The notes beneath the pieces were generated by a model that was not told the DNA's origin, did not search any database, and was given only the letters and a program-made list of their open reading frames with translations. Shown here piece after piece: positions 1 through 64,000 of a DNA stretch of 64,000 nt (position 1 is the first letter of the stretch; each line of letters starts with the position of its first letter). The position numbers and the translations under genes are program-made. Source of the stretch: Paraburkholderia ginsengiterrae (GTDB lineage: Bacteria; Pseudomonadota; Gammaproteobacteria; Burkholderiales; Burkholderiaceae); assembly GCF_001645125.1 (NCBI RefSeq), contig NZ_LXKA01000298.1, positions 1 through 64,000 of the forward strand. The letters are read 5' to 3'.

Positions 1-126
1 CCGAGCGGCAAGACGGTGGTGTCGAATCTGTCCAGCTCGCACCTGATGAGCGAAGGTGCGCCCTCGTACAACGACGACGTGTTCGTCTACTGGTCGCCGG
101 CTAGCGGCGTGGTGCTGACGCAATGA
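1..126 (+). CDS. potG: Polyamine ABC transporter ATP-binding protein, C-terminal end (partial)
   Basis: The frame is open from base 1 to a TGA at 124-126 and gives the last 41 residues of a protein that begins outside the window. The visible part ends in VYWSPASGVVLTQ, which fits the C-terminal TOBE-like region of PotA/PotG-type ATPases that energise spermidine or putrescine import at the inner membrane. No Walker motifs are in view, so the identity rests mainly on context: the stop overlaps the start of a PotH-like permease by 4 nt (ATGA), the usual potFGHI arrangement. Confidence 0.7.
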   Translation, partial: PSGKTVVSNLSSSHLMSEGAPSYNDDVFVYWSPASGVVLTQ

Positions 127-1097
127 GCAATCCCACTACCTCCTCCCCCGCGGCGCTCGGCGCGCCGTCCGGCAGCCGTTTGTTGGGTCTGCTGAAGAAG
201 CGCCTTGCCATGCTGCTGCCCTCGGGCCGCAGCACGGTGATCGGTGTGCCGTTCCTGTGGCTCACGCTGTTCTTCGCCGTGCCGTTCGTGCTGGTGCTGA
301 AGATCAGCTTCGCCGATCTGCGCCTGGGCATTCCGCCCTACACCGATCTGGTGACGGTCAAGGACGGCATGGTGCATTTCGCCATGCAGCTGAGCCACTA
401 CGCGTTCCTGCTGCAGGACGATCTGTATATCGCCACGTATATCAGCTCGCTGAAGATGGCGGCGATTTCGACCTTCTTCTGCCTGCTGATCGGCTTTCCG
501 ATTGCGTACTACATCGCCCGCTCGGAACCCACGAAGCGCAACCTGCTGATGATGGGCGTGATGCTGCCGTTCTGGACGTCGTTCCTGATCCGCGTCTATG
601 CATGGATCGGCATCCTGAAGGACGACGGTCTGCTCAATCACACGCTGATGGCGATCGGCCTGATCCATTCACCGTTGCGTCTCTACCACACGGATATTGG
701 CGTGTATATCGGCATGGTCTATTCGTACCTGCCGTTCATGGTGATGCCGCTGTACGCGCACCTCGTGAAGATGGACCTGACGCTGCTCGAAGCCGCTTAC
801 GACCTGGGCTGCAAACCGTGGACCGCGTTCACGCGCATCACGTTGCCGCTCTCGAAGAACGGGATTATCGCCGGCAGCCTGCTGGTGTTCATTCCGGCGG
901 TGGGCGAGTACGTGATCCCGGAACTGCTCGGCGGCGCCGACACGCTGATGATCGGCCGCGTGATGTGGGATGAATTCTTCAACGACATGGACTGGCCGAT
1001 GGCGTCAGCCGTGACGGTCGCGATGGTGGTGCTGCTGCTCGTGCCGATGGCCGTGTTCCAGTATTACCAGGTCAAGGAACTAGAAGGTACAAAATGA
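123..1097 (+). CDS. potH: Putrescine/spermidine ABC transporter permease (PotH-like)
   Basis: The 324-residue polytopic inner-membrane permease is close in length to E. coli PotH (about 317). The first membrane helix lies near residues 40-62 after a long cytoplasmic N-terminus. The ABC permease EAA loop that contacts the ATPase is seen near residues 221-245 (EAAYDLGCKPWTAFTRITLP). It should form a heterodimer with the next gene product and import polyamines delivered by a periplasmic binding protein, whose gene is probably upstream of the window. The start overlaps the ATPase stop by 4 nt, and its own stop overlaps the next start by 4 nt, so the three genes are translationally coupled. Confidence 0.88.
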   Translation: MSNPTTSSPAALGAPSGSRLLGLLKKRLAMLLPSGRSTVIGVPFLWLTLFFAVPFVLVLKISFADLRLGIPPYTDLVTVKDGMVHFAMQLSHYAFLLQDDLYIATYISSLKMAAISTFFCLLIGFPIAYYIARSEPTKRNLLMMGVMLPFWTSFLIRVYAWIGILKDDGLLNHTLMAIGLIHSPLRLYHTDIGVYIGMVYSYLPFMVMPLYAHLVKMDLTLLEAAYDLGCKPWTAFTRITLPLSKNGIIAGSLLVFIPAVGEYVIPELLGGADTLMIGRVMWDEFFNDMDWPMASAVTVAMVVLLLVPMAVFQYYQVKELEGTK

Positions 1098-2011
1098 TCA
1101 AGCCAAACAGAACGCTTTCCAATAGCGTGCTGACGTTCGGATTCCTGTTTCTGTATATCCCGATCATCAGCCTCATCGTCTATTCGTTTAACGAATCAAA
1201 GCTCGTCACGGTCTGGTCCGGCTTCTCGCTCAAGTGGTACGGGGCGCTGTTGCAGGACGGCGAACTGCTGAACGCTGCGTGGCTTTCGCTGAAGATTGGT
1301 CTGCTGACCGCGTGCGCTTCGGTCGTGATCGGCACATGGGCGGGTTTCGTGCTGGCGCGCTTCGGGCGCTTTCAGGGCTTCACGCTGTTCGCCGGCATGA
1401 TCAACGCGCCGCTGGTGATTCCCGAAGTGATTCAGGGCATCTCGCTGCTGCTGCTGTTCGTTGCGCTCGAACAGATGCTCGGCTGGCCGAAGGGGCGCGG
1501 GCTCTTCACGATCTGGATCGGCCACGTGATGCTGTGCGTGTCGTACGTGGCGATCATCGTGCAGTCGCGGGTGAAGGAACTGAACAAGTCGATCGAGGAA
1601 GCCGCGCTCGATCTGGGTGCCACGCCGTTCAAGGTGTTCTTCCTGATCACCCTGCCGCTGATCTCGCAGGCGCTGATGTCTGGCTGGCTGCTCTCGTTCA
1701 CGCTCTCATTCGACGACCTGGTGCTCTCCGCGTTCCTGTCGGGTCCGGGCTCGACCACCCTGCCGCTCGTCGTGTTCTCGCGGGTGCGCCTGGGTCTGAA
1801 TCCGGAAATGAACGCGCTTGCCACGATCTTCATCACCACGGTGACGATCGGCGTGATCGCGGTGAACCGCTGGATGCAGTTGCGTGAACGCAAGCGCACC
1901 CGCGACATGCAGATGGCGTTCGCGATTGCCGATGCAGAGGCTGCTGCCGACCCGTTGCCGGCAGCACCCCAGGCAGTGGCACGCAAGTCGCTCGGTACGG
2001 CGCGCGCATAA
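1094..2011 (+). CDS. potI: Putrescine/spermidine ABC transporter permease (PotI-like)
   Basis: This is the second permease subunit, 305 residues, with about six predicted membrane segments. Its EAA loop (EEAALDLGATPFKVFFLITL) lies near residues 177-196. It pairs with the PotH-like subunit in the inner membrane. E. coli PotI is about 281 residues. The excess here is a C-terminal cytoplasmic tail rich in Ala and Pro after the last helix, which has no obvious role. The ATG overlaps the potH stop (ATGA). The following outer-membrane protein gene starts 38 nt downstream and probably belongs to the same transcript. Confidence 0.88.
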   Translation: MIKPNRTLSNSVLTFGFLFLYIPIISLIVYSFNESKLVTVWSGFSLKWYGALLQDGELLNAAWLSLKIGLLTACASVVIGTWAGFVLARFGRFQGFTLFAGMINAPLVIPEVIQGISLLLLFVALEQMLGWPKGRGLFTIWIGHVMLCVSYVAIIVQSRVKELNKSIEEAALDLGATPFKVFFLITLPLISQALMSGWLLSFTLSFDDLVLSAFLSGPGSTTLPLVVFSRVRLGLNPEMNALATIFITTVTIGVIAVNRWMQLRERKRTRDMQMAFAIADAEAAADPLPAAPQAVARKSLGTARA

Positions 2012-2049
2012 GAAGTCCTTTTGCAATACGACCAATAAGGAGAATTTGC

Positions 2050-3633
2050 ATGAGAAAGAAGCTCATCTGTCTGTTGGTGGCGGGGAGTCTGCCTGGCATG
2101 GCCATGGCAGATGCCACCAGCGACCAGATCAAGGCGCTGCAAGCCCAACTCAACGCGCTGCAAAAGGAGGTCAAGCAGCTGCGGGCGGAAGTCGCCACCA
2201 AACCGAAGGCAGCCGCCGCCGCAGCCCCTGCTCCGGCAGTGGTGGCCGCGCCGGTGGACATCTCGTCGCCTGACTACGGCAAGGCACAAGCCACGCTGAC
2301 CAACGATCAGGTCGATTCGATGAAGCAGCAGATCGCCAACCAGCAGCTAAAGGTCGACTCGCTGGTGGATGCGGCCAATACCGGCCCGATCGCGGGCCTG
2401 TCGGTGACCGGCTATATCGATCCGACCTACATCTATAACCGCGCGCAGAGCAGCTCGTCGTTCCTGTTCGCGAACCACGAGAGCGCCTACAACTACTTCA
2501 ACAGCACGTTCGGCGACCTGTACCTCGACATCAAGAAGACCTTCGGTGTCGGCCCGATGGCGCCGTCGGCCGAGATCACGCTGATGCCGAACCGCGGCAA
2601 CGGCATTACGCTGCTGCAGAACGAGCACGGCAATATCGGCAACAACATCCTGAACACGGCCGTGGTGAACGTGCCGTTGAACGCGACCACGACGCTCGTG
2701 GCCGGTCTGATTCCGAGCTTCGGCGGCTATGAGGTGCAGCAGTCGAACCAGATGCTCACGCTCACGCACAACCTGCTGTATGACTTCTCGGATCCGGGCA
2801 GCTACATCGGCATCGGCGCGAACTACACGAAGGGCGACTGGGCGTGGAAGTTCTTCCTCGGCAACGAGCAGTACCGCACGTATGGCGCGACGACGCAGGT
2901 CGGCACCAATGCACTGGGCGATCCGATCACGACCAGCAACAAGATTCCGACCTTCACGTCGCGGGTCGACTACACGTGGTCTAGCGCGCTCGACGTGGGT
3001 GGCTCGTTCAACATCGGCCGTCAGACTTTGCCTAGTGCGCAGGCAACCGATGCCACCGGCGCCCCGATTCCGGGTTCGTTCGTGTACGGCGTCGGCGGCA
3101 ACTCGCCGAGCGCGGGCGGTACGTTCTTCTTCACGGAAGCCGACCTGACCTACACGCTCGCGGACGTGCAGTACAACGCCGAACTGGACTACGGCCAGCA
3201 GCAGAACGGCGCGTTCAACGGCGGCCAGGCGCAATGGTACGGCCTCTCGCTGCTCGCGCACCGCAAGTTCAATCTGCCGGTGGTGGGCCGCATGGGTGCA
3301 ACCGTGCGTTATGACCTGCTGGTCGACAGCAAGAACGGCGGCGGTGGCGGTGGCATCGCGCTGAACTCGAACGGCATGGACACGGCCGACGGCTTCGGTA
3401 TCGGCGCGGACTGTCTCGCCAATTCGAAGGCGAACGGTGGTGTCGGCTTCGAGTGCAAGGGCGCGACCCGTCAGGACGTGGCGCTCGACCTGCTGTTCTT
3501 CCCGACCCAGCAGATCACGGTCAAGGTGGAATACCGCCACGACTGGGCCAACAAACAGGTGTTCCTGAAGAACGACGGTTCGTACGGCAAGTCCAACGAC
3601 CTGCTCGCGACCCAGTTCATCTACTCGTTCTAA
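2050..3633 (+). CDS. DUF3138-like outer-membrane protein next to polyamine genes
   Basis: The 527-residue protein has a clear signal peptide (residues 1-20, ending GMAMA). A short coiled coil follows (residues 24-50, heptads of Leu and Val) and then an Ala/Pro linker. A long region rich in Tyr, Gly and Asn ends in an aromatic C-terminus (FIYSF). Together these features indicate a periplasmic trimerising stalk plus an outer-membrane beta barrel. It resembles the Burkholderiales family annotated DUF3138; I recall this by resemblance and did not search. The position between potI and puuB suggests a polyamine-related outer-membrane channel, which is inference. A good ribosome site (AAGGAG) precedes the ATG. 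Confidence 0.75.
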   Translation: MRKKLICLLVAGSLPGMAMADATSDQIKALQAQLNALQKEVKQLRAEVATKPKAAAAAAPAPAVVAAPVDISSPDYGKAQATLTNDQVDSMKQQIANQQLKVDSLVDAANTGPIAGLSVTGYIDPTYIYNRAQSSSSFLFANHESAYNYFNSTFGDLYLDIKKTFGVGPMAPSAEITLMPNRGNGITLLQNEHGNIGNNILNTAVVNVPLNATTTLVAGLIPSFGGYEVQQSNQMLTLTHNLLYDFSDPGSYIGIGANYTKGDWAWKFFLGNEQYRTYGATTQVGTNALGDPITTSNKIPTFTSRVDYTWSSALDVGGSFNIGRQTLPSAQATDATGAPIPGSFVYGVGGNSPSAGGTFFFTEADLTYTLADVQYNAELDYGQQQNGAFNGGQAQWYGLSLLAHRKFNLPVVGRMGATVRYDLLVDSKNGGGGGGIALNSNGMDTADGFGIGADCLANSKANGGVGFECKGATRQDVALDLLFFPTQQITVKVEYRHDWANKQVFLKNDGSYGKSNDLLATQFIYSF

Positions 3634-3645
3634 TCCGTACTGCCC

Positions 3646-3677
3646 GCGCGTGGCCTGGCTCCAGAGAGGCCACGCGC
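3646..3677 (+). terminator. Strong hairpin after the DUF3138-like gene
   Basis: A perfect 11-bp inverted repeat (arms 3646-3656 and 3667-3677, starting GCGCGTGG) with a 10-nt loop begins 12 nt after the stop codon. There is no clean T-run behind it (only TCTTCT at 3683), so it may act as a transcript-end stabiliser or attenuator rather than a full terminator. It separates the transport genes from the oxidase genes. Confidence 0.6.
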
Positions 3678-3701
3678 AGGCATCTTCTGCATACCCTGCC
3701 T

Positions 3702-4994
3702 ATGCTCCGATTCTCGAACCAGCCTCACGTCGCCTCGTATTACGCCGCCACTGCCAACGACACGACCCGCTATCCCACGCTCGACGAAACGATTCACGTC
3801 GACGTGTGCGTGATCGGCGCCGGGTTGACCGGCATTTCCACCGCGTTGAATCTGGCCGAACGCGGCCATTCGGTCGCGGTGCTCGAAGCCTCCAAAGTCG
3901 GATGGGCGGCGAGCGGCCGCAACGGCGGCCAGTTGATCGGCGGTTTCGCGTGCGATATCGACACGTTCGCGAAGTTCATGCCGGCGGACGACGTGAAGCG
4001 TGTTTGGGACATGGGGATCGAAACGCTCGACATCGTCAAGGAACGCGTCGCGAAGCACAACATCGACTGCGATCTCACCATCGGTTATCTGACCGCGGCA
4101 AACAAGCCGCGCGATACCGACGCGCTGCAAAAATGGCGTGACGAAGCGCACCAGCGCTTCGGCTATGACCGCTTCAGTTACGTCGACGCTGACGGCGTCG
4201 GCCAATACGTGCAATCGCAACGCTACCTCGGCGGCCTGTTCGACGCGGACAGCGGCCATCTGCATCCGTTGAACTACACGCTGGGGCTGGCGCGCGCGGC
4301 GCGCGAGGCCGGCGTGCGGATTTTCGAAGATAGCTGCGTCACGGCGCTGCGTGCGGAAAACGGCGGACATGTCGCCGAAACTGAGCGCGGCAAAGTGCAG
4401 GCACGCTTCGTCGTGCTCGCCTGCAACACCTATCTTGGCAAGCTCGCGCCGGATATCGCGAGCAAGATCATGCCCGTGGGCACCTACGTGATCGCCACCG
4501 AACCGCTCGACCCCGACCGTGCCGAAGCGCTGATGCCCGCCAAGGCGGCCGTCTGCGACAGCCGCTTCGTGCTCGATTACTTCCGCCCCGCGCCCGACAA
4601 CCGGCTGCTCTGGGGCGGCAAGGTCAGCTATTCGACATTCGCGCCGCGCAATCTCGGCGAAGCGATGCGCCGCGATATGCTGAAAACTTTCCCGCAACTC
4701 GACGACGTCAAAGTCGACTACGCGTGGGGCGGTTACGTCGACATCACCATGAACCGCGCGCCGCATTTCGGCCGGCTGTCGCCTACCGTGTATTTCGCGC
4801 AAGGCTTCTCGGGCCACGGCGTGAACACGACGGGACTCGCGGGTAAACTGATCGCCGAGGCCATCGATGGCCAGGCGTCGCGCTTCGATCTGTTCGGCAA
4901 GATTCGCCACCGCGACTTTCCTGGCGGCGCTACACTGCGCACCCCTGCCCTCGTGCTCGCCATGGCCTGGTATCGAATGAAGGATCTGCTTTGA
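3702..4994 (+). CDS. puuB: Gamma-glutamylputrescine oxidase-like FAD oxidoreductase, copy 1
   Basis: The 430-residue protein is a DAO-family flavoprotein. The FAD-binding GAGLTG motif lies near residues 32-37 (CVIGAGLTGISTALNLAERG), followed by the GWAASGRNGGQ stretch typical of PuuB/OrdL oxidases and a C-terminal GxSGHG motif near residue 370. In the Puu pathway this enzyme oxidises gamma-glutamylputrescine to its aldehyde with release of ammonia and peroxide. The start at 3702 was chosen because the family begins shortly before the FAD motif, whereas the open frame extends back into the previous gene. The stop shares one base with the next start. Confidence 0.82.
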   Translation: MLRFSNQPHVASYYAATANDTTRYPTLDETIHVDVCVIGAGLTGISTALNLAERGHSVAVLEASKVGWAASGRNGGQLIGGFACDIDTFAKFMPADDVKRVWDMGIETLDIVKERVAKHNIDCDLTIGYLTAANKPRDTDALQKWRDEAHQRFGYDRFSYVDADGVGQYVQSQRYLGGLFDADSGHLHPLNYTLGLARAAREAGVRIFEDSCVTALRAENGGHVAETERGKVQARFVVLACNTYLGKLAPDIASKIMPVGTYVIATEPLDPDRAEALMPAKAAVCDSRFVLDYFRPAPDNRLLWGGKVSYSTFAPRNLGEAMRRDMLKTFPQLDDVKVDYAWGGYVDITMNRAPHFGRLSPTVYFAQGFSGHGVNTTGLAGKLIAEAIDGQASRFDLFGKIRHRDFPGGATLRTPALVLAMAWYRMKDLL

Positions 4995-6316
4995 TGAATG
5001 CGCCGACTCCCGGTTTCAACCCGCTCGACCTTCGCGCCGACGCGCTGATCGCCAACTCCTACTATGAAGCGAGCGCGCCCCGCCCGCCCGTCGACGACCC
5101 TGCGCTCGACGGCGCGCTGGAGGCCGACGTCTGCGTGATCGGCGCGGGCTTCTCCGGCTTGTCGGTGGCGCTGGAGTGCCGGGCACGCGGCTTGTCGGTG
5201 GTCGTGCTCGACGCGCACCGCCCCGGCTGGGGTGCGTCGGGCCGCAACGGCGGGCAGACGCTGGTGGGTTTCGCGAAAGACGAGATCATGGAGCGCCAGC
5301 TCGGACTCGACGGCGCGCGCGCCGCGTGGGCCATGTCGGTGGAAGGCGTGGCGCTGGTGCGCGAGCGCATCGAGCGTTACGGCATTGATTGCGATTTCAC
5401 ATCCGGCTATCTGACGGTCGCCACCAAACCGAAACGTGTGCCGGATTTGCGCGCGTGGATGGAATCGGCCTCGCAACGCTGGGGCTATACGAAACTCTCG
5501 TGGCTCGATACCGACGAGGTCCGTGCGCGCGTCGCATCGAAGCGCTATCTGGCCGGCGTCTACGATCCTTTTTCCGGCCACCTGCATCCGCTCAAGTACT
5601 GCCTCGGCCTCGCCGAAGCGGCTCGCCGCGAAGGCGCGCAACTGTTCGCGCATTCGCCGGTGATCGAGGTCGTGCGCGGCGCGCGGCCTGTCGTGCGCAC
5701 CGCCCGCGGCGAAGTGCGCTGCCGCTTCGTCGCGGCGTGCGGCAATGCGACGATCGGCGACGTGCTGCCGGCGCCGGTAGCCGCGCGCATCGCACCGATC
5801 GCGTCGTATATCGTCGCCACCGAACCGCTCGGCGAGGCGCGCGCCAACGCGCTGATCAAAGGGCGTGAGGCGATTTGCGACAACAACTTCTTCCTCGATT
5901 ATTTCCGCTTGTCGGCGGATCATCGCGTGCTGTTCGGCGGGCGCGCCAGTTCGACCGGGGCTTCACCGGTGCAACTGGGCGAAGAGATTCGCAAGCGCAT
6001 GATCGGCGTGTTCCCGCAACTCGGCGACGTGCGCGTCGACTATGCTTGGGGCGGTTTTGTCGACGTCACGCGTAATCGCGCGCCCGACTTTGGCTCGATC
6101 GATCCCAACTACTTTTACGTGCAAGGGTTTTCGGGGCACGGCGTGGCGCTGACCGGCATTGCCGGACGCGTCATTGCGAAGGCCATGGCCGGCGAGACGG
6201 CGGCCTTCGACCTGTTCGCCCGGTTGCGGCATGCGCGCTTTCCCGGCGGCCCGGCCTTGCGTGGGCCGGCGCTGGAACTCGGCATGATGTATCACCGGAT
6301 TCTCGAGTTGTTTTAA
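4994..6316 (+). CDS. Gamma-glutamylputrescine oxidase-like FAD oxidoreductase, copy 2
   Basis: A second DAO-family flavoprotein of 440 residues, clearly paralogous to its upstream neighbour throughout: CVIGAGFSG FAD motif near residue 48, GWGASGRNGGQ, YAWGGFVD and QGFSGHGV in the same order. It carries about 15 extra N-terminal residues. The ATG at 4994 overlaps the previous stop by one base (TGATG). A TTG at 4991 is in frame but less likely. The retention of two neighbouring copies suggests different polyamine-derived substrates, for example gamma-glutamyl derivatives of putrescine versus another amine; the sequence does not say which. Confidence 0.8.
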   Translation: MNAPTPGFNPLDLRADALIANSYYEASAPRPPVDDPALDGALEADVCVIGAGFSGLSVALECRARGLSVVVLDAHRPGWGASGRNGGQTLVGFAKDEIMERQLGLDGARAAWAMSVEGVALVRERIERYGIDCDFTSGYLTVATKPKRVPDLRAWMESASQRWGYTKLSWLDTDEVRARVASKRYLAGVYDPFSGHLHPLKYCLGLAEAARREGAQLFAHSPVIEVVRGARPVVRTARGEVRCRFVAACGNATIGDVLPAPVAARIAPIASYIVATEPLGEARANALIKGREAICDNNFFLDYFRLSADHRVLFGGRASSTGASPVQLGEEIRKRMIGVFPQLGDVRVDYAWGGFVDVTRNRAPDFGSIDPNYFYVQGFSGHGVALTGIAGRVIAKAMAGETAAFDLFARLRHARFPGGPALRGPALELGMMYHRILELF

Positions 6317-6409
6317 ACCTGCCTCTTCCTGGTACTTGATGACGCACGAAAAGTCCGTAGCTGTACAAAGAAGTCGTCGCCACACACAATGTGATGCGTG
6401 AGGCTGCCG

Positions 6410-7765
6410 CTACAGCCAGACAATAAATCCAGTTCCAGAGAACGAACTGTTGACAGTCAACCGCCATTCATGAGCAGTGGCGATTTCCTTACAGATCGCC
6501 AGTCCCAAACCGGCGCCATCATGCCTCGCATCCGGCGCGCGCCAGAAACGCTTGAACAGGAACGGCATGTACTCCTGCCGGATACCTGGTCCTTCGTCGC
6601 GCACCTCGATTGAGCCCGCGCCGACAATGAGCCATACGGCACTATCGGGCTGCGAAACGTTGATGGCGTTTTCGACGACGTTTTTCAGGAGAATGAATAG
6701 CGCACTCCTGTCCGCCCATATCGATGCCGGCGGATCGGTAGTCTCGAGTTCCAGCTTCACGTGTTTCATGTCCGCTTTGCGCCCGAGATACGCGAGGACG
6801 TCCCGTGCGACCTCCACGAGGTTCACATCGCCGAAGCTGAAGTTCTGCGATTCGCTGACTTCGGCCAGATGCAGCAGCTGCCGAACCTGTCGCGCCATCA
6901 GATCGATCTCGCGAAACAGCAGTTCCTTTCCATTGATTTCAGGCTGCAGTTCAATCTGTGCGCGAATCAAGGTAAGCGGCGTCTGGAGCTCGTGCGCAGC
7001 CGACGCAAGAAATTGCTGTTGCACAGAGAAGCCGTTTTCCAGTCTTCCCAACGCTTCGTTGAACGCGTGAATCAGCGGTTTGATCTCAGTCGGCACACCC
7101 TCTAACGGCAAGCGTGTCCTCAGATTTCGCGGCGTAATCAGCGCAGCGGCGCTCGACGCCTCTCTTAGCGGCTTCAGCACGCGATGCACGGTAAACCTCA
7201 GCGTCACGCCGAAAATGATCGCCGCCAGGAATACGACGATTCTGACGGTGGCCGGAATCTGCTTGACCTTCGAGCCAATCATCGCTTCGAGGAGGCGTGC
7301 GCTTGTTGCAGTCTGGGCATAGAAGACCGCCTGTCCGTGCCGAACCGCAAGCGTCGTAATGTCGAATGGCTTGCCGCGGATCTTCACCCTCTCACTCTTG
7401 TTCACCATCTCGGTGAGATCGCCCTGAACCCACGGTTTATCGTCCCATGCGTCAACTGATGCGAGCAACACGCTTCCCCGCGCGTCGAGCACACGATAGC
7501 CGGCCTCAGTGGGCGCCGCTGTGAACAGCCATGCGCGCTCCGGGGGAAGCTTGACGGAGATCGGACGGCCAGTGCCGTCAAAGGTGATTCCGTCCGCGAC
7601 GTCCTGGGCACCTTCCTTCTGTTCGTGCCGCCCGAGCATCTGCTCCGGAAAATGATTGAACATGTAGGTGATGCCCATGGCCAACGCAGTCAGGCACACC
7701 GCGAGCGCAACGATGCTAGTCACCCACAGGCGCGCGGACAGACTTCGAATCCAGTGATTGAGCAT
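6410..7765 (-). CDS. Two-component sensor histidine kinase, envelope cluster
   Basis: The 451-residue inner-membrane kinase has TM1 near residues 15-35, a periplasmic sensor of about 140 residues, TM2 near 172-192 and a HAMP segment. The phospho-accepting H-box (AAHELQTPL) lies near residues 258-266. A HATPase domain with N box (NVVENAINV), G1 (DEGPG) and G2 (GAGLGLA) follows. The C-terminus is short, ending right after the ATPase fold. It lies downstream of an OmpR-type regulator in the same direction, but a decayed regulator fragment sits between them. It probably phosphorylates the regulator at 8034-8744. The input signal is unknown; the neighbours suggest an outer-membrane stress or cationic signal. 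Confidence 0.85.
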   Translation of the reverse strand: MLNHWIRSLSARLWVTSIVALAVCLTALAMGITYMFNHFPEQMLGRHEQKEGAQDVADGITFDGTGRPISVKLPPERAWLFTAAPTEAGYRVLDARGSVLLASVDAWDDKPWVQGDLTEMVNKSERVKIRGKPFDITTLAVRHGQAVFYAQTATSARLLEAMIGSKVKQIPATVRIVVFLAAIIFGVTLRFTVHRVLKPLREASSAAALITPRNLRTRLPLEGVPTEIKPLIHAFNEALGRLENGFSVQQQFLASAAHELQTPLTLIRAQIELQPEINGKELLFREIDLMARQVRQLLHLAEVSESQNFSFGDVNLVEVARDVLAYLGRKADMKHVKLELETTDPPASIWADRSALFILLKNVVENAINVSQPDSAVWLIVGAGSIEVRDEGPGIRQEYMPFLFKRFWRAPDARHDGAGLGLAICKEIATAHEWRLTVNSSFSGTGFIVWL

Positions 7766-7854
7766 GTCAGATGAGTTACCGTTAATTGACTTCCCTGCGT
7801 GTATCCAGGGTCCAGGCCGGCTAGCAGGTCACCTGATGTGAGTCCGCATCGTTC

Positions 7855-8022
7855 TCACTGCGGGCTAACGGCTGGCGTCAATGAGCGCGACGCCTTGTGA
7901 ACCTTCTCATCAGGTAGCGGACGAAACACGTATCCCTTAGCATGTACTGTGTGGATCAATTCCGGCACGGCTGCATCACCGCAGGCAACGTCGCCGTCGA
8001 CTACCAGGATCAGCTTCTTCAT
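7855..8022 (-). pseudogene. Relic of an OmpR-type response regulator with a large internal deletion
   Basis: A 55-codon frame with an ATG at 8022 reads MKKLILVVDGD, the first strand and acidic pocket of a receiver domain. After about nine residues it continues IHTVHAKGYVFRPLP, the wing and C-terminal hairpin of an OmpR-family winged-helix domain. The rest of the receiver (phospho-Asp, conserved Lys) and the recognition helix are absent. It looks like a second regulator reduced by an in-frame deletion of roughly 170 codons. It sits 12 nt after the intact regulator and 89 nt before the kinase start. A functional micropeptide cannot be excluded. Confidence 0.6.
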
Positions 8023-8033
8023 ATGCCACTCCC

Positions 8034-8744
8034 TTACGACCCGTGCTCACCGCGCGCACCGGTTGACCCGGAGCCCGGCTGCAGCACGAAGCCGGCGCCG
8101 CGGATGTTCGCCAGCCGGGTGGTCGCGCCCACCGCGAGCAGTTTCTTGCGCAGCCGGTGTACGGTCACCTCCAGCGCGTTGGGCGTCACTGCCTCACCCA
8201 ACCCCCACGCGGCATGCTCCAGCGCCGAATGCCGCACCGTCTGGCCGGCCGCGCTGATCAGGCTCAGCAGGATCTGAAGTTCCGCCGGAGCGAGTGAAAC
8301 CGAGTGAGTGGTGCAGCGCAACGCACGTTGCTGGGGATCGACCGTGATATCGGCGTACGACGCAACCAGTGCCGTCAGCGCCGCCGGACGGCGCATCAAG
8401 GTGCGCACACGCGCCACCAGCTCGCTCATGGCGAACGGCTTGGTCACATAGTCGTCGGCGCCGCTCTCGAGTCCGTCCACGCGGTCGTGCAGCGCATCGC
8501 GCGCAGTCAGCATAAGACACGGCGTCATCTGGCCAGCGGCGCGCAGCGTGCGCAGAAAGGTGAGCCCGTCGCCATCCGGCAAGCCGCGGTCCACGATCAG
8601 TACCGCATAGTCGGCTCGGCTCACGCCATATCTGGCCTCGGAGATGTTGTGAAACAGATCGGCCTCGATTCCTGCCGCCACCAGGGCCTGGCGCACCATC
8701 TCTGCCAAACGTTCGTGATCCTCGACAATTGCAACTCGCGACAT
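8034..8744 (-). CDS. OmpR-family response regulator, envelope cluster
   Basis: The 236-residue regulator has a receiver domain in residues 1-115 (acidic pair E8-D9, phospho-acceptor Asp near 52 in IVDRGLPDG, Lys in VTKPF near 102). An OmpR/PhoB winged-helix DNA-binding domain follows (residues about 130-222, with NALEVTVHRLRKKL and the wing NIRGAGFVL). The C-terminus carries a short Gly/Ser tail. It starts 10 nt after the mipA-like stop and is probably co-transcribed with it. The matching direct repeats in front of mipA, mlaA and the small membrane protein gene are the natural candidates for its binding sites, including autoregulation through the mipA promoter. Confidence 0.88.
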   Translation of the reverse strand: MSRVAIVEDHERLAEMVRQALVAAGIEADLFHNISEARYGVSRADYAVLIVDRGLPDGDGLTFLRTLRAAGQMTPCLMLTARDALHDRVDGLESGADDYVTKPFAMSELVARVRTLMRRPAALTALVASYADITVDPQQRALRCTTHSVSLAPAELQILLSLISAAGQTVRHSALEHAAWGLGEAVTPNALEVTVHRLRKKLLAVGATTRLANIRGAGFVLQPGSGSTGARGEHGS

Positions 8745-8754
8745 AACGCAGTGC

Positions 8755-9573
8755 TCAATTGAATTGATACAGGTAGCCGATCCGGGCTCCCGGAATGTAA
8801 CTCCGTCCTACGATCGGGCTGTTGGTGATGCCGCTGGTGGCGTGCGACACGCCCAGGTCCAGAATCACTATCTGATGGCGCGTGAATTTGTAGTCCACAC
8901 GCGTGCCGACCGACACGTCGTAGGCTGCCTTGCCAGTGTACTCGGGGCGCCCCGCTCTCACCTCCGACGACCGCACGCCGTAATAGTAATTGACGTACTT
9001 GGCACTCAGCCATTCGACACCGGCGTGCGGCTCAAAGGAAAAATTGCCATAGTCGAAGGATTTGCTGAAGTCGATTTTAGCGCGCTCGCCCTTATTCCCT
9101 CCCAGCAGATAGTCGCCCTCCAAGGTGCCGAATGCCGTCTTCCAGGCGAGCGCCGGGCCGTACCAGAACGCACCGTTGCGATTTTCCATACCGTTGAGGA
9201 TGGACGCATCATTATTCTTGTAGCCGTCGCCGATTGCAAAACTGCCGCGCAACGCAACGCTTACGTTGTCCCACTTTCCGATCTTCAGGTCGACGGTCGT
9301 GCCAAAAGCATGCACCCATTTGTTATCCAGGGATACCAGCGGAATCGGCGAGAATTTGGTCTTGCCGCTTTTGTAAGGCGACGCCTCAACGCCGGCTCCC
9401 ACGCCAAGACCCCAGTGGGTCACATTCGTGGCGTTGCTGAGCACCGTGAAGCCCGAATCATTCGCCTCGGCTGAATCTTCGCTGCCGCTGTCTGCCCGTA
9501 CGCTACCCGAATGAAGCAGGACTGACACAATGGCCAGCAGCAAAGGGGACCCACGGCGAGAAGTCTTTTTCAC
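8755..9573 (-). CDS. mipA: MipA/OmpV-family outer-membrane protein
   Basis: The 272-residue protein has a signal peptide (residues 1-27, ending SVRA) and a beta-barrel-like body with alternating aromatic residues (GVGAGVEASPYKSGK, FWYGPALAW, GVEWLSAKYVNYYYGV). It ends with IGYLYQFN. This matches MipA/OmpV-type scaffolding or barrel proteins that often accompany two-component systems and answer to antibiotics or acid. The start is GTG at 9573 with AGGA eight bases upstream. It is the first gene of the mipA-regulator-kinase transcript, and a perfect GTAAG direct repeat lies 53 bp before the start. Confidence 0.85.
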   Translation of the reverse strand: MKKTSRRGSPLLLAIVSVLLHSGSVRADSGSEDSAEANDSGFTVLSNATNVTHWGLGVGAGVEASPYKSGKTKFSPIPLVSLDNKWVHAFGTTVDLKIGKWDNVSVALRGSFAIGDGYKNNDASILNGMENRNGAFWYGPALAWKTAFGTLEGDYLLGGNKGERAKIDFSKSFDYGNFSFEPHAGVEWLSAKYVNYYYGVRSSEVRAGRPEYTGKAAYDVSVGTRVDYKFTRHQIVILDLGVSHATSGITNSPIVGRSYIPGARIGYLYQFN

Positions 9574-9625
9574 AGTCGTTCCTGAAGTAGAGGGATGAGG
9601 CGAACTCGACTTTAGGACCGGCCGA

Positions 9626-9641
9626 CTTACTCGTTACTTAC
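9626..9641 (-). promoter_or_regulatory. Direct-repeat response-regulator box upstream of mipA
   Basis: Read on the minus strand the site is GTAAG-N6-GTAAG, two perfect half sites 11 bp apart. This is the geometry of OmpR/PhoB-type regulators that bind head-to-tail on one helix face. Its near edge is 53 bp from the mipA start. A TAAAGT hexamer lies 11 bp further downstream and could be the -10 element, so the box would overlap the -35 position. Confidence 0.6.
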
Positions 9642-9787
9642 TCAAACCATGGTGAACCACCAGAACTGATCTGTTGACGCTATGGCCCCAAATCGCGGAA
9701 GTGAGATTCGAGCTCGGCGGAGCCGGATCCGTGCGCCCCCATACGCCGCACCGCTGCAGTACGTGCCGCAATCGTGCAGCCGCGTGA

Positions 9788-9803
9788 CTTACCCGACACT
9801 TGC
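9788..9803 (-). promoter_or_regulatory. Direct-repeat response-regulator box, middle of divergent region
   Basis: On the minus strand the site is GCAAG-N6-GTAAG, one mismatch from the consensus and the same 11-bp period. The spacer TGTCGG is identical to that of the site at 10777-10792, so these two sites share 15 of 16 bases in opposite orientation. Confidence 0.5.
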
Positions 9804-9899
9804 CATCCGGCTCGCGCAGCCTGCCTGGTTCCGAACGATTCACGCCGAATTAGCGGTAAGGGACTGCAAGGTGATCGTTCAGTGAGCGCGCATTGAGCG

Positions 9900-9915
9900 G
9901 TAAGTCGCCGGTAAG
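9900..9915 (+). promoter_or_regulatory. Direct-repeat response-regulator box upstream of mlaA
   Basis: GTAAG-N6-GTAAG with two perfect half sites, plus-strand orientation, ending 97 bp before the mlaA start. A second G precedes both half sites (GGTAAG), as in the site at 10777. Confidence 0.6.
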
Positions 9916-10012
9916 TCTTCCGGTCGCACCATCGCATCGACCTTCCTTCGCCACGGCAGCAGCGCGGCATGGTTAGTACCCCTTTTGTCATTCCTGTACC
10001 GGGAGTCCCGCG

Positions 10013-10738
10013 ATGAAAAGGCGCGATCTGAATACCCTGGCACTCATCGTCACGGTGCTTCTTTCATCCGGATGTGCCACCGGGCCAGGGCGCACCGCCG
10101 GCGACCCGCTCGAACCGATGAACCGGAGCATTTACTCGTTCAACGACAAGGTCGACACCTATGTGGTCAAACCGACCGCGAAGGCCTATCAGAAAGTGAT
10201 GCCGTCACCGGTGCAAACCGCTGTGCGCAATTTCTTCTCCAACCTTGGCGACATCGGCAACTTTGCCAATGACCTGCTGCAACTGAAAGCAACGGACGCG
10301 AGCGAAGATGTGGTGCGTTTCGCGTTCAACTCCACGCTGGGGATCGGCGGTTTGATCGACTGGGCCACGCCCGCGGGGTTGCCCAAGCACCACCAGGACT
10401 TCGGGCTGACACTCGCTCACTATGGCGTACCGATCGGGCCGTATCTGGTGATGCCTCTGTTCGGACCGAGCAGCGTGCGGGATGTGAGTAACGTCGCCGT
10501 CGACAGCTTCCTCAACCCGTTCGCGGCTGCACCGGTTGCTGTCCAGGCATCGGTGGCCGGTACCCGCTTGGTCAGCACCCGCGCCGATCTGCTAAGCGCG
10601 TCCAATCTGCTTTCACAGGCGGCGATCGATCCCTATTCGTTCACTCGGGACCTCTACCTGCAGAGGCGCCGCATGCTCTCGACGAAATCCGCTGACGCCG
10701 ACAAATTGCCGGACTACGCGGATCCCTCTCCTCAATAA
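10013..10738 (+). CDS. mlaA: MlaA (VacJ) family outer-membrane lipoprotein
   Basis: The 241-residue protein has a lipoprotein signal (lipobox LSSGC, acylated Cys about residue 21). The MlaA landmarks follow: DPLEPMNRSIYSFND near residues 31-45, GIGGLIDWATPAGL and GVPIGPYLVMPLFGPSSVRD. MlaA removes phospholipids from the outer leaflet of the outer membrane and passes them to MlaC. In Burkholderiaceae mlaA is often inside a larger mla operon; here it stands apart, next to lipid A and sugar transferase genes and under a candidate regulator box. That suggests a second, regulated copy, which is inference. Confidence 0.88.
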   Translation: MKRRDLNTLALIVTVLLSSGCATGPGRTAGDPLEPMNRSIYSFNDKVDTYVVKPTAKAYQKVMPSPVQTAVRNFFSNLGDIGNFANDLLQLKATDASEDVVRFAFNSTLGIGGLIDWATPAGLPKHHQDFGLTLAHYGVPIGPYLVMPLFGPSSVRDVSNVAVDSFLNPFAAAPVAVQASVAGTRLVSTRADLLSASNLLSQAAIDPYSFTRDLYLQRRRMLSTKSADADKLPDYADPSPQ

Positions 10739-10776
10739 CTGCAGAGCCGACGCATGACGGTCTGCGCAGCGCACCG

Positions 10777-10792
10777 GTAAGTGTCGGGTAAG
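10777..10792 (+). promoter_or_regulatory. Direct-repeat response-regulator box upstream of the small membrane protein
   Basis: GTAAG-N6-GTAAG, perfect half sites with 11-bp period, ending 53 bp before the ATG at 10845. That distance equals the one found for the mipA site. It implies an internal promoter for the small membrane protein, acyltransferase and glycosyltransferase genes. Confidence 0.6.
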
Positions 10793-10844
10793 CCATGCGC
10801 GTCCAACATGGGAACCTGGATCATCTGATTGTAGGAGCGTGTCC

Positions 10845-11186
10845 ATGAAAGCCAGTACCGCGACCGCACTGCGCGCCAACTTCGTGCTCTGTCTGGTTTC
10901 GATCGCTATCGCGATCGTCCCTTGCGTCAGCCTTGTATCGGTGCTCGGCCTGCTCGACGACGGTGCGCCTATATGGCCGTACCAGGGCAGCATTTTTCTG
11001 CTCGCCGCCCTGATCATGCTGGTGCTGCGCTGGCGAGCGCGGCGGGCGTTCGATGCAGCGAGACAGGCGCATAAGGTTCAGCTGATCGGCAAGCAGGGTC
11101 TTGAAGCATCGATAGACGATGACTGCCCTTTTGCGTGGCTGGTTCAATTGCACCTTGAACTGCGTGGCCATCAATGTATCCATTAA
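10845..11186 (+). CDS. Small two-helix membrane protein, unknown
   Basis: The 113-residue protein has two hydrophobic segments near residues 13-34 and 46-60 and a basic stretch directly after the second (RWRARRAFDAARQ). A C-terminal cytoplasmic tail of about 45 residues has no motif I recognise. The ATG at 10845 is preferred over an in-frame GTG at 10839 because GGAG sits seven bases before it. It is followed within 15 nt by the acyltransferase gene and has its own candidate regulator box, so it is probably part of the envelope response; its function is not known. Confidence 0.65.
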   Translation: MKASTATALRANFVLCLVSIAIAIVPCVSLVSVLGLLDDGAPIWPYQGSIFLLAALIMLVLRWRARRAFDAARQAHKVQLIGKQGLEASIDDDCPFAWLVQLHLELRGHQCIH

Positions 11187-11200
11187 CAACGGACGTCCGC

Positions 11201-12076
11201 ATGAAAAGTCTCGGTTATTGGCTGCTGCTCGGTTTGCTGCGTCTGCTGTCGGTTCTGCCGTACGCGCTGGTTGCAAGAGCCGGCAATGCGCTTGGCGCCA
11301 TGCTGTACATGCTGCCGAGCCACCGCAAGCACGTGGTGCTAGTCAACCTCCGCCTGTGCTTTCCACTGAAGACCGAGCGCAAGCGCGAAGAACTCGCGCT
11401 CGCGCATTTTCAGCACGTTGTACGCAGTTACCTGGAGCGGGGCTTTCAGTGGTTCGGCAGTTTGCGCACGATAGAGCGGCTGGTCGAGTTGGACAGTCGC
11501 ATCGATCTGTACAACCCGGATGCGCCACCGACGATCTTCATGGGCTTTCACTTCGTCGGAATCGAAGTAGGTTGCATGCTGTATTCCTCGCGTCTGCCAG
11601 TCGCCGCGCTCTATACGCGAATGTCGAGCGCGCGTGTCTGCGAGCTCGCGCGGCATCAGCGCGGACGGTTCGGCGCTCACATGATCGAACGCAGCGCGAG
11701 TGCGAAGCATGTCGTCAGACTCCTGCGCTCGGGCATTCCCGTGATGCTGGCAGCGGACATGGATCACGGCACAAAGGGTTCGGTGTTCGCGCCGCTCTTT
11801 GGTGTGCCGGCCTGCACGCTGACTTCCGTGTCACGACTTGCGAAGTTGGCCGGCGCGCGCGTCGTACCCTTTGTGACCGAGGTGTTGCCCGAATTTCGCG
11901 GCTACAAGCTGACCATCTTCGAGCCGCTCGAAAACTATCCCACCTATAGCGAAAGCCACGACGCACGCACAATGAACGCCTTTCTTGAAAAGCAGATCCG
12001 GCGCCTTCCCGACCAGTACTACTGGGTACACAGACGCTTCAAACATCGCCCGGCAGGTACACCAGCGGTCTACTGA
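11201..12076 (+). CDS. LpxL/HtrB-family lipid A (lysophospholipid) acyltransferase
   Basis: The 291-residue protein has an N-terminal membrane anchor (residues 5-25). The catalytic HX4E motif of this family is seen as HFVGIE at residues about 117-122, and the C-terminus ends in QYYWVHRRFKHRP, the usual WxHRRFK signature. Such enzymes add secondary acyl chains to lipid A at the inner membrane, changing outer-membrane permeability and peptide resistance. An in-frame ATG at 11174 overlaps the previous gene, but family alignment favours 11201. Which acyl position is modified cannot be told here. It probably works with its neighbours in outer-membrane remodelling. Confidence 0.82.
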   Translation: MKSLGYWLLLGLLRLLSVLPYALVARAGNALGAMLYMLPSHRKHVVLVNLRLCFPLKTERKREELALAHFQHVVRSYLERGFQWFGSLRTIERLVELDSRIDLYNPDAPPTIFMGFHFVGIEVGCMLYSSRLPVAALYTRMSSARVCELARHQRGRFGAHMIERSASAKHVVRLLRSGIPVMLAADMDHGTKGSVFAPLFGVPACTLTSVSRLAKLAGARVVPFVTEVLPEFRGYKLTIFEPLENYPTYSESHDARTMNAFLEKQIRRLPDQYYWVHRRFKHRPAGTPAVY

Positions 12077-12244
12077 ATTCCAGGGATTGGATCATGCAAG
12101 CCGGCGTATGCCTGACGACGTTTAACCGCCTCGACTGTGTGCGGATTGGCAATGCTGTGTGCACCATTGAGCCAACTTCGTGAAACGCACTTACAATACT
12201 TGACGGGTCGATCCACTGGTGCATATCCGCCAATCGAGCGCTAC

Positions 12245-13420
12245 ATGGCCGAACTCTTCCCTGATGCTGCCCCGCCCCGGTCGGTCCTCATCGTCTGCAC
12301 GGGGCGTATTGGAGACGTGTTGCTCAGCACGCCGGTTGCGCGTTCCCTGAAATCGCACTGGCCCAATGCGCAAATCGACATGCTGGTTTTCGAGGGCACC
12401 GATGGCGTGCTGGAGAGCAACCCCGATATACGCCGAGTGATTCCCATCTCGCCCCGTGCGGGGCTTGCCCAGCGCCTCAACGACGCACGCAAGATCTGGC
12501 GCCAATATGACCTCGGATGTTCGCTGCGGACCTCCAGCCTCGCCAGTTTTCTTTGCTGGATGGCAGGGAGAAAGCGAATCGGCATCGTCGCTTCGCTGCG
12601 CAAAAGCTGCCTTAAGAAATGGATGCTGCACCGGTTCATAGTCGATCGCGATCACGACCTCCATGCCGTCCAAAGCGGTGTCTTGCTGACGACCTTGCTG
12701 GGCATCACGCCCTGCTTTGAAGTCGTGCCGCCCGCGGTGCGCAGCCAGCCGGCGCAGCTCGCGCATCTCGAGCAGTCGCTCGCATCAATTGCCGGCAAGC
12801 CCTACGCAGTAGTGCACATGTATCCGCGGTATGCCTACAAGATGTGGCACGCCGAAGGTTGGATCGCCGTGCTGGCGTTCCTGCACGCACGCGGCTATGC
12901 CGTTGTGCTGACAGGCGGCCCTGCCGCAGCCGAAGTGACGTATGCACGCACTATTCGTGAGCGTGCCGGAATCGAAACAGTCGATGTGGTCGGCAAGCTG
13001 AGCCTCGCGGCAACCGCCGAAGTGATTCGACGCGCGCGGCTCTTCCTCGGACCTGACACCTCGGCCTCGCATATCGCCGCTGCCACGGGCACCCCGACCC
13101 TCGCTCTGTTCGGCCCGTCGAATCCGGTTCGCTGGGGACCGTGGCCAAAGGGCTGGACCGGCAGCAGTCCCTGGATAACTTCCGGGTCCGGGCGGCGCGG
13201 CAACGTCTATCTGCTTCAGGGCGCCGGCGCATGCGTGCCCTGCAAGCTGGAGGGCTGCGAAGGCCACGTCGATAGCGGGAGCGATTGCCTGTTGACGCTT
13301 GACGCCGCCCGGGTAATAGATGCCGCGACAGAGTTGCTGGGCATTGCACCCCGTATTACGCCCGATCAGCGACGACGCTTTCCAATCGCCACGCAACCCT
13401 TTCGCCGGTGCACGCCTTGA
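12245..13420 (+). CDS. Glycosyltransferase family 9 (heptosyltransferase-like)
   Basis: The protein has about 391 residues in two Rossmann-like halves. The N-terminal half begins SVLIVCTGRIGDVLLSTPVARSLK, the hallmark of ADP-heptose:LPS heptosyltransferases. The C-terminal half has the donor-site region FLGPDTSASHIAAATGTPTLALFGPSNPVRWGPW. Such enzymes extend the LPS core on the cytoplasmic face of the inner membrane. The ATG at 12245 is chosen from the family start, but its ribosome site is weak and upstream in-frame GTG/ATG codons exist. A Cys-rich segment near residues 325-345 (CVPCKLEGCEGH) resembles one seen in some family members. Confidence 0.8.
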   Translation: MAELFPDAAPPRSVLIVCTGRIGDVLLSTPVARSLKSHWPNAQIDMLVFEGTDGVLESNPDIRRVIPISPRAGLAQRLNDARKIWRQYDLGCSLRTSSLASFLCWMAGRKRIGIVASLRKSCLKKWMLHRFIVDRDHDLHAVQSGVLLTTLLGITPCFEVVPPAVRSQPAQLAHLEQSLASIAGKPYAVVHMYPRYAYKMWHAEGWIAVLAFLHARGYAVVLTGGPAAAEVTYARTIRERAGIETVDVVGKLSLAATAEVIRRARLFLGPDTSASHIAAATGTPTLALFGPSNPVRWGPWPKGWTGSSPWITSGSGRRGNVYLLQGAGACVPCKLEGCEGHVDSGSDCLLTLDAARVIDAATELLGIAPRITPDQRRRFPIATQPFRRCTP

Positions 13421-13483
13421 AATGACCAATGCCGGTGGTCGTCCGGGGAAAGCAAACCCCGTCCCTTCTTTGGAGATCTCCTT

Positions 13484-13786
13484 ATGAGCGCCCTTCGTTT
13501 TGCAGTGCCCCTTATCCTGCTCACTGCCGCGTGTTCGCCAGCGTGGCCGGACGCCAATGTTCATCTCGCGCAAACGGCGCAACCCGATACGCGTGCACCC
13601 ACACCCGTCGCCGTGAACGATCGGAACTCCATCGCACCGCCCGCGAATGCGCCGGTCATTAGCGTCGGGGTGAGCGATCCCAACACGCAGCTTATCCTGC
13701 CGTGGTTCCTCACCGATATCATCAATGCGATCAATACGCGGGCATCAGTCAACGATCTTTTGCGCACTGTCGGACGGGGCATCTAG
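13484..13786 (+). CDS. Small predicted lipoprotein, unknown function
   Basis: The 100-residue protein begins with a lipoprotein signal (LLTAAC, acylated Cys about residue 17). A Pro/Ala-rich linker follows, then a short hydrophobic stretch near residues 75-83 (LILPWFLTDIINAI). GGAG precedes the ATG by about seven bases. I recognise no domain. The position downstream of LPS-core genes is the only functional hint. Confidence 0.65.
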   Translation: MSALRFAVPLILLTAACSPAWPDANVHLAQTAQPDTRAPTPVAVNDRNSIAPPANAPVISVGVSDPNTQLILPWFLTDIINAINTRASVNDLLRTVGRGI

Positions 13787-13871
13787 TCTCTTAAAGTCCC
13801 GCGCAATCCCGCCGGCGTCATCGGGTACCATACTGTCATACTATTTGCTTGCCGCTTTTGAGGAGGCGCCG

Positions 13872-14882
13872 ATGACAACTCAACTCACGCCCGAATTCGC
13901 ATCCCGATTCGCCAATCTCGCGCTTGCCCATCTCACACGCGAATACCCGAACAAGCTGACGCATTCGCTCGCCGGGCCGCAGGACGTGCAAGGACCGCGC
14001 GCGCTGCATCCGATTTTTTACGGCAGCTACGACTGGCATTCGTGCGTGCACGGCTACTGGTTGATCCTGCATCTGCTCGAGCGCTTTCCCGATCTGCCTG
14101 AAGCGGCACGCATCGTCGCGGTGGTCGACGAGCATTTCACCGATGCCAATGTGGCCGGCGAGCGCGCGTATCTCGATCTGCCGCACAACCGTGGTTTCGA
14201 GCGTCCGTATGGCTGGGCGTGGCTGCTCGCGCTCAGCGCCCAGCTCGAGTCGCTGAAACTCTCGGACGCGGCACGCTGGTCCAGAACCTTTGCACCGCTC
14301 ACCGCGGCCTTTGTCGAACGCTTCGAGGAGTTTCTGCCGAAAGCAACCTATCCGTTGCGCGTGGGGACGCACTTCAACATGGCGTTCGCGCTGGCGCTCA
14401 CGCTGGATTTCGCCCGGCAAACGTCGCGTGAATCGCTTGAAGCGCTGATCGTGAATACCGCGGAGCGCTGGTTCCTGAACGACGTCGCGTGTCAGGCATG
14501 GGAGCCCGCGGGCGACGAATTCCTCTCGCCCGCGTTAATGGAGGCGGAGCTGATGCGGCGCGTGCTGCCGCCCGCGCAATTCGTCGACTGGTTCGGGCGC
14601 TTTCTGCCGGATCTCGGCGCGAAAAAGCCCGCCACGCTGTTCGAGCCGGTCACCGTGACGGATCGCACCGACGGCAAGATCGCGCATCTCGACGGCTTGA
14701 ATCTCAGCCGCGCATGGTGCCAGCGCTCGCTGGCGCGCGCGCTGCCCACTGGCGACGTGCGCCGGGCGGTGCTATTCGACTCGGCCGAGCGGCATTTGCA
14801 AAGCGCGCTGCCGCACGTGGCTGGCGACTACATGGGCGAACATTGGCTGGGCACGTTCGCCACGCTGGCTCTCGAGGCCTGA
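13872..14882 (+). CDS. DUF2891 family protein
   Basis: The 336-residue protein has the features I associate with DUF2891: GSYDWHSCVHGYW near residues 53-65, LPHNRGFERPYGWAWLL near 100-116, GTHFNMAFAL near 158-167, and SRAWCQRSLARALP near the C-terminus. The fold is probably an alpha/alpha barrel related to glycosidases or sugar-modifying enzymes, with conserved His and Trp residues, but no activity is established. No signal peptide is present, so it should be cytoplasmic. The start has a near-perfect AGGAGG ribosome site; the open frame upstream of it overlaps the preceding lipoprotein gene and is not used. Confidence 0.8.
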   Translation: MTTQLTPEFASRFANLALAHLTREYPNKLTHSLAGPQDVQGPRALHPIFYGSYDWHSCVHGYWLILHLLERFPDLPEAARIVAVVDEHFTDANVAGERAYLDLPHNRGFERPYGWAWLLALSAQLESLKLSDAARWSRTFAPLTAAFVERFEEFLPKATYPLRVGTHFNMAFALALTLDFARQTSRESLEALIVNTAERWFLNDVACQAWEPAGDEFLSPALMEAELMRRVLPPAQFVDWFGRFLPDLGAKKPATLFEPVTVTDRTDGKIAHLDGLNLSRAWCQRSLARALPTGDVRRAVLFDSAERHLQSALPHVAGDYMGEHWLGTFATLALEA

Positions 14883-14900
14883 TGGCCTGTGACGGTCTGA

Positions 14901-14924
14901 AGGGCCGGTCGCCTCGCCGGCCCT
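14901..14924. terminator. Bidirectional hairpin between DUF2891 and PRC-barrel genes
   Basis: A perfect 8-bp inverted repeat (AGGGCCGG and CCGGCCCT) with an 8-nt loop lies in the 49-bp gap between two convergent genes. It is probably a shared transcription end, although neither side has a long T-run. Confidence 0.6.
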
Positions 14925-14931
14925 ATCCCAC

Positions 14932-15357
14932 TTACTGCGCCGTCAGCTTCTTGGGCTTCGGCGGCGCTTGAACCTTGTTGTACTGGAACTCAGGCGTCGC
15001 CTTCAAAGCGTCTTTAGTGGCGCCGGCCAGATAGAAGTTGCCCTGGCGGATATCCAGCGCGGCGATCGGCACCGCGACGTCGTGCGACGCCACGCCGAGG
15101 AAGCCCCCTGCCGAGACGATTGCGGCGGACAGCGAGCCATCCGGTGCGACCACGAGATCACGAACCGTGCCGATTTTCTCGTTCTGGTCGTTGTAGACGG
15201 CCTTGCCGAGAATGCTCTTCTTGACACTCCAGCCGCTCAACAGCGCGTTCGACTGTTCGACCGTGACACTCAGCGGCTGCGTGCCGGCAACTTGCGCCTG
15301 CGCACCCAGGCTGGTTGCAGCCACTGCGACGACCACCACGAGTTTGCTCAACGTCAT
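14932..15357 (-). CDS. Exported PRC-barrel domain protein
   Basis: The 141-residue protein has a signal peptide (residues 1-22, ending GAQAQ) and a single PRC-barrel (residues about 45-115). The barrel contains ILGKAVYNDQNEKIGTVRDLVVAPDG and later IAALDIRQGNFYLAGATKDALKATPEFQY. A basic Pro/Lys tail ends the protein. PRC-barrels fold as small beta barrels used for protein interaction; exported single-barrel forms are common in Burkholderiales and have no firm role. The start at 15357 has GGAG upstream; longer frames back to 15690 lack a signal peptide and a ribosome site and are not used. Confidence 0.8.
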   Translation of the reverse strand: MTLSKLVVVVAVAATSLGAQAQVAGTQPLSVTVEQSNALLSGWSVKKSILGKAVYNDQNEKIGTVRDLVVAPDGSLSAAIVSAGGFLGVASHDVAVPIAALDIRQGNFYLAGATKDALKATPEFQYNKVQAPPKPKKLTAQ

Positions 15358-15585
15358 TTCGTTCACTCCGTTGTTAGTAGACTTGACCGGCGCATGGACC
15401 GCGCCGAAGGAAACGCTCCACCCGGATGATACAGACTGAGCAGCATGGCTGCAGCCTTGGCACGCGAAGGCCTCATGCGGGCAGCCCCTGCGCCTGCCCG
15501 GTCGCGCCAGGAGACGGCGTCCCGGCTCGAAGCGCATGGCGTTAAAATCGCCTGAGGCGATGGCGCCTGCTTTAGAGGTGGACGT

Positions 15586-17982
15586 TTGACTGAGCTTGAA
15601 CAGGGTTTCATTCTGACCCGGCATTGGCGGGACACGCCCGCGGGCACCGAAGTCGATTTCTGGCTGGCAACCGACGGCGGGCCCCGTCACATCCGTCTGC
15701 GCCCTCAGCCTTCAGTGGCGTTCATTCCCGCCGAGCAGCGCGAGCGCGCCGAAACGATCCTGCGCCGCGAAGCACCGCTCGATCTCCGTCCGCTCGAACT
15801 GAGCGACTTTCAGCATCGGCCGGTCATGGGGCTCTACTGCCCGCAATACCGGCAACTAACCGGCTTTGAAAAGCGTCTCAAGCAAGGCGGCGTCGACGTC
15901 TACGAAGCGGACATCTTTCCGCCCGAGCGCTACATGATGGAGCGCTTCATCACCGCACCGGTGTGGTTCGGCGGCGATGGCGGGGGCGCCGGCAGCAGCG
16001 GCCCGCTGCTGAACGGCGACCTCAAGCCGGCCATCGGCTATCGCCCTGCATTGAAGACGGTTTCGCTCGACATCGAAACGAGCGCTCGCGCCGAGCTTTA
16101 CTCGATCGCGCTGGAAGGCTGCGGGCAGCGCCAAGTGTATATGCTGGGGCCGCCTAATGGTGACGGCGGCGACGGCGACGGAGAAGCGGGTGCGCTCGAC
16201 TTCGCGCTCGAATACTGCGAAACCCGCGCCCAGTTGCTCGAAAAGCTGAACCTATGGCTCGCGCGGCACGACCCCGATGCGATCATCGGCTGGAATCTCG
16301 TGCAGTTCGATCTGCGTGTGCTGCAGCAGCACGCCGAACAGTTTCGCGTGCCGCTGCGGCTCGGCCGCGGCGGCGCAGTGATGGACTGGCGCGAACACGG
16401 TATCCACAAGAATCATTTTTTTGCGGGCGCCGCGGGACGCCTGATTATCGACGGCATCGAGGCGCTGCGCTCGGCGACGTGGAGTTTTCCATCGTTCAGT
16501 CTCGAACATGTCGCGCGCTCGGTGTTGGGCGAAGGCAAAGCGATCGACAATCCGTATCAGCGCATGGACGAAATCCAGCGCCGCTTTGACGAGGACAAGC
16601 CCGCGCTCGCGCGGTACAACCTCAAGGACTGCGAACTCGTCACGCGCATCTTCGCGAAGACGGAGTTGCTGCCGTTCCTGCTGGAACGCGCCAGCGTCAC
16701 CGGCCTGCCCGCGGATCGCAGCGGCGGATCGGTGGCGGCATTCACGCATCTGTACATGCCGCGCATGCACCGGCAAGGCTATGTCGCGCCGAATGTCGGC
16801 GATGTGGCCGGCGCCGCGAGTCCCGGCGGCTTCGTGATGGACTCGCGCCCAGGCCTCTACGATTCGGTGCTGGTGCTCGACTACAAGAGCCTGTATCCGT
16901 CGATCATCCGCACGTTTCTGATCGACCCCGTGGGGCTGGTGGAAGGCATGCGAAATCCCGCCGACGAACACTCGGTGCCAGGCTTTCTCGGTGCACGCTT
17001 CTCGCGCACGCGCCATTGTCTGCCGTCGATCGTCGCACAGGTCTGGCAGGGCCGCGAAACGGCGAAACGCGAGCACAACAAGCCACTTTCGCAAGCCCTG
17101 AAGATCATCATGAACGCCTTCTATGGCGTGCTCGGATCGACCGGCTGCCGTTTCTTCGATCCGCGTCTCGCGTCGTCGATCACCATGCGCGGCCATGAAA
17201 TCATGCACGCCACGCGCAGGCTGATTCAGGGCGAAGGCTACGAAGTGATTTACGGCGACACCGATTCGACCTTCGTGTGGCTCAAGCACGCGCACAGCGA
17301 AGAGGACGCGAGCCGCATCGGCCGCGCGCTGGTCGAGCATATCAACGCGTGGTGGCGGCAGAATCTGCAGGAGCGGTTCGGCCTCGACAGCGCGCTCGAA
17401 CTGCAATTCGAGCGGCACTACCGGCGCTTCTTCATGCCGACCATTCGCGGCGCGGAGGAAGGCAGCAAGAAGCGCTATGCGGGCCTCACGGTTTTGCCGG
17501 ACGGCAGCGAAGACATCGTCTACAAAGGACTCGAAACGGTACGCACCGACTGGACGCCGCTCGCGCAGCAATTTCAGCAGGAGCTATACCGGCGCATCTT
17601 CAAGCAGCAGCCGTATCAGGATTACGTGCGCGACTACGTGCGCGACACGCTGGAAGGCAAGCTCGACGAGCAACTCGTGTATCGCAAGCGCCTGCGCCGG
17701 CCGCTCGGCGAATACGAGCGCAACGTGCCGCCCCATGTCAGGGCCGCGCGCGTCGCGGATGAATTCAACCGCAGCCAGGGGCGCCCGCTGCAATACCAGA
17801 ACGGCGGCTGGATCAGCTACGTGATGACGGTAGCCGGACCCGAACCGCTGGAAACGCTGCGCTCGGCCATCGACTACGAACACTATCTGACGCGGCAATT
17901 GCAGCCCGTTGCCGACGCGATCCTGCCGCTGCTGCGCGATGATTTCACGACCTTGATGTCCGGGCAAAGGCAGTTGTTCTGA
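15586..17982 (+). CDS. polB: DNA polymerase II (family B)
   Basis: The 798-residue family B polymerase is close in length to E. coli Pol II (783). The 3'-5' exonuclease Exo I motif DIE lies near residue 162. The polymerase motif DYKSLYPS is near residue 432, the KxxMNxxYG region near residues 505-515, and the metal-binding YGDTDS near residue 556. It acts in damage tolerance and replication restart. The start is TTG at 15586, with AGAGG upstream and direct continuation into the conserved N-terminus. The E. coli gene is SOS-controlled. I did not see a clear LexA box in the short upstream region, but the search by eye is weak. No neighbour forms an operon with it. Confidence 0.93.
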
Positions 17983-18338
17983 GTGAGGCCGAATAATTCA
18001 GGCAGCCAAAGTACTTATTAGCGTCGATCCTCCGGGATAACAAATTCGCAGAACGTGTAGTGCAGGCTGACAAATCGCCAACGCGTAAGCCCCACTGGCC
18101 ATTGCAAAAAAATAACTGCCTTGCCCTAAAGAACTGCAGGCTGCCGCCGATATTGCGTAACGAGCGCTTATCGGCAGAATGTTCCACCGGTCAATCTGTC
18201 CGGTGTATGCTGGCCAGTCCGGAAATACGCGCGCTCATCTGCCAGATTCAATGTGATGACACGGTGGCATCTGTCATCAACGCATGGCTGAAATAACGAA
18301 ATGCGGTACTCAAGTCACCTTCGCAGGATGGAGAGATT
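17983..18338. other. Gene-free region upstream of the SBP/c-di-GMP pair
   Basis: This 356-bp stretch is slightly richer in A+T than its neighbours and contains no credible gene. Its only clear structure is the dyad at 18254-18279, listed separately. It should hold the promoter of the binding-protein gene at 18339. Confidence 0.5.
18254..18279. promoter_or_regulatory. Perfect dyad, candidate operator for the SBP/c-di-GMP pair
   Basis: The site is TGATGACA-N10-TGTCATCA, two perfect 8-bp arms whose centre is 72 bp before the GTG start at 18339. The 18-bp centre-to-centre spacing suits a dimeric repressor or activator. The regulator is not identifiable from the window. Confidence 0.5.
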
Positions 18339-19133
18339 GTGATTCGACATGGCCTGGGTGGTCTGCTGCTTGCGCTGAGCTGTCTTGGCAGCGCCATGGC
18401 CGCGGGCCCCGACTGTTCGCGTTCGTATACGCTGGCGTTGCACGATCATGGCCTGCTCTATTCGGCCGACACTGACACCGGGATCGACAAGGACTTCGCC
18501 GAAGAATTGAGCCGCCGCAGCGGTTGCCAGATCAGAGTCAGCCTCATGTCACGGGCTCGAATCTGGAAGCTGATCGAATCCGGCGCACTCGATTTCAGCC
18601 TGTCGGGCATTGCCAACGACGAGCGTAATCAATACGCGGATTTCGCCTGGTATTTCAGCAACAAATACTATTTGCTGGTGCGCAAGGATGCGGGCATCCA
18701 TCGAATGTCCGATTTCGAGCACAACGACCAGTTTCAGCTCGGCGTGATCCGCAGCTTCCGCTACAGCGAATCCGCCAACCGGCTGGTGGACACGCTCTCG
18801 GCCGAAAACCGCGTCAGCCAGGCCGGCGGGCTGGATCCGCTGTATCAGGCGCTGATTCTCCGGCGCATCCAGGGCATGATCATCGAGCCTTTCGATTACC
18901 CTGCGATCGACGAAAAGCGCATCCGCGACGTGACCACCATCGTGGAGTTCGACGACCCCGCGATACCTCACGGTCTCATCATGTCGAAGAAGGCGCTGCC
19001 GCCGGCCGAGCGGGAAAAATGGCGCGCTCTGGTGAACGACATGCGCGCGGACGGCACCGTCCGGCGGATCTTCGAAAAGTATTTCAAACCCGACCTCGCC
19101 GATTCGATGGTCGACTTCCAGACGCCGCCGTGA
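18339..19133 (+). CDS. Periplasmic solute-binding protein, family 3 type
   Basis: The 264-residue protein has a signal peptide (residues 1-21, ending SAMAA) and a single SBP_bac_3 fold. Visible motifs are a fold start at SYTLALHDHGLL, the first-lobe signature GIDKDFAEELSRRSGCQI, the hinge LDFSLSGIANDERNQYADF, and the C-terminal DGTVRRIFEKYF. Such proteins usually bind amino acids, but no transporter genes are nearby. Instead the stop overlaps the start of a CHASE-GGDEF-EAL protein (GTGA), so the protein may act as a periplasmic ligand sensor for that enzyme. The canonical ligand Arg/Asp pattern is not fully evident, so the ligand is unknown. Confidence 0.8.
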   Translation: MIRHGLGGLLLALSCLGSAMAAGPDCSRSYTLALHDHGLLYSADTDTGIDKDFAEELSRRSGCQIRVSLMSRARIWKLIESGALDFSLSGIANDERNQYADFAWYFSNKYYLLVRKDAGIHRMSDFEHNDQFQLGVIRSFRYSESANRLVDTLSAENRVSQAGGLDPLYQALILRRIQGMIIEPFDYPAIDEKRIRDVTTIVEFDDPAIPHGLIMSKKALPPAEREKWRALVNDMRADGTVRRIFEKYFKPDLADSMVDFQTPP

Positions 19134-22100
19134 ACTGGACGCGCCTTGTCCTGCTCCCGCTACTGGTCCTGTCCGCTGCGCTCAGCGTGACGTGGACGCT
19201 TTGGGACCACGAGCGGCAAGCTGCCCGTCATGAGTTGCAGGCCCAGTTCGACTTCGCGCTGGGCGATGCAGTCAGCCGGATCGAGCAGCGCATGGGCACC
19301 TACGAACTCATGCTGCGCGGCGTGCAGAGCCTCTTTGCCGCCAGCGCGGAGATGGACCCGGAGCGCTTTCGCGGCTACGTCGACACGCTCAATGTCGACG
19401 CCAACTTTTCCGGCATCCGGGCCATCGGCGTCGCCGCGTGGGTGCCGGCGGCGCAAACGGACGGCCGCGAAGCCACCCTGCGCCAGCAGGCGTTGCGCGG
19501 CTTCACGTTGCCGCCATCCGTCCCGCACGAGGACCACGCGCTCATCATTGAGCGCGAGCCGCATAACGGCGTCGATCGCCCGGCGTTCGGCTACGACGCG
19601 TGGGCGGACCCGGTACGGCGGCGCGCCATGGAACAGGCGCGCGACTCCGGCATGGCGACCGTGTCCGGCAAGGTCAGCCTGTTGGTGGACAACGAATCCC
19701 GCTCTCGCACGGGGTTCATCATGTACCTGCCGATCTATGCCCGCGGGCAGCCGCAGGATAGCGCCGCCCAGCGCCGCGCGCATCTGGTCGGCTGGGTCTA
19801 CGCCTCGTTCAGCATGCACGACGTGGTCGCCAGCCTGTATGGCGAGCAGTTGCCCGGCCTCACGATCGCCATCTACGACGGCGTGGAGCCGTCGCCCGCG
19901 GCACTCCTGCACAAGACGCCGGAAACGGCCGGGCATCATCAGGCGACGGACATGTCGGCCAATGAATATCTGGTGGTCGGCGGCCACGACTGGACGCTGT
20001 CCATGAGCGCCCAGGACGACTTCAAGGCACGTTTTGGCCGTAACGCCTCGCTGGCGATCGCCGGCACCGGCACGGGTCTCAGCCTGCTGCTGGGGCTGCT
20101 CACCTGGCTGATCATGACGGGCCGCGGCCGCACGATGCGGCTCGCCTCTGCAATGACCCGGGAATTGCGCGAAAGCGAGGAGAAATTCCGCGCGATTGCC
20201 GACTGTACGGTCAACTGGGAAATCTGGTGGGGAACCGACGGCAAGCCACGCTGGATCAATTCGGCGGTGGAGCAGTACATCGGCTACACGGTCGACGAGT
20301 GCATGGCGATGTCCGACTTCAGCGGCACCGTGATCTATCCGGAGGATATTCCGCGCGTTTCACCCGAGTTCAAGAAAGCGCTGAACGGTTTTCGCGGCGA
20401 CGACCTGGAGTTCCGCTGCGTTCGCAAGGACGGCTCCCTCATGTGGCTGTCCGCGTCCTACGTTCCGATCGCCAGTTCGAGGGGCGATTTCATCGGCTTT
20501 CGCACGAGCAGCCGCGACATCACGGAGCGCAAGCACGCCGAGGCCGAACTGCGCATTGCCGCGGTCGCGTTCGATTCGATGGAGCCGATGATGATCACCG
20601 ATGCCGCCGGCAAAATCCTGCGCGTCAATTCGGCGTTCACCGAATGCACCGGCTATACGGCCGAGGAAATCGTGGGCAAGACGCCACGCGTGCTTCAGTC
20701 GGGCCGCCACGACACCGCCTTCTTCAAGGCGATGTGGGAAGCGATCCATCATGCCGGTGGATGGCAAGGTGAAATCTGGGACTGCCGCAAGAACGGCGAA
20801 GTGTATCCGAAGTGGCTCACGATCTCCGCCGTGACGGGCGACGACGGTATCGTCAGCCACTATGTCGGCACCCATCAGGACATTACCGAACGCAAGATCG
20901 CCGAAGAGAAAATCAAGGAACTGGCCTTCTTCGACGCGCTGACGCGCCTGCCCAACCGCACGCTGCTGCTGGATCGGCTGAGGCAGGCCATTACGGCCAG
21001 TGCCCGCAGCGAAGACTGCGGCGCCCTGCTCTTCATCGATCTGGATCACTTCAAGACGCTGAACGACACACTGGGTCACGACAAAGGCGATCTGCTGCTC
21101 AAGCAGGTGGCGCAACGTCTGGCGGACAGCGTGCTCGAGAGCGACACCGTGGCCCGCGTGGGAGGCGACGAGTTCGTCGTGGTGCTGGGGAACCTGCACA
21201 AGGACCGGCAGGAGGCAGCCAATCAAACCGAGGCCATGGGCGAGAAAATCCTCGCCGTCCTCGGCAGTCCGTATCAACTCGGCGAGATCGAGTACCGCAG
21301 CACCGCGAGCATCGGCGCCACGGTGTTCAGGGGGCATCAGGCCTCGATCGACGAACTCCTGAAACAGGCCGACCTCGCCATGTACAAGTCCAAGGAACGC
21401 GGACGCAACGCGGTGCGTTTCTTCGATCCGGACATGCAGACCGTCGTGGTGGAGCGGGCCGCGCTCGAAGCGGGATTGCGCAACGCCATCGAGGAAAATC
21501 AGTTCCTGCTCCATTACCAGGCACAGATCGAACACAACCGCATCACGGGCGCCGAAGCCCTGGTGCGCTGGCAGCATCCTACGCGCGGCATCGTGCCGCC
21601 CGCCGAATTCATTCCGCTGGCGGAGGAAACTGGGCTGATCCTCGCGCTGGGCAGTTGGGTTCTCGAAACCGCCTGTGCGCAACTGGCGCGCTGGGCCAGG
21701 CGGCCGGAAACGGCGCATCTTTCCATTGCGGTCAATGTCAGCGCCCAGCAGTTCGGCGAACCCGACTTTGTCAACAAGATCTTCGCCATTCTCAGCCGCA
21801 CGGGCGCAAGGCCCGACCGGCTGAAGCTGGAGTTGACGGAAAGCGTGCTGGTCGACAACGTGCAGGACATCATCCAGAAGATGAGCGCGCTCAAGGCCAA
21901 GGGCATCGTCTTTTCGCTCGACGACTTTGGCATTGGGTATTCGTCGTTGTCCTATCTGAAACGCCTGCCACTGGATCAACTGAAAATCGACCGCTCTTTC
22001 GTGCGCGACGTGCTGGTCGATCTCAACGACGCCGTGATCGCAAGGACCATTGTGGCGCTGGCGCGCAGCCTCGGCCTGGGTGTCATCGCCGAAGGCGTCG

Positions 22101-22240
22101 AGACCGAGGCTCAGCGCGACTTCCTCGCTGCCGCGGGATGCTACGCGTATCAGGGTTTCTATTTCTGCCGCCCGCTTCCCATCGAGGGTTTTGAAGCGAT
22201 GCTGAGCAGGCTTGAAACGCGTCAGTGCGTGGAAGAGTAA
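19130..22240 (+). CDS. CHASE-PAS-PAS-GGDEF-EAL membrane cyclic-di-GMP enzyme
   Basis: The protein has about 1036 residues. TM1 is near 4-22 and a periplasmic CHASE sensor spans about 40-280 (RIEQRMGTYELMLRGVQSLFAAS). TM2 is near 305-330, PAS domains lie near 345-465 and 470-590, GGDEF near 600-760 with an intact GGDEF motif at about 678, and EAL from about 780 with an intact EAL motif at about 808. Both catalytic signatures look complete, so synthesis and hydrolysis of c-di-GMP are possible. The inhibitory RxxD site is not present (LESD at that position). The GTG start overlaps the binding-protein stop by 4 nt, indicating co-translation. Confidence 0.9.
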   Translation: MNWTRLVLLPLLVLSAALSVTWTLWDHERQAARHELQAQFDFALGDAVSRIEQRMGTYELMLRGVQSLFAASAEMDPERFRGYVDTLNVDANFSGIRAIGVAAWVPAAQTDGREATLRQQALRGFTLPPSVPHEDHALIIEREPHNGVDRPAFGYDAWADPVRRRAMEQARDSGMATVSGKVSLLVDNESRSRTGFIMYLPIYARGQPQDSAAQRRAHLVGWVYASFSMHDVVASLYGEQLPGLTIAIYDGVEPSPAALLHKTPETAGHHQATDMSANEYLVVGGHDWTLSMSAQDDFKARFGRNASLAIAGTGTGLSLLLGLLTWLIMTGRGRTMRLASAMTRELRESEEKFRAIADCTVNWEIWWGTDGKPRWINSAVEQYIGYTVDECMAMSDFSGTVIYPEDIPRVSPEFKKALNGFRGDDLEFRCVRKDGSLMWLSASYVPIASSRGDFIGFRTSSRDITERKHAEAELRIAAVAFDSMEPMMITDAAGKILRVNSAFTECTGYTAEEIVGKTPRVLQSGRHDTAFFKAMWEAIHHAGGWQGEIWDCRKNGEVYPKWLTISAVTGDDGIVSHYVGTHQDITERKIAEEKIKELAFFDALTRLPNRTLLLDRLRQAITASARSEDCGALLFIDLDHFKTLNDTLGHDKGDLLLKQVAQRLADSVLESDTVARVGGDEFVVVLGNLHKDRQEAANQTEAMGEKILAVLGSPYQLGEIEYRSTASIGATVFRGHQASIDELLKQADLAMYKSKERGRNAVRFFDPDMQTVVVERAALEAGLRNAIEENQFLLHYQAQIEHNRITGAEALVRWQHPTRGIVPPAEFIPLAEETGLILALGSWVLETACAQLARWARRPETAHLSIAVNVSAQQFGEPDFVNKIFAILSRTGARPDRLKLELTESVLVDNVQDIIQKMSALKAKGIVFSLDDFGIGYSSLSYLKRLPLDQLKIDRSFVRDVLVDLNDAVIARTIVALARSLGLGVIAEGVETEAQRDFLAAAGCYAYQGFYFCRPLPIEGFEAMLSRLETRQCVEE

Positions 22241-22293
22241 CTGCCCCGCGTCATTGCCGCGTTCGCGGTTCGTTGGGCGGCCCGGCGGCCTAA

Positions 22294-23217
22294 TTATCGG
22301 CTCGCAGGCTTCTCTGCGGGAAGTGCCAGCGCCTCGCCCAGTTTCTCCAACAGAAAATCAGCAAAAGCCGCGACCGCGGGCGGCACCGGCGGCCGGCTCG
22401 TGTAGACGAGCTGCAGGCCGAGTCCGGCGCTCGATCGCCGATAGGCCGGCAGCAAATGGATCAACCTCCCTTGCGCGATGATGGCCTCAACGATCAGCTG
22501 CGGCAACAGCGCAATACCGAGCCCCGCGACACACGCCTGCGTCAGCACGCGCATATCGTTGACCGCAAACCGGCTATTGATCGACACTTCCTGAGTACCG
22601 CGCGGCCCCTGCAGACGCCACGTGTTGCGGCCCTGGCGAGTGGAAATGGTGAGGCAGTCGTGGTCGGCCAGTTCGCGCAGCGTGCGTGGAGAAGAACGCC
22701 GCGCCAGATAGGCGGGACTCGCCGCGAGGATCATTGCACTCGGCGCGAGCCGGCGTACTCTAAAACCGCTACTGGTCTCGACACCCATGCGCAAGGCCAG
22801 GTCGATACGCTCGGCGATCAGATCGGACGGCAAATCGTCGAGCAGGAAGTCGACGCTAACCTGCGGATAGCGCGCGTAGAACTCGGCCAGCCATTCCATG
22901 CGGAAGAATTCGAACAGGCCGGCCATTGCGGTGACGCGAACCGAGCCGGACGGTGCCTGCTTGTCCGCATGGAGCCGCCCGATCTCGAGGATCTGGTCAA
23001 GCGCCGGCGCATAGCGCTCGAACAGCACCTCCCCTTCCGTGCTCAGCGCGAGTTTGCGTGTAGAGCGATGCAGCAGACGTGTGCCAAGCTGCACTTCGAG
23101 TTGATCGATGCGCCGGCTCAGTGTATTCGCCGGCATATGCAGGCGCCGTGCCGCCTCGGAGAAGCTGCCGGCGCGCACGACCTGCACGAACATCGCGAGA
23201 TCATTCAGATCGAGCAT
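22294..23217 (-). CDS. LysR-family regulator (divergent from cytochrome b561 and YceI)
   Basis: The 307-residue protein has a winged helix-turn-helix in residues 1-60 (DLAMFVQVVRAGSFSEAARRL, recognition helix NTLSRRIDQLE) and a type-2 periplasmic-binding-like effector domain from about residue 90. It belongs to the AaeR/DhcR-like branch, whose second helix reads HMPANTLSRRI. It faces the cytochrome b561-yceI-yceI-azoR-nmrA genes across a 216-bp gap and probably controls them. A GGATT-N5-AATCC dyad lies 18 bp before its own start. The effector is unknown. Confidence 0.85.
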   Translation of the reverse strand: MLDLNDLAMFVQVVRAGSFSEAARRLHMPANTLSRRIDQLEVQLGTRLLHRSTRKLALSTEGEVLFERYAPALDQILEIGRLHADKQAPSGSVRVTAMAGLFEFFRMEWLAEFYARYPQVSVDFLLDDLPSDLIAERIDLALRMGVETSSGFRVRRLAPSAMILAASPAYLARRSSPRTLRELADHDCLTISTRQGRNTWRLQGPRGTQEVSINSRFAVNDMRVLTQACVAGLGIALLPQLIVEAIIAQGRLIHLLPAYRRSSAGLGLQLVYTSRPPVPPAVAAFADFLLEKLGEALALPAEKPASR

Positions 23218-23234
23218 TGGATTCCTCCAAAAAT

Positions 23235-23249
23235 GGATTAATCAAATCC
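23235..23249. promoter_or_regulatory. Candidate LysR-type operator
   Basis: GGATT-N5-AATCC is a 15-bp interrupted dyad with the size of a LysR T-N11-A box. It lies 18 bp upstream of the LysR start and within the divergent gap to cytochrome b561. Autoregulation is the likely role. Confidence 0.4.
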
Positions 23250-23433
23250 TATTCTACCATCTAGTGCAAAACGCCTTACATCCCCATACTTCAGGTGTCG
23301 CACAGTAGGCATCTGTTTCCAGACTGCCGGCAGGCCAGGTCGAATTGCGATCGAGCTCGCCGCCGCACGCCATCAAGGTGTACTGATCGCCCGGCCGACC
23401 GCGACCCCGACCTTTTGTCAATTTGAGGAACAC

Positions 23434-23994
23434 ATGGCTTCGAATTCCGTGCCGGTCACGCCGACCGGCTACACGCGGACCGCGATAGCGCTGCACTGGC
23501 TTATCGCACTGCTAATCATCTGCGGCTTCGCACTCGGCTGGGTGATGACCAGCATCCCTGGCTTCACGCCGACGAAGCTCAGGTACTTCTCATGGCACAA
23601 GTGGATCGGCGTCACGGTGTTCGCGCTCGCCATCGTGCGGGTGTTGTGGCGCGCAACCCACATGCCGCCGCCCTTGCCGGCCGACTTGCCGCCGCTGCAG
23701 CGCTTCGGCGCACACGCGGTGCACGTCCTGCTGTATGTGCTGATGCTCGCGATTCCCATGACCGGCTACCTCTACAGCTCGGCGTCGAACATCCCGGTCG
23801 TGTACCTCGGCGTCGTGCCGCTGCCGCGTCTGATCGATCCCGATCCCGTGTTGAAGGAAGCCTTCAAGACACTTCATGTGAGTCTGAATTTCGTTCTGCT
23901 TTCCCTTGTCGTGCTGCACCTGCTCGCGGTGGTCAAGCATCAGGTGCTCGACCGCGACGGCCTGCTGTCACGCATGCTCCCCTTTTCCAGATGA
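23434..23994 (+). CDS. Cytochrome b561 family protein
   Basis: The 186-residue protein has four membrane helices (about residues 14-34, 50-70, 92-112 and 150-170). Candidate heme-ligating histidines are HWLIAL (His 21), HKWIG (His 52) and two late ones (LHVSLNF and LHLLAV). It probably passes electrons between the quinone pool and a periplasmic partner. Cytochrome b561 genes often sit beside yceI, as here. GAGG precedes the ATG. The stop is followed 8 nt later by the first YceI gene. Confidence 0.88.
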   Translation: MASNSVPVTPTGYTRTAIALHWLIALLIICGFALGWVMTSIPGFTPTKLRYFSWHKWIGVTVFALAIVRVLWRATHMPPPLPADLPPLQRFGAHAVHVLLYVLMLAIPMTGYLYSSASNIPVVYLGVVPLPRLIDPDPVLKEAFKTLHVSLNFVLLSLVVLHLLAVVKHQVLDRDGLLSRMLPFSR

Positions 23995-24002
23995 AGGACC
24001 CA

Positions 24003-24563
24003 ATGAAAAAGTCATTCTCCCGCTTCATGGCGGCAACGCTCGTGGCCGCCTCGCTCGTCGCGTCGGGCGCGGCGCTGGCCGACGCCGACCTGTCGAAGAG
24101 CAAAGTGTCCGCGATCTCGAAGCAGATGAACGTGCCGACCGAGGGCGTGTTCAAGAAGTTCGCGGCGCAGATCAAGTTCGACCCGGCGAATGCCACGCAA
24201 GGCAGCGCGCAGGTGTCGATCGACATCGCCAGCTTCGACCTCGGCGACAAGATGTACAACGACCAGGTGGCCGGCAAGGACTGGTTCGACGCCAAGACGT
24301 ATCCGCAGGCGACCTTTGTGTCGTCGGCGATCGCGCCCGCCGGCGGCAACAAGTACAACGTGACCGGCAAGCTGACGATCAAGGGCCGTGCCGAGACCAT
24401 CACGGTACCGGTCACGATTGCGCAGAGCGGCGCGACGCAAACCTTCGACGGCGTGCTGCCGGTCAAGCGCTCTGCGTTCAACGTCGGCACCGGCGAGTGG
24501 AAGGATACGTCGATCGTCGCAGACGACGTGCAGATCAAGTTTCATATCGTTGCCAACAAGTAA
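24003..24563 (+). CDS. yceI: YceI-family periplasmic lipid-binding protein, type A
   Basis: The 186-residue exported protein has a signal peptide (residues 1-26, ending ALADA) and a lipocalin-like YceI barrel containing FDPANATQGSAQVSIDIASFDLG, KTYPQATFVSS and LTIKGRAETITVPVTI. YceI proteins bind long isoprenoids or quinone-like lipids in the periplasm. This type begins its barrel with SKVSAISKQMNVPTEGVFKKF and ends in IKFHIVANK. It is much closer to the protein at 55114 than to its immediate neighbour. ATG at 24003 is preferred over one at 23991 that overlaps the cytochrome stop. Confidence 0.88.
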   Translation: MKKSFSRFMAATLVAASLVASGAALADADLSKSKVSAISKQMNVPTEGVFKKFAAQIKFDPANATQGSAQVSIDIASFDLGDKMYNDQVAGKDWFDAKTYPQATFVSSAIAPAGGNKYNVTGKLTIKGRAETITVPVTIAQSGATQTFDGVLPVKRSAFNVGTGEWKDTSIVADDVQIKFHIVANK

Positions 24564-24631
24564 GCGCGGCGGCGTTGCATCAACCGATACCGCGCACGGG
24601 CGCGGCAACTTAACGTTTCAAGGAGTTTGAA

Positions 24632-25210
24632 TTGAAGAAGCATCTGATGATCGCGGCGGGCGCACTCGCCGCCACCCTGTCGATTTCGGCATTCGCCGGC
24701 GTGACGACGTACCAGTTCGATCCGGACCACACCTACCCGAGCTTCGAGGCCGACCACATCGGCGGCCTGTCGGTCTGGCGCGGCAAGTTCAACAAATCGC
24801 AGGGCACGGTGACGCTCGACGCCGCGGCAAAGACCGGCACCGTTGACGTGACGACCACTATTGCGTCGGTCAACACGGGTAGCCCGAAGCTCGACCAGAT
24901 GCTGCAGACGGATCAGTTCTTCGACGCGACCAAGTTCCCGGACGCGACCTACAAGGGCACGATCAAGTTCAAAGGCGACAAGCCGGACTCGGTGGTCGGC
25001 ACCCTGACCATGCACGGCGTGACCAAGCCGCTGACGCTGACCATCGACTCGTTCAAGTGCATGCCGCATCCGATGCTCAAGCGTGAAGTCTGTGGCGTGG
25101 ACGCGGTGGGCGAATTCGATCGCAGCGATTTCGGCGTCGACTTTGGCAAGACATACGGCTTCGGCATGAAGACCAAGCTGCTCATCTCGGCCGAAGCACT
25201 CAAGCAGTAA
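24632..25210 (+). CDS. yceI: YceI-family periplasmic protein, type B
   Basis: The 192-residue exported protein has a signal peptide (residues 1-22) and a complete YceI domain starting with the classic [27 protein letters not shown]. It has the [15 protein letters not shown] strand and two cysteines ([15 protein letters not shown]) that may form a disulphide. The start is TTG at 24632 with AGGAG eight bases before. The TTG start, the length of 192 and the motif order are all repeated in the protein at 55736, so the A-B pair was duplicated as a unit. Confidence 0.9.
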
Positions 25211-25231
25211 TTCCCTCCGGAGATCAGTCTC

Positions 25232-25837
25232 ATGAAACTCTTACACATTGATTCCAGCATCCTCGGGCAGGGTTCTGTCAGCCGTGATCTGTCGGCGGAT
25301 GTCGTCGCGACCTTCAAGGCTCGCCATCCCGACCTGACGGTCACGCGTCTCGATCTCGCCGCCACGCCGATCGGCCATCTGACGGCTGCTCACCTCGCGG
25401 CCGCGCAAGGCGCTCCCGTCGACGATGCGTTGAAGGCCGACGTTGCGCTGGGCCAGCTCGCGCTCGACGACTTCCTCGCCGCCGATATCGTGGTCCTCGG
25501 CGCGCCGATGTACAACCTTGGCGTGCCCTCCCAACTGAAGGCCTGGATCGACCGCATCTCCGTTGCCGGAAAGACGTTCCGCTACGGCGAGCATGGCCCG
25601 GTCGGACTGTGCGGCGGCAAGAAGCTGGTCATTTCTTCGTCGCGTGGTGGCGTCTACAGCGGGGCCTCGCCGGTCGCCGCCTACGATCATCAGGAAACCT
25701 ATCTGAAAGCGGCCTTCGGCTTCCTGGGCATCACGGATATCACCTTTATTCGCGCGGAAGGCGTGGCGATGGGCGAAGAGGCACGCAGTGATGCTTTGGC
25801 CTCGGCAAAGAAGGAGACCGCCGCGCTTGCCGCATGA
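25232..25837 (+). CDS. azoR: FMN-dependent NADH:quinone oxidoreductase / azoreductase
   Basis: The 201-residue flavodoxin-like protein begins [21 protein letters not shown], the FMN phosphate-binding start of AzoR. It also has [20 protein letters not shown] near residues 90-109 and SSRGGVYS near 141-148. It reduces quinones and azo compounds with NADH and protects against thiol and electrophile stress. It starts 21 nt after the YceI stop with CCGGAG upstream and is probably in the same operon. Confidence 0.9.
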
Positions 25838-25877
25838 GGTCGCATTGTTCCAACACGATATCCGCTAGAGAACTACC

Positions 25878-26789
25878 ATGTCGAACACCCAGAAGCTCAT
25901 CGCCGTCGTCGGCGCAACCGGTCAGCAAGGCGGCGCCGTTGTGCGCGCGCTGCAGGCGAGCGGTCGATTCAAAGTGCGTGCGCTCACGCGCAACCCGGCC
26001 AAACATCCGAATCTGGGTGACGAAGTCGTTCTGGCGGATGTCAATCGTCCGGAAACGCTGAAAGCCGCGTTTGCCGGAGCACACGGCGTTTTCCTGGTCA
26101 CCAACTCCTGGGAAGCCGGTGCGGGCGAATCGGAGCAAGCCCTCGCCGCCGTCAATGCGGCGAAGGCCGCCGGCGTGCAACACCTGATCTGGTCGACGCT
26201 GCCTGACGTAGAGACGATCAGCGGCGGCAAGATCAGTGTTTCCCACTTCACGAACAAGGCGAAGTTCGAGCGCGTGGTACGCGAAGCTGGATTTGCCTAC
26301 CACACGTTCGTGATCGCTCCGTTCTACTATCAAAATCTGACCGGCGTCATGGCCCCGAAGCAACTGCCGGATGGCAACACGGGCTGGGCGCTGCCGCTCG
26401 ATCCCAAGCGACGGGTCATCCACATGGGCGATATTGCTGAACTCGGCCGCATCGTGGCGGGCGCATTCGCGCAACCGGAACGCGTTGGGCACGGTGAGCA
26501 TTTGCCGCTTGCCGGCGATTTTCTGAGCTTCAACGAAATTATCGCCACGCTGAATAGTCGGGGAAACAACTTCTCGTTCCAGCACGTCCCGCGCGAGGTT
26601 TTTGCCGGCTTGTTCCCGGGCGCCGAGGGCATTGCGTCAATGCTCGCCTACTTCGAAGCGCACACGTATCTCGGCACGGAGTCGCGCGTCGCGATCGAAC
26701 TCGCCAACAAAGTCGCCGGTGTGCAGCCGACGAAGTTTGCCGCGTGGGCCAAAGCGAACTTCAAACTCGCCCCCGCTGCGCAGTCCTGA
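25878..26789 (+). CDS. NmrA-like NAD(P)-binding protein
   Basis: The 303-residue protein has a Rossmann start VVGATGQQGGAVVRAL near residues 10-25, the NmrA-family pattern VRALTRNPAKHP, then TNSWEAG and HFTNKAKFERVVREAGFAYHT. It belongs to the atypical SDR group that includes NmrA regulators and quinone oxidoreductases such as QorB; the usual catalytic Tyr-x-x-x-Lys is not evident. It follows azoR by 40 nt, and this pairing suggests a role in quinone or redox sensing. Confidence 0.8.
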   Translation: MSNTQKLIAVVGATGQQGGAVVRALQASGRFKVRALTRNPAKHPNLGDEVVLADVNRPETLKAAFAGAHGVFLVTNSWEAGAGESEQALAAVNAAKAAGVQHLIWSTLPDVETISGGKISVSHFTNKAKFERVVREAGFAYHTFVIAPFYYQNLTGVMAPKQLPDGNTGWALPLDPKRRVIHMGDIAELGRIVAGAFAQPERVGHGEHLPLAGDFLSFNEIIATLNSRGNNFSFQHVPREVFAGLFPGAEGIASMLAYFEAHTYLGTESRVAIELANKVAGVQPTKFAAWAKANFKLAPAAQS

Positions 26790-26817
26790 ACCGCCGGCAT
26801 CCGACAGGAGCAGTTCC

Positions 26818-26850
26818 ATGACGCATGGGGAATTGCGGCTGTCGGACTAA
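26818..26850 (+). other. Ten-codon mini-ORF with ribosome site after the NmrA gene
   Basis: An AGGAG at about 26806 precedes an ATG by eight bases, and the frame ends after ten codons (MTHGELRLSD). It overlaps the last bases of the convergent LysR gene. It may be the left-over start of a lost downstream gene or chance. Confidence 0.25.
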
Positions 26851-27791
26851 GAGCCTGACGGTTTCCAACCCATCAGCGTCTCCGCGCTCCATTGCGCTTC
26901 GGCAAGTCTGGAGATGAAGAAATCGGCCAGCGCGCTAACCTTTGCCGGCCGCGCGCGAGCCGTGGGGGTCACGAAGTACAGGCCACCTTCAGGCAGTCGC
27001 CAGTCAGTCAGGATCGGTTCGAGCCGCTCGTCCGGAAAATACTGAGTCGCGACAAACTCGGGTAGTTCTGCGATGCCCAGTCCCGCGACGAGCATGGGCA
27101 GCAACGCTTCCACGCTCGTCACGCGCAATGCTCCGCCTGGCGTGACCGTGCATTCCTCGCCACTTGAGCGGGTAAAGCGCCAAACATCGCGCCGGGTCCG
27201 GTTAACGTAGGTGAGGCACTGGTGTGCATCCAGATCTTGCGGATGCCGCGGACGGCCATAGCGGGACAGATACGCAGGCGATGCCACGACAAACCGGCGC
27301 ACGGGTGCAATGAGGCGTGCCGCGAGCGACGAGTCTTCCAGAATGGCGATGCGCAGTGCGGCGTCGAAGCCCTCCCCGATCAGATCGGCATGAACATCCG
27401 TCAGATGAAGATCCACCGAGATATCCGGATAAATCCGGAAGAAATCCGGCAGGAGCGGCGCGACCCAGCGAGCGCCAAAGGAGAGTGGCGCGGCGAGCTT
27501 GACCAGTCCACGCGGCCGGCTCGAGGTCTCACGAGCGAAATCTTCAGCCTCCTCGGCGTCCGCGTAAATTTTTGCCGCTCGCTCGGCGAGCATGTGGCCG
27601 TAGTCCGTGAGTGCAAGCCGCCGCGAGGTACGGTTAAACAGCCTGCCCCCCAGCCGCTCTTCCAGGCGGGTGACCGCCCGTGAAACCGTGGCAACCGAGA
27701 CGCCCATCGCCGTCGCCGCGCCGGCGAACGACCCCTCTTCCGCGACCTTCGCGAACATCGCGAACCCTTCGAAGTCCGGCAGTTTTGACAT
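26847..27791 (-). CDS. LysR-family regulator (divergent from GST)
   Basis: The 314-residue protein has an N-terminal winged HTH (FAMFAKVAEEGSFAGAATAMGVSVATVSRAVTRLEERLG) and an effector domain from about residue 90. The effector region contains YPDISVDLHLTDVHADLIGEGFDAALRI, typical of the CrgA/DhcR branch. The start at 27791 is chosen because AGGA lies eight bases before it; nine upstream codons in frame are unlikely. It faces the GST gene across 157 bp, and a dyad in that gap is its probable site. Confidence 0.85.
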   Translation of the reverse strand: MSKLPDFEGFAMFAKVAEEGSFAGAATAMGVSVATVSRAVTRLEERLGGRLFNRTSRRLALTDYGHMLAERAAKIYADAEEAEDFARETSSRPRGLVKLAAPLSFGARWVAPLLPDFFRIYPDISVDLHLTDVHADLIGEGFDAALRIAILEDSSLAARLIAPVRRFVVASPAYLSRYGRPRHPQDLDAHQCLTYVNRTRRDVWRFTRSSGEECTVTPGGALRVTSVEALLPMLVAGLGIAELPEFVATQYFPDERLEPILTDWRLPEGGLYFVTPTARARPAKVSALADFFISRLAEAQWSAETLMGWKPSGS

Positions 27792-27824
27792 CGACAATCC
27801 TGCAACGATGGTTTTCAATCATTT

Positions 27825-27840
27825 CTATTTCGAAAAATAG
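27825..27840. promoter_or_regulatory. Candidate LysR operator between LysR and GST
   Basis: The dyad CTATTT-N4-AAATAG (perfect 6-bp arms) contains a T-N11-A core and lies 34 bp upstream of the LysR start, in an A+T-rich patch of the divergent gap. Placement and symmetry fit a LysR recognition site. Confidence 0.45.
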
Positions 27841-27948
27841 CACGTTGCCATAAATTTGTCCTGTCGCAGTTCCAATCGCGCTTTCAACAGCGCTTTTAAC
27901 CGCTCTACGGGCGCCTTCACCGGCGACCAATCGACCAAGGAAATTCCC

Positions 27949-28587
27949 ATGACCACAACGCTCGAAGTTCATGCATTCGCCACACCCAACAGCATCAAGG
28001 TGCCCATCGCGCTGGAAGAGATGGGGCTCGACTACCGCCTCGTTCCCGTCAACCTGCGCGAGGGTGAGCAGAAGACGGACGCATTCAAGGCGATGAATCC
28101 GAACGCGAAGGTCCCGGTTCTCATCGACCGGTCGGTTCCCGGAGACGGCGCCGTGACGCTCGGCGAGTCGGCCGCGATCCTGGTCTACCTCGCGGAGAAG
28201 ACCGGCCACCTTCTGCCAAAGGAGGGCCCAGAGCGCGGCAAAGTCTTCGAGCAGCTGTTCTTCCACGCGTCCGGCCTCAGCCCGGCGTTTCTGCAGTTAT
28301 TCCTGGTCGCGATCCAGACGTCGCCGCAGCCCGAAGCAAAAGCGCGTGCGCTGGCGGAGGTCGACCGGACGCTGGGCGTGCTCAACCAGGTCCTCGAGCA
28401 CCATCCGTACGTGGCCGGCGTCGAGTACAGCATTGCGGACATCGCCCATTTCGGGTGGATATGGCGCCATCAGGCCATCGGCGCGACGCTCGACGAATTC
28501 CCGTTTGTCTCTCGCTGGTTCGAAGAAATCTCGACGCGCCCCGCTGTCGTCACCGCCATTGCGAAGACCACGGCACTCGCCCGCTAA
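27949..28587 (+). CDS. Glutathione S-transferase family protein
   Basis: The 212-residue protein has an N-terminal thioredoxin-like domain (residues 1-80) with FATPNSIKVPIALEEMGLDYRLVPVNL, the cis-Pro region KVPVLID and the glutathione-binding ESAAILVYLAEK. An all-helical C-terminal domain carries YSIADIAHFGWIWRH. It resembles the YghU/Ure2p-like or Nu-class bacterial GSTs. The start at 27949 has AAGGA upstream; the open frame before it has no ribosome site. It is probably controlled by the divergent LysR. Confidence 0.88.
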   Translation: MTTTLEVHAFATPNSIKVPIALEEMGLDYRLVPVNLREGEQKTDAFKAMNPNAKVPVLIDRSVPGDGAVTLGESAAILVYLAEKTGHLLPKEGPERGKVFEQLFFHASGLSPAFLQLFLVAIQTSPQPEAKARALAEVDRTLGVLNQVLEHHPYVAGVEYSIADIAHFGWIWRHQAIGATLDEFPFVSRWFEEISTRPAVVTAIAKTTALAR

Positions 28588-28668
28588 CGCGATGCGAGCC
28601 CGCATTTCTCAGGCATCTACGCAACGCAACGTGACTCATCCCGCCATCCATCACCAAGGAGTATCCAG

Positions 28669-29034
28669 ATGAACGACCGTATCAACGAACTGCTCTATCG
28701 CAACCTTCAGGAAGTATTTGGCGAAGGCGACGCACAACGCCGTCGCGCAGCCATCAAGGAACTCTATACCGACGATTGCGTGGTCTACACGCCGGCGGCC
28801 AAGATCGTCGGGCACGACGCGCTCGATAAATTCTCGGGAGAGCTTCGCGCGACGCATCCGCATTTTGTTTATACGCCACTCGGTGACGCTCAACCCCTCC
28901 ACAACGCGGGCCGGCTCAACTGGGGCTCCGGTCCGCGTGGTGAGGCGGCCGACTATACGGGCGTGGATATCATCATCGTTCGTGATGGGAAGATCGAGGC
29001 ACTCTACGTTTTTCTGGACACCGAACCTTCGTAA
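28669..29034 (+). CDS. SnoaL/NTF2-like fold protein
   Basis: The 121-residue protein has the NTF2-like pattern: an N-terminal helix LYRNLQEVFGEGDAQRRRAAIKELY, then DDCVVYTPAAKIVGHDALDKF, and C-terminal strands (VDIIIVRDGKIEALYVFLD). Such cone-shaped proteins are isomerases, hydrolases or small-ligand binders; the substrate is not known. It starts 81 nt after the GST stop with AAGGAG upstream and may share its transcript. Confidence 0.75.
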   Translation: MNDRINELLYRNLQEVFGEGDAQRRRAAIKELYTDDCVVYTPAAKIVGHDALDKFSGELRATHPHFVYTPLGDAQPLHNAGRLNWGSGPRGEAADYTGVDIIIVRDGKIEALYVFLDTEPS

Positions 29035-29079
29035 GCGGGTTCAATGATCGACGGAATATAGCCGGCCCCCGGGATCGTA

Positions 29080-29105
29080 GGCGCGCAAGTTCGTTATCGC
29101 GCGCC
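29080..29105. terminator. Hairpin between convergent genes
   Basis: GGCGCGC and GCGCGCC form a perfect 7-bp stem around a 12-nt loop. The stem overlaps the last codons of the minus-strand gene at 29094. It lies in the gap between two convergent genes and may end both transcripts. Confidence 0.4.
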
Positions 29106-29480
29106 GTCCCGGTTTGTCACGAACGTCTCTGTGCGCACACCATAGTGCTTCGTGACTTCGGAGTCCGTCATCAGTCTGGATGACTTCAGGATAGGACCGA
29201 CCACCTCATACAGTCGATCGGGATCGGGGCCGTACATATACAAATAGCCATCGTTGCCGTCGATGTGAATCTCGGTCTCACCGAGCTCGCCAACGCCCGC
29301 TCGCGTTATCGCGCTTGCCAGCCGATGCTCGAGCGCGCGAATTCGCGCGCGGTCCTTGGGGTAGTAATCGAAATGGACCATCATGACCGGTCCTGGCGGC
29401 CTTGGTGGTTGCTCGGCCGCTTTGCTGCCCGTCAACAAGGCGAAGCATAGCAACGTGGCGAATGCACTTCTTTTCAGCAT
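29094..29480 (-). CDS. Small exported protein, unknown
   Basis: The 128-residue protein has a signal peptide (residues 1-22, ending GSKAA). A compact domain follows with strands MMVHFDYYP, TEIHIDGNDGYLYMYGPD and a helix containing DRARIRALEHRLASAI. The alternating pattern suggests an alpha-beta sandwich. I do not recognise the family. It starts 13 nt downstream of the small membrane protein gene at 29494 in the same direction. Confidence 0.6.
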   Translation of the reverse strand: MLKRSAFATLLCFALLTGSKAAEQPPRPPGPVMMVHFDYYPKDRARIRALEHRLASAITRAGVGELGETEIHIDGNDGYLYMYGPDPDRLYEVVGPILKSSRLMTDSEVTKHYGVRTETFVTNRDGAR

Positions 29481-29493
29481 AAGGCGACGCCGG

Positions 29494-29682
29494 TCATTGC
29501 TTCTTTTGATTCGACGAGAAGTTGAAAAAGACGTCAGTCAACACGAATGAGCCGCCGCCGGACAGAACATCTTTCCAGAAAGTACTGGGCCAATCCAGTC
29601 TCTTCAGGATGACCGATAGGGCAATTCCCAGCAGGAACATGAGGACAAGTCGAGCGATCGTCTCATGGAAATCGAATTTCAT
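29494..29682 (-). CDS. Small single-helix membrane protein, unknown
   Basis: The 62-residue protein has one clear hydrophobic segment (residues about 11-26, LVLMFLLGIALSVIL) flanked by charged residues, followed by an amphipathic tail ending NQKKQ. A ribosome site (AGGGGAAG) precedes the ATG. It is probably co-transcribed with the exported protein downstream. No family recognised. Confidence 0.55.
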   Translation of the reverse strand: MKFDFHETIARLVLMFLLGIALSVILKRLDWPSTFWKDVLSGGGSFVLTDVFFNFSSNQKKQ

Positions 29683-29869
29683 GCTTCCCCTTGGACTCTG
29701 GGTACCGGATGCGTCATTATGGTTTTAGCCGATCGCTGCCCTACTCAATTGGCATAGAAGCCTCCGCGCCTAGCGGGCCGCGATCGAACGCAGGCGATCC
29801 GAAACAGCCGCTACCCTTCTCGCGACTGCAACGACCTCTTCCAGAACGCCACCGCGAATAATAAACGCA

Positions 29870-30325
29870 CTATTCGCCGGGCGGCAACAGTGCCAAAAGC
29901 AGGCGCCGCAACTCCACACTTTCGCGCTGAGTCAGCCGCGCGGTGAGAACGCGCTCGACCTCCTCGACACGCGGACGCAACGCCGCAAGATTCTTCTTGC
30001 CTTCAGGTGTCAGGAAGAGCACATAGCTACGTTTGTCGACGGGATCGTCCGAGCGTTCGATCAACTCGTTGCGAACCATGCGCGCGACGAGATCGGCGAT
30101 GGTCGAACGGTCCACGTCGAGTTCATCGCCCAGCTGCCGCTGGTTGATGCCGGGCGCCCGCTGCAAGATTTCGAGCGCCGCGTACTGGACGCTCGTGATC
30201 TCGGTGGAGACTTCGCTGAGCCATACCGCAACGTGACGCTGCTGGGCGCGGCGCACCAGGCTGCCCGTGAATCTCGACAGCGCTTCGGGGTAATCGTGTT
30301 TGGTTGGCAATTTCTCGGCGTTCAA
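29870..30325 (-). CDS. mobR: MarR-family regulator, probable repressor of mobA
   Basis: The 151-residue protein has the MarR winged-helix core: SVQYAALEILQRAPGINQRQLGDELDVDRSTIADLVARMVRNELIERSDDPVDKRSYVLFLTPEG in residues about 45-110, including the DxRSxx wing. It starts at a TTG that overlaps the mobA stop (TTGA) and has no ribosome site of its own, so translation is probably coupled to mobA. In Comamonas testosteroni the MarR-type MobR represses mobA and is released by 3-hydroxybenzoate; the same logic is inferred here. Confidence 0.82.
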   Translation of the reverse strand: MNAEKLPTKHDYPEALSRFTGSLVRRAQQRHVAVWLSEVSTEITSVQYAALEILQRAPGINQRQLGDELDVDRSTIADLVARMVRNELIERSDDPVDKRSYVLFLTPEGKKNLAALRPRVEEVERVLTARLTQRESVELRRLLLALLPPGE

Positions 30326-32229
30326 GGAGAAGGCGGGTTCGTTCGGAAAATGGGCCGCAAAAACGCATTCAATTCAGCGTACGCGTCCAGCGGAAGCAGA
30401 TGCGCGACATACTGGTCCGGGCGGACCACGACCAGTGCGCCCCGCTCGCGGTCGATGCCGCGCTCAGTGAAGATATCAGCCGATGCGTCGCTCGTAAACG
30501 CCTTCTCGTAGTCGATGAGGCCGTAGCGCCCTTTGCGCGGAAGCAGCAACGCGTGCACATCTTCAAGTCGCACTTCGCGATGAGGCTGCTGCAACACAGC
30601 GCGCAGATCAAAGACGCTATCCACGTCAGCATTTTCTGGCGTGACGAGACGCAAGACAGAATCCGGCGACCTGGCGAGATGGTCGCACAGCGCATGAAGC
30701 GCACGGCCGCTCGCGTCCGAAAAAGCGTACAGGCGCCAGCGACCGTCGGCGCGCGCAACGTGGCCGAGTTGCATCGGCTTGGCGTCGGCGAGACGAACGA
30801 CGGGTGCCGAATGAAAGCGCGTGCCGATGGTAATGCCGGTGGCGAGCGATTGATACGTCGGTTCGCCCGTCAATGCACCCGGCCGGTATCGCGTCGCGAC
30901 GCCCGCCGTATAGCGGCCCGCCCGCACGAAGTAAGCCTGCAGTTCGGCGGGATCGACACCGCCTGCATCGGGCCGGTTGGGATCTTTCGGCGGCGCGGCC
31001 ATCATCGCGGACCATGCCTTGTCGAAGTCGATCAGCTCCTGCGCGACGGGCTGGCGTTCATCCGAGTACGAACGCAGCAGGTCGGCGCCACTCCGTCCTT
31101 GCAGCACCGCGCCGAGTTTCCAGCCGAGATTGAACCCGTCCTGCATCGACACATTCATGCCCTGACCCGCTTTCGCACTATGCGTATGGCAGGCGTCGCC
31201 GGCAATAAACACGCGTGGCTCGCGAGACGTTCCGTCGGCGGCGATCGCGTCGTCGAAGCGATCAGTCAAACGCTGCCCCACTTCATAGACGGAGAACCAC
31301 GCAACCTCTTTCACGTCGAGCGTATAGGGATGCAGAATCCGTTGCGCGGTCTGAATCATGCGCTCGGCCGTGACCTGCTTGACGGTGTCGCGATTCTCAG
31401 GCGTGACCTCGCCAAGGTCGACGTAAAAGCGCACGAGATAGCCGCCTTCGCGCGGAATGATGAGCAGGTTGCCCTGGTTCGCGGATTGAATCGCAGCCTT
31501 GAGCCGGATGTCGGGAAAGTCCGTCACCGCGAGCACATCCATCACGCCCCATGCATGATTGGCCGCATCGCCGCGCAGGGTTTGACCAATGGACGTGCGC
31601 ACGCGACTGCGCGAGCCATCGCAGCCCACGACATAGCGCGCGCGCACGACGATCACTTCATCGAGGCGCGCCGCATCCGTGCGGCGCAGCGTAACGCGCA
31701 CCGGATACTCGCCCTCGTTATCGCGCTGCACCTCCACGACTTCGAGATCGTAGTCCGGTTCGAGCCGCTGCGCGGAGCGGCGCATCACGTCGAGCAGGTA
31801 GTCCTGCACGCGCGCCTGATTGACGATGACGTGCGGAAACTCCGAGATACCTGTTTCGGTATCCTGAACACGGCCGGTACGCCCGATCGCGCCGCGGTCG
31901 TTTGCATCGGGCCGCCAGAAGACCGTCTCGTTGACCCAATAAGCTTCGCGCAGCAGGCGCTCGCTCAGGCCAAATGCATTGAACATCTCGACCGTGCGGC
32001 ACGCGACACCATCCGCTTGCCCCATCAGCAGCGGGCCCGAGCGGCGCTCGACGATACGCGTCGTAATCGACGGGAACTGCGACAACTGGGCCGCCAGCAC
32101 TAGCCCGGCCGGGCCGCTTCCGGCGATCAGCACGTCGACCGTAGCGGGCATGTCCGCGCGCGGCGCACCGTCGGCGGCCGGCTCGATCGTGGGATCTCCG
32201 ACGCGAAAACCGTCGTTATGAAATTGCAT
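30322..32229 (-). CDS. mobA: 3-hydroxybenzoate 4-monooxygenase-like flavoprotein
   Basis: The 635-residue FAD aromatic hydroxylase is close to the length of Comamonas MobA. The FAD-binding GSGPAG motif lies near residues 37-42. The DG motif with GCDGSRSRVR lies near 200, and GDACHTHSAKAGQGMNVSMQDGFNLGWKL near 335-365. A C-terminal thioredoxin-like domain begins around residue 450. The reaction is NADPH-dependent hydroxylation of 3-hydroxybenzoate to protocatechuate; relatives use phenol or other meta-substituted phenols, so the substrate is probable rather than certain. ATG at 32229 is chosen because GGAGG lies eight bases upstream; an earlier TTG would overlap that site. Confidence 0.8.
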   Translation of the reverse strand: MQFHNDGFRVGDPTIEPAADGAPRADMPATVDVLIAGSGPAGLVLAAQLSQFPSITTRIVERRSGPLLMGQADGVACRTVEMFNAFGLSERLLREAYWVNETVFWRPDANDRGAIGRTGRVQDTETGISEFPHVIVNQARVQDYLLDVMRRSAQRLEPDYDLEVVEVQRDNEGEYPVRVTLRRTDAARLDEVIVVRARYVVGCDGSRSRVRTSIGQTLRGDAANHAWGVMDVLAVTDFPDIRLKAAIQSANQGNLLIIPREGGYLVRFYVDLGEVTPENRDTVKQVTAERMIQTAQRILHPYTLDVKEVAWFSVYEVGQRLTDRFDDAIAADGTSREPRVFIAGDACHTHSAKAGQGMNVSMQDGFNLGWKLGAVLQGRSGADLLRSYSDERQPVAQELIDFDKAWSAMMAAPPKDPNRPDAGGVDPAELQAYFVRAGRYTAGVATRYRPGALTGEPTYQSLATGITIGTRFHSAPVVRLADAKPMQLGHVARADGRWRLYAFSDASGRALHALCDHLARSPDSVLRLVTPENADVDSVFDLRAVLQQPHREVRLEDVHALLLPRKGRYGLIDYEKAFTSDASADIFTERGIDRERGALVVVRPDQYVAHLLPLDAYAELNAFLRPIFRTNPPSP

Positions 32230-32301
32230 GATGTCTTCCTCCAATCAGTCTCGATCATCCTGGCGACGAATATACTCCGTACACCAACTATTTTAAAGCA
32301 C

Positions 32302-32321
32302 AACATGTCCTGATGGATGTT
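32302..32321. promoter_or_regulatory. Candidate MarR-type operator upstream of mobA
   Basis: AACAT-N10-ATGTT is a 20-bp interrupted dyad 73 bp before the mobA start, just upstream of a TAAAAT hexamer that could serve as a -10 box. Its size fits a MarR dimer. The dyad is short, so this is tentative. Confidence 0.3.
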
Positions 32322-32331
32322 TACCCTGAGT

Positions 32332-33105
32332 TCAGGACGCGCTTTGTGAATCTCCGTCGATGGGGATCATCTGCCCGGAAATGGAGCGCCCGGCGTCGGA
32401 TGCCAGAAAAACAGCGAGCGCCGCGATGTCCGCCGGATCGACGAAATGCTTGATGGACTGGTTCGCGAGCGCAGCCGCCTCTTCCTGCTCGACGGTGCGG
32501 CCGCTGGCTGACGCGCGTCCCGCCAGAACCTGCTGAATACGCGGACCTTCCACGGCGCCCGGCAGGATTGCATTGACGCGTATGCCGAACTCGCCCAGTT
32601 CACGCGACAAGGTCTTGGCGAAGCCAATGAGCCCCCATTTGGTCGTTGCGTAGGGACTGCGGTTTGGATAACCGAAGCGGCCGGCAAGAGAGGACATGAT
32701 GAGAATCACGCCAGAGCCCGATTGCTTCAGGAAAGGAATGGCCTGCTGCGTGACCGTGAATGTGCCCGTGAGGTTCAGACGGAGCACCGCCTCCCACGCG
32801 TCCGGATCCAATTCCTCGACACTTGCGGTCGGTCCCGCAATGCCCGCGTTGTTGATCAGGACGTCCAGGCCACCGAGCGCGGACGCGGCGTCCGCGACCA
32901 TGCGCGACGCCGCCGCGCGATCGGCGATGTCGCACACCGCTGTCCTGACGCCTGGCCACTGCGCCTGCATTTGCTGAAGCGCCGCTTCATCGATGTCGCA
33001 AACAAAGACACTCGCGCCCGCCGAAACGAACGCTTCCGTGATGGCCCGCCCTATTCCGCCCGCACCCGCCGTGACCAGCACGCGGGAGCATTTCGATATG
33101 GTCAT
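32332..33105 (-). CDS. Short-chain dehydrogenase/reductase
   Basis: The 257-residue classical SDR has the cofactor motif TAGAGGIGR near residues 11-19, the acidic residue VCDID near 36-40 indicating NAD preference, NNAG near 88-91, and the catalytic Ser/Tyr/Lys (IMSSLAG, then YATTK near residues 152-156). The C-terminus has the usual SGQMIPIDGD. It lies 36 nt downstream of the thioesterase gene and belongs to the left arm of the Crp-flanked locus. It may oxidise a hydroxy acid or alcohol that enters the same pathway. Start 33105 has GAGGA upstream. Confidence 0.85.
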   Translation of the reverse strand: MTISKCSRVLVTAGAGGIGRAITEAFVSAGASVFVCDIDEAALQQMQAQWPGVRTAVCDIADRAAASRMVADAASALGGLDVLINNAGIAGPTASVEELDPDAWEAVLRLNLTGTFTVTQQAIPFLKQSGSGVILIMSSLAGRFGYPNRSPYATTKWGLIGFAKTLSRELGEFGIRVNAILPGAVEGPRIQQVLAGRASASGRTVEQEEAAALANQSIKHFVDPADIAALAVFLASDAGRSISGQMIPIDGDSQSAS

Positions 33106-33141
33106 GGAATCCTCTTTTCCGAGTTGGATCACGCTCGCCGC

Positions 33142-33555
33142 TCAGTCGCAGGCGGCGCGTATAAAGTCCGGCACAGGGACCGCTTTCAACCGTCCGCCGT
33201 CCTGCTTGATACACAACGCACGAGTCGCACGACCCTCGCAAACCAGCGTATCGCCGCGCATGATTCGATGGCTCTGGATAAAGACCTTGCCGCGCCATTC
33301 CTCGATGCGGGAATGCACCTCGAGACTTTCGCCGTAGGTCGCCGAGGTGTGGAAACGGGTGGCGACTTCCAGCAGCGGCGCGCCGACGCAGTGGGGCAGC
33401 GTTTGCATCTCCCGCCATGGCGGCAGGCCGCACTGTATAAAATAATCGTGCGATGCGGCGTCCATCCAGCTCGAGAAGTTCGGGAAAAAGACGATCCCGG
33501 CCGGGTCGCAATCGCCGAATTGCACGTTGACACGATAGACAGTTTCTTTACTCAC
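33142..33555 (-). CDS. Hotdog-fold acyl-CoA thioesterase (4-hydroxybenzoyl-CoA thioesterase type)
   Basis: The 137-residue single hotdog domain has the active-site stretch FGDCDPAGIVFFPNF near residues 13-27, in which the Asp of CDPAGIV is the catalytic residue of this family. It hydrolyses an acyl-CoA thioester. In carnitine degradation a thioesterase of this fold releases glycine betaine from betainyl-CoA, and here the gene accompanies a carnitine-dehydrogenase-like enzyme and a BKACE enzyme. That suggests the same step on this or a related substrate. The start is GTG at 33555. A dyad shared with the MFS promoter lies about 64 bp upstream. Confidence 0.82.
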   Translation of the reverse strand: MSKETVYRVNVQFGDCDPAGIVFFPNFSSWMDAASHDYFIQCGLPPWREMQTLPHCVGAPLLEVATRFHTSATYGESLEVHSRIEEWRGKVFIQSHRIMRGDTLVCEGRATRALCIKQDGGRLKAVPVPDFIRAACD

Positions 33556-33609
33556 GGGCCTATGCTCCAGTTTCCAGTCCGACCATTGTGCGTGTATTGC
33601 ACTCGCAGC

Positions 33610-33629
33610 ACTGTCACCGCGGCGACAGT
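33610..33629. promoter_or_regulatory. Crp/Fnr-type operator between thioesterase and regulator genes
   Basis: ACTGTCA-N6-CGACAGT shares both half sites ACTGTC-N8-GACAGT with the site at 34458. The centre (33619.5) lies 64.5 bp from the thioesterase start. If it acts as a class II activator site at -41.5, the predicted -10 hexamer is CACAAT at 33590-33585 on the minus strand, a 4/6 match. Confidence 0.6.
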
Positions 33630-33668
33630 TCGCATCGGCCGCAGCGCGAGCGCTTCGGGGAGCGGGAA

Positions 33669-34373
33669 ATGACCAGACAAAAGCGATTGGTCACCGTTTC
33701 GCTGACGCTCGACGAATTGCTCGCACAGTCGCCGTGGTTCGCGCGGCTGGACGAGCCCGTGAAGGCTCGCGTGCGCGCTGACACATCGGAGCGCTCGGTC
33801 GCCGGGGGCCAAACCCTCGGGCACCATGGCGAACGGCAACACGTATGGTTCGGCGTGCTCGAAGGCATCATCAAGTGGTCGATCACCGCGCGCGACGGAC
33901 AGTCGGTGACGTTAGGCGGACAGTCGGTAGGCAGCTGGTTCGGAGAAGGCACGCTGATTCGCAACGCACCACGCGAGTCCGATCTCATCGCGTTGCGCGA
34001 CAGCCGCGTCGCGCAGATTCCACACGCCACGTTCAACTGGCTTCGCGAGACCCAACCGTCGTTCAACGAGTTTCTGCTGCTGCAGGTCAACGAACGTCTG
34101 CACTGGTTCATGGGCGCAGTCGCCGCGCACGGCTTGCTTGATACCGACAGCCTTGTCGCGCGGGCGCTGGTGGGCATGGTGCACCCATTGTCCAATCCGG
34201 GCGGGGTGGGACATCTCACGATGTCTCAGGAAGAACTCGCCAACCTGGCGGCCGTATCGCGTCAAACGTGCAATAAGGCGATGACCCGCTTCAAGAATGC
34301 CGGTCTCGTGCGCACCGAGTACGGCGGCATCGTCGTGCTGGATCTGCCTGGACTTCGCGCGCTGGCGCGCTAG
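33669..34373 (+). CDS. Crp/Fnr-family transcriptional regulator
   Basis: The 234-residue protein has a cyclic-nucleotide-binding-like beta roll (residues about 15-125, including VAGGQTLGHHGERQHVWFGVLEG and GSWFGEGTLI) and a dimerisation helix. The C-terminal winged HTH carries LTMSQEELANLAAVSRQTCNKAMTRFKNAGLV near residues 180-212. It has no N-terminal cysteine cluster, so it is not an oxygen sensor of Fnr type, and the cAMP-binding residues are not obvious. It sits inside the divergent locus and probably binds the two ACTGTC-N8-GACAGT sites. Start 33669 follows a GGGAGCGGGA stretch. Confidence 0.82.
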   Translation: MTRQKRLVTVSLTLDELLAQSPWFARLDEPVKARVRADTSERSVAGGQTLGHHGERQHVWFGVLEGIIKWSITARDGQSVTLGGQSVGSWFGEGTLIRNAPRESDLIALRDSRVAQIPHATFNWLRETQPSFNEFLLLQVNERLHWFMGAVAAHGLLDTDSLVARALVGMVHPLSNPGGVGHLTMSQEELANLAAVSRQTCNKAMTRFKNAGLVRTEYGGIVVLDLPGLRALAR

Positions 34374-34457
34374 CACGGTACATCGCGCTTCGGCCGCGTT
34401 CGCGCGTGGCCTGGCTGCGTGGTCTGGTCGCATTGCCTGGTGTTTACGCTGACCGAC

Positions 34458-34477
34458 ACTGTCGCGCCATCGACAGT
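34458..34477. promoter_or_regulatory. Crp/Fnr-type operator upstream of the MFS gene
   Basis: ACTGTCG-N6-CGACAGT is a perfect dyad with 7-bp arms, centred 63.5 bp before the MFS start. An AATAAT hexamer (34497-34502, 5/6 match to a -10 box) would give a transcription start near 34509 and place the site at -41.5, the class II activator position. Confidence 0.65.
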
Positions 34478-34530
34478 CGCGCAAGCGCTCGCTCGAAATA
34501 ATGCGTGTCATACAAGACCAGGAGACACGC

Positions 34531-35898
34531 ATGATTCCCGCTCGTCCGCTGCCCGCTTCAGCCGTGCCCGTCGACAGCGCGGCAGGCCACGTTGTCGAAG
34601 ATACCGTCTTTCGCAAGATCAGCTGGCGCGTCATGCCGCTCGTGCTGATCGCGTACGTGTTCGCGTTCCTCGATCGAATCAATATCGGCTACGCGCAGTT
34701 GCAGATGAAGCAGGATCTTGCTTTCTCCGATGCCGTATATGGACTCGGTGCGGGCATCTTCTTCGTCACCTACCTGCTGTTCGAGGTGCCCAGCAATCTG
34801 CTGCTCGAAAAGATCGGCGCGCGGCTCACTTTCCTGCGGATCATGGTGCTGTGGGGCATTGCGTCCGCGGCGACCGCCTTCGTCACGGCACCGTGGCATT
34901 TCTATGTGATCCGGATGCTGCTGGGCCTATTCGAAGCAGGCTTCTTCCCCGGCATCATTCTGTATCTGACGTACTGGTACCCGAGCCAGCGGCGCGGCCG
35001 GGTGACGGGCCTGTTCCTGTTCGGCATGCCGATTACGGGCGTCCTCGGCGGCCCGCTGTCGGGAACGATCATGAGCGGCATGGAGGGCCTGGGCGGCATG
35101 CACGGATGGCAGTGGCTCTTCCTCGTCGAAGGCTTGCCGACCGTTCTGCTGGGGTTCGTGCTGTACCGCATGCTGCCGAACGGTCCGGCGCGCGCGCCTT
35201 GGCTCAATACCGCAGAAAAAGTGCTGGTGCAGTCGGTCCTCGACGCCGACCACCGGGGCGAAGCAAAAGCTGGACACCAAGGCAGGCTCGCCGCGGCGCT
35301 GGCGGACCCGAAAACCTACGTGCTTGCCTTCGTCTATTTCTGCTGCGCCTGTGCCGTCTACACGCTCACGTTCTGGCTGCCGACCATGATCAAAGGTCTC
35401 GGCATCGCCCCGATCGCGACGATCGGCTGGTACACGGCGGTGCCCTATATCTTCGGCGCGCTTGGCGTACTCGTCATCAGCCGCAGCTCGGACCGTTTCA
35501 AGGAGCGCCGCTGGCATGTCGGTGGCACCCTGGTCCTTGGCGCGGTGGCACTGGCCTCCACGTCCTTTCTCGGCGCCGCGGTTGTCCCGGTGATGGTCCT
35601 GCTGTCGGTTGCCTCGTTCTGCATTTTTGGCGGCGGCTCACTGTTCTGGTCGATCCCGCCGACCTATCTCGGCCGCGACGCAGCCGCAGCCGGTATCGCG
35701 GTGATCAGCTCGCTGGGCATTCTCGGCGGCTTCGTCAGCCCGACGCTGATCGGCTGGATCAAGAGCGCGACGGGCAGCATCCAGATCGGCCTGCTGGGCC
35801 TGATCGCACTTGTCATTGGCGGCGGCCTGACGATCCTGCTGGGCCTGCCGAAGAGCGCGGTCCGCGTGGGGCCGGGCGAAAACACGAGCACACACTGA
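34531..35898 (+). CDS. MFS transporter, anion:cation symporter type
   Basis: The 455-residue protein has 12 predicted membrane segments. The signature FLDRINIGYAQLQM lies near residues 47-60, typical of the ACS family that imports tartrate, phthalate, hexuronate and similar organic anions, followed by FFVTYLLFEVPSNLLLEKIGAR. ATG at 34531 is preceded by AGGAG; an ATG ten codons earlier is less likely. It leads the right arm of the locus and probably imports the substrate. An ACS permease implies a carboxylate substrate rather than the BCCT or ABC systems usual for carnitine. Confidence 0.87.
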   Translation: MIPARPLPASAVPVDSAAGHVVEDTVFRKISWRVMPLVLIAYVFAFLDRINIGYAQLQMKQDLAFSDAVYGLGAGIFFVTYLLFEVPSNLLLEKIGARLTFLRIMVLWGIASAATAFVTAPWHFYVIRMLLGLFEAGFFPGIILYLTYWYPSQRRGRVTGLFLFGMPITGVLGGPLSGTIMSGMEGLGGMHGWQWLFLVEGLPTVLLGFVLYRMLPNGPARAPWLNTAEKVLVQSVLDADHRGEAKAGHQGRLAAALADPKTYVLAFVYFCCACAVYTLTFWLPTMIKGLGIAPIATIGWYTAVPYIFGALGVLVISRSSDRFKERRWHVGGTLVLGAVALASTSFLGAAVVPVMVLLSVASFCIFGGGSLFWSIPPTYLGRDAAAAGIAVISSLGILGGFVSPTLIGWIKSATGSIQIGLLGLIALVIGGGLTILLGLPKSAVRVGPGENTSTH

Positions 35899-35955
35899 TC
35901 CGGCAGCCCTAACCCATCCTGTCCATTACCCCATTCTTTTCTGGAAGAAACCAGC

Positions 35956-36876
35956 ATGAGCAAGCCCAAAGTCATCGTGACGGTTGCCCCGACGGGCGGC
36001 ATGGCCACCAAGATAATGAACCCGAACCTGCCGACCCAGCCGCAGGAAATCGCCGACGACACCTACCGCTGCTACAACGCCGGCGCCAGTGTCGTGGCGG
36101 TCCATGCACGGCGTCCGGACGACGAGGCCACCTGCGATCCGGCAATCTATAGTCACATCAACCGTCTGATTCGCGACAAGTGCGACATTATTCTGAACAA
36201 CTCCACCGGCGGTGGCATCAACGGAGACATGGTCCGCGAACTCGACAACGGTCTGTGGGAAATCCAGTGGGAAGAGCGCCTGAAAGGCATGGAGGGTGAC
36301 GGCGTCGAGATGTGCACGCTCGACGCACAGACCGTGATCGCCAGTTTCGGCGGCAAGGAAATACTGGTGGCGACGCCCCCTTCGCGAATCCGCCAGATCG
36401 CCGCGATGATGAAAGCGCGCGGCATCAAACCGGAGTGGGAGGTGTTTGGTCTTGCCGACATCGTTCAGGATGTCCAGCGGGCCATCAACGAAGGCCTCGA
36501 CGATGCCCCCCACTTTATCAATATCGTGATCGGTGCCAATGCCTTCCAGGGCGCGTTGCCCTACACGCCTCGCCTGTTGCAGACGATGGTCGACCACCTG
36601 CCCCGCAACACCGTATTCAACGTGAGCGCCATTGGCGCGGCGCAGTTGCCCGCCGCGATGAATTCGCTGTTGCTCGGTGGGCACGTGCGCGTCGGGCTTG
36701 AAGACAACCTTTACTACAAGCACGGCGAGCTGGCCACGAACGTGCAACTGGTCGAACGGCTCGTCCGGCTGGTGCGCGAGATGGGTTATGAGCCGGCCAC
36801 GCCGGCAGAGGCGCGGGAAATCATCGGACTGCGGCCGTTGCACGAAACCATCAAGGCCGCGTGCCTCGCGAGTTAG
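35956..36876 (+). CDS. BKACE (DUF849) beta-keto acid cleavage enzyme
   Basis: The 306-residue TIM-barrel protein of the Kce/BKACE family converts a beta-keto acid plus acetyl-CoA into acetoacetate and a new acyl-CoA, using a divalent metal. Visible landmarks are VTVAPTGG near the start, NNSTGGG near residues 79-86, EVFGLADI near 161-168 and [14 protein letters not shown] near 241-254. The Glu at about 249 matches a metal ligand. The first His of the usual HxH pair is replaced by Ala (AVHAR, A48 and H50). It is followed 3 nt later by the dehydrogenase gene, so the two are coupled. Confidence 0.85.
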
Positions 36877-36879
36877 ATC

Positions 36880-37821
36880 ATGACAAAGCCAACCGTCAAC
36901 ATCGCCATTGTCGGCACGGGCGTGATTGGTGCGGGCTGGGCGGCACACTTCCTCGCGCGGGGTTTCGCGGTCACGGCAACGGACCCTGCCGACGGGGCCG
37001 AGTCGCGCCTGCGCGACTGGATCGACAACTGCTGGCCCGTCGTCGAGCGACTCGGGCTCGCGGATGGCGCCTCGCGGGATAACCTGACCTTCACCCCTGA
37101 CGTGCACGCAGCGGTGCGCCATGCCGACTTCATTCAGGAAAGCGGCCCCGAGCGGCTGGATATCAAACACTCGCTAATCGCGAGCATCGAAGCGGGGGCA
37201 CGTGCCGATGCGATCATCGCATCGTCGTCTTCGGGGTTGGCGATCAGTGAAATTCAGGCAGGCGCACGACATCCGGAACGGATTGTTCTGGGTCATCCAT
37301 TCAATCCGTCACACATCATCCCGTTGGTCGAGGTGGGTGGCGGCAATCTCACATCGCCTGAAAACATAGCGAGAACGATGGCGTTTTATGCGTCGACGGG
37401 CAAAAAGGTCATCCGCATCAACAAGGAAGTCAAAGGACATATTGCAAACCGCCTGCAGGTGGCGCTATGGCAAGAGGCGATTAGTCTCGTTCAGCGCGGG
37501 GTCGCCTCTGTGGCGGACATCGACGCGGCGATCTCCTACGGACCAGGCCTGCGCTGGGCGCTGCTCGGTCCGTTTCTCAACCTTCACGCTTCGGGTGGCC
37601 CCGGCGGCATCACGCTTCTGCTGCAACATCTGGGTCCGGCCCAGCGCGAGTGGGCGAGAGACCTGGGCACCTATCCGGAAACCGACGACTACATCGAATC
37701 CATCGCGCAAGGCGTCGATGCCGAATTGCAGTCGTACGATTTTCCGGAAATGCTGCACCAACGCGATCAACTGCTGATTCAGCTACTGGAGGCGAAGCGA
37801 ACCCTTTCCCAGCTGCCGTAG
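36880..37821 (+). CDS. Carnitine dehydrogenase-like 3-hydroxyacyl dehydrogenase
   Basis: The 313-residue NAD-dependent enzyme has a Rossmann start AIVGTGVIGAGWAAHFLARG near residues 8-27 and FIQESGPERLDIKHSLIASIE near 86-106. The active-site GHPFNPSHIIPLVEV is near 139-153, and the C-terminal helical domain has ISYGPGLRWALLGPF. These match L-carnitine 3-dehydrogenases (about 321 residues in Pseudomonas), which make 3-dehydrocarnitine for cleavage by a BKACE enzyme. No thioesterase is fused at the C-terminus, unlike in some bacteria; a separate thioesterase lies at 33142. A different beta-hydroxy acid substrate is also possible. Confidence 0.8.
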   Translation: MTKPTVNIAIVGTGVIGAGWAAHFLARGFAVTATDPADGAESRLRDWIDNCWPVVERLGLADGASRDNLTFTPDVHAAVRHADFIQESGPERLDIKHSLIASIEAGARADAIIASSSSGLAISEIQAGARHPERIVLGHPFNPSHIIPLVEVGGGNLTSPENIARTMAFYASTGKKVIRINKEVKGHIANRLQVALWQEAISLVQRGVASVADIDAAISYGPGLRWALLGPFLNLHASGGPGGITLLLQHLGPAQREWARDLGTYPETDDYIESIAQGVDAELQSYDFPEMLHQRDQLLIQLLEAKRTLSQLP

Positions 37822-37854
37822 ATGAACGGACGCTGGAATCGGTATGGGCCGCAT

Positions 37855-38943
37855 TCACTCCCAGCCGCTTTCGCCATCCGCGTAGACCAACGCGCATTGC
37901 AGCCCTTGTACCGAGCCGGCGCGATTAATCGCGGCTTCGAGCTGGGCAAACGGATACGCCGCCAGTTCGACCGCGTCGAGCGCCAGTTGACCCGACGCAG
38001 CCAGTGCAACGAGCGCCCGGTAATCGGCGCCGGTGTACATGAAATGGCCGATCAACTCCCAGTTGTTCAGCAACAGCTCCTGATAAGGCACCGGCAAAGG
38101 GACTTCCATGCTGCCCATCAGCACGAGCCGCCCGTTGCGCCGCAAGCTGCGCAATGCGACGAGCGTCGCGTCCGCTTCGGTCGCATGGCCGACCATATCG
38201 AATGCGAGATTCGCGCCGCCATGCGCGGCTTCGCGGATCGCCGCGATGTCGCTCGCGCTGTCGCCCGTCAACGCATAGGGGACGACGCGCCCCTCGCCGA
38301 ATTGCGCGAGAGCCGCCAACGGCGCGGCACGGCGCCCAATCGCCACGACCTTGCTCGCCCCCAGCGCCAGCGCGACCAGCACGGCGGCGGAACCGAAGTA
38401 GCCCGTCGCGCCGTTGACGACGACCGTCTCCCCGGCGGCCAGCCGGCCGCGCCGCAGGCCGCCGAATGGCACGGAGAACTTGCCGAGCGCAGCCAGCCGC
38501 GTCGAGGGCAGCTCGTCGAGCCCGTCGAGCGCGATGACATTCGAGGCCGGGAACTCGGCCAGCTCGCGCAGCGTGCCGTGCGGATATTCGGCGAGCATCG
38601 GCGCACTGCCCGCGCTGATACCTGTCAGGCCGATGAGTATTTGCTCGGGGTCGCCGACCGCCTCGTCCGACACCCAATACGGATGCACCGCCACGCGCTG
38701 GCCGGATCGGCAGGACAACACGCCCTCGCCTACGGCCACCACGCGGCCAACACCATTGGTTCCCGGTGAGAACGGTCCTGGCGGATAAGCGTACGGCAGC
38801 TTGCCCTCGACATACTGGCGCGTGTAGCTGAGCAGCGGCACGGCTTCCATGCGGATCAGCACGGCACCGCGTCGCGGCTGGGGCGCCGGTTCGTCGCGCA
38901 GCACCAGCGGCTTACCGGGTTCATCGAGCATCCAGGCTTTCAT
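37855..38943 (-). CDS. MDR-superfamily quinone oxidoreductase-like protein
   Basis: The 362-residue protein has the GroES-like N-terminal fold (MLDEPGKPLVLRDEPAP, later GTNGVGRVVAVGEGV) and a nucleotide-binding domain with NGATGYFGSAAVLVALALGASKVVAIGR near residues 180-207. The catalytic-zinc Cys of alcohol dehydrogenases is absent (SYTRQ at that place), so this is a zinc-free member. It faces a LysR gene across an 89-bp gap that probably controls it. Start 38943 has AAGGAAG upstream; longer frames do not. Confidence 0.8.
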   Translation of the reverse strand: MKAWMLDEPGKPLVLRDEPAPQPRRGAVLIRMEAVPLLSYTRQYVEGKLPYAYPPGPFSPGTNGVGRVVAVGEGVLSCRSGQRVAVHPYWVSDEAVGDPEQILIGLTGISAGSAPMLAEYPHGTLRELAEFPASNVIALDGLDELPSTRLAALGKFSVPFGGLRRGRLAAGETVVVNGATGYFGSAAVLVALALGASKVVAIGRRAAPLAALAQFGEGRVVPYALTGDSASDIAAIREAAHGGANLAFDMVGHATEADATLVALRSLRRNGRLVLMGSMEVPLPVPYQELLLNNWELIGHFMYTGADYRALVALAASGQLALDAVELAAYPFAQLEAAINRAGSVQGLQCALVYADGESGWE

Positions 38944-38999
38944 GGTCGCTTCCTTCAAAGTGGTTGGACGCTTGAACTGTAGACAGCCGCCACGTATTC

Positions 39000-39023
39000 T
39001 GGAAATCAATTGCTCGAATTCCA
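39000..39023. promoter_or_regulatory. Imperfect dyad between MDR and LysR genes
   Basis: TGGAA at 39000-39004 and TTCCA at 39019-39023 form an interrupted dyad just before the LysR start (39033), with further partial symmetry inside. It is a tentative LysR site in the divergent gap. Confidence 0.3.
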
Positions 39024-39032
39024 CCTATCAAT

Positions 39033-39944
39033 ATGATTGATCTCAGAGGCATCGATCTCAACCTGCTCGTCTCGCTCGACGTCCTGCTGGCCGAGGCGAA
39101 CGTCACACGGGCTGCAGAGCGGCTCCATCTGACGCAACCTGCCGTCTCCACCCAGCTCGCGCGCTTGCGCGACATGTTCGGCGATCCCCTGCTGATTCCC
39201 GCCCAGCATGGCCGCGGCATGACGCGCAGCGCGCGGGCGGTCGAGCTGATGGAGCCGTTGAACGCGGTGCTGAAGCAGCTCGAAACGGTGGTGCGGCGCC
39301 AGCCCGAGTTCGACCCGTTCACCGATTCGCACCGCTTCACGATTGCCGCGAGCGACCAGGCGGTCGCCGTGCTCGGTCTCCGGCTGATGGAGGCGTGGCC
39401 TGAACACGCCGGCCCCGGGGTGCAGCTCGCGTTCGTTGCCGCGGAGCAGAGCACGCCCATGGAGCGCTTCGAACGCGGCGAAGTCGACTTGCTGCTGGGT
39501 TCCGAGCGGATGGTTTCACCTGCGATGAAGGCACGCAGGCTCTATAACGAACGCTTCATCGTCGTGCAGCGCAAAGGCCACCCGCGCGGCGCGGCGCCGC
39601 TCGATCTCGATACGTACTGCGCGCTCGATCACGTGCTCGTCTCCACGAGCGGCGGCAGTTTTTTTGGCTTCGTCGACGAACACCTCGAAGCGCTCGGGCG
39701 CGCACGCCGTGTCGCGCTGTCCGTTCAGCATTTCACGCTGGTGCCCGACGTGCTCATGCGGACGAACTATGTATCGACGCTGCCGTCGCGCGTGGTGGAA
39801 AGGCATGCCGGTCAGCTCGATGCGTTCGAACTGCCGTTCGAAGCGGGCGGCTTCACGATGTTTGCCGCCTGGCACCCGCGCAGCGACGCCGATCCCGCGA
39901 ACATGTGGTTGCGTGATACGCTGGCCAAGGTCGCCGCGCGATAA
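39033..39944 (+). CDS. LysR-family regulator (NodD/NahR-like branch)
   Basis: The 303-residue protein begins DLRGIDLNLLVSLDVLLAEANVTRAAERLHLTQPAVSTQLARLRDMFGDPLLI, the pattern of the NodD/NahR/LeuO branch, which often senses aromatic compounds. The effector domain follows from about residue 92. It is divergent from the MDR oxidoreductase. No extra domain is present. Confidence 0.87.
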   Translation: MIDLRGIDLNLLVSLDVLLAEANVTRAAERLHLTQPAVSTQLARLRDMFGDPLLIPAQHGRGMTRSARAVELMEPLNAVLKQLETVVRRQPEFDPFTDSHRFTIAASDQAVAVLGLRLMEAWPEHAGPGVQLAFVAAEQSTPMERFERGEVDLLLGSERMVSPAMKARRLYNERFIVVQRKGHPRGAAPLDLDTYCALDHVLVSTSGGSFFGFVDEHLEALGRARRVALSVQHFTLVPDVLMRTNYVSTLPSRVVERHAGQLDAFELPFEAGGFTMFAAWHPRSDADPANMWLRDTLAKVAAR

Positions 39945-39999
39945 GGCAATACGTTGCAACCGGCGAATCAGCATCACTGCTTGCCAGGAGAGCGCCGCC

Positions 40000-40143
40000 A
40001 TGTCACACAATAGCCACGAGTCCGGTCAATCGTCCCGCAAACGCCTGTTATGGTTCATTGCCTTGTGGCTGCTCGGAGTCGGCGGAACGGCACTCCTCGT
40101 ACTTCCGTTTCATCTTCTGATCGCTGCCGCGATGCATCATTAG
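40000..40143 (+). CDS. Small single-helix membrane protein (DUF2474/CydX-like?)
   Basis: The 47-residue protein has AGGAG nine bases before the ATG. After a polar start (SHNSHESGQSSRKR) comes one membrane helix (residues about 16-40, LLWFIALWLLGVGGTALLVLPFHLL) and a short AAAMHH end. The form resembles the small DUF2474 proteins that accompany cyanide-insensitive bd oxidases, and a cydAB pair is about 4 kb away on the other strand. The match is by general look only. Confidence 0.5.
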   Translation: MSHNSHESGQSSRKRLLWFIALWLLGVGGTALLVLPFHLLIAAAMHH

Positions 40144-40193
40144 GTCCGAATTAATGAGTGCTTTATCTGCTCTACTTTTATTCGGATTACGAA

Positions 40194-41166
40194 TTACGTG
40201 ATACTGGGCTGCAACGATGGCTTTGGAAGGACGGAAACGTTATCGTCGGAAAGTACTTCAAACACGCTTGCCGCGTTGCCGCACTCGACACGCACTCGTT
40301 CCAGGATTTCGGGAGTACAGTTCTTCAACATCGCCACGATCATCCGCACACGGGGAGGCACTGGACGTTGGGCCTGGATCAGCATATTCAGATCGAACGG
40401 CAGCACCTCGAATTGCGGCACGATGCGCACCAGCCGGCCGTCCGCGAGCGCATCGACGCAAGCCGGCTCTTCCAGCACGCCAATGCCGACACCGGACATC
40501 ACCATTTCATACACGGGCCGCCAATGACTCGTCCTGATTGCGGTATGAATCGGCACGCTCTCCACCACGGTCGCCGCTTGCCTGAGCGGCAGCTGGTCCG
40601 TGCCGAACATGCCCTGAACCCGAATAAACGGATGTTTGATCAGTTCGGACGGCGCGCCAATGGGACCGTGCCGTTTCAGATAGCCTGGCGCGGCAACGAG
40701 AACGCGCCCTACCTGCCCCAGGTGGCGAGCAATGAACGCCCCTTCTCCGAGCTGCCCGAGACGAAAGGAAATGTCCACGCCCTCCGTCACGAGATCGACG
40801 GTCCTGTCGTTCAGCACCAGTTCCAGATCCAGCTGGGGATAAGCCACGCGAATGAGCGCCAAAAGCTCCGGTACCACCGTCTCGCCGAAGCAGTGCGGCG
40901 CCGCGATGCGAATCGTCCCCTTGAGAACCTGCTCGTCATGCGACACCTCCGCGAGCGCCTCGTCCACCGCGTGCAGAATCCCCTTGCTGCGCTCGTAGAA
41001 CGTGGCTTCTTCCGGGGTGCAATTGAATGATTTTGTTTTTTTTCTCGAGCCGCTCGATGCGTTCGCTCGCGGCCGGCTGTCCGATGTTGAGGTCCCTTGC
41101 CGCGCTGGAAATACTCCCGCGCTCAACCACTCGAACGTAAATGCGCATGGCTTCTAGCAGATTCAC
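40194..41166 (-). pseudogene. LysR-family regulator broken by deletion and frameshift
   Basis: From a GTG at 41166 the first frame reads VNLLEAMRIYVRVVERGSIS and continues through a normal helix-turn-helix to RIERLEKK. At a run of eight T (41036-41043; A8 in the coding sense) the homology passes to another frame. That frame continues KSFNCTPEEATFYERSKGIL and a full effector domain to 40194. About ten residues expected between the two parts (the wing, of the LGVRLLLRN type) are missing. The wing loss and shift should destroy DNA binding, so I call a pseudogene. Slippage on A8 could restore the frame but not the wing. Confidence 0.7.
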
Positions 41167-41508
41167 GGTGTCCCACCTGCCTTTGCGCCGTGATGCCCCT
41201 CCACGGCCGGTCTTGCGGACGGCTGGTGGCACGCGCGGGTGCGGCCCTTCGGTTTTGCCTCTTGCATGCTCTAGCTCCAATCCTTACGCGTGGCGGGGTC
41301 CCAAGGTCCGGACCTCCCACCATGCATTCCATGGAGCAAAGATTAAGACCGGAGCGCCCGTTGCAGAGTGCACAGATCGACCCGGCTCCGGTCAGTACAG
41401 TTCGGCCGCGATCCCGGCACAGAGGGGCCGCATACCGGCGCAGGGGCGCACGAGGCGCAAGGAATGCCGGAACCACGTGCCACGGCGAAGGGTCGGGGGA
41501 ATCGTCCG
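41167..41508. other. Gene-free region between LysR pseudogene and MocR gene
   Basis: This 342-bp divergent gap has no credible gene. It carries two adjacent palindromes at 41304-41315 and 41320-41334, listed separately, which may control the MocR gene. Confidence 0.45.
41304..41334. promoter_or_regulatory. Two adjacent palindromes upstream of the MocR gene
   Basis: A perfect 12-bp palindrome AGGTCCGGACCT (41304-41315) is followed four bases later by CCATG-N5-CATGG (41320-41334). Both lie 175-205 bp before the MocR start. They may be autoregulatory sites; GntR/MocR proteins usually bind direct or inverted repeats near their own promoter. Confidence 0.35.
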
Positions 41509-42933
41509 ATGAATCTCTATGAGAAGCTGGCAGACGACATCGAAAGAATGATCCGGCAAGGCGTCTACCATCACGGCGAGCGCCTGCCGTCGGTGCGGCA
41601 GACCAGCCAGCAGCACCGGCTCAGCGTCACCACGGTGATTCGCGCGTATTTGCTGCTCGAAAGCCGCGGCTTGCTGACGAGCCGGCCCCAATCCGGCTAT
41701 TTCGTCAACTTTCGCGGCGAGGGCGAGCGCAAGACGCTCGAACTCCGGCCGTCGAAACCGATCCCGATTTCGTCGCCGGTCGACATTAGCCGGCTGGTGC
41801 TGTCGACGCTGCGCTCGATCGGCGTCGACGATGCCATCCCGCTCGGATCGCCCTACCCCGACGCCAGCATGTTTCCATTCGAGCGGCTCAACCGGTACGT
41901 CTACGACGCGGGACGCGGCAAGACGCGCTGGGGCGTGACGGACGCGCTACCGCCCGGCAACGCGAAGCTCGTGCGCCAGATCGCGCGCCGCTACCTGGAA
42001 AACGGCATGGCGGTCGATCCAAACGAGATCATCATCACGGTCGGCGCGACAGAGGCGATCAATCTTTGCCTTCAGGCCGTGGCGAAACCGGGCGACGTGA
42101 TCGCTGTCGAGTCCCCGACCTTCTACGCGATGTTCCACGCGATCGAACGGATGGGCATGAAGGCGATCGAGGTGTCGACTCATCCGGAGCACGGTATCGA
42201 CATCGAGGCGCTGGCCGCGATCGTGGAGTCGCAGCCTGTCACCGCCTGCATGGTCATGCCGAACTTTCAGAATCCGCTGGGTTTCCAGATGCCCGACGAC
42301 CGCAAGCGCGAACTGGTCCAGCTCCTGACGAAGCATGACATTCCGGTCATTGAGAACGGCGTCTACAACGAGCTACATTTTGACGGCGCTCACCCCAGCA
42401 CGTTGAAGTCCTTCGACACGAAGGGGCTGGTGCTGCATTGCGCGTCGTTCTCGAAGAGCCTGACGGCGGCGTACCGGATCGGCTGGGCGTTGCCGGGGCG
42501 CTATCGCGATCAGGTCGAGAAGCTCAAGTTTCTGAACACGCTGACGTCTCCGACAATTCCGCAACTGGCCATCGCGGAATACCTCGAACGCGACGGCTAC
42601 GAGCATCATCTGCGAAAGGTGCGCAAAGCCTACGCGCAGCAGGCCAATCTCATGAAGGCGATCGTCTCGCGGTTCTTTCCCGATGGCACGCGCATGTCCA
42701 ACCCCGCGGGCGGATACGTGCTGTGGGTCGAACTGCCGCCCAAGGTCGATGCGATGCGGCTCTACAAGCTGGCGCTCGAACAGGGCATCACCATCGGGCC
42801 CGGCTACATGTTCTCGATCTCGGAGACGACCTACCGGAACTTCATCCGCCTCAATTACAGCAGCCCCTGGTCGAGTGAAATCGAGCAGGCGGTAATCACC
42901 GTCGGCAAGCTCGTCGCGATGTGCGCCCGCTAG
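41509..42933 (+). CDS. MocR-type regulator (GntR HTH plus aminotransferase domain)
   Basis: The 474-residue protein has an N-terminal GntR winged helix (residues 1-70: LYEKLADDIERMIRQGVYHHGERLPSVRQTSQQHRLSVTTVIRAYLLLESRGLL). A fold-type I aminotransferase domain follows, with the PLP-lysine stretch CASFSKSLTAAYRIGW near residues 307-322 and TVGATEAINLCLQ near 178-190. MocR proteins use bound PLP or its adducts to sense amino acids or vitamin B6. The start at 41509 is the first codon of the GntR domain; upstream in-frame codons are extra. No divergent target gene is intact, since the neighbour is a pseudogene. Confidence 0.85.
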   Translation: MNLYEKLADDIERMIRQGVYHHGERLPSVRQTSQQHRLSVTTVIRAYLLLESRGLLTSRPQSGYFVNFRGEGERKTLELRPSKPIPISSPVDISRLVLSTLRSIGVDDAIPLGSPYPDASMFPFERLNRYVYDAGRGKTRWGVTDALPPGNAKLVRQIARRYLENGMAVDPNEIIITVGATEAINLCLQAVAKPGDVIAVESPTFYAMFHAIERMGMKAIEVSTHPEHGIDIEALAAIVESQPVTACMVMPNFQNPLGFQMPDDRKRELVQLLTKHDIPVIENGVYNELHFDGAHPSTLKSFDTKGLVLHCASFSKSLTAAYRIGWALPGRYRDQVEKLKFLNTLTSPTIPQLAIAEYLERDGYEHHLRKVRKAYAQQANLMKAIVSRFFPDGTRMSNPAGGYVLWVELPPKVDAMRLYKLALEQGITIGPGYMFSISETTYRNFIRLNYSSPWSSEIEQAVITVGKLVAMCAR

Positions 42934-42969
42934 CGGCACGCCGGCCGCGGCTGAATCGCGTGCGCTCAA

Positions 42970-43881
42970 TCAGGTCAGCTGATAAGCGCGCACCGGCTCG
43001 ACCTCGGCGGGAAGTTCGCATCCGCACAGTTCGAGAATGGATCGCTCGATGTTGCGGGTCATGGCGTCGAGCGCCAGCGCATTCGGCGCAGTCGTGAACG
43101 GTTCGGCGACTTCACTCGCGATCGCCTCCAGCGCAATGAGCGTATAAGAAATGAACACACAAAGAAGCGGTGTGAAGAACTCTGTCGAATCGACGAGACC
43201 GAACGGCAGCAGCACGCAATAAGCGTACACAGTGCGATGGAGCAACACGCTGTACGCAAAGGGAATGGGGGTGGACGCGATCCGCTCGCATCCGCCAATC
43301 GTCTTGCCCAGTTCGTTGATCTGCGCGTCGAACATCCAGAGTTTCGTGTCCGTTGCCAGTCCCCGCGTGTGCAGGTCCGCGAAGTCGCGGCGAATCTCAT
43401 TGAGAAGCGCAACCGGTTTGTAGCAGGTGTGCTGCAATGCTTCGGCTCGCGTGCGGCCGAGCAGGCGAACGAGGTCCGGACTCGGGTCGGTCTTGCGCAA
43501 CTGGTGTTTCAGCGCATAGACACTTGCAATCACCGTATGGGCGATGCGAAGCTTTTCATCGTTGTGCGGCGCGTAGCACAGCATCTGCGACGTCAGCGCG
43601 CGTGCGGCAATCAACAGGCTGCCCCACAGATGACGCGCCTCATTGAAGCGCTCGTAGCTCGCGTTGTTGCGAAACGCGAGAAAGATGGCGAGAGCGAGGC
43701 CGAACAACGTGAAGGGTGCTGTATTCAGCGGAATCTTCTCGCCGAAAATGCGCCCCTGCGTCAGTACCGCGAGGCAGCTGACCGCCCCCATGAAACCCAG
43801 CTGGGGAATAATCGACTGCAACACTGAACCGTTCCAGATAAACAGCAACCGGAACCAGTTCTCCCCTGGCCTCACAATCAT
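42970..43881 (-). CDS. Bestrophin-family (UPF0187) anion channel
   Basis: The 303-residue protein is of the bacterial bestrophin type, with an N-terminal helix and the conserved RLLFIWNGSVLQSIIP region. It has several membrane segments and the characteristic FRNNASYERFNEARHLWGSLLIAAR near residues 69-93. Bacterial bestrophins form pentameric ion channels (sodium in KpBest, chloride in animals). It lies 42 nt downstream of cydB in the same direction and may be co-transcribed, perhaps to balance charge during respiration, which is inference. Confidence 0.85.
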   Translation of the reverse strand: MIVRPGENWFRLLFIWNGSVLQSIIPQLGFMGAVSCLAVLTQGRIFGEKIPLNTAPFTLFGLALAIFLAFRNNASYERFNEARHLWGSLLIAARALTSQMLCYAPHNDEKLRIAHTVIASVYALKHQLRKTDPSPDLVRLLGRTRAEALQHTCYKPVALLNEIRRDFADLHTRGLATDTKLWMFDAQINELGKTIGGCERIASTPIPFAYSVLLHRTVYAYCVLLPFGLVDSTEFFTPLLCVFISYTLIALEAIASEVAEPFTTAPNALALDAMTRNIERSILELCGCELPAEVEPVRAYQLT

Positions 43882-43923
43882 GATGCGCCCGTTTCTTCTA
43901 GTGTACTGTTCGCGCCGGCACCA

Positions 43924-44940
43924 TCAGCGATAGCCGGCGTCCCCTTCCCGGACTTTGCCCCGGAAAACGCGGTACTGCATCGCGTTGTAGACGAGGATGA
44001 CCGGCAGCACGATCACCGTGCCAACCAGTGCAAAGAGCTGGCTCGAATGGCTCGACGAGGCTTGCCAGATCGTCAGCGAAGGCGGAACGATGTTCGGCCA
44101 GATGCTGATGAGCAAACCGCTGTAGCCGAGAAAACACAGCGCAAGCGAGAGGATGAACGGGATCGCTTCATGCTGCATCCGCAGCGACCGGAAGATGCCC
44201 CAGATACACGCGACCACGAGGATCGGCACCGGCAGGAACCATCCTAGATTGCCGCTTCCAAACCAGCGATGCGCAACCGCGGGCAAACCAATCACGGTCC
44301 AGAGACTCACCACGGCCATTACGCCGAGCAGGACGATCACGAGCGGCTTCATTACCTGACGCATCTTGCGCTGCAGCTCGCCCTCCGTCTTCAGGATGAG
44401 CCAGCCGGCGCCGAGCGTCGCATACGTGAACAGCACGCCGATTCCGCAGAACAGGCTGAACGGCGAGAGCCAGTCGAACGGGCCGCCGACGAAACGGTCA
44501 TCGGCGATCTTGATGCCTTGCAGCAGCGACCCCAGCACAATGCCCTGGCATAGCGCCGCGAGCGCGGAACCGCAGATAAAAGCCATATCCCAGGCATGCT
44601 GGGTGCGGGTGGCCTTGGCACGCAACTCGAAAGCGGCGCCGCGGAAGATCAGGCCCACGACCATCAGGATGAGCGGCAGATAGTTCGCCGGCAGGAGCGT
44701 CGAATAGACCACCGGGAACGCCCCGTAAAGCCCCGCGCCGCCGAGTACGAGGAACGTTTCGTTACCGTCCCACACCGGCGCGATGGTGTTGAGCATCACT
44801 TGCCGATCGCCCTTCTCCTCGAAAAATGGAAACAGCAGGCCGATGCCGAGATCGAATCCGTCCAGCATCACGTAAATGAAAACACCGAGTCCGATAATCG
44901 CGGCCCACACCACGGGAAGATCGATCTGCATGGCGGTCAC
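43924..44940 (-). CDS. cydB: Cytochrome bd-type quinol oxidase subunit II
   Basis: The 338-residue polytopic subunit begins DLPVVWAAIIGLGVFIYVMLDGFDLGIGLLFPF, the family hallmark (YVMLDGFDLG), with WDGNETFLVLGGAGLYGAFP near residues 56-75. It packs against subunit I in the inner membrane. The short first loop and the sequence of its partner place the pair in the cyanide-insensitive (CioAB-like) group. The start overlaps the cydA stop by 4 nt. Confidence 0.92.
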   Translation of the reverse strand: MTAMQIDLPVVWAAIIGLGVFIYVMLDGFDLGIGLLFPFFEEKGDRQVMLNTIAPVWDGNETFLVLGGAGLYGAFPVVYSTLLPANYLPLILMVVGLIFRGAAFELRAKATRTQHAWDMAFICGSALAALCQGIVLGSLLQGIKIADDRFVGGPFDWLSPFSLFCGIGVLFTYATLGAGWLILKTEGELQRKMRQVMKPLVIVLLGVMAVVSLWTVIGLPAVAHRWFGSGNLGWFLPVPILVVACIWGIFRSLRMQHEAIPFILSLALCFLGYSGLLISIWPNIVPPSLTIWQASSSHSSQLFALVGTVIVLPVILVYNAMQYRVFRGKVREGDAGYR

Positions 44941-46325
44941 TCCTCTCCCAGTGCGTCGAGGGCGCGATTGCGCAACACCGGATGCTTGCGGGATTCGCGT
45001 CGCTTGACGTGCTCCTCCGGTCCACGCCTCATCATCTTCAACATGTAGTAGATCCCCATGCCGAACACCAGGAAATACACCAGCACGAAGATCAGCAGCG
45101 AAACCCCTGCTTGCTGAGCGCTGATAGGCGAGAGCGAGTCTTCAGTACGCAGGACACCATACACCGTCCAGGGCTGGCGGCCGACCTCCGTCGTGATCCA
45201 CCCGGCCAATAGCGCGATAATTCCAGACGGCCCCATGCACAGCACGAACCACTGATACCACCGGGTCTCGTAGAGACGCCCTCGCGCTCTCAGCAGCAGC
45301 CCGAGCAGCGCGGTCAACAGCATCAACATGCCGAGACCCGCCATGATCCGGAACGTCCAGAACACGATCGGCGAATACGGGCGGTCTTTCGCGGGAAATT
45401 CCTTCAGTCCGCGAATTTCTCCGTCCCAGCTATGAGTCAGGATGAGGCTGCCCAAATGCGGTATCTGGATCGCGTATCGCGTCACCTCGGCCTTCATGTC
45501 CGGCAGGCCGACCAGGTTCAGCGCGGTGCCGCCATGCTCGGTTTCCCATAGGCCTTCAATGGCCGCGATCTTCGCAGGCTGATATTCGCGCGTGTTGAGT
45601 CCGTGCGCGTCACCGATGAAAATCTGTATCGGCGTCAGTAACAGCAGCATCCACAACGCCATGGAGAAACTGCGCGTGACCGGTTTGTCGCGCCGGCCGT
45701 GCAACAGATGCCACGCACCGCAGGCGGCCACGATAAAGCCCGCGACAATGAACGCGGCGATAGTCATGTGCGCGAGGCGATACGGAAACGAGGGGTTGAA
45801 AATCACTTTCATCCAGTCGACCGGTACGATGCGGCCATTCTCGACGGCGTATCCTTGCGGCGTCTGCATGAAGCTATTCGACGCGAGAATCCAGAACGTC
45901 GAGATGAGGGTGCCTACCGCGACCATCAGCGTGGCGAAGAAGTGCGCGCGTGGACTCACGCGCTGCCAGCCGAACAGCATGACGCCGAGAAAACCGGCCT
46001 CGAGAAAGAACGCCGTCAGCACCTCATAGGTCAGCAGCGGCCCCGTGATGTTGCCGGCGACCGTGGAAAATCCGCTCCAGTTGGTGCCGAACTCATAGGC
46101 CATCACCACACCCGAGACCACCCCCATGCCGAAGCCGACCGCGAAGATCTTCGACCAGAACAGAAACATGTCCTTGTAGGCGACGTCCCCGGTTAGCAAC
46201 CAACGCCATTCGAGCACGGCCAGGAAACTGGCCATGCCGATGCTGATCGCCGGGAAAACGATATGAAACGAAACGGTGAACGCAAATTGCAACCTGGCGA
46301 GGTGAAACGCATCGAAGATTTCCAT
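44937..46325 (-). CDS. cydA: Cytochrome bd-type quinol oxidase subunit I (CioA-like)
   Basis: The 462-residue subunit has heme-ligand histidines in LARLQFAFTVSFHIVFP (near residue 21) and PYRLAHMTIAAF (near residue 184), and the GRQPW motif near residue 385. The Q loop is short, as in CioA rather than long-loop E. coli CydA. It oxidises ubiquinol and reduces oxygen with high affinity and cyanide tolerance. A strong GGAGG lies about ten bases before the ATG. It starts 25 nt after the YdeP-like gene ends, implying one transcript. Confidence 0.92.
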   Translation of the reverse strand: MEIFDAFHLARLQFAFTVSFHIVFPAISIGMASFLAVLEWRWLLTGDVAYKDMFLFWSKIFAVGFGMGVVSGVVMAYEFGTNWSGFSTVAGNITGPLLTYEVLTAFFLEAGFLGVMLFGWQRVSPRAHFFATLMVAVGTLISTFWILASNSFMQTPQGYAVENGRIVPVDWMKVIFNPSFPYRLAHMTIAAFIVAGFIVAACGAWHLLHGRRDKPVTRSFSMALWMLLLLTPIQIFIGDAHGLNTREYQPAKIAAIEGLWETEHGGTALNLVGLPDMKAEVTRYAIQIPHLGSLILTHSWDGEIRGLKEFPAKDRPYSPIVFWTFRIMAGLGMLMLLTALLGLLLRARGRLYETRWYQWFVLCMGPSGIIALLAGWITTEVGRQPWTVYGVLRTEDSLSPISAQQAGVSLLIFVLVYFLVFGMGIYYMLKMMRRGPEEHVKRRESRKHPVLRNRALDALGEE

Positions 46326-46350
46326 GACGGACCGCCCCTCCCTTCCAGAA

Positions 46351-48624
46351 TCAAACTATCACTGAGCGGGCCACACGAACCGGCACGGACTTGTACGAAG
46401 GCGTACCACTGTCCTTGTCGATGTAGTCGAGCGGCACCAGCACGTTTGCTTCCGGGTAGTAGGCACCGACCGAACCCGGCGCGATATCGTAGGCAATCAC
46501 GGTGATCTTCTCGAGTCGCAGCGGCCTGCCCGCTACCGCCGTCTCGATGTCCACCAGATCGCCATGTTCGAGTCCACGGTCGGCCAGATCGTCGTCGTTC
46601 ATGAACAGCACGTCACGCCGTCCGAACACGCCCCGGTAACGATCGTCCAGCGCATAGATGGTGGTGTTGTACTGGTCGTGGCTGCGCAGCGTCACGAGGC
46701 GCAGTACGTCGTCGCCGTCCACGTGCGCGTCTTCCTTCACGCCGTGGTACACCGAGAACATCGCCTTGCTGGTCGGCGTCGGGAAAATGCGCTCGGTCGG
46801 CGGCAGCGGCATGCGGAAGCCGCCCGGCACGCGAATGCGCGCGTTGTAGTTCTCGAAGCCCGGAATCGTCTTCTCGATCAGGTCGCGGATCTTGTCGTAA
46901 TCGGCGACCAGTTCCATCCAGTTGACCTTGCTGTCCGGGAGCGTCGCCTTCGCGATGCCGGCCACAATGGCGGGCTCGGAGCGCAGGAACTCGGAGGCGG
47001 GCGTGAGCTTGCCGGCCGAGGCATGGACCATCGACATCGAATCCTCGACGGTGATCGACTGGCCCATGCCGTCCTGCACGTCGAGTTCGGTGCGGCCGAT
47101 TACCGGCAGAATGTACGTTTCCTTCGCCACCAGCAGGTGCGAGCGGTTGAGCTTGGTGCCGAGATGCACACTCAGATCGAGCGCCTTCATGGCCGGGAAG
47201 CACTGCTGCGAATCCGGCAGCGCGACCGCGAAGTTGCCGCCGAGGCACAGCAGCGCCTTCGATTTGCCTGCGACCATCGCCTGCATGGCCGCCACTGCGT
47301 CGTGGCCATGCTCCGCGGGCGGCTTGAAGCCGAACACGTCCTCGATCTTCTCGAGGAATTCCGTCGAAGGTTTCTCGGTGATGCCGACCGTGCGGTTACC
47401 CTGCACGTTCGAGTGGCCGCGCAGCGGGCAGATACCGCCGCCTTCGCGGCCCATGTTGCCGCGCATCAGCAGCAGGTCGCAGATCAGGCGCACGTTCGCG
47501 GTGCCCTTGTTGTGCTGCGTGATGCCCATTCCGTACGTGATGATCGTCGACTTCGCTTTCGCGTACGCGTCGGCGACGTCCGCGAGTTCCTCGCGGGTCA
47601 GGCCGCTTTCCGCCTCGATGTCCTCCCAGGACGTGGCCTCGATATCCGCGGCATGCGCGTCGAATCCTTCCGTATAAGTGTCGATGAATTCGCGGTCGAG
47701 CACGTCGCCGCGCTCGGCGTCGAGCGCGAGCAGCGCCTTGATAATGCCCTTGAGGGCAGCCGCGTCGCCGCCGGCTTTCACCTGATGATAGGTCGACGCG
47801 ATCCGGGTTGAGCCGAAGGTCGCCATCTGCAGCATGGCCTGCGGGTCCTGGAAGCGTTCCAGCGCGCGCTCGCGCAGCGGATTGAACACGATGATCGGGA
47901 CGCCGCGGCGCGACGCTTCCCACAGCGTGCCCATCATGCGCGGATGATTGGTGCCCGGGTTATGGCCGATCGAGATGATCAGATCGGTCTTCTCGAAGTC
48001 GTCGAGCGACACGGTGCCCTTGCCGATGCCGATAGACTGCGGCAAGCCGACGCTGGTCGGTTCATGGCACATGTTCGAGCAATCCGGGAAATTGTTGGTG
48101 CCCAGTTCCCGCGCAAACAGCTGATAGAGGTACGCAGCCTCGTTCGAGGCCCGGCCGGACGTATAGAACTCCACCTGGTCGGGCGACAGTCCGCGCAGGA
48201 TTTCGCCGATCCGGCCAAACGCCGTCTCCCATTCGACGGCGCGGAACGTGTCCGTTGCACGGTCGTAGACGAGCGGATGCGTGAGCCGGCCCATGTCCTC
48301 CAGTTCGAAATCCGATCGCTCCAGCAGCGACGACACGGTATTCGCCGCGAAAAACTCCGGGCGCACCCGCTTGCTGGTGGCTTCCCAGGTGACCGCTTTA
48401 GCGCCGTTTTCGCAGAACTGGAAGGTGGACTTGTGCTCCTTGTCGGGCCACGCGCACCCGGGGCAATCAAAGCCGTCGGGCTGATTGGTCCGCAGCAGAG
48501 TGAGCGGAGCCTTGATGCTGTCCATTTGCAGCCGGATGGCTTGGGTTGTCGCCTTGAGCGCACCCCAACCGCCGGCAGGTGCATCATACGGCCGGATTCC
48601 CGGAACTTCGCGTCGCGTGCTCAT
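46351..48624 (-). CDS. ydeP: FdhF/YdeP-family molybdopterin oxidoreductase
   Basis: The protein has about 757 residues, practically the length of E. coli YdeP (759). An N-terminal cysteine pair (FDCPGCAWPDKEH near residues 50-63) is followed by FCENGAKAV. The molybdopterin-binding core includes GRASNEAAYLYQLFARELGTNNFPDCSNMCHEPT near 150-185 and GHNPGTNHPRMMG, and a C-terminal dinucleotide-binding domain has LRLVTLRSHDQYNTTIY. YdeP is linked to acid resistance; the physiological substrate is unknown. ATG 48624 has GGAG upstream; the frame before it is not needed. It is first in the ydeP-cydA-cydB series. Confidence 0.87.
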   Translation of the reverse strand: MSTRREVPGIRPYDAPAGGWGALKATTQAIRLQMDSIKAPLTLLRTNQPDGFDCPGCAWPDKEHKSTFQFCENGAKAVTWEATSKRVRPEFFAANTVSSLLERSDFELEDMGRLTHPLVYDRATDTFRAVEWETAFGRIGEILRGLSPDQVEFYTSGRASNEAAYLYQLFARELGTNNFPDCSNMCHEPTSVGLPQSIGIGKGTVSLDDFEKTDLIISIGHNPGTNHPRMMGTLWEASRRGVPIIVFNPLRERALERFQDPQAMLQMATFGSTRIASTYHQVKAGGDAAALKGIIKALLALDAERGDVLDREFIDTYTEGFDAHAADIEATSWEDIEAESGLTREELADVADAYAKAKSTIITYGMGITQHNKGTANVRLICDLLLMRGNMGREGGGICPLRGHSNVQGNRTVGITEKPSTEFLEKIEDVFGFKPPAEHGHDAVAAMQAMVAGKSKALLCLGGNFAVALPDSQQCFPAMKALDLSVHLGTKLNRSHLLVAKETYILPVIGRTELDVQDGMGQSITVEDSMSMVHASAGKLTPASEFLRSEPAIVAGIAKATLPDSKVNWMELVADYDKIRDLIEKTIPGFENYNARIRVPGGFRMPLPPTERIFPTPTSKAMFSVYHGVKEDAHVDGDDVLRLVTLRSHDQYNTTIYALDDRYRGVFGRRDVLFMNDDDLADRGLEHGDLVDIETAVAGRPLRLEKITVIAYDIAPGSVGAYYPEANVLVPLDYIDKDSGTPSYKSVPVRVARSVIV

Positions 48625-48644
48625 AGTGTGGGCTCCACAAACTG

Positions 48645-48677
48645 CCCCAGGAGACCTGGAGACTGTTTTGCCTGGGG
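48645..48677. promoter_or_regulatory. Inverted repeat upstream of the YdeP-like gene
   Basis: CCCCAGG (48645-48651) and CCTGGGG (48671-48677) form a perfect 7-bp dyad with a 19-bp spacer, 21-53 bp before the start codon. It could be an operator or a leader hairpin. The rest of the 239-bp gap to clpG shows no gene. Confidence 0.35.
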
Positions 48678-48863
48678 TTACGCCGCGTGGGCGGCGCAAA
48701 GCTTGAATGCCGTTTCAGTCTAGCGGGATCAAGACACCGCGACAGGCACAGATCGACCCGTGGCGGCAGAGCACAGTGCAGTAACACGTGTATCGGTCAG
48801 GCCGGGAGTCCGTACGCCGCCAGCGTTGGCGCAGCGGTGTCTCCCGGATTGTTGCGTAGATTA

Positions 48864-51659
48864 CTACTTCGAGTTGGCGGTTGCAGTCGACCCAGCGCTG
48901 CCCGTCTCTTTGGACGCTTTCTTCGTCGCACGCCCGCTGCCGGCTTTGGCGCTTTTCGTCTTGGGGGCTTCCTCGGGCGGCACCTCGCTCCTGCTGAACT
49001 TCACTTCACCGCTTTCCTTGTCGTAACTTACTTCCACCGTGTCTCCAGACTTCAGGCGATCGCCGAGAATCTCCTTCGCGAGCCGCGTTTCCAGTTCCTG
49101 GCGAATCTGACGCTTCAACTCGCGTGCGCCGAACTCCGGCCGATAACCGGCGTCGGCGAGGTGATCGGTCAGCGTAGCGTCGATCTTGAGCGTAATGTCC
49201 TGCGCAGCCGCGGTACGCACCACGCGTTCGAGCTGGATCGACACGATCGAGCGGATATTCTCGCGCGACAGCCCATGAAAGACGATGATCTCGTCGATGC
49301 GGTTGAGGAACTCAGGACGGAAGTGGCCCTTGAGCACACCCATCAATGCTTCGCGAACCTCTTTCTCCGGTTGGCGATCGGCCTCGGGCTTTTCGAGGTT
49401 ATCCATGATGATCGACGCCCCGAGGTTGCTCGTCGCAATGATGATCGTGTTGCTGAAGTCCACCACGCGGCCTTTGCCGTCGGTCAGGCGTCCGTCGTCG
49501 AACACCTGGAGCAGCACGTTGTTCACGTCGGGGTGCGCCTTCTCGATCTCATCGAGCAGGATCACGCTGTACGGGCGCCGCCGGACGCGCTCGGTCAGCT
49601 GGCCGCCCTCGTCATAACCCACGTAGCCAGGGGGCGCGCCGATCAGCCGCGCCACCGCGTGACGCTCCATGTACTCCGACATGTCGATGCGGATCACCGC
49701 CTGCTCGTCGCCGAACACTGTTTCGGCCAGCGCCTTCGCGAGTTCGGTCTTGCCGACGCCGGTGGGTCCAAGGAACAGGAGCGTCGCGATAGGCCGGTTT
49801 GCCTGGCCGAGCCCCGCACGCGACAGGCGCACGGCATCGCTCACGGCGACCACCGCGTCATCCTGGCCGACCACGCGCTCACGAAGTTTGTTCTCCATAT
49901 CAATCAGCTTCTGGCGCTCTTCCTGTGTCAACTCCGTGACCGGAATACCGGTGAGACGCGACACGACTTCGGCGATCGACGCGACGGTCACCTCGAGCGT
50001 TTCCGAACCGGTCTTGCGCTGCCATGCCTCGGTCTGCTCATCGAGCTTCGCCTGCTTCTCGCCGATCCGTTCTTCGAACGACTTCGCCTCATCGAAGCGC
50101 TTGCGCGACGATGCATAGTCCTGCTCGCGTTTGAGCTGGGCGATTTCGGCCTCGAGCTCCTGGATCTCCGCGGGTCGCGAAGTCGCGCCGATGCGCACGC
50201 GCGCCGCCGCCTGGTCGATCAGGTCGATGGCCTTGTCGGGCAAGAAGCGCGTTGTAATGTAGCGGTCCGAGAGTTCGGCGGCGGCCACGAACGCATCGTC
50301 GGCAAACGTCACCTGGTGGTGCGCCTCGAGCTTGTCGCGCAGGCCACGCAGAATGACAATGGTCTGCTCGACCGTCGGCTCCGGCACCAGAACCGGCTGG
50401 AAGCGCCGCTCGAGCGCGGCGTCCTTTTCAATGTACTTCTGATATTCGTTGAGCGTGGTAGCGCCGATCAGGCTCAGCTCGCCACGCGCGAGCGCCGGCT
50501 TAAGCACGTTCGCGATGTCGAGGCCGCCTTCACCGCCGCCTTGCCCCGCGCCCACGATCGTATGCAGTTCGTCGATGAACAGAATCAGTTCGTCCTGTTT
50601 CGCCGTGACTTCATCGATCAATTGCTTGGCGCGTTCCTCGAATTCGCCACGATACTTCGCGCCCGCCACCATCGAATTGATGTTGACCTCGATGAGCCGC
50701 TTGCCGCGCAGCACTTCGGGCACATCCCCGTTGACGACGCGCTGCGCCAGCCCCTCGACGATCGCGGTCTTGCCGACACCCGGCTCGCCGATCAGCACGG
50801 GGTTGTTTTTCTTGCGCCGCGCCAGCACTTCGATCGTGCTCTCGATTTCCTGCGCGCGGCCGAGCACCGGGTCGAGCTTGCCCTGCCGCGCCATGGCCGT
50901 GAGGTCGCGGCCGAACTTATCGAGTGTGGGGGTGCCGCTTGGCGTGTCGACGCGACCGTCTTCCGCGCCTTTACCCACGACCTTGACGACCTTCTGCCGC
51001 AACGCCTCCGGCGTCACGCCATATTTCTTCAGCAGCGTGCCCGCGATGCTGTCCGGCACGGCCGCGAGCCCGATGAGCAGATGCTCCGGACCGACATAGG
51101 AATGCCCCAGATCGCGCGACGCCTGGAACGCGTATTGAAACGCCTTTTTCAAGCGGGGCGAGATCGTCATCCTGTCGATCGGCGCGTCGGGGTCGGCGGT
51201 TCCTGTCTGCGCGTGCTGATCGATGTATCCCTTGATGTCCTGCGGCGAGAGCTTGAGTTCTTTCAGCAGCGCTGTGCACACGTCGGTGTCCGCGAGCACG
51301 TAAAGCAGATCCTGAGTATCGAGTTCATTGCGGTGCAGTTCGTGCGCCTTCTCCGCGGCGCGCTGCAGCAATTCGAGCGTCTGTTCGCTGAAGGCGTCGG
51401 TGGCATCGACCGATTCGCGCGGCACCTCGGCGGCAAACTCTTCGTCGTCGTGCCCGGACTCGTGCCCCACGCCGCCGAAGAAGCGCGACAGGCCGCCGCC
51501 TCCCAGTAGCGAATCGAACGGGTTGAGCGCGCTTTGGTGCCGCATCAACTGACGGTAGTCGTAGTCGCAAATCGACATGGATTTCCGCTCGCCGTTCTGC
51601 ACAACGGTCACACGGGCGACAGCGGGACGGGCATGGCAGATTTCACAGAGGGCTGGCAT
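48864..51659 (-). CDS. clpK: ClpG/ClpK-like AAA+ disaggregase
   Basis: The 931-residue protein begins with a Cys-containing N1 segment (CEIC at 5-8, C31; residues 1-60) that marks ClpG/ClpK and is absent from ClpA and ClpB. A Clp N domain (about 85-230), AAA-1 (Walker A GEPGVGKT near 291), a short coiled middle domain (about 490-560) and AAA-2 (GPTGVGKT near 628) follow. No ClpP-binding IGF-type loop is seen after [11 protein letters not shown], so it should disaggregate rather than degrade. The C-terminus is a Lys/Ala/Ser-rich tail. ClpK/ClpG is known to give heat tolerance, often on mobile islands; no mobility genes are visible here. Confidence 0.85.
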
Positions 51660-51823
51660 CGTAATCTCTCACCGTGATCAGAACGGAACTCGAGCGTGAT
51701 TAGCATAACGAAACCCCACACACGCCCTTGAATTCTATGGATGGGTCACGAAGAAAGAAATATTGGTTTTTCCGATGATATGAATTGGTGACACACCATG
51801 ACCGCCTGGGCAGCGACAAGCCT

Positions 51824-52204
51824 TTACTTGCCGGCCTCGCGGCTCTCCTGCTCGGCAACGGTCAGGATGGCCTCAGGCACGGCTTCGAGCCGGGCTTTCG
51901 GTATCGGCTCGCCACTGGCATCGGAGAGGCCATAGGTGCCCTCCGCGATCTTCCGCAATGCCCGCTCGATATCGCTAATGCGCTGATCATTCACGTTACG
52001 CAGCGACTGGTTAACCTCTTCCTGCGTCATGCCCTGCGCGTCGTCCTCGAACTCCTCGGCCTCGCCGCCGTGCTGCTCCTCATCCGCGCGCCGGTCGGCG
52101 ATCGTGTCTTCCTCTGCGCCCAGCAATTGCTGGCGCATTGTCTCGAGGCGCTTGCGTTGCTGTGCGATGAACTCATCACTCAATGCGACCTGTTGTGCTG
52201 ACAT
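51824..52204 (-). CDS. DksA/TraR-like protein lacking zinc-finger cysteines
   Basis: The 126-residue protein has a coiled coil (residues about 10-75, rich in Gln/Glu/Arg) and the DksA C-terminal pattern GTYGLSDASGEPIPKARLEAVPEAILTVAEQE. The four zinc cysteines are replaced by Ser, Ser, Thr and Ala. Such proteins may still enter the RNA polymerase secondary channel. A strong GGAGG precedes ATG 52204; longer frames are not needed. It lies 164 bp upstream of clpG in the same direction, suggesting a shared stress role. Confidence 0.82.
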   Translation of the reverse strand: MSAQQVALSDEFIAQQRKRLETMRQQLLGAEEDTIADRRADEEQHGGEAEEFEDDAQGMTQEEVNQSLRNVNDQRISDIERALRKIAEGTYGLSDASGEPIPKARLEAVPEAILTVAEQESREAGK

Positions 52205-52235
52205 TGTTCCCTCCTGCGCCACGGCTGACGCGCAA

Positions 52236-52433
52236 TCACGCGCCAAGCTCCTGAAATGCGTGGCCATTGGCCTCGAGTCCCTTGAGGATGTCGGGGGACA
52301 GCTCGCTTTGCCAGACATGGCCGTTGAGTTGCCAGTCACCCTGGTCAACGATATCGGGGAGCCCTGCTCCCGTGCGCACGTAGAGCCCGAGCGTCGGTTT
52401 CTTCAGGTTGATGTAGAAATCGAATTCCTGCAT
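52236..52433 (-). CDS. Small protein, unknown
   Basis: The 65-residue protein (MQEFDFYINLKKPTLGLYVRTG start) has a strong GAGGGGG ribosome site before ATG 52433 and a stop 31 nt before the DksA-like start. It is soluble, with alternating strand-like segments and no Cys. No family recognised. It is probably co-transcribed with the DksA-like gene. Confidence 0.6.
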   Translation of the reverse strand: MQEFDFYINLKKPTLGLYVRTGAGLPDIVDQGDWQLNGHVWQSELSPDILKGLEANGHAFQELGA

Positions 52434-52636
52434 TTTTGCCCCCTCACGCAAGGTATGCTTTCAGTGCGTTGCAGCGTGAACGCCGGCCGCCGTTGCCTAC
52501 CCACCAGAACAATATAGGCGACTCACGCAACATTAAAATCCTGACACGGATCATGCCAGCCGAAATTGCGGCATGATGACACTTGCGCAGAAGATCGACG
52601 TTTCGCGATTGGTTTCGCGATTGAAAGGAGAACACG

Positions 52637-52972
52637 ATGCATGCAGGCCATGTTTCGTACGGCGAATTCGAGATCGTCGCGCACCCCGAGCGCAACGAGT
52701 ACGGTGCGTGGGTCGCAAGCGTCAGCGTGAGTCTCGGAACCCGAACGATTGTCGATATCCGTCCGAAGACTGTTCAGCCAGAGTGGCTAACTGAAGAAGA
52801 GGCGATCAGAGACGGGGTGGAATGGGGATGCCGGTTCATCGACCGTGAGTTCAATTCGCAGCAGTCCCGCTCGTGGGTCGCCGACCGTTCCCGTGCGGAA
52901 CAATGGTTCAGTCAAATCGAGAAGTCCCGCGGTTCCACACAAGCCGAACACCGCGACGACACCGCAACTTGA
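52637..52972 (+). CDS. Small soluble protein, unknown
   Basis: The 111-residue protein has AAAGGAG nine bases before the ATG. The N-terminal half forms a probable beta sheet (YGEFEIVAHPERNEYGAWVASVSVSLGTRTIVDI). The C-terminal half is helical (WLTEEEAIRDGVEWGCRFIDREF) with a charged, disordered tail. Similar proteins are common in Burkholderia as unnamed families; I do not assign one. It is divergent from the small stress genes. Confidence 0.6.
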   Translation: MHAGHVSYGEFEIVAHPERNEYGAWVASVSVSLGTRTIVDIRPKTVQPEWLTEEEAIRDGVEWGCRFIDREFNSQQSRSWVADRSRAEQWFSQIEKSRGSTQAEHRDDTAT

Positions 52973-53001
52973 CGCGCCGGTCACCGGCCCATCCTCGTCT
53001 G

Positions 53002-53358
53002 TCAGCCTCGCCGCAGGTGCGCCTCGATCTCTCGCGTGTTGAGCGCCAAAAGATCTTCGCTAATCTGTTCAAATATCAACCGCCGGGTCTCCCCGCTCAG
53101 ATCCGCTCGCAGCATGCCGAGAAATTTGGGTTCGACGGCGAGTCGCAAGCGATGATAGACCTGATGCAACCGGCCCCGCTCCAGATAGTCGGCGACGCGC
53201 TTCGCGAACTTCTCGCGATCCTTCTCCGTTAGCATGGTGCCGGTATATTCGGTGTTGGTGATATCTTCGATTTCCTGCAAGTCGAGCGTGAGCCCAACTG
53301 TCTGGAAAACACGTGCGCGGCCGCCGTCAGCTACGACGAGCCAGGTCACTTCGTTCAT
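53002..53358 (-). CDS. Host attachment family protein (short form)
   Basis: The 118-residue protein begins WLVVADGGRARVFQ, the signature of the family annotated as required for attachment to host cells. It has FAKRVADYLERGRLHQVYHRLRLAVEPKFLGMLRADL in the middle and ends in ISEDLLALNTREIEAHLR. The fold is related to release-factor eRF1 domain-like proteins, and a stress role is as likely as attachment. The family is usually about 140-150 residues, so the central insert is short here. The start at 53358 has GGAGG upstream; the longer frame to 53460 has none. Confidence 0.75.
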   Translation of the reverse strand: MNEVTWLVVADGGRARVFQTVGLTLDLQEIEDITNTEYTGTMLTEKDREKFAKRVADYLERGRLHQVYHRLRLAVEPKFLGMLRADLSGETRRLIFEQISEDLLALNTREIEAHLRRG

Positions 53359-53536
53359 CACGTACCTCCGGGCACGGTTTTTCCGCATGTACTGCACTTG
53401 CTTCGGCTCGCTCGTCACGATGCGTCCGAAGGCGCCACGGTCAGCTAACTCGTCAGTCAAAGATAGCAGTTCGGGCCTTATACGCCACGGTCGATTTACC
53501 GATTCATCGTATCGGTCGAAACCCGACCACCCCCAC

Positions 53537-54787
53537 TCAACCCGTCAGCATCCGCGCGCCGAGCGCGAGTACCAGGGCCGGCAGCATCACCACTACCCCC
53601 ACCTTCAGAAACGTCATGAAGCTCACGTCTTCGCCCTCGCGGCGAATCGCGTTGAGCCAGAGGATCGTGGCGAGTGAGCCGGTGATCGACAGGTTCGGGC
53701 CGAGGTCGACGCCGATCAGCAGTGCGTCGATCACACGTTCCGGACTATGCGCCTGCATCACGGTCGAACTGGCGATCAGACCCGCCGGCAGGTTGTTCAT
53801 CAGATTGCTGCCGAGCGCGATGATGCTGCCCGCCCAGCCCGCGGTCGCAAGCTCGTCATGTTGCGCGCCGCGCTGCGCCAGCTCGGCCAGAGCCGAAATA
53901 ACGCCGGTATGCGCCAGCATTTCGACCAGCACGAACAGCGCCGCGACCAGCGGCAGCACGCTCCACGAGATTTCGCGGATCATCGGCAGCGGCGATTTGC
54001 GCTCCTGGATCAGCACGACCACTGCGGTCAGCGTGCCGAGTATCGCCGTGGGCAGGCCGAGCGCGATATCGAACGCGGAGACGGTCAGCAGCACGACCGC
54101 CGTCACTGCAATACCCGCGAGGGCTACGCGGCCGCTAGACGACAGGACGAGCGGCTCGAGATTCGCCTCGCAGGTGCCGGCGAGCGCGTCACGCTGGGTC
54201 CAGCGCAGCATCAGATACGTGGCGACAATCGACAACAGCGAAGGCAGCGTGAAGCGCATCAGCCAGGCGCCGAGCGCGGGCGTGTGGTTGCCGTATAGCA
54301 CGATGTTGGCCGGATTCGAGATTGGCAGCACGAAGCTCGCGGCGTTGGCGATGAACGCGCACACGAACAGCAACGGCAGCGGATGCGTCTTCGCTTTTTT
54401 GGCGGCGGCAAACACGGCCGGAGTGAGGACCACAGCGGTGGCGTCGTTTGACAGAAACGCGGTAATGACCACGCCGACCAGATAGACGAGCAGAAAGAGC
54501 TTGCGAGGCGACCCTTGCGCGTGATTCACGGCATACACGGCGACCCAGTCGAACAGGCCTTCACGGCGCCCCACTTCCGACAGCAGCATCATGCCGAACA
54601 GAAACAGATAGACGTCGGTCCCTTTGCCGATGGCCTCGATCGCCAGCGGCACCGGCAGGAGGCGCAGCGACACCAGCAGCAGCGCGCCGGCGACGGCCCA
54701 GACAGCCTCGGGCCATTTGAACGGCCGGGCGATGACGCCCGCGGTGGCGAAAGCGGCAATACCCCAAGACAAAAAGACGGAAGTCAC
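53537..54787 (-). CDS. ArsB/NhaD-superfamily ion transporter
   Basis: The protein has about 416 residues and 11-12 membrane segments. It carries the ArsB-type features FLFGMMLLSEVGRREGLFDWVAVY, FLSNDATAVVLTPAVFAAAK and NPANIVLYGNHTPALGAWLMRF. ArsB exports arsenite or antimonite, while close relatives move other anions or act as antiporters. No arsR or arsC is nearby, so the substrate is open. GTG 54787 places the first helix at the N-terminus, as in relatives; the open frame runs 36 codons further upstream. Confidence 0.8.
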   Translation of the reverse strand: MTSVFLSWGIAAFATAGVIARPFKWPEAVWAVAGALLLVSLRLLPVPLAIEAIGKGTDVYLFLFGMMLLSEVGRREGLFDWVAVYAVNHAQGSPRKLFLLVYLVGVVITAFLSNDATAVVLTPAVFAAAKKAKTHPLPLLFVCAFIANAASFVLPISNPANIVLYGNHTPALGAWLMRFTLPSLLSIVATYLMLRWTQRDALAGTCEANLEPLVLSSSGRVALAGIAVTAVVLLTVSAFDIALGLPTAILGTLTAVVVLIQERKSPLPMIREISWSVLPLVAALFVLVEMLAHTGVISALAELAQRGAQHDELATAGWAGSIIALGSNLMNNLPAGLIASSTVMQAHSPERVIDALLIGVDLGPNLSITGSLATILWLNAIRREGEDVSFMTFLKVGVVVMLPALVLALGARMLTG

Positions 54788-55113
54788 AACATGAGCCCTG
54801 AATAATTGAGTGCGCGCGAGTGCGATGTTCTCTGCAGATTGCCGGAGGCATCCGTGCCACCCGTTCCCGCCGCCGCGCCATTTTAATCCAGTCACATTAG
54901 CGTCACTGCCAGAACGATCTGTTCACGCCTCGCGGCCTAGTCAGTTTCCGTTGACCTTCTTACTATCCGTGGTCTCCCGCAACACGCGACAACCCTCGCA
55001 CCCGAAAGAATGAACACGTAACCGGCAGCGGGCCATTGACTACGGCATGTTGCCAATCTAATTCCCAACGGTGCGCAATTAACGCCCGCGGATTCGATAG
55101 GATGCGTCCCACC
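54788..55113. other. Gap between ArsB-like and second YceI pair
   Basis: This 326-bp divergent region contains no convincing gene. A possible sigma-70 promoter for the YceI pair is at 55036-55062, listed separately. Nothing else stands out. Confidence 0.45.
55036..55062 (+). promoter_or_regulatory. Possible sigma-70 promoter for the second YceI pair
   Basis: TTGACT (55036-55041) and TCTAAT (55057-55062) match -35 and -10 boxes at 5/6 each, with a rather short 15-bp spacer, 52 bp before the ATG at 55114. Confidence 0.35.
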
Positions 55114-55689
55114 ATGAAATCAAACCTTTACCACTCCATTCATCGCGTGACGCTCGCAGGCATCGCGGCCCTCTCACTGGCCGGCGCCAGCCTCGCGCAC
55201 GCCGACATCGACACGAGCAAGAGCACGGTCGTCGCCACCACGAAGCAGATGAACGTGCCGGTAGACGGCAAATTCCGGAAATTCTCGGCGCAGCTGAATT
55301 TCGATCCGGCCAGGCCGGCCGCGGGCAGCGCCAATGTGTCGATCGACACGGGCAGCTATGACCTCGGCGCCGACGACTACAACAAGCAGGCCCAGGGCAA
55401 GGAATGGTTCGACAGCGCCACCTACCCGGCCGCGACGTTCGTCTCCAGCGCGGTCGCGCCGGCCGGCGGCAACCAGTACAAGATCACCGGCAAGCTCACC
55501 ATCAAGGGCAAGTCGCAAACCGTCGTGGTGCCGGTCACCATTACCAGCCAGGGCGCCACGCAAACCTTCGACGGTGCATTGCCGGTCAAGCGCTCGCAGT
55601 TCGACGTCGGCACCGGCGAATGGAAAGACACGTCGGTGGTCGCCGACGAAGTCGTCATTAAATTTCACCTCGTCGCTTCGAAGAAATAA
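55114..55689 (+). CDS. yceI: YceI-family periplasmic protein, type A, second copy
   Basis: The 191-residue exported protein has a signal peptide (to about residue 30, ASLAHA) and a YceI barrel: [50 protein letters not shown] and [27 protein letters not shown]. Its sequence follows the type A protein at 24003 almost block by block. It leads a second A-B pair without a cytochrome b561 gene. A second in-frame ATG at 55102 is possible. Confidence 0.88.
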
Positions 55690-55735
55690 CTCACTACTGA
55701 AGCGTCTCAGCACTTTTTGCAACCTGGAGTACACC

Positions 55736-56314
55736 TTGAAGAAAAACATTCTGATCGCCGCCGGCGCAATGGCCGCTGCCCTGTCGTTCAACGCGATGGC
55801 AGCCGACACGTACCAACTCGACCCGCAGCACACTTCGCCGAGCTTCGAAACCGACCACATGGGCGGTGTGTCGACCTGGCGCGGCAAGTTCACGAAGGCG
55901 AGCGGCACCGTGGTGCTGGACCGCGCGGCCAAGACCGGCACGGTCGACGTCACGATCGACATGAAGTCGGCGGATATCGGCAATGACAAGCTCGACGCGG
56001 AACTGGCCTCGGACAAATTCTTCGACACCGCGAAATACCCGAATGCGACCTACAAGGGCACGCAGATCCGCTTCGACGGCGACAAGCCGGTGGAAGTGAT
56101 CGGCACGCTGACGATGCACGGCATCACCAAGCCGGTCAATCTGAAGCTCGATTCGTTCAAGTGCATCACGCATCCGATGCTCAAGCGCGAAGTGTGCGGC
56201 ACGGAAGCGACCGCGACGTTTAACCGTGACGACTTCGGCGTCGACTTCGGCAAGGCCTACGGTTTTAACATGCAAACCACGCTGCACATCCAGGCTGAAG
56301 GCATCAAACTGTAA
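55736..56314 (+). CDS. yceI: YceI-family periplasmic protein, type B, second copy
   Basis: The 192-residue exported protein starts at TTG 55736 with TGGAG eight bases before, the same unusual start and the same length as the type B protein at 24632. It has [46 protein letters not shown] and [10 protein letters not shown] in the same positions. It is certainly a duplicate of that gene. It should bind a lipid such as a quinone or isoprenoid in the periplasm. Confidence 0.9.
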
Positions 56315-56362
56315 CAGGCGCTCAGCCAGGCGTGCGTCAAGCGGTTGCGGCATGAACTGTTC

Positions 56363-56377
56363 GGCTCGTCCCGAGCC
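56363..56377. terminator. Small hairpin after the second YceI pair
   Basis: GGCTCG-TCC-CGAGCC is a perfect 6-bp stem with a 3-nt loop, 49 nt after the YceI stop, followed by a moderately T-rich TGTCCGTTT. It may be a terminator ahead of dinB. Confidence 0.4.
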
Positions 56378-56438
56378 TAGCCTGTCCGTTTAAAGGGCGC
56401 ACGGTAATATGACGGTTTAGCCACCGTTTCCGCGATTC

Positions 56439-57605
56439 ATGAGCTCCGCCAACCGCCGCATCGCGCACCTCGACATGGACGCGTTCTACGCGTCCGTCGA
56501 ACTGCTGCGCTATCCGGAACTGCGTGGCCAGGCGGTGGTGATCGGCGGCGGCCGCAATGCTGCGCCGCAAACGCTCGAAGACGGCACCCGCCGTTTTGCG
56601 AAACTGCGTGAATACGCGGGCCGCGGCGTGGTCACCACGTCCACCTATGAAGCCCGCGCGCTCGGCGTGTTCTCGGCCATGGGCATGATGAAGGCAGCCG
56701 TGCTCGCGCCGGACGCGATTCTGCTGCCCACCGACTTCGAGTCGTATCGCCATTACTCGCGCCTCTTCAAGGCGGCGGTCGCCACCTTCACGGACCGGAT
56801 CGAAGACCGCGGCATCGACGAAATCTATGTCGATCTGACCGATCTGCCGGGCGAGCCGCGCGAGATCGCCGCGCGCATCAAGCAGGCGGTCAATCAGGCC
56901 ACCGGCCTCACCTGCTCCATTTGCGTGGCGCCGAACAAGCTGCTCGCGAAAATCGGCTCCGAACTCGACAAACCCGACGGCCTCACGATCCTCACCCCGG
57001 CCGATGTGCCGTTGCGCGTCTGGCCGTTGCCGGTGCGCAAGGTCAACGGCATCGGGCCCAAGGCCGCGGAAAAACTGACCGCGCTCGGCCTCGCCACGGT
57101 CGGCGACCTGGCGGCGGCGGACGCCGGCCTGTTGCAGGATCACTTTGGACGCAGCTACTCGGCATGGCTCGTGCAGATTGCGCAGGGCCACGACGAGCGG
57201 CCGGTGGTGGTCGAATCGGAACCCAAGTCGATGAGCCGCGAAACGACTTTCGAGCGCGATCTGCATCCGCGCCACGACCGGCCCGCGCTGTCCAGTTCGT
57301 TTACCGGCCTGTGCGTGCGGGTCGCCGAAGATCTGGTGCGCAAAGGCTATGTGGGGCGCACAGTGGGCATCAAGCTGCGCTACGACGATTTCCGCACGGT
57401 CACGCGCGACCTGACGCTGGACGTGCCGACCGCGGACGCCGCCGAGATCCGGCGCGCCGCGACCGAATGTTTGCGCCGCGTGGAATTGAACCGCAAGCTG
57501 CGGCTCCTCGGCGTGCGTGTCAGCGCGCTAAGCCCGGCCAACGCGCAACCGCCGCAGCGGCGTTTGCCGGTTCAGGCCGACTTGCCCTTCACCAGCGACG
57601 AGTAA
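56439..57605 (+). CDS. dinB: DNA polymerase IV
   Basis: The 388-residue Y-family polymerase has the catalytic HLDMDAFYASVE near residues 10-21 and the DRGIDEIYVDL motif near 127-137. The HhH region VNGIGPKAAEKLTALGL lies near 204-220, and a little-finger domain follows. A beta-clamp peptide (QADLPF) lies close to the C-terminus. It performs translesion synthesis. Its last 34 bp overlap the convergent sensor kinase gene. No clear LexA box was seen by eye. Together with polB at 15586 the window carries two translesion polymerases. Confidence 0.92.
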   Translation: MSSANRRIAHLDMDAFYASVELLRYPELRGQAVVIGGGRNAAPQTLEDGTRRFAKLREYAGRGVVTTSTYEARALGVFSAMGMMKAAVLAPDAILLPTDFESYRHYSRLFKAAVATFTDRIEDRGIDEIYVDLTDLPGEPREIAARIKQAVNQATGLTCSICVAPNKLLAKIGSELDKPDGLTILTPADVPLRVWPLPVRKVNGIGPKAAEKLTALGLATVGDLAAADAGLLQDHFGRSYSAWLVQIAQGHDERPVVVESEPKSMSRETTFERDLHPRHDRPALSSSFTGLCVRVAEDLVRKGYVGRTVGIKLRYDDFRTVTRDLTLDVPTADAAEIRRAATECLRRVELNRKLRLLGVRVSALSPANAQPPQRRLPVQADLPFTSDE

Positions 57606-59056
57606 GCGGCACCGTCCGCCGCCGCAGTGGCCGTAGCCGCGTTGGGGCGCGCCGCCGGCACGCCGGCCTCCATGTGCGGGGCCGCCGCGACTGCATCAAC
57701 CGCAGCAACCGAGAAAGCAAACGTGTTGGTGCCGTGCGCGGTGTGCGCCGACACGGTGCCGCGGTGCATCTCCGCAATTGCCTTCACGATCGCGAGACCC
57801 AGGCCGTGGTTTTCGCGGCTGTTCGTGCGCGAGACTTCCGCGCGATAGAACCGGTCGAACAGATGTTCGAGCACACCTGCCGCGATCGGCTCGCCGGGAT
57901 TGGCGACCGACACGCGCACCTGATCGCCGTCGCGCGCAATCGTCACGCTGATTACGGCACCGGGTTCGCAGTGCTGGATCGCGTTCATCAGCAGATTCGT
58001 GCAGGCGCGGCCGAACAGCGAGCGGTTCTCGCGCGCCGGCGCGTCGCCGCGCAATTGCGCATGCACGCGCGCTTCCTCGAGCGGAATCTCCAGAAACTCC
58101 AGCGTATGCGCAACTTCCGCGGCGAGCGAGACCTCCACGAGACCCGTTGCACGCTCGCCCTGATCGGCGCGGGCGAGGAACAGCATGTCGTTGATGATCG
58201 CGCGCATGCGCTCGAATTCCTCGAGATTCGATTGCAGCGTATGGCGCAGATCGTCGACCGAGCGATTGCGGGTCAGCGCCACTTCCGTTTGCCCGATGAG
58301 AATCGTCACCGGCGTGCGCAGTTCATGAGCGACGTCGGCATTGAACGACTCCAGCCGCCCATACGCGCCGTCCAGCCGTTCCAGCGCGCCATTGAAGGAG
58401 TTGGCCAGATCGTTCAGTTCGAGCGGCAGCGAGGCCGTATTCAAGCGCTGTGAACGGTTGTTCGGACTCACCGCCGACGCGTCGCGCGTCAGGCGCGTGA
58501 GCGGCGCGAGACCGATGCGCGTCACCGAGTAGCTGAGCAGAAGCACGGCGAGACTGCCGATCGCCGACAGCGCCGCCAGCGCCGAGGCGAACACCCGCAT
58601 GGTGCGGGCGTTAGGCGAATAGCTAGCCGCCACCTGCAACTGAACCGGCGGACGCGTGGCGTAAGCCGGTATCGTCACCGTGGACGTGAGCATGTCGGGG
58701 CCGCCGCCGGCGGGCTTCACACGCGTGTAACCGCCCGGCCAGTTCGTCACCACCGTGCCTTCGACCGGTTTGCCGAACTTGAAATACGGATCGGTGCTCG
58801 CCACCGAATACATCGTGCTGCCGTCGTGCGGCGTCATGTCGGTGAGTTTTTCGCGGCACATGCGCCATTTGTCCGGCGTCACGGCGTGATAGACGATGAT
58901 GCGCGCGATCTGCGTACGATCGTCGAGCGACTCGCGCAGATGGTGTTCGAGTTGCGTGCGCAGCACCAGAAACAGCCCCGTGCCGACCAGCGTGAACACG
59001 GACAGCGCGACCAGCGCGAACATCAGCGCCAGACGACGGGCGATTGAACGGTTCAT
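57572..59056 (-). CDS. Heavy-metal-type sensor histidine kinase (CusS-like)
   Basis: The 494-residue kinase has TM1 near residues 11-32 and a periplasmic domain of about 130 residues. TM2 is near 165-185 and HAMP is next; the H-box ADVAHELRTPV lies near 245-255. HATPase motifs N (LLMNAIQHCE) and G2 (NHGLGLAIV) follow. A C-terminal Ala/Pro-rich tail of about 60 residues after the ATPase domain is unusual; it is encoded partly over the end of dinB. Together with the regulator it likely controls the adjacent RND efflux genes. The start overlaps the regulator stop by 4 nt. Confidence 0.87.
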   Translation of the reverse strand: MNRSIARRLALMFALVALSVFTLVGTGLFLVLRTQLEHHLRESLDDRTQIARIIVYHAVTPDKWRMCREKLTDMTPHDGSTMYSVASTDPYFKFGKPVEGTVVTNWPGGYTRVKPAGGGPDMLTSTVTIPAYATRPPVQLQVAASYSPNARTMRVFASALAALSAIGSLAVLLLSYSVTRIGLAPLTRLTRDASAVSPNNRSQRLNTASLPLELNDLANSFNGALERLDGAYGRLESFNADVAHELRTPVTILIGQTEVALTRNRSVDDLRHTLQSNLEEFERMRAIINDMLFLARADQGERATGLVEVSLAAEVAHTLEFLEIPLEEARVHAQLRGDAPARENRSLFGRACTNLLMNAIQHCEPGAVISVTIARDGDQVRVSVANPGEPIAAGVLEHLFDRFYRAEVSRTNSRENHGLGLAIVKAIAEMHRGTVSAHTAHGTNTFAFSVAAVDAVAAAPHMEAGVPAARPNAATATAAADGAAYSSLVKGKSA

Positions 59057-59739
59057 GGCTGCTCCGCCTCCTCACGCACTTCGAGCACGTAACCCATGCC
59101 GCGCACGGTGTGCAGCAGCTTGGAGGGAAACGGGCCGTCGAGCTTGGCGCGCAATCGTTTGATCGCGGTCTCGACCACGTTGGTATGACTGTCGAAGTTG
59201 ACGTCCCAGACGAGCTCGGTAATCGCCGTCTTCGAGAGAATGTCGCCTTGCCGGCGCGCCAGCACGCTCAGCAGCTGGAATTCCTTGGCGGTCAGGTCGA
59301 GTCGCACGCCGTCGCGCGTCGCGCGCCGGCCGATCAGATCGACGAACAGATCGCCGACAGAAATCAGCGTCGACTCCTGCGAACGGGTGCGGCGCGCCAG
59401 CGCGTGCAGCCGCTCGACCAGTTCGAGAAACGAAAACGGTTTGGTGAGGTAGTCGTCGGCGCCTTCGCGCAGGCCGCGCACGCGGTCGTTCACATGATCG
59501 CGCGCGGTGAGCATGATGACCGGCGTGGATTTGCGCATGCGCAGCGCTTTCAGCACGCTGAAGCCGTCGCGCTTGGGCAGCATCACGTCGAGGACGATTA
59601 CGTCGTAATCGAATTCGGTAGCCAGGTGCATGCCTTCCTCGCCATCGAGCGCGACGTCGACCACCCAGCCCTGCTCTGTCAAACCGGAGCGCAGGTAGTC
59701 CACCACCTTGTGCTCGTCTTCAACAATCAGCAATTTCAT
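59053..59739 (-). CDS. Heavy-metal-type response regulator (CusR/IrlR-like)
   Basis: The 228-residue OmpR-family regulator has a receiver with D9-type acidic pocket (IVEDEHKVV), phospho-Asp near 51 (VLDVMLPKRDG), the Lys in YLTKPFSFLELVERL, and a winged-helix output (DVNFDSHTNVVETAIKRLRAKLD, HTVRGMGYVLEVRE). It belongs to the CusR/CopR/IrlR group, which governs metal or efflux genes. It begins 80 nt after the outer-membrane factor gene, so the five genes from the RND pump to the kinase may be one unit. Confidence 0.88.
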   Translation of the reverse strand: MKLLIVEDEHKVVDYLRSGLTEQGWVVDVALDGEEGMHLATEFDYDVIVLDVMLPKRDGFSVLKALRMRKSTPVIMLTARDHVNDRVRGLREGADDYLTKPFSFLELVERLHALARRTRSQESTLISVGDLFVDLIGRRATRDGVRLDLTAKEFQLLSVLARRQGDILSKTAITELVWDVNFDSHTNVVETAIKRLRAKLDGPFPSKLLHTVRGMGYVLEVREEAEQP

Positions 59740-59818
59740 GCGCGTCCCCTTGTATCCGCATTATACGAAACGCCTTGCATTCCTTTTGCTCGCGCCTGCC
59801 GCGTCGTGATCCGGCCGC

Positions 59819-61309
59819 TCACCGCGCGGGAGCCAGCGCCTGCGTCGATTCGCCGGATCGGGCGTCCTGCTGCGCGCCAGCCTCCCAGCCGCCGCCGAGC
59901 GCCTTCACCAGCGATACCGCCAGCGTCATCTGCTGGCCGTGAATCTGCACGTCCTGGCGCTCGCTGTTCAGCAGCGACTGCTGCGCGGTAATCACGTCCA
60001 GATAGGCGACGAGGCCGCCCGAATAGCGGTCGTTCGCCAGCGAAAGCAGATGCTGGGCGTCGGTGACGGCCGCGCGCGACTGTTTCGCGGCGCCGTCCAG
60101 CACCGAGAGTCCGGTGATGCCGTCCTGCACCTGCTGGAACGCGGCGAGCACCGTCTGCCGGTAGTTCGCCTCCGTGGCCTTGTAACCCTCGCTCGCGAAT
60201 TTCACGTTGGCCGCGCGGCGGCCGCCGCCGAACAGCACCTGGCCAACCGTCGCGCCGAGTGTCCAGAACAGCGTGGGCGCACTCACCAGGCTCGCCAGTT
60301 GCGTGCTCTCCCAGCCGATGCCCGGCGTCAGCGTCAGGCTTGGAAAGTACGCCGCCTTGGCGACGCCGATCTGCGCGTTCGCCGCCGCCATCGCACGTTC
60401 CGCCGACGCGACATCCGGCCGCCGCTGCAACACGTCGCTGGGTACGCCGAGCGGTATCGCCGGCACCTGGGGGTCGAGCACCTTCGGCGCGATCGAGAAT
60501 TGCGGCGCGGGCACGCCGACCAACGCCGCGATCGCGTGTTCGTACTGCGCGCGCTGATTCAGCAGCAGTTGCGCCTGCACGCGCGTCGAGTCGAGCAGCG
60601 ACTGCTGTTGCAGCACATCGAGTCCCGATACCGCGCCGAGCTCGTGCTCGGAGCTGACATAGTCGAGCGCTTTCTGTTGCAGCTTCACCGACTGGTTCAG
60701 CACGTCGATCTCGGCGTCGAGTTCGCGCAGCGAGTAGTAGTCCGTGGCGAGATCGGTCGTGAGGACGAGCCGCGCGTTGGCGAGGTCATCCGCCGATTGC
60801 TGCTCGGACGCCGTCGCGCCCTCCACTTCCCGACGTATCCGGCCGAATAGATCGGTGTCGTAGTTGATCGACGGGCCGAACTGCACATTGTTCTGCACCG
60901 TCGAGGTCGTGGGCGTGGCGTAATTGCTGAGCGGCCGGTCCTTCGAGATCCTGAAGCGCGAGGCCGATGCCGCAAGATCGACTTCGGGAATCTGCTGCGC
61001 GCGGGTGTTGGCGAGCGTCGCCTTGGCTTGCTCATAGTGCGCGCCGGCTGCCACCAGCGTCTGATTCTGCGCGAGCGCCTGCGTTTCCAGCGTGGCGAGC
61101 GTGGGATCGTCGAACGCGCTCCACCAGTCCGGCGCAATCGGCGCATGCGAAGGCACGGCCACACGCCAGTAGGAATCGGTTTGCCAGGCAGGCGGCACCT
61201 CGGCCTGCGGCCGCTGATAGTCAGGCCCGACCGTGCACGCCGCCAGCATGGCCGTGCCCGCCAGCGCGGTCAGCGCCGTTAGCGCACGGCGGGAGACCAC
61301 GTCTTTCAC
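59819..61309 (-). CDS. NodT-family RND outer-membrane channel lipoprotein
   Basis: The 496-residue TolC-like protein has a lipoprotein signal (LAACTVGPDYQRP, acylated Cys about residue 25) and two repeated outer-membrane efflux domains. These include NTRAQQIPEVDLAASASRFR, LVLTTDLATDYYSLRELDAEI and later GVPSDVLQRRPDVASAERAMAAANAQIGVAKAAYFPSLTL. It forms the exit duct of a tripartite pump. GTG 61309 overlaps the adaptor stop (GTGA). Confidence 0.9.
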   Translation of the reverse strand: MKDVVSRRALTALTALAGTAMLAACTVGPDYQRPQAEVPPAWQTDSYWRVAVPSHAPIAPDWWSAFDDPTLATLETQALAQNQTLVAAGAHYEQAKATLANTRAQQIPEVDLAASASRFRISKDRPLSNYATPTTSTVQNNVQFGPSINYDTDLFGRIRREVEGATASEQQSADDLANARLVLTTDLATDYYSLRELDAEIDVLNQSVKLQQKALDYVSSEHELGAVSGLDVLQQQSLLDSTRVQAQLLLNQRAQYEHAIAALVGVPAPQFSIAPKVLDPQVPAIPLGVPSDVLQRRPDVASAERAMAAANAQIGVAKAAYFPSLTLTPGIGWESTQLASLVSAPTLFWTLGATVGQVLFGGGRRAANVKFASEGYKATEANYRQTVLAAFQQVQDGITGLSVLDGAAKQSRAAVTDAQHLLSLANDRYSGGLVAYLDVITAQQSLLNSERQDVQIHGQQMTLAVSLVKALGGGWEAGAQQDARSGESTQALAPAR

Positions 61310-62529
61310 GACGCCCCCTTGCTGCTGGATTGCGGTTGCACGATCTGCACGTGATCGCCGTCGGCGATCGAATCGCTCGGGTTGATGATGATCTTGTCGC
61401 CAGCGTCGATCCCGCTTTCGATCTCGAGCGACTGCCCCAGGTCCTGCGCGATCACGATCTTGCGCAACTGCACGTTGCCTTTCCCATCGACCACCGCAAG
61501 GCGCGGACCTTCAGCGCGAAACAGCAGCGCGTTGCCCGGCACCATCAATTGTGCATGCGCGGCGGCCGGCACCGCGACCTGCACATACGCGCCGGGCCGC
61601 AGCGTGCCGTCCGGATTCGGCAGCGTGACTTCGATCTGCAGCGAACGGGTGGGCACGTCGATTGCGCCGGATATGTGGGTGATCGTGCCGTGAAACTGCT
61701 GACCCGGCAGTTCCGCCTGCGTCACCACCACCTTCTGCCCGACCGACACGTTCTGCGCATACGCCTGCGGCAGTTGCACGTAGACGCGCAGCGGATCCGA
61801 CTGCGCCAGCGCGAAGAGCGCGCGGCTCGTGCCGCTGCCCGCGTCGATCAGGTCGCCGACATCGACGTTGCGCTGCGTGACCACGCCCGCGAACGGCGCG
61901 ACGATGCGCTTGAACGATTCGAGCTGCTGCAGGCGCTTCACGTTGGCGTCCGCGGCGGCGAGGTTGGCGACATCCTGCGTATAGGTGCTCTGCCGTTCGT
62001 CGAGTTCCTGCTGCGACACCGCATCGCGCTGACGCAGTTGCTGCCAGCGGTCCAGCGAGCTTTTCGCAAGGCCGAGGCTCGAGCTGGTTTGCTGGCGCTG
62101 CGCCAGCGCTTGAGCAAGCTCCTGATCGATTTCAGGCGTGTCCAGATCGGCGAGCAACTGCCCCTGCTTCACACGTGCGCCGATATCGACGTACCAGTGC
62201 AGCAGATAGCCGGTTGAACGCGCGTAGATCGGCGACTCGACATTGCCGCGCAACGTGCCCGGCAGCAGCGTATTGCCGCCGCCGTCCGTTTGCGTCGGGC
62301 TCACCACGTTCACATACTGCGTGGCATTCTGCCTCGTCGTCTCCGCTACCGAGCGGTTTTGCATCATGTCGGCGACTACGGTGCGCAACGCGCCCAGGGC
62401 GAGCAGCGCCAGCACGATCCAGACGGCGATCCTGGCGCGCTTCCATACCTGATGGCGCGGCGGCAACGCGCGGCCGCTTTCGGTTTCGCGCGCGGGAATT
62501 GCTAGCGATGCGTGAGTTTTTTCGGTCAT
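61306..62529 (-). CDS. RND efflux periplasmic adaptor (MFP) subunit
   Basis: The 407-residue protein has a single N-terminal membrane anchor near residues 30-50 and a biotinyl-lipoyl-like hybrid domain split around a coiled coil (YLLHWYVDIGARVKQGQLLADLDTPEIDQEL). Barrel and MP domains follow (PFAGVVTQRNVDVGDLIDAG and later RPGAYVQVAVP). It bridges the RND pump and the outer-membrane channel. The start has no strong extra evidence beyond the family pattern. It lies 45 nt after the pump gene. Confidence 0.9.
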   Translation of the reverse strand: MTEKTHASLAIPARETESGRALPPRHQVWKRARIAVWIVLALLALGALRTVVADMMQNRSVAETTRQNATQYVNVVSPTQTDGGGNTLLPGTLRGNVESPIYARSTGYLLHWYVDIGARVKQGQLLADLDTPEIDQELAQALAQRQQTSSSLGLAKSSLDRWQQLRQRDAVSQQELDERQSTYTQDVANLAAADANVKRLQQLESFKRIVAPFAGVVTQRNVDVGDLIDAGSGTSRALFALAQSDPLRVYVQLPQAYAQNVSVGQKVVVTQAELPGQQFHGTITHISGAIDVPTRSLQIEVTLPNPDGTLRPGAYVQVAVPAAAHAQLMVPGNALLFRAEGPRLAVVDGKGNVQLRKIVIAQDLGQSLEIESGIDAGDKIIINPSDSIADGDHVQIVQPQSSSKGAS

Positions 62530-62574
62530 CTCAGTCAGCCAGATTAGTCAGCCAATTCAGTCAGCCATGTATCT

Positions 62575-64000
62575 TTACGCGGGCGTGCCCGCGCCGCCGT
62601 GGGTATCCGTCGGGTTCGCGTCATCGTCATCGCCGTGGCGCCGTGCGAGGCGCGTGTGAATCGCGGCAAACACGAGCGGCACAAAAAACAGCGTGGACAC
62701 CGTGGCAAACAGCAATCCGCCGATCACCGCGCGACCGAGCGGCGCATTCTGCTCGGCGCCCTCGCCGAGACCCAGCGCCATCGGAATCATGCCGATGATC
62801 ATCGCGAACGCCGTCATCAGCACCGGCCGGATCCGGCTTGCCCCGGCTTCGAGCGCGGCGGTGAGCGGCGGTGCGCCGGCGGAGAGCCGCTGGCGCGCGA
62901 ACGACACCATCAGAATACTGTTGGCGGTGGCCACGCCCATCGTCATGATCGCGCCGGTCAAGGCCGGCACGCTCAGATGCGTGCCCGTCAGGAACAGCAT
63001 CCACACGATGCCCGCGAGCGCTGCCGGCAACGCGCTGACGATAATCAGCGGATCGACCCACGACTGGAAATTCACCACGATCAACAGGTACACCAGCACG
63101 ATCGCCATCGCCACGCCGATGCCGAGACCGAAGAACGAACTGCGCATGGTCTCCACCTGGCCGCGCACGGTGATCTGACTGCCGCGCGGCAGCGAGGCGC
63201 GCACGTTGTCCACGAACTTGTCGACCTGATTCGCCACGCTGCCCAGGTCGCGCTTTTCGACGCTCACATAGAGATCGATCACCGGCCTGATGTTGTAGTG
63301 GGTGACTTCCGCGAACTGATTCTGCGGCGAAACCCGCACGAGGTTGCCGAGCAGTTGCGTCGGCCCGTTGGCCGAGCCCGACACCGGCGTGCGCAACAGC
63401 GCATCGATCGACGAAATCTGGTACTGCGGCGTCTGCACCGCGACGTTGTACTCGACGCCGTTCTTGTTGTTGAACCAGAAACCCGGCGACGTCTGCGAAC
63501 TGCCGGACAGCGAAATGAGCAGGTTCTGCGCCACGTTGCTCGCGCTGAGATTCAGTTGCTGAAGGCGCGTGCGATCCATCTGCAGGTTGATCGCCGGTTC
63601 GTCCAGTTTCTGCTGGATATGCGTATCCACCGTGCCGGGAATCATCCGCACCTGTTTGAGCAGCTTGCGCGCCACGTCCAGGTTGCCCTCCTGATCGGCC
63701 CCGGCGATCTGCACGTCGACGGCTGCGGGCAAGCCGAAGTTGAGAATCTGCGTGACGATATCCGCCGGCTGAAAGAAAAACTCGACGCCCGGAAAGCGCT
63801 GCGGCAATACTCTGCGAAGGGTGTCCATGTAGCCTTGCGTCGGCTTGTGGTTCTCGTTCAGGGCCACCTGGATCTCGCCGTCGAGCGTGCCGATCGTGCC
63901 CGCGTTGCTGTACGAGAGGTTGATGCCGCTATACGGCAACCCGAGGTTGTCGAGAATCGTGCCGAGTTCTTTCGGCGGCACGACCTCGCGGATCACCTTC
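62575..64000 (-). CDS. RND efflux transporter permease, C-terminal part (5' end outside window)
   Basis: The minus-strand frame is open to the window edge, and about 475 residues of the C-terminal half are visible. A periplasmic docking/porter region is followed by membrane helices starting FFGLGIGVAMAIVLVYLLIVVNFQSW. Further motifs are LSVPALTGAIMTMGVATANSILMVSFA and RPVLMTAFAMIIGMIPMALGLGEGAEQNAPLGRAVIGG, typical of the HAE1/MdtB-type pumps. The N-terminal half with the proton-relay Asp pair is outside. The end is a His/Asp-rich tail. Substrates cannot be told; the CusRS-like pair hints at metals or cationic drugs. Confidence 0.88.
   Translation of the reverse strand, partial: KVIREVVPPKELGTILDNLGLPYSGINLSYSNAGTIGTLDGEIQVALNENHKPTQGYMDTLRRVLPQRFPGVEFFFQPADIVTQILNFGLPAAVDVQIAGADQEGNLDVARKLLKQVRMIPGTVDTHIQQKLDEPAINLQMDRTRLQQLNLSASNVAQNLLISLSGSSQTSPGFWFNNKNGVEYNVAVQTPQYQISSIDALLRTPVSGSANGPTQLLGNLVRVSPQNQFAEVTHYNIRPVIDLYVSVEKRDLGSVANQVDKFVDNVRASLPRGSQITVRGQVETMRSSFFGLGIGVAMAIVLVYLLIVVNFQSWVDPLIIVSALPAALAGIVWMLFLTGTHLSVPALTGAIMTMGVATANSILMVSFARQRLSAGAPPLTAALEAGASRIRPVLMTAFAMIIGMIPMALGLGEGAEQNAPLGRAVIGGLLFATVSTLFFVPLVFAAIHTRLARRHGDDDDANPTDTHGGAGTPA

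Follow-up and report, generated by a model that had tools for sequence, protein, structure and literature searches.

A GTAAG direct repeat as the candidate operator of a PmrA-like, MipA-coupled envelope regulon in Paraburkholderia ginsengiterrae and its relatives

Envelope genes and repeat sites in the window

The window analysed here, a stretch of 64,000 nucleotides from Paraburkholderia ginsengiterrae, carries genes for a MipA/OmpV outer-membrane protein, an OmpR/PhoB-family response regulator (RR) and a sensor histidine kinase (HK), followed on the opposite strand by genes for an MlaA-family lipoprotein, a small membrane protein (Smp), a lipid A acyltransferase, a glycosyltransferase and a small putative lipoprotein (Table 1). 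RR has a receiver and a winged-helix effector domain, both above the Pfam cut-offs (PF00072, PF00486). The NCBIfam matches shown for HK (CztS/SilS/CopS-type, PmrB, QseC) all fall below cut-offs. Smp is without a known family, and neither it nor the small lipoprotein has any match in Pfam or NCBIfam; the lipoprotein gene is a cluster neighbour in the related locus L163 too and is a candidate member of the regulon. No Rfam match was found across 6300-13900. The genome holds three MlaA-family and three LpxL-type genes, window copies included, so the window mlaA and lpxL are extra copies of each; the mlaA survey covered this genome and the Smp clusters of relatives.

Four GTAAG-N6-GTAAG sites (boxes) had been noted in this region, and they lie where they had been placed, three exact and one with a single mismatch, with the stated half-site period of 11 bp. 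The stated distance of 53 bp from box end to the mipA and Smp starts is right as an offset, since 52 bp separate box and start codon; this gap applies to mipA (GTG 9573) and equally to Smp if its start is ATG 10845. At up to one mismatch, the 64-kb window holds four matches to the box against 0.63 expected, a count reached in 1 of 100 shuffles. The proposed genome-wide frequency check gave no excess: the exact box stands at background (8 against 12 for a reversed control), and the longer form GTAAGTNNNNGGTAAG at up to one mismatch occurs 11 times against 31 for the control. With counts at or below control, genome-wide abundance is uninformative, and the signal of the box is its position and conservation rather than its number. 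Three of the genome's eight exact boxes fall within this 1.2-kb stretch. Upstream of the mlaA box, the segment GGTAAGGGACTGCAAGGTGATC at 9855-9876 (+) is largely kept in L162 and L163 and possibly represents further half-sites with a 10-bp period.

Table 1. Genes, boxes and promoter elements in the window, and the other exact boxes of the genome
Feature	Position	Strand	Remark
Sensor histidine kinase (HK)	6410..7765	-	HAMP, HisKA, HATPase (Pfam)
Remnant of second OmpR-type regulator (RR2)	7855..8022	-	55-codon ORF, in frame
OmpR/PhoB-family response regulator (RR), PmrA-like	8034..8744	-	Pfam, NCBIfam, PDB match
MipA/OmpV outer-membrane protein	8755..9573	-	GTG start; PF06629, 5.4e-37
-10-like TAAAGT, mipA promoter	9609..9614	-	11 bp past box
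Box of mipA-RR-HK	9626..9641	-	exact
Relic leader of lost OMF-MFP-RND efflux operon	9695..9875	-	150/178 identical to L163 OMF leader
-10-like CACGAT, relic efflux promoter	9771-9776	-
Relic box of lost efflux operon	9788..9803	-	one mismatch (GCAAG...GTAAG)
Box of mlaA	9900..9915	+	exact
-10-like CACCAT, mlaA promoter	9927-9932	+
MlaA-family lipoprotein	10013..10738	+	PF04333
Box of Smp operon	10777..10792	+	exact
-10-like CAACAT, Smp promoter	10804-10809	+
Small membrane protein (Smp)	10845..11186	+	start probably ATG 10845
LpxL/HtrB-type lipid A acyltransferase	11174..12076	+	NF005399 above cut-off
LPS heptosyltransferase-like glycosyltransferase (GT9)	12137..13420	+	PF01075; TIGR02201 163 bits vs cut-off 170.2
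Small putative lipoprotein	13484..13786	+	candidate regulon member
Other exact box	C145:106057		before acetate-CoA ligase gene (family checked)
Other exact box	C13		inside arylformamidase gene
Other exact box	C1		between parB-like and ATP-synthase-like genes (label from translations)
Other exact box	C145:93574		phage-like stretch (label from translations)
Other exact box	C350		local repeat (label from translations)

Conservation of the box and its promoter spacing

At a threshold of E <= 1e-60, RR is found in 33 of 145 genomes of the genus, at 37 places. Comparison of the related Paraburkholderia promoters upheld the predicted repeat, an exact GTAAG-N6-GTAAG being present at all 37 places, either in the mipA promoter or beside RR where mipA is gone. 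In this set the L105 box belongs to a mipA gene 3.5 kb from RR, L077 and L109 are without mipA, and L082 has a piece of it. The alignment of the 37 loci was anchored on the exact sites, with no locus dropped for want of one. Both half-sites are present in 37/37, with a T after them in 36 and 37 loci, respectively; the upstream flank is looser, most of its columns agreeing in 11-22 of the 37 and the base adjoining the box in 28, and conservation is fair (up to 33) in some columns of the spacer and leader. The RR-adjacent MipA proteins share 58-76% identity with that of the window. Where the mipA match starts from residue 1 (29 of the 37 loci), box and mipA are 46-60 bp apart (median 52).

Outside the genus, an exact box stands at 20/20 RR loci in other genera of the family (20 of the 31 non-genus genomes with a match were examined). 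Records of a plasmid collection have the box in 7/7 cases, one being the same as a genus locus; they span Burkholderia, Paraburkholderia, Variovorax, Achromobacter and Eleftheria, and the Variovorax, Achromobacter and Eleftheria loci keep the box at 53-62% RR identity. The order level comprised 11 non-own loci, of which L340 and L346 were set aside, since locus or contig stops short of the promoter. Among the remaining nine, five have the box: in three it precedes a mipA-like gene, and in L341 and L345 it precedes something else or RR itself, L345 having 10-bp spacing. The four others, with RR identities of 49-51%, show no match to the box within one mismatch over the 1.5 kb ahead of RR. Since the sequences are related, all these box counts, and the p-values given below, overstate independence.

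Ten mipA homologues outside the system (49-59% identity) served as controls; chosen as neither RR-linked nor box-bearing (eight in RR-less genomes and the second copies in G038 and G094), they have no box within 300 bp even at two mismatches. In seven of these ten loci (L237-L243) a visibly different OmpR-type regulator, with MTYMPHVLVVDDEEDIRSLL... or a near variant, lies divergent from the box-less mipA, a second MipA-linked two-component system. Boxed mipA copies away from RR occur in G030, G052, G121 and, broken, in G099. Genomes with RR carry 3.94 boxes on average versus 1.60 in those lacking it (Mann-Whitney p 7e-14), an excess that is partly the mipA box itself; the reversed control shows no rise (0.97 versus 1.52).

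The Smp gene follows the same distribution. Homologues occur in 20/145 genomes of the genus, 19 of which also carry RR (Fisher p 5e-14). They amount to 26 matches, of which 19 are preceded by a box at no more than 90 bp and four more by one farther up: exact boxes end 112-160 bp upstream of Smp in L126, L127 and L132, and a one-mismatch box lies 100 bp ahead of it in L129. L128, from the sole RR-less genome with Smp (G086), has the second half-site only, and the partial Smp matches of L133 and L134 have no box. Among the 19 Smp boxes, four have a T in place of a G in their first half-site, and in one of these both half-sites are so altered. In L170 (8757-8822) and L171 (10409-10479), divergent exact boxes lie between the Smp homologue and another response-regulator gene. 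The mlaA gene is preceded by a box in all seven mlaA-Smp clusters examined, namely the window and six relatives.

Downstream of the box a second constant element appears. All 37 RR loci of the genus have TANAGT 11 bp past the box, and the general form box-N11-NANNNT is present in the 37 mipA-set loci and in 59 of 60 box-bearing promoters outside that set, the single exception standing ahead of a broken mipA. The 60 promoters include the 19 Smp promoters with a box within 90 bp, and L250, which was grouped with mipA by its leader alone and later gave no mipA match. Sigma70 -10 elements depend above all on an A at -11 and a T at -7, and NANNNT, with A and T at positions 2 and 6, is sigma70-like in this respect. 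With the hexamer 11 bp downstream, the box would cover the -35 region, where a class II activator would sit. Two further sites were observed: L250 has, at 4720, a box with a mipA-type leader, perhaps another fossil promoter, and in L251, where mipA and RR seem to be missing, a box at 7494 with a mipA-type -10 precedes a kinase gene by about 230 bp.

The mismatched site at 9788 had been listed as one of the four sites. It is a real box-like match, but the layout in relatives points to a promoter left over from an RND efflux operon. In L163 (G121) a second box, divergent from that of mlaA, heads an operon for an outer-membrane factor, membrane-fusion protein and AcrB-type pump, which is followed by a box and mipA. 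In G038 (L102, L167) the matching stretch, with a pump gene of that kind, is flanked immediately by the mlaA box on one side and by the mipA-RR-RR2-HK operon on the other. Three of the six mlaA clusters of relatives have such a divergent pump box. Beside the relic leader of the window, 7 bp from it, positions 9687-9574 match the leader of L163 mipA (92/113). Most simply read, these matches mean that the lineage of the window lost the pump operon by deletion and kept its promoter, now mismatched.

The response regulator and the reading of the box

The best PDB match of RR is PmrA/BasR, and its score against the PmrA equivalog NF007928 is 170 bits, below the cut-off of 330. The phospho-acceptor Asp is present in RR (VDRGLP) and in all 18 other aligned RRs, control included. 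All 12 aligned RRs from box-bearing loci have the recognition helix TP(N/S)A...HR(L/I)R(R/K)KL, and all four from box-less loci have TPKA...HRLRGKL. The first changed position aligns with Asn188 of Klebsiella PmrA and the second with Glu199; in the PmrA study, Asn188 and Thr187 are among the side chains that contact DNA in the model, and Glu199 is named as possibly base-specific (PMC3973317). The helix residues thus appear to covary with the box, a correlation across 16 sequences in which three of the four box-less RRs come from one family.

RR had been taken as the only OmpR-type regulator nearby. It is one indeed, and the correction concerns the remnant of another, RR2, between RR and HK, in which about the first 17 and the last 38 residues survive. 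A full-length RR2 follows RR in eight of 39 loci surveyed (L093, L094, L095, L098, L100, L102, L109 and L176), and in seven of these loci its place is between RR and HK; no HK was found in L109. In all eight, Met replaces the phospho-acceptor Asp. Fragments are kept in several other loci, RR2 having been repeatedly reduced or lost. Our guess is that RR2 acts as a phosphorylation-independent partner or antagonist of RR.

Taken together, the comparison makes it highly likely that the box is the operator through which RR activates mipA-RR-HK, mlaA and the smp-lpxL-heptosyltransferase genes. This core of the original prediction is supported by comparison, the box going with RR across genera, preceding mipA, mlaA and Smp in relatives and keeping a constant distance to the -10-like element, and four corrections apply to it. 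We infer the following course. Envelope damage, of a kind produced by polymyxin-like agents, would be signalled through HK by phosphotransfer to RR, and the box genes would be switched on, among them the sensor operon itself. Phosphorylated RR would probably bind the two half-sites as a dimer at their 11-bp spacing, standing in for a -35 element, and would recruit sigma70 RNA polymerase to the -10 element 11 bp downstream. Activation of its own mipA-RR-HK operon would form a positive loop, in which the outer-membrane barrel MipA may help to sense the stress, and the extra mlaA and the smp-lpxL-heptosyltransferase genes would be activated alongside. In some relatives, the same box would bring an RND efflux operon under this control.

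Could the box instead belong to a widely present other regulator, with RR using a site of its own that escaped notice? Among 30 box loci inspected genus-wide, 19 lie by acs (acetate-CoA ligase), most of them in RR-less genomes, five in the arylformamidase gene, three at mipA or Smp and three at none of the genes tried. The acs box, GTAAGT-N4-RGTAAG, occurs in many genomes of the genus, RR-less ones included (loci among L045-L073; L004 at about 1501-1516), and the word may therefore be recognised by another factor as well. The acs sites differ from those of the module in their surroundings, however. A -10-like hexamer lies at 10 bp in 19/20 of them (for seven of the 20, a distance of 11 bp fits as well) against N11 in 59/60 module sites, and 19/20 continue with TTG..., which module sites do not. 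In many acs sites the second half-site and the following CTTA form TAAG-N8-CTTA. Its presence without RR and the hexamer at 10 bp suggest that the acs site probably has another reader. For the module itself, the excess of boxes tracks RR, boxes sit in the promoter of RR's own operon, and the recognition-helix residues covary with the box; we therefore regard a foreign reader of the module boxes as improbable.

Scarcely different in likelihood, and if anything a shade lower, is that the box is a repressor operator, where RR or its unphosphorylated form would block polymerase at -35 until stress relieves it. Repressors also use positions over the -35 region, as the box does. However, outside mipA the -10 hexamers mostly resemble TATAAT only weakly and the box lies at the usual -35 distance, which we read as the layout of an activated promoter, and the rigid 11-bp spacing suggests contact with polymerase like that at PhoB-type promoters. 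Chance clustering of a short, GTAAG-rich word would agree with genome-wide counts not above control, but we reject it as having next to no probability because position and exact half-sites are fixed in 37/37 and 20/20 loci while spacer and flanks are more variable.

Relation to known systems and extent of the regulon

RR thus most probably works as an activator at the box, and the system closest to it in sequence is PmrAB (BasRS), whose regulator is likewise of the OmpR/PhoB family and provides the best-scoring NCBIfam model as well as the PDB match. The PmrA box, CTTAAG-N5-XTTAAT (PMC3973317), shares head-to-tail half-sites and the 11-bp period with the box described here, which reads CTTAC-N6-CTTAC on the other strand. 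The half-sites differ, being CTTAA there and CTTAC here; the PmrA-type CTTAA is absent from the mipA promoters, 37/37 of which have CTTAC (GTAAG). Targets differ too: PmrAB controls arn/pbgP, whereas the box genes here encode MipA, MlaA, Smp, LpxL, the heptosyltransferase and efflux components.

ParRS of Pseudomonas aeruginosa offers a functional parallel. According to its report, MipA and MipB are proposed co-sensors of polymyxin, ParR activates mipBA and mexXY, and most surveyed mipA loci have a two-component system beside mipA (PMC10936184). Both systems couple a MipA-family protein to a two-component system, mipA adjoining RR and HK here, and the ParRS regulon, like the box genes of relatives, joins mipA and an RND pump; the systems differ in arrangement, mipA being collinear here with RR and HK. 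No mipB is annotated beside mipA in L333, L334, L335 and L339, and none was found among the eight window proteins scanned. By analogy, we propose that the regulatory logic may be the same as that of ParRS-MipBA. BesRS of Burkholderia thailandensis, found through the beta-lactamase gene penL, is an envelope-stress two-component system with a MipA-family gene in its regulon (PMC9426598); the cis region given there, TGCGGCCACAAATTTGCACGCA, is without the GTAAG repeat, unlike the box. In the open-licence PMC literature, nothing on the box or the regulon was recognised among the matches listed.

An uncharacterised two-component system gains a concrete candidate operator, a promoter rule and a list of targets. 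Burkholderiales are known for their polymyxin tolerance, and one switch would link MipA, lipid-asymmetry repair, lipid A acylation and core glycosylation, with efflux added in relatives. Regarding the membership originally claimed, mipA, mlaA and Smp are retained, their boxes being kept in relatives, and the extent needs widening, because in relatives the box also heads the RND pump and perhaps a PAP2 phosphatase gene. Going further, we somewhat favour a modular envelope-defence regulon of the Burkholderiales, in which a MipA-coupled PmrA-like system would use one code, GTAAG-N6-GTAAG-N11-NANNNT, before effector operons kept lineage by lineage (MipA, RND efflux, MlaA, Smp-LpxL-heptosyltransferase, perhaps PAP2), with boxes outliving lost genes and the phospho-Asp-less regulator once present in more lineages. 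That regulator and the fossil promoter illustrate the gain and loss of such regulons. In Variovorax boronicumulans (L333, 6424-6494), divergent boxes, one exact and one with a mismatch, lie beside the mipA-RR-HK operon, flanked by a hypothetical gene and a gene annotated as a PAP2-family phosphatase, both of them possible further members of the regulon.
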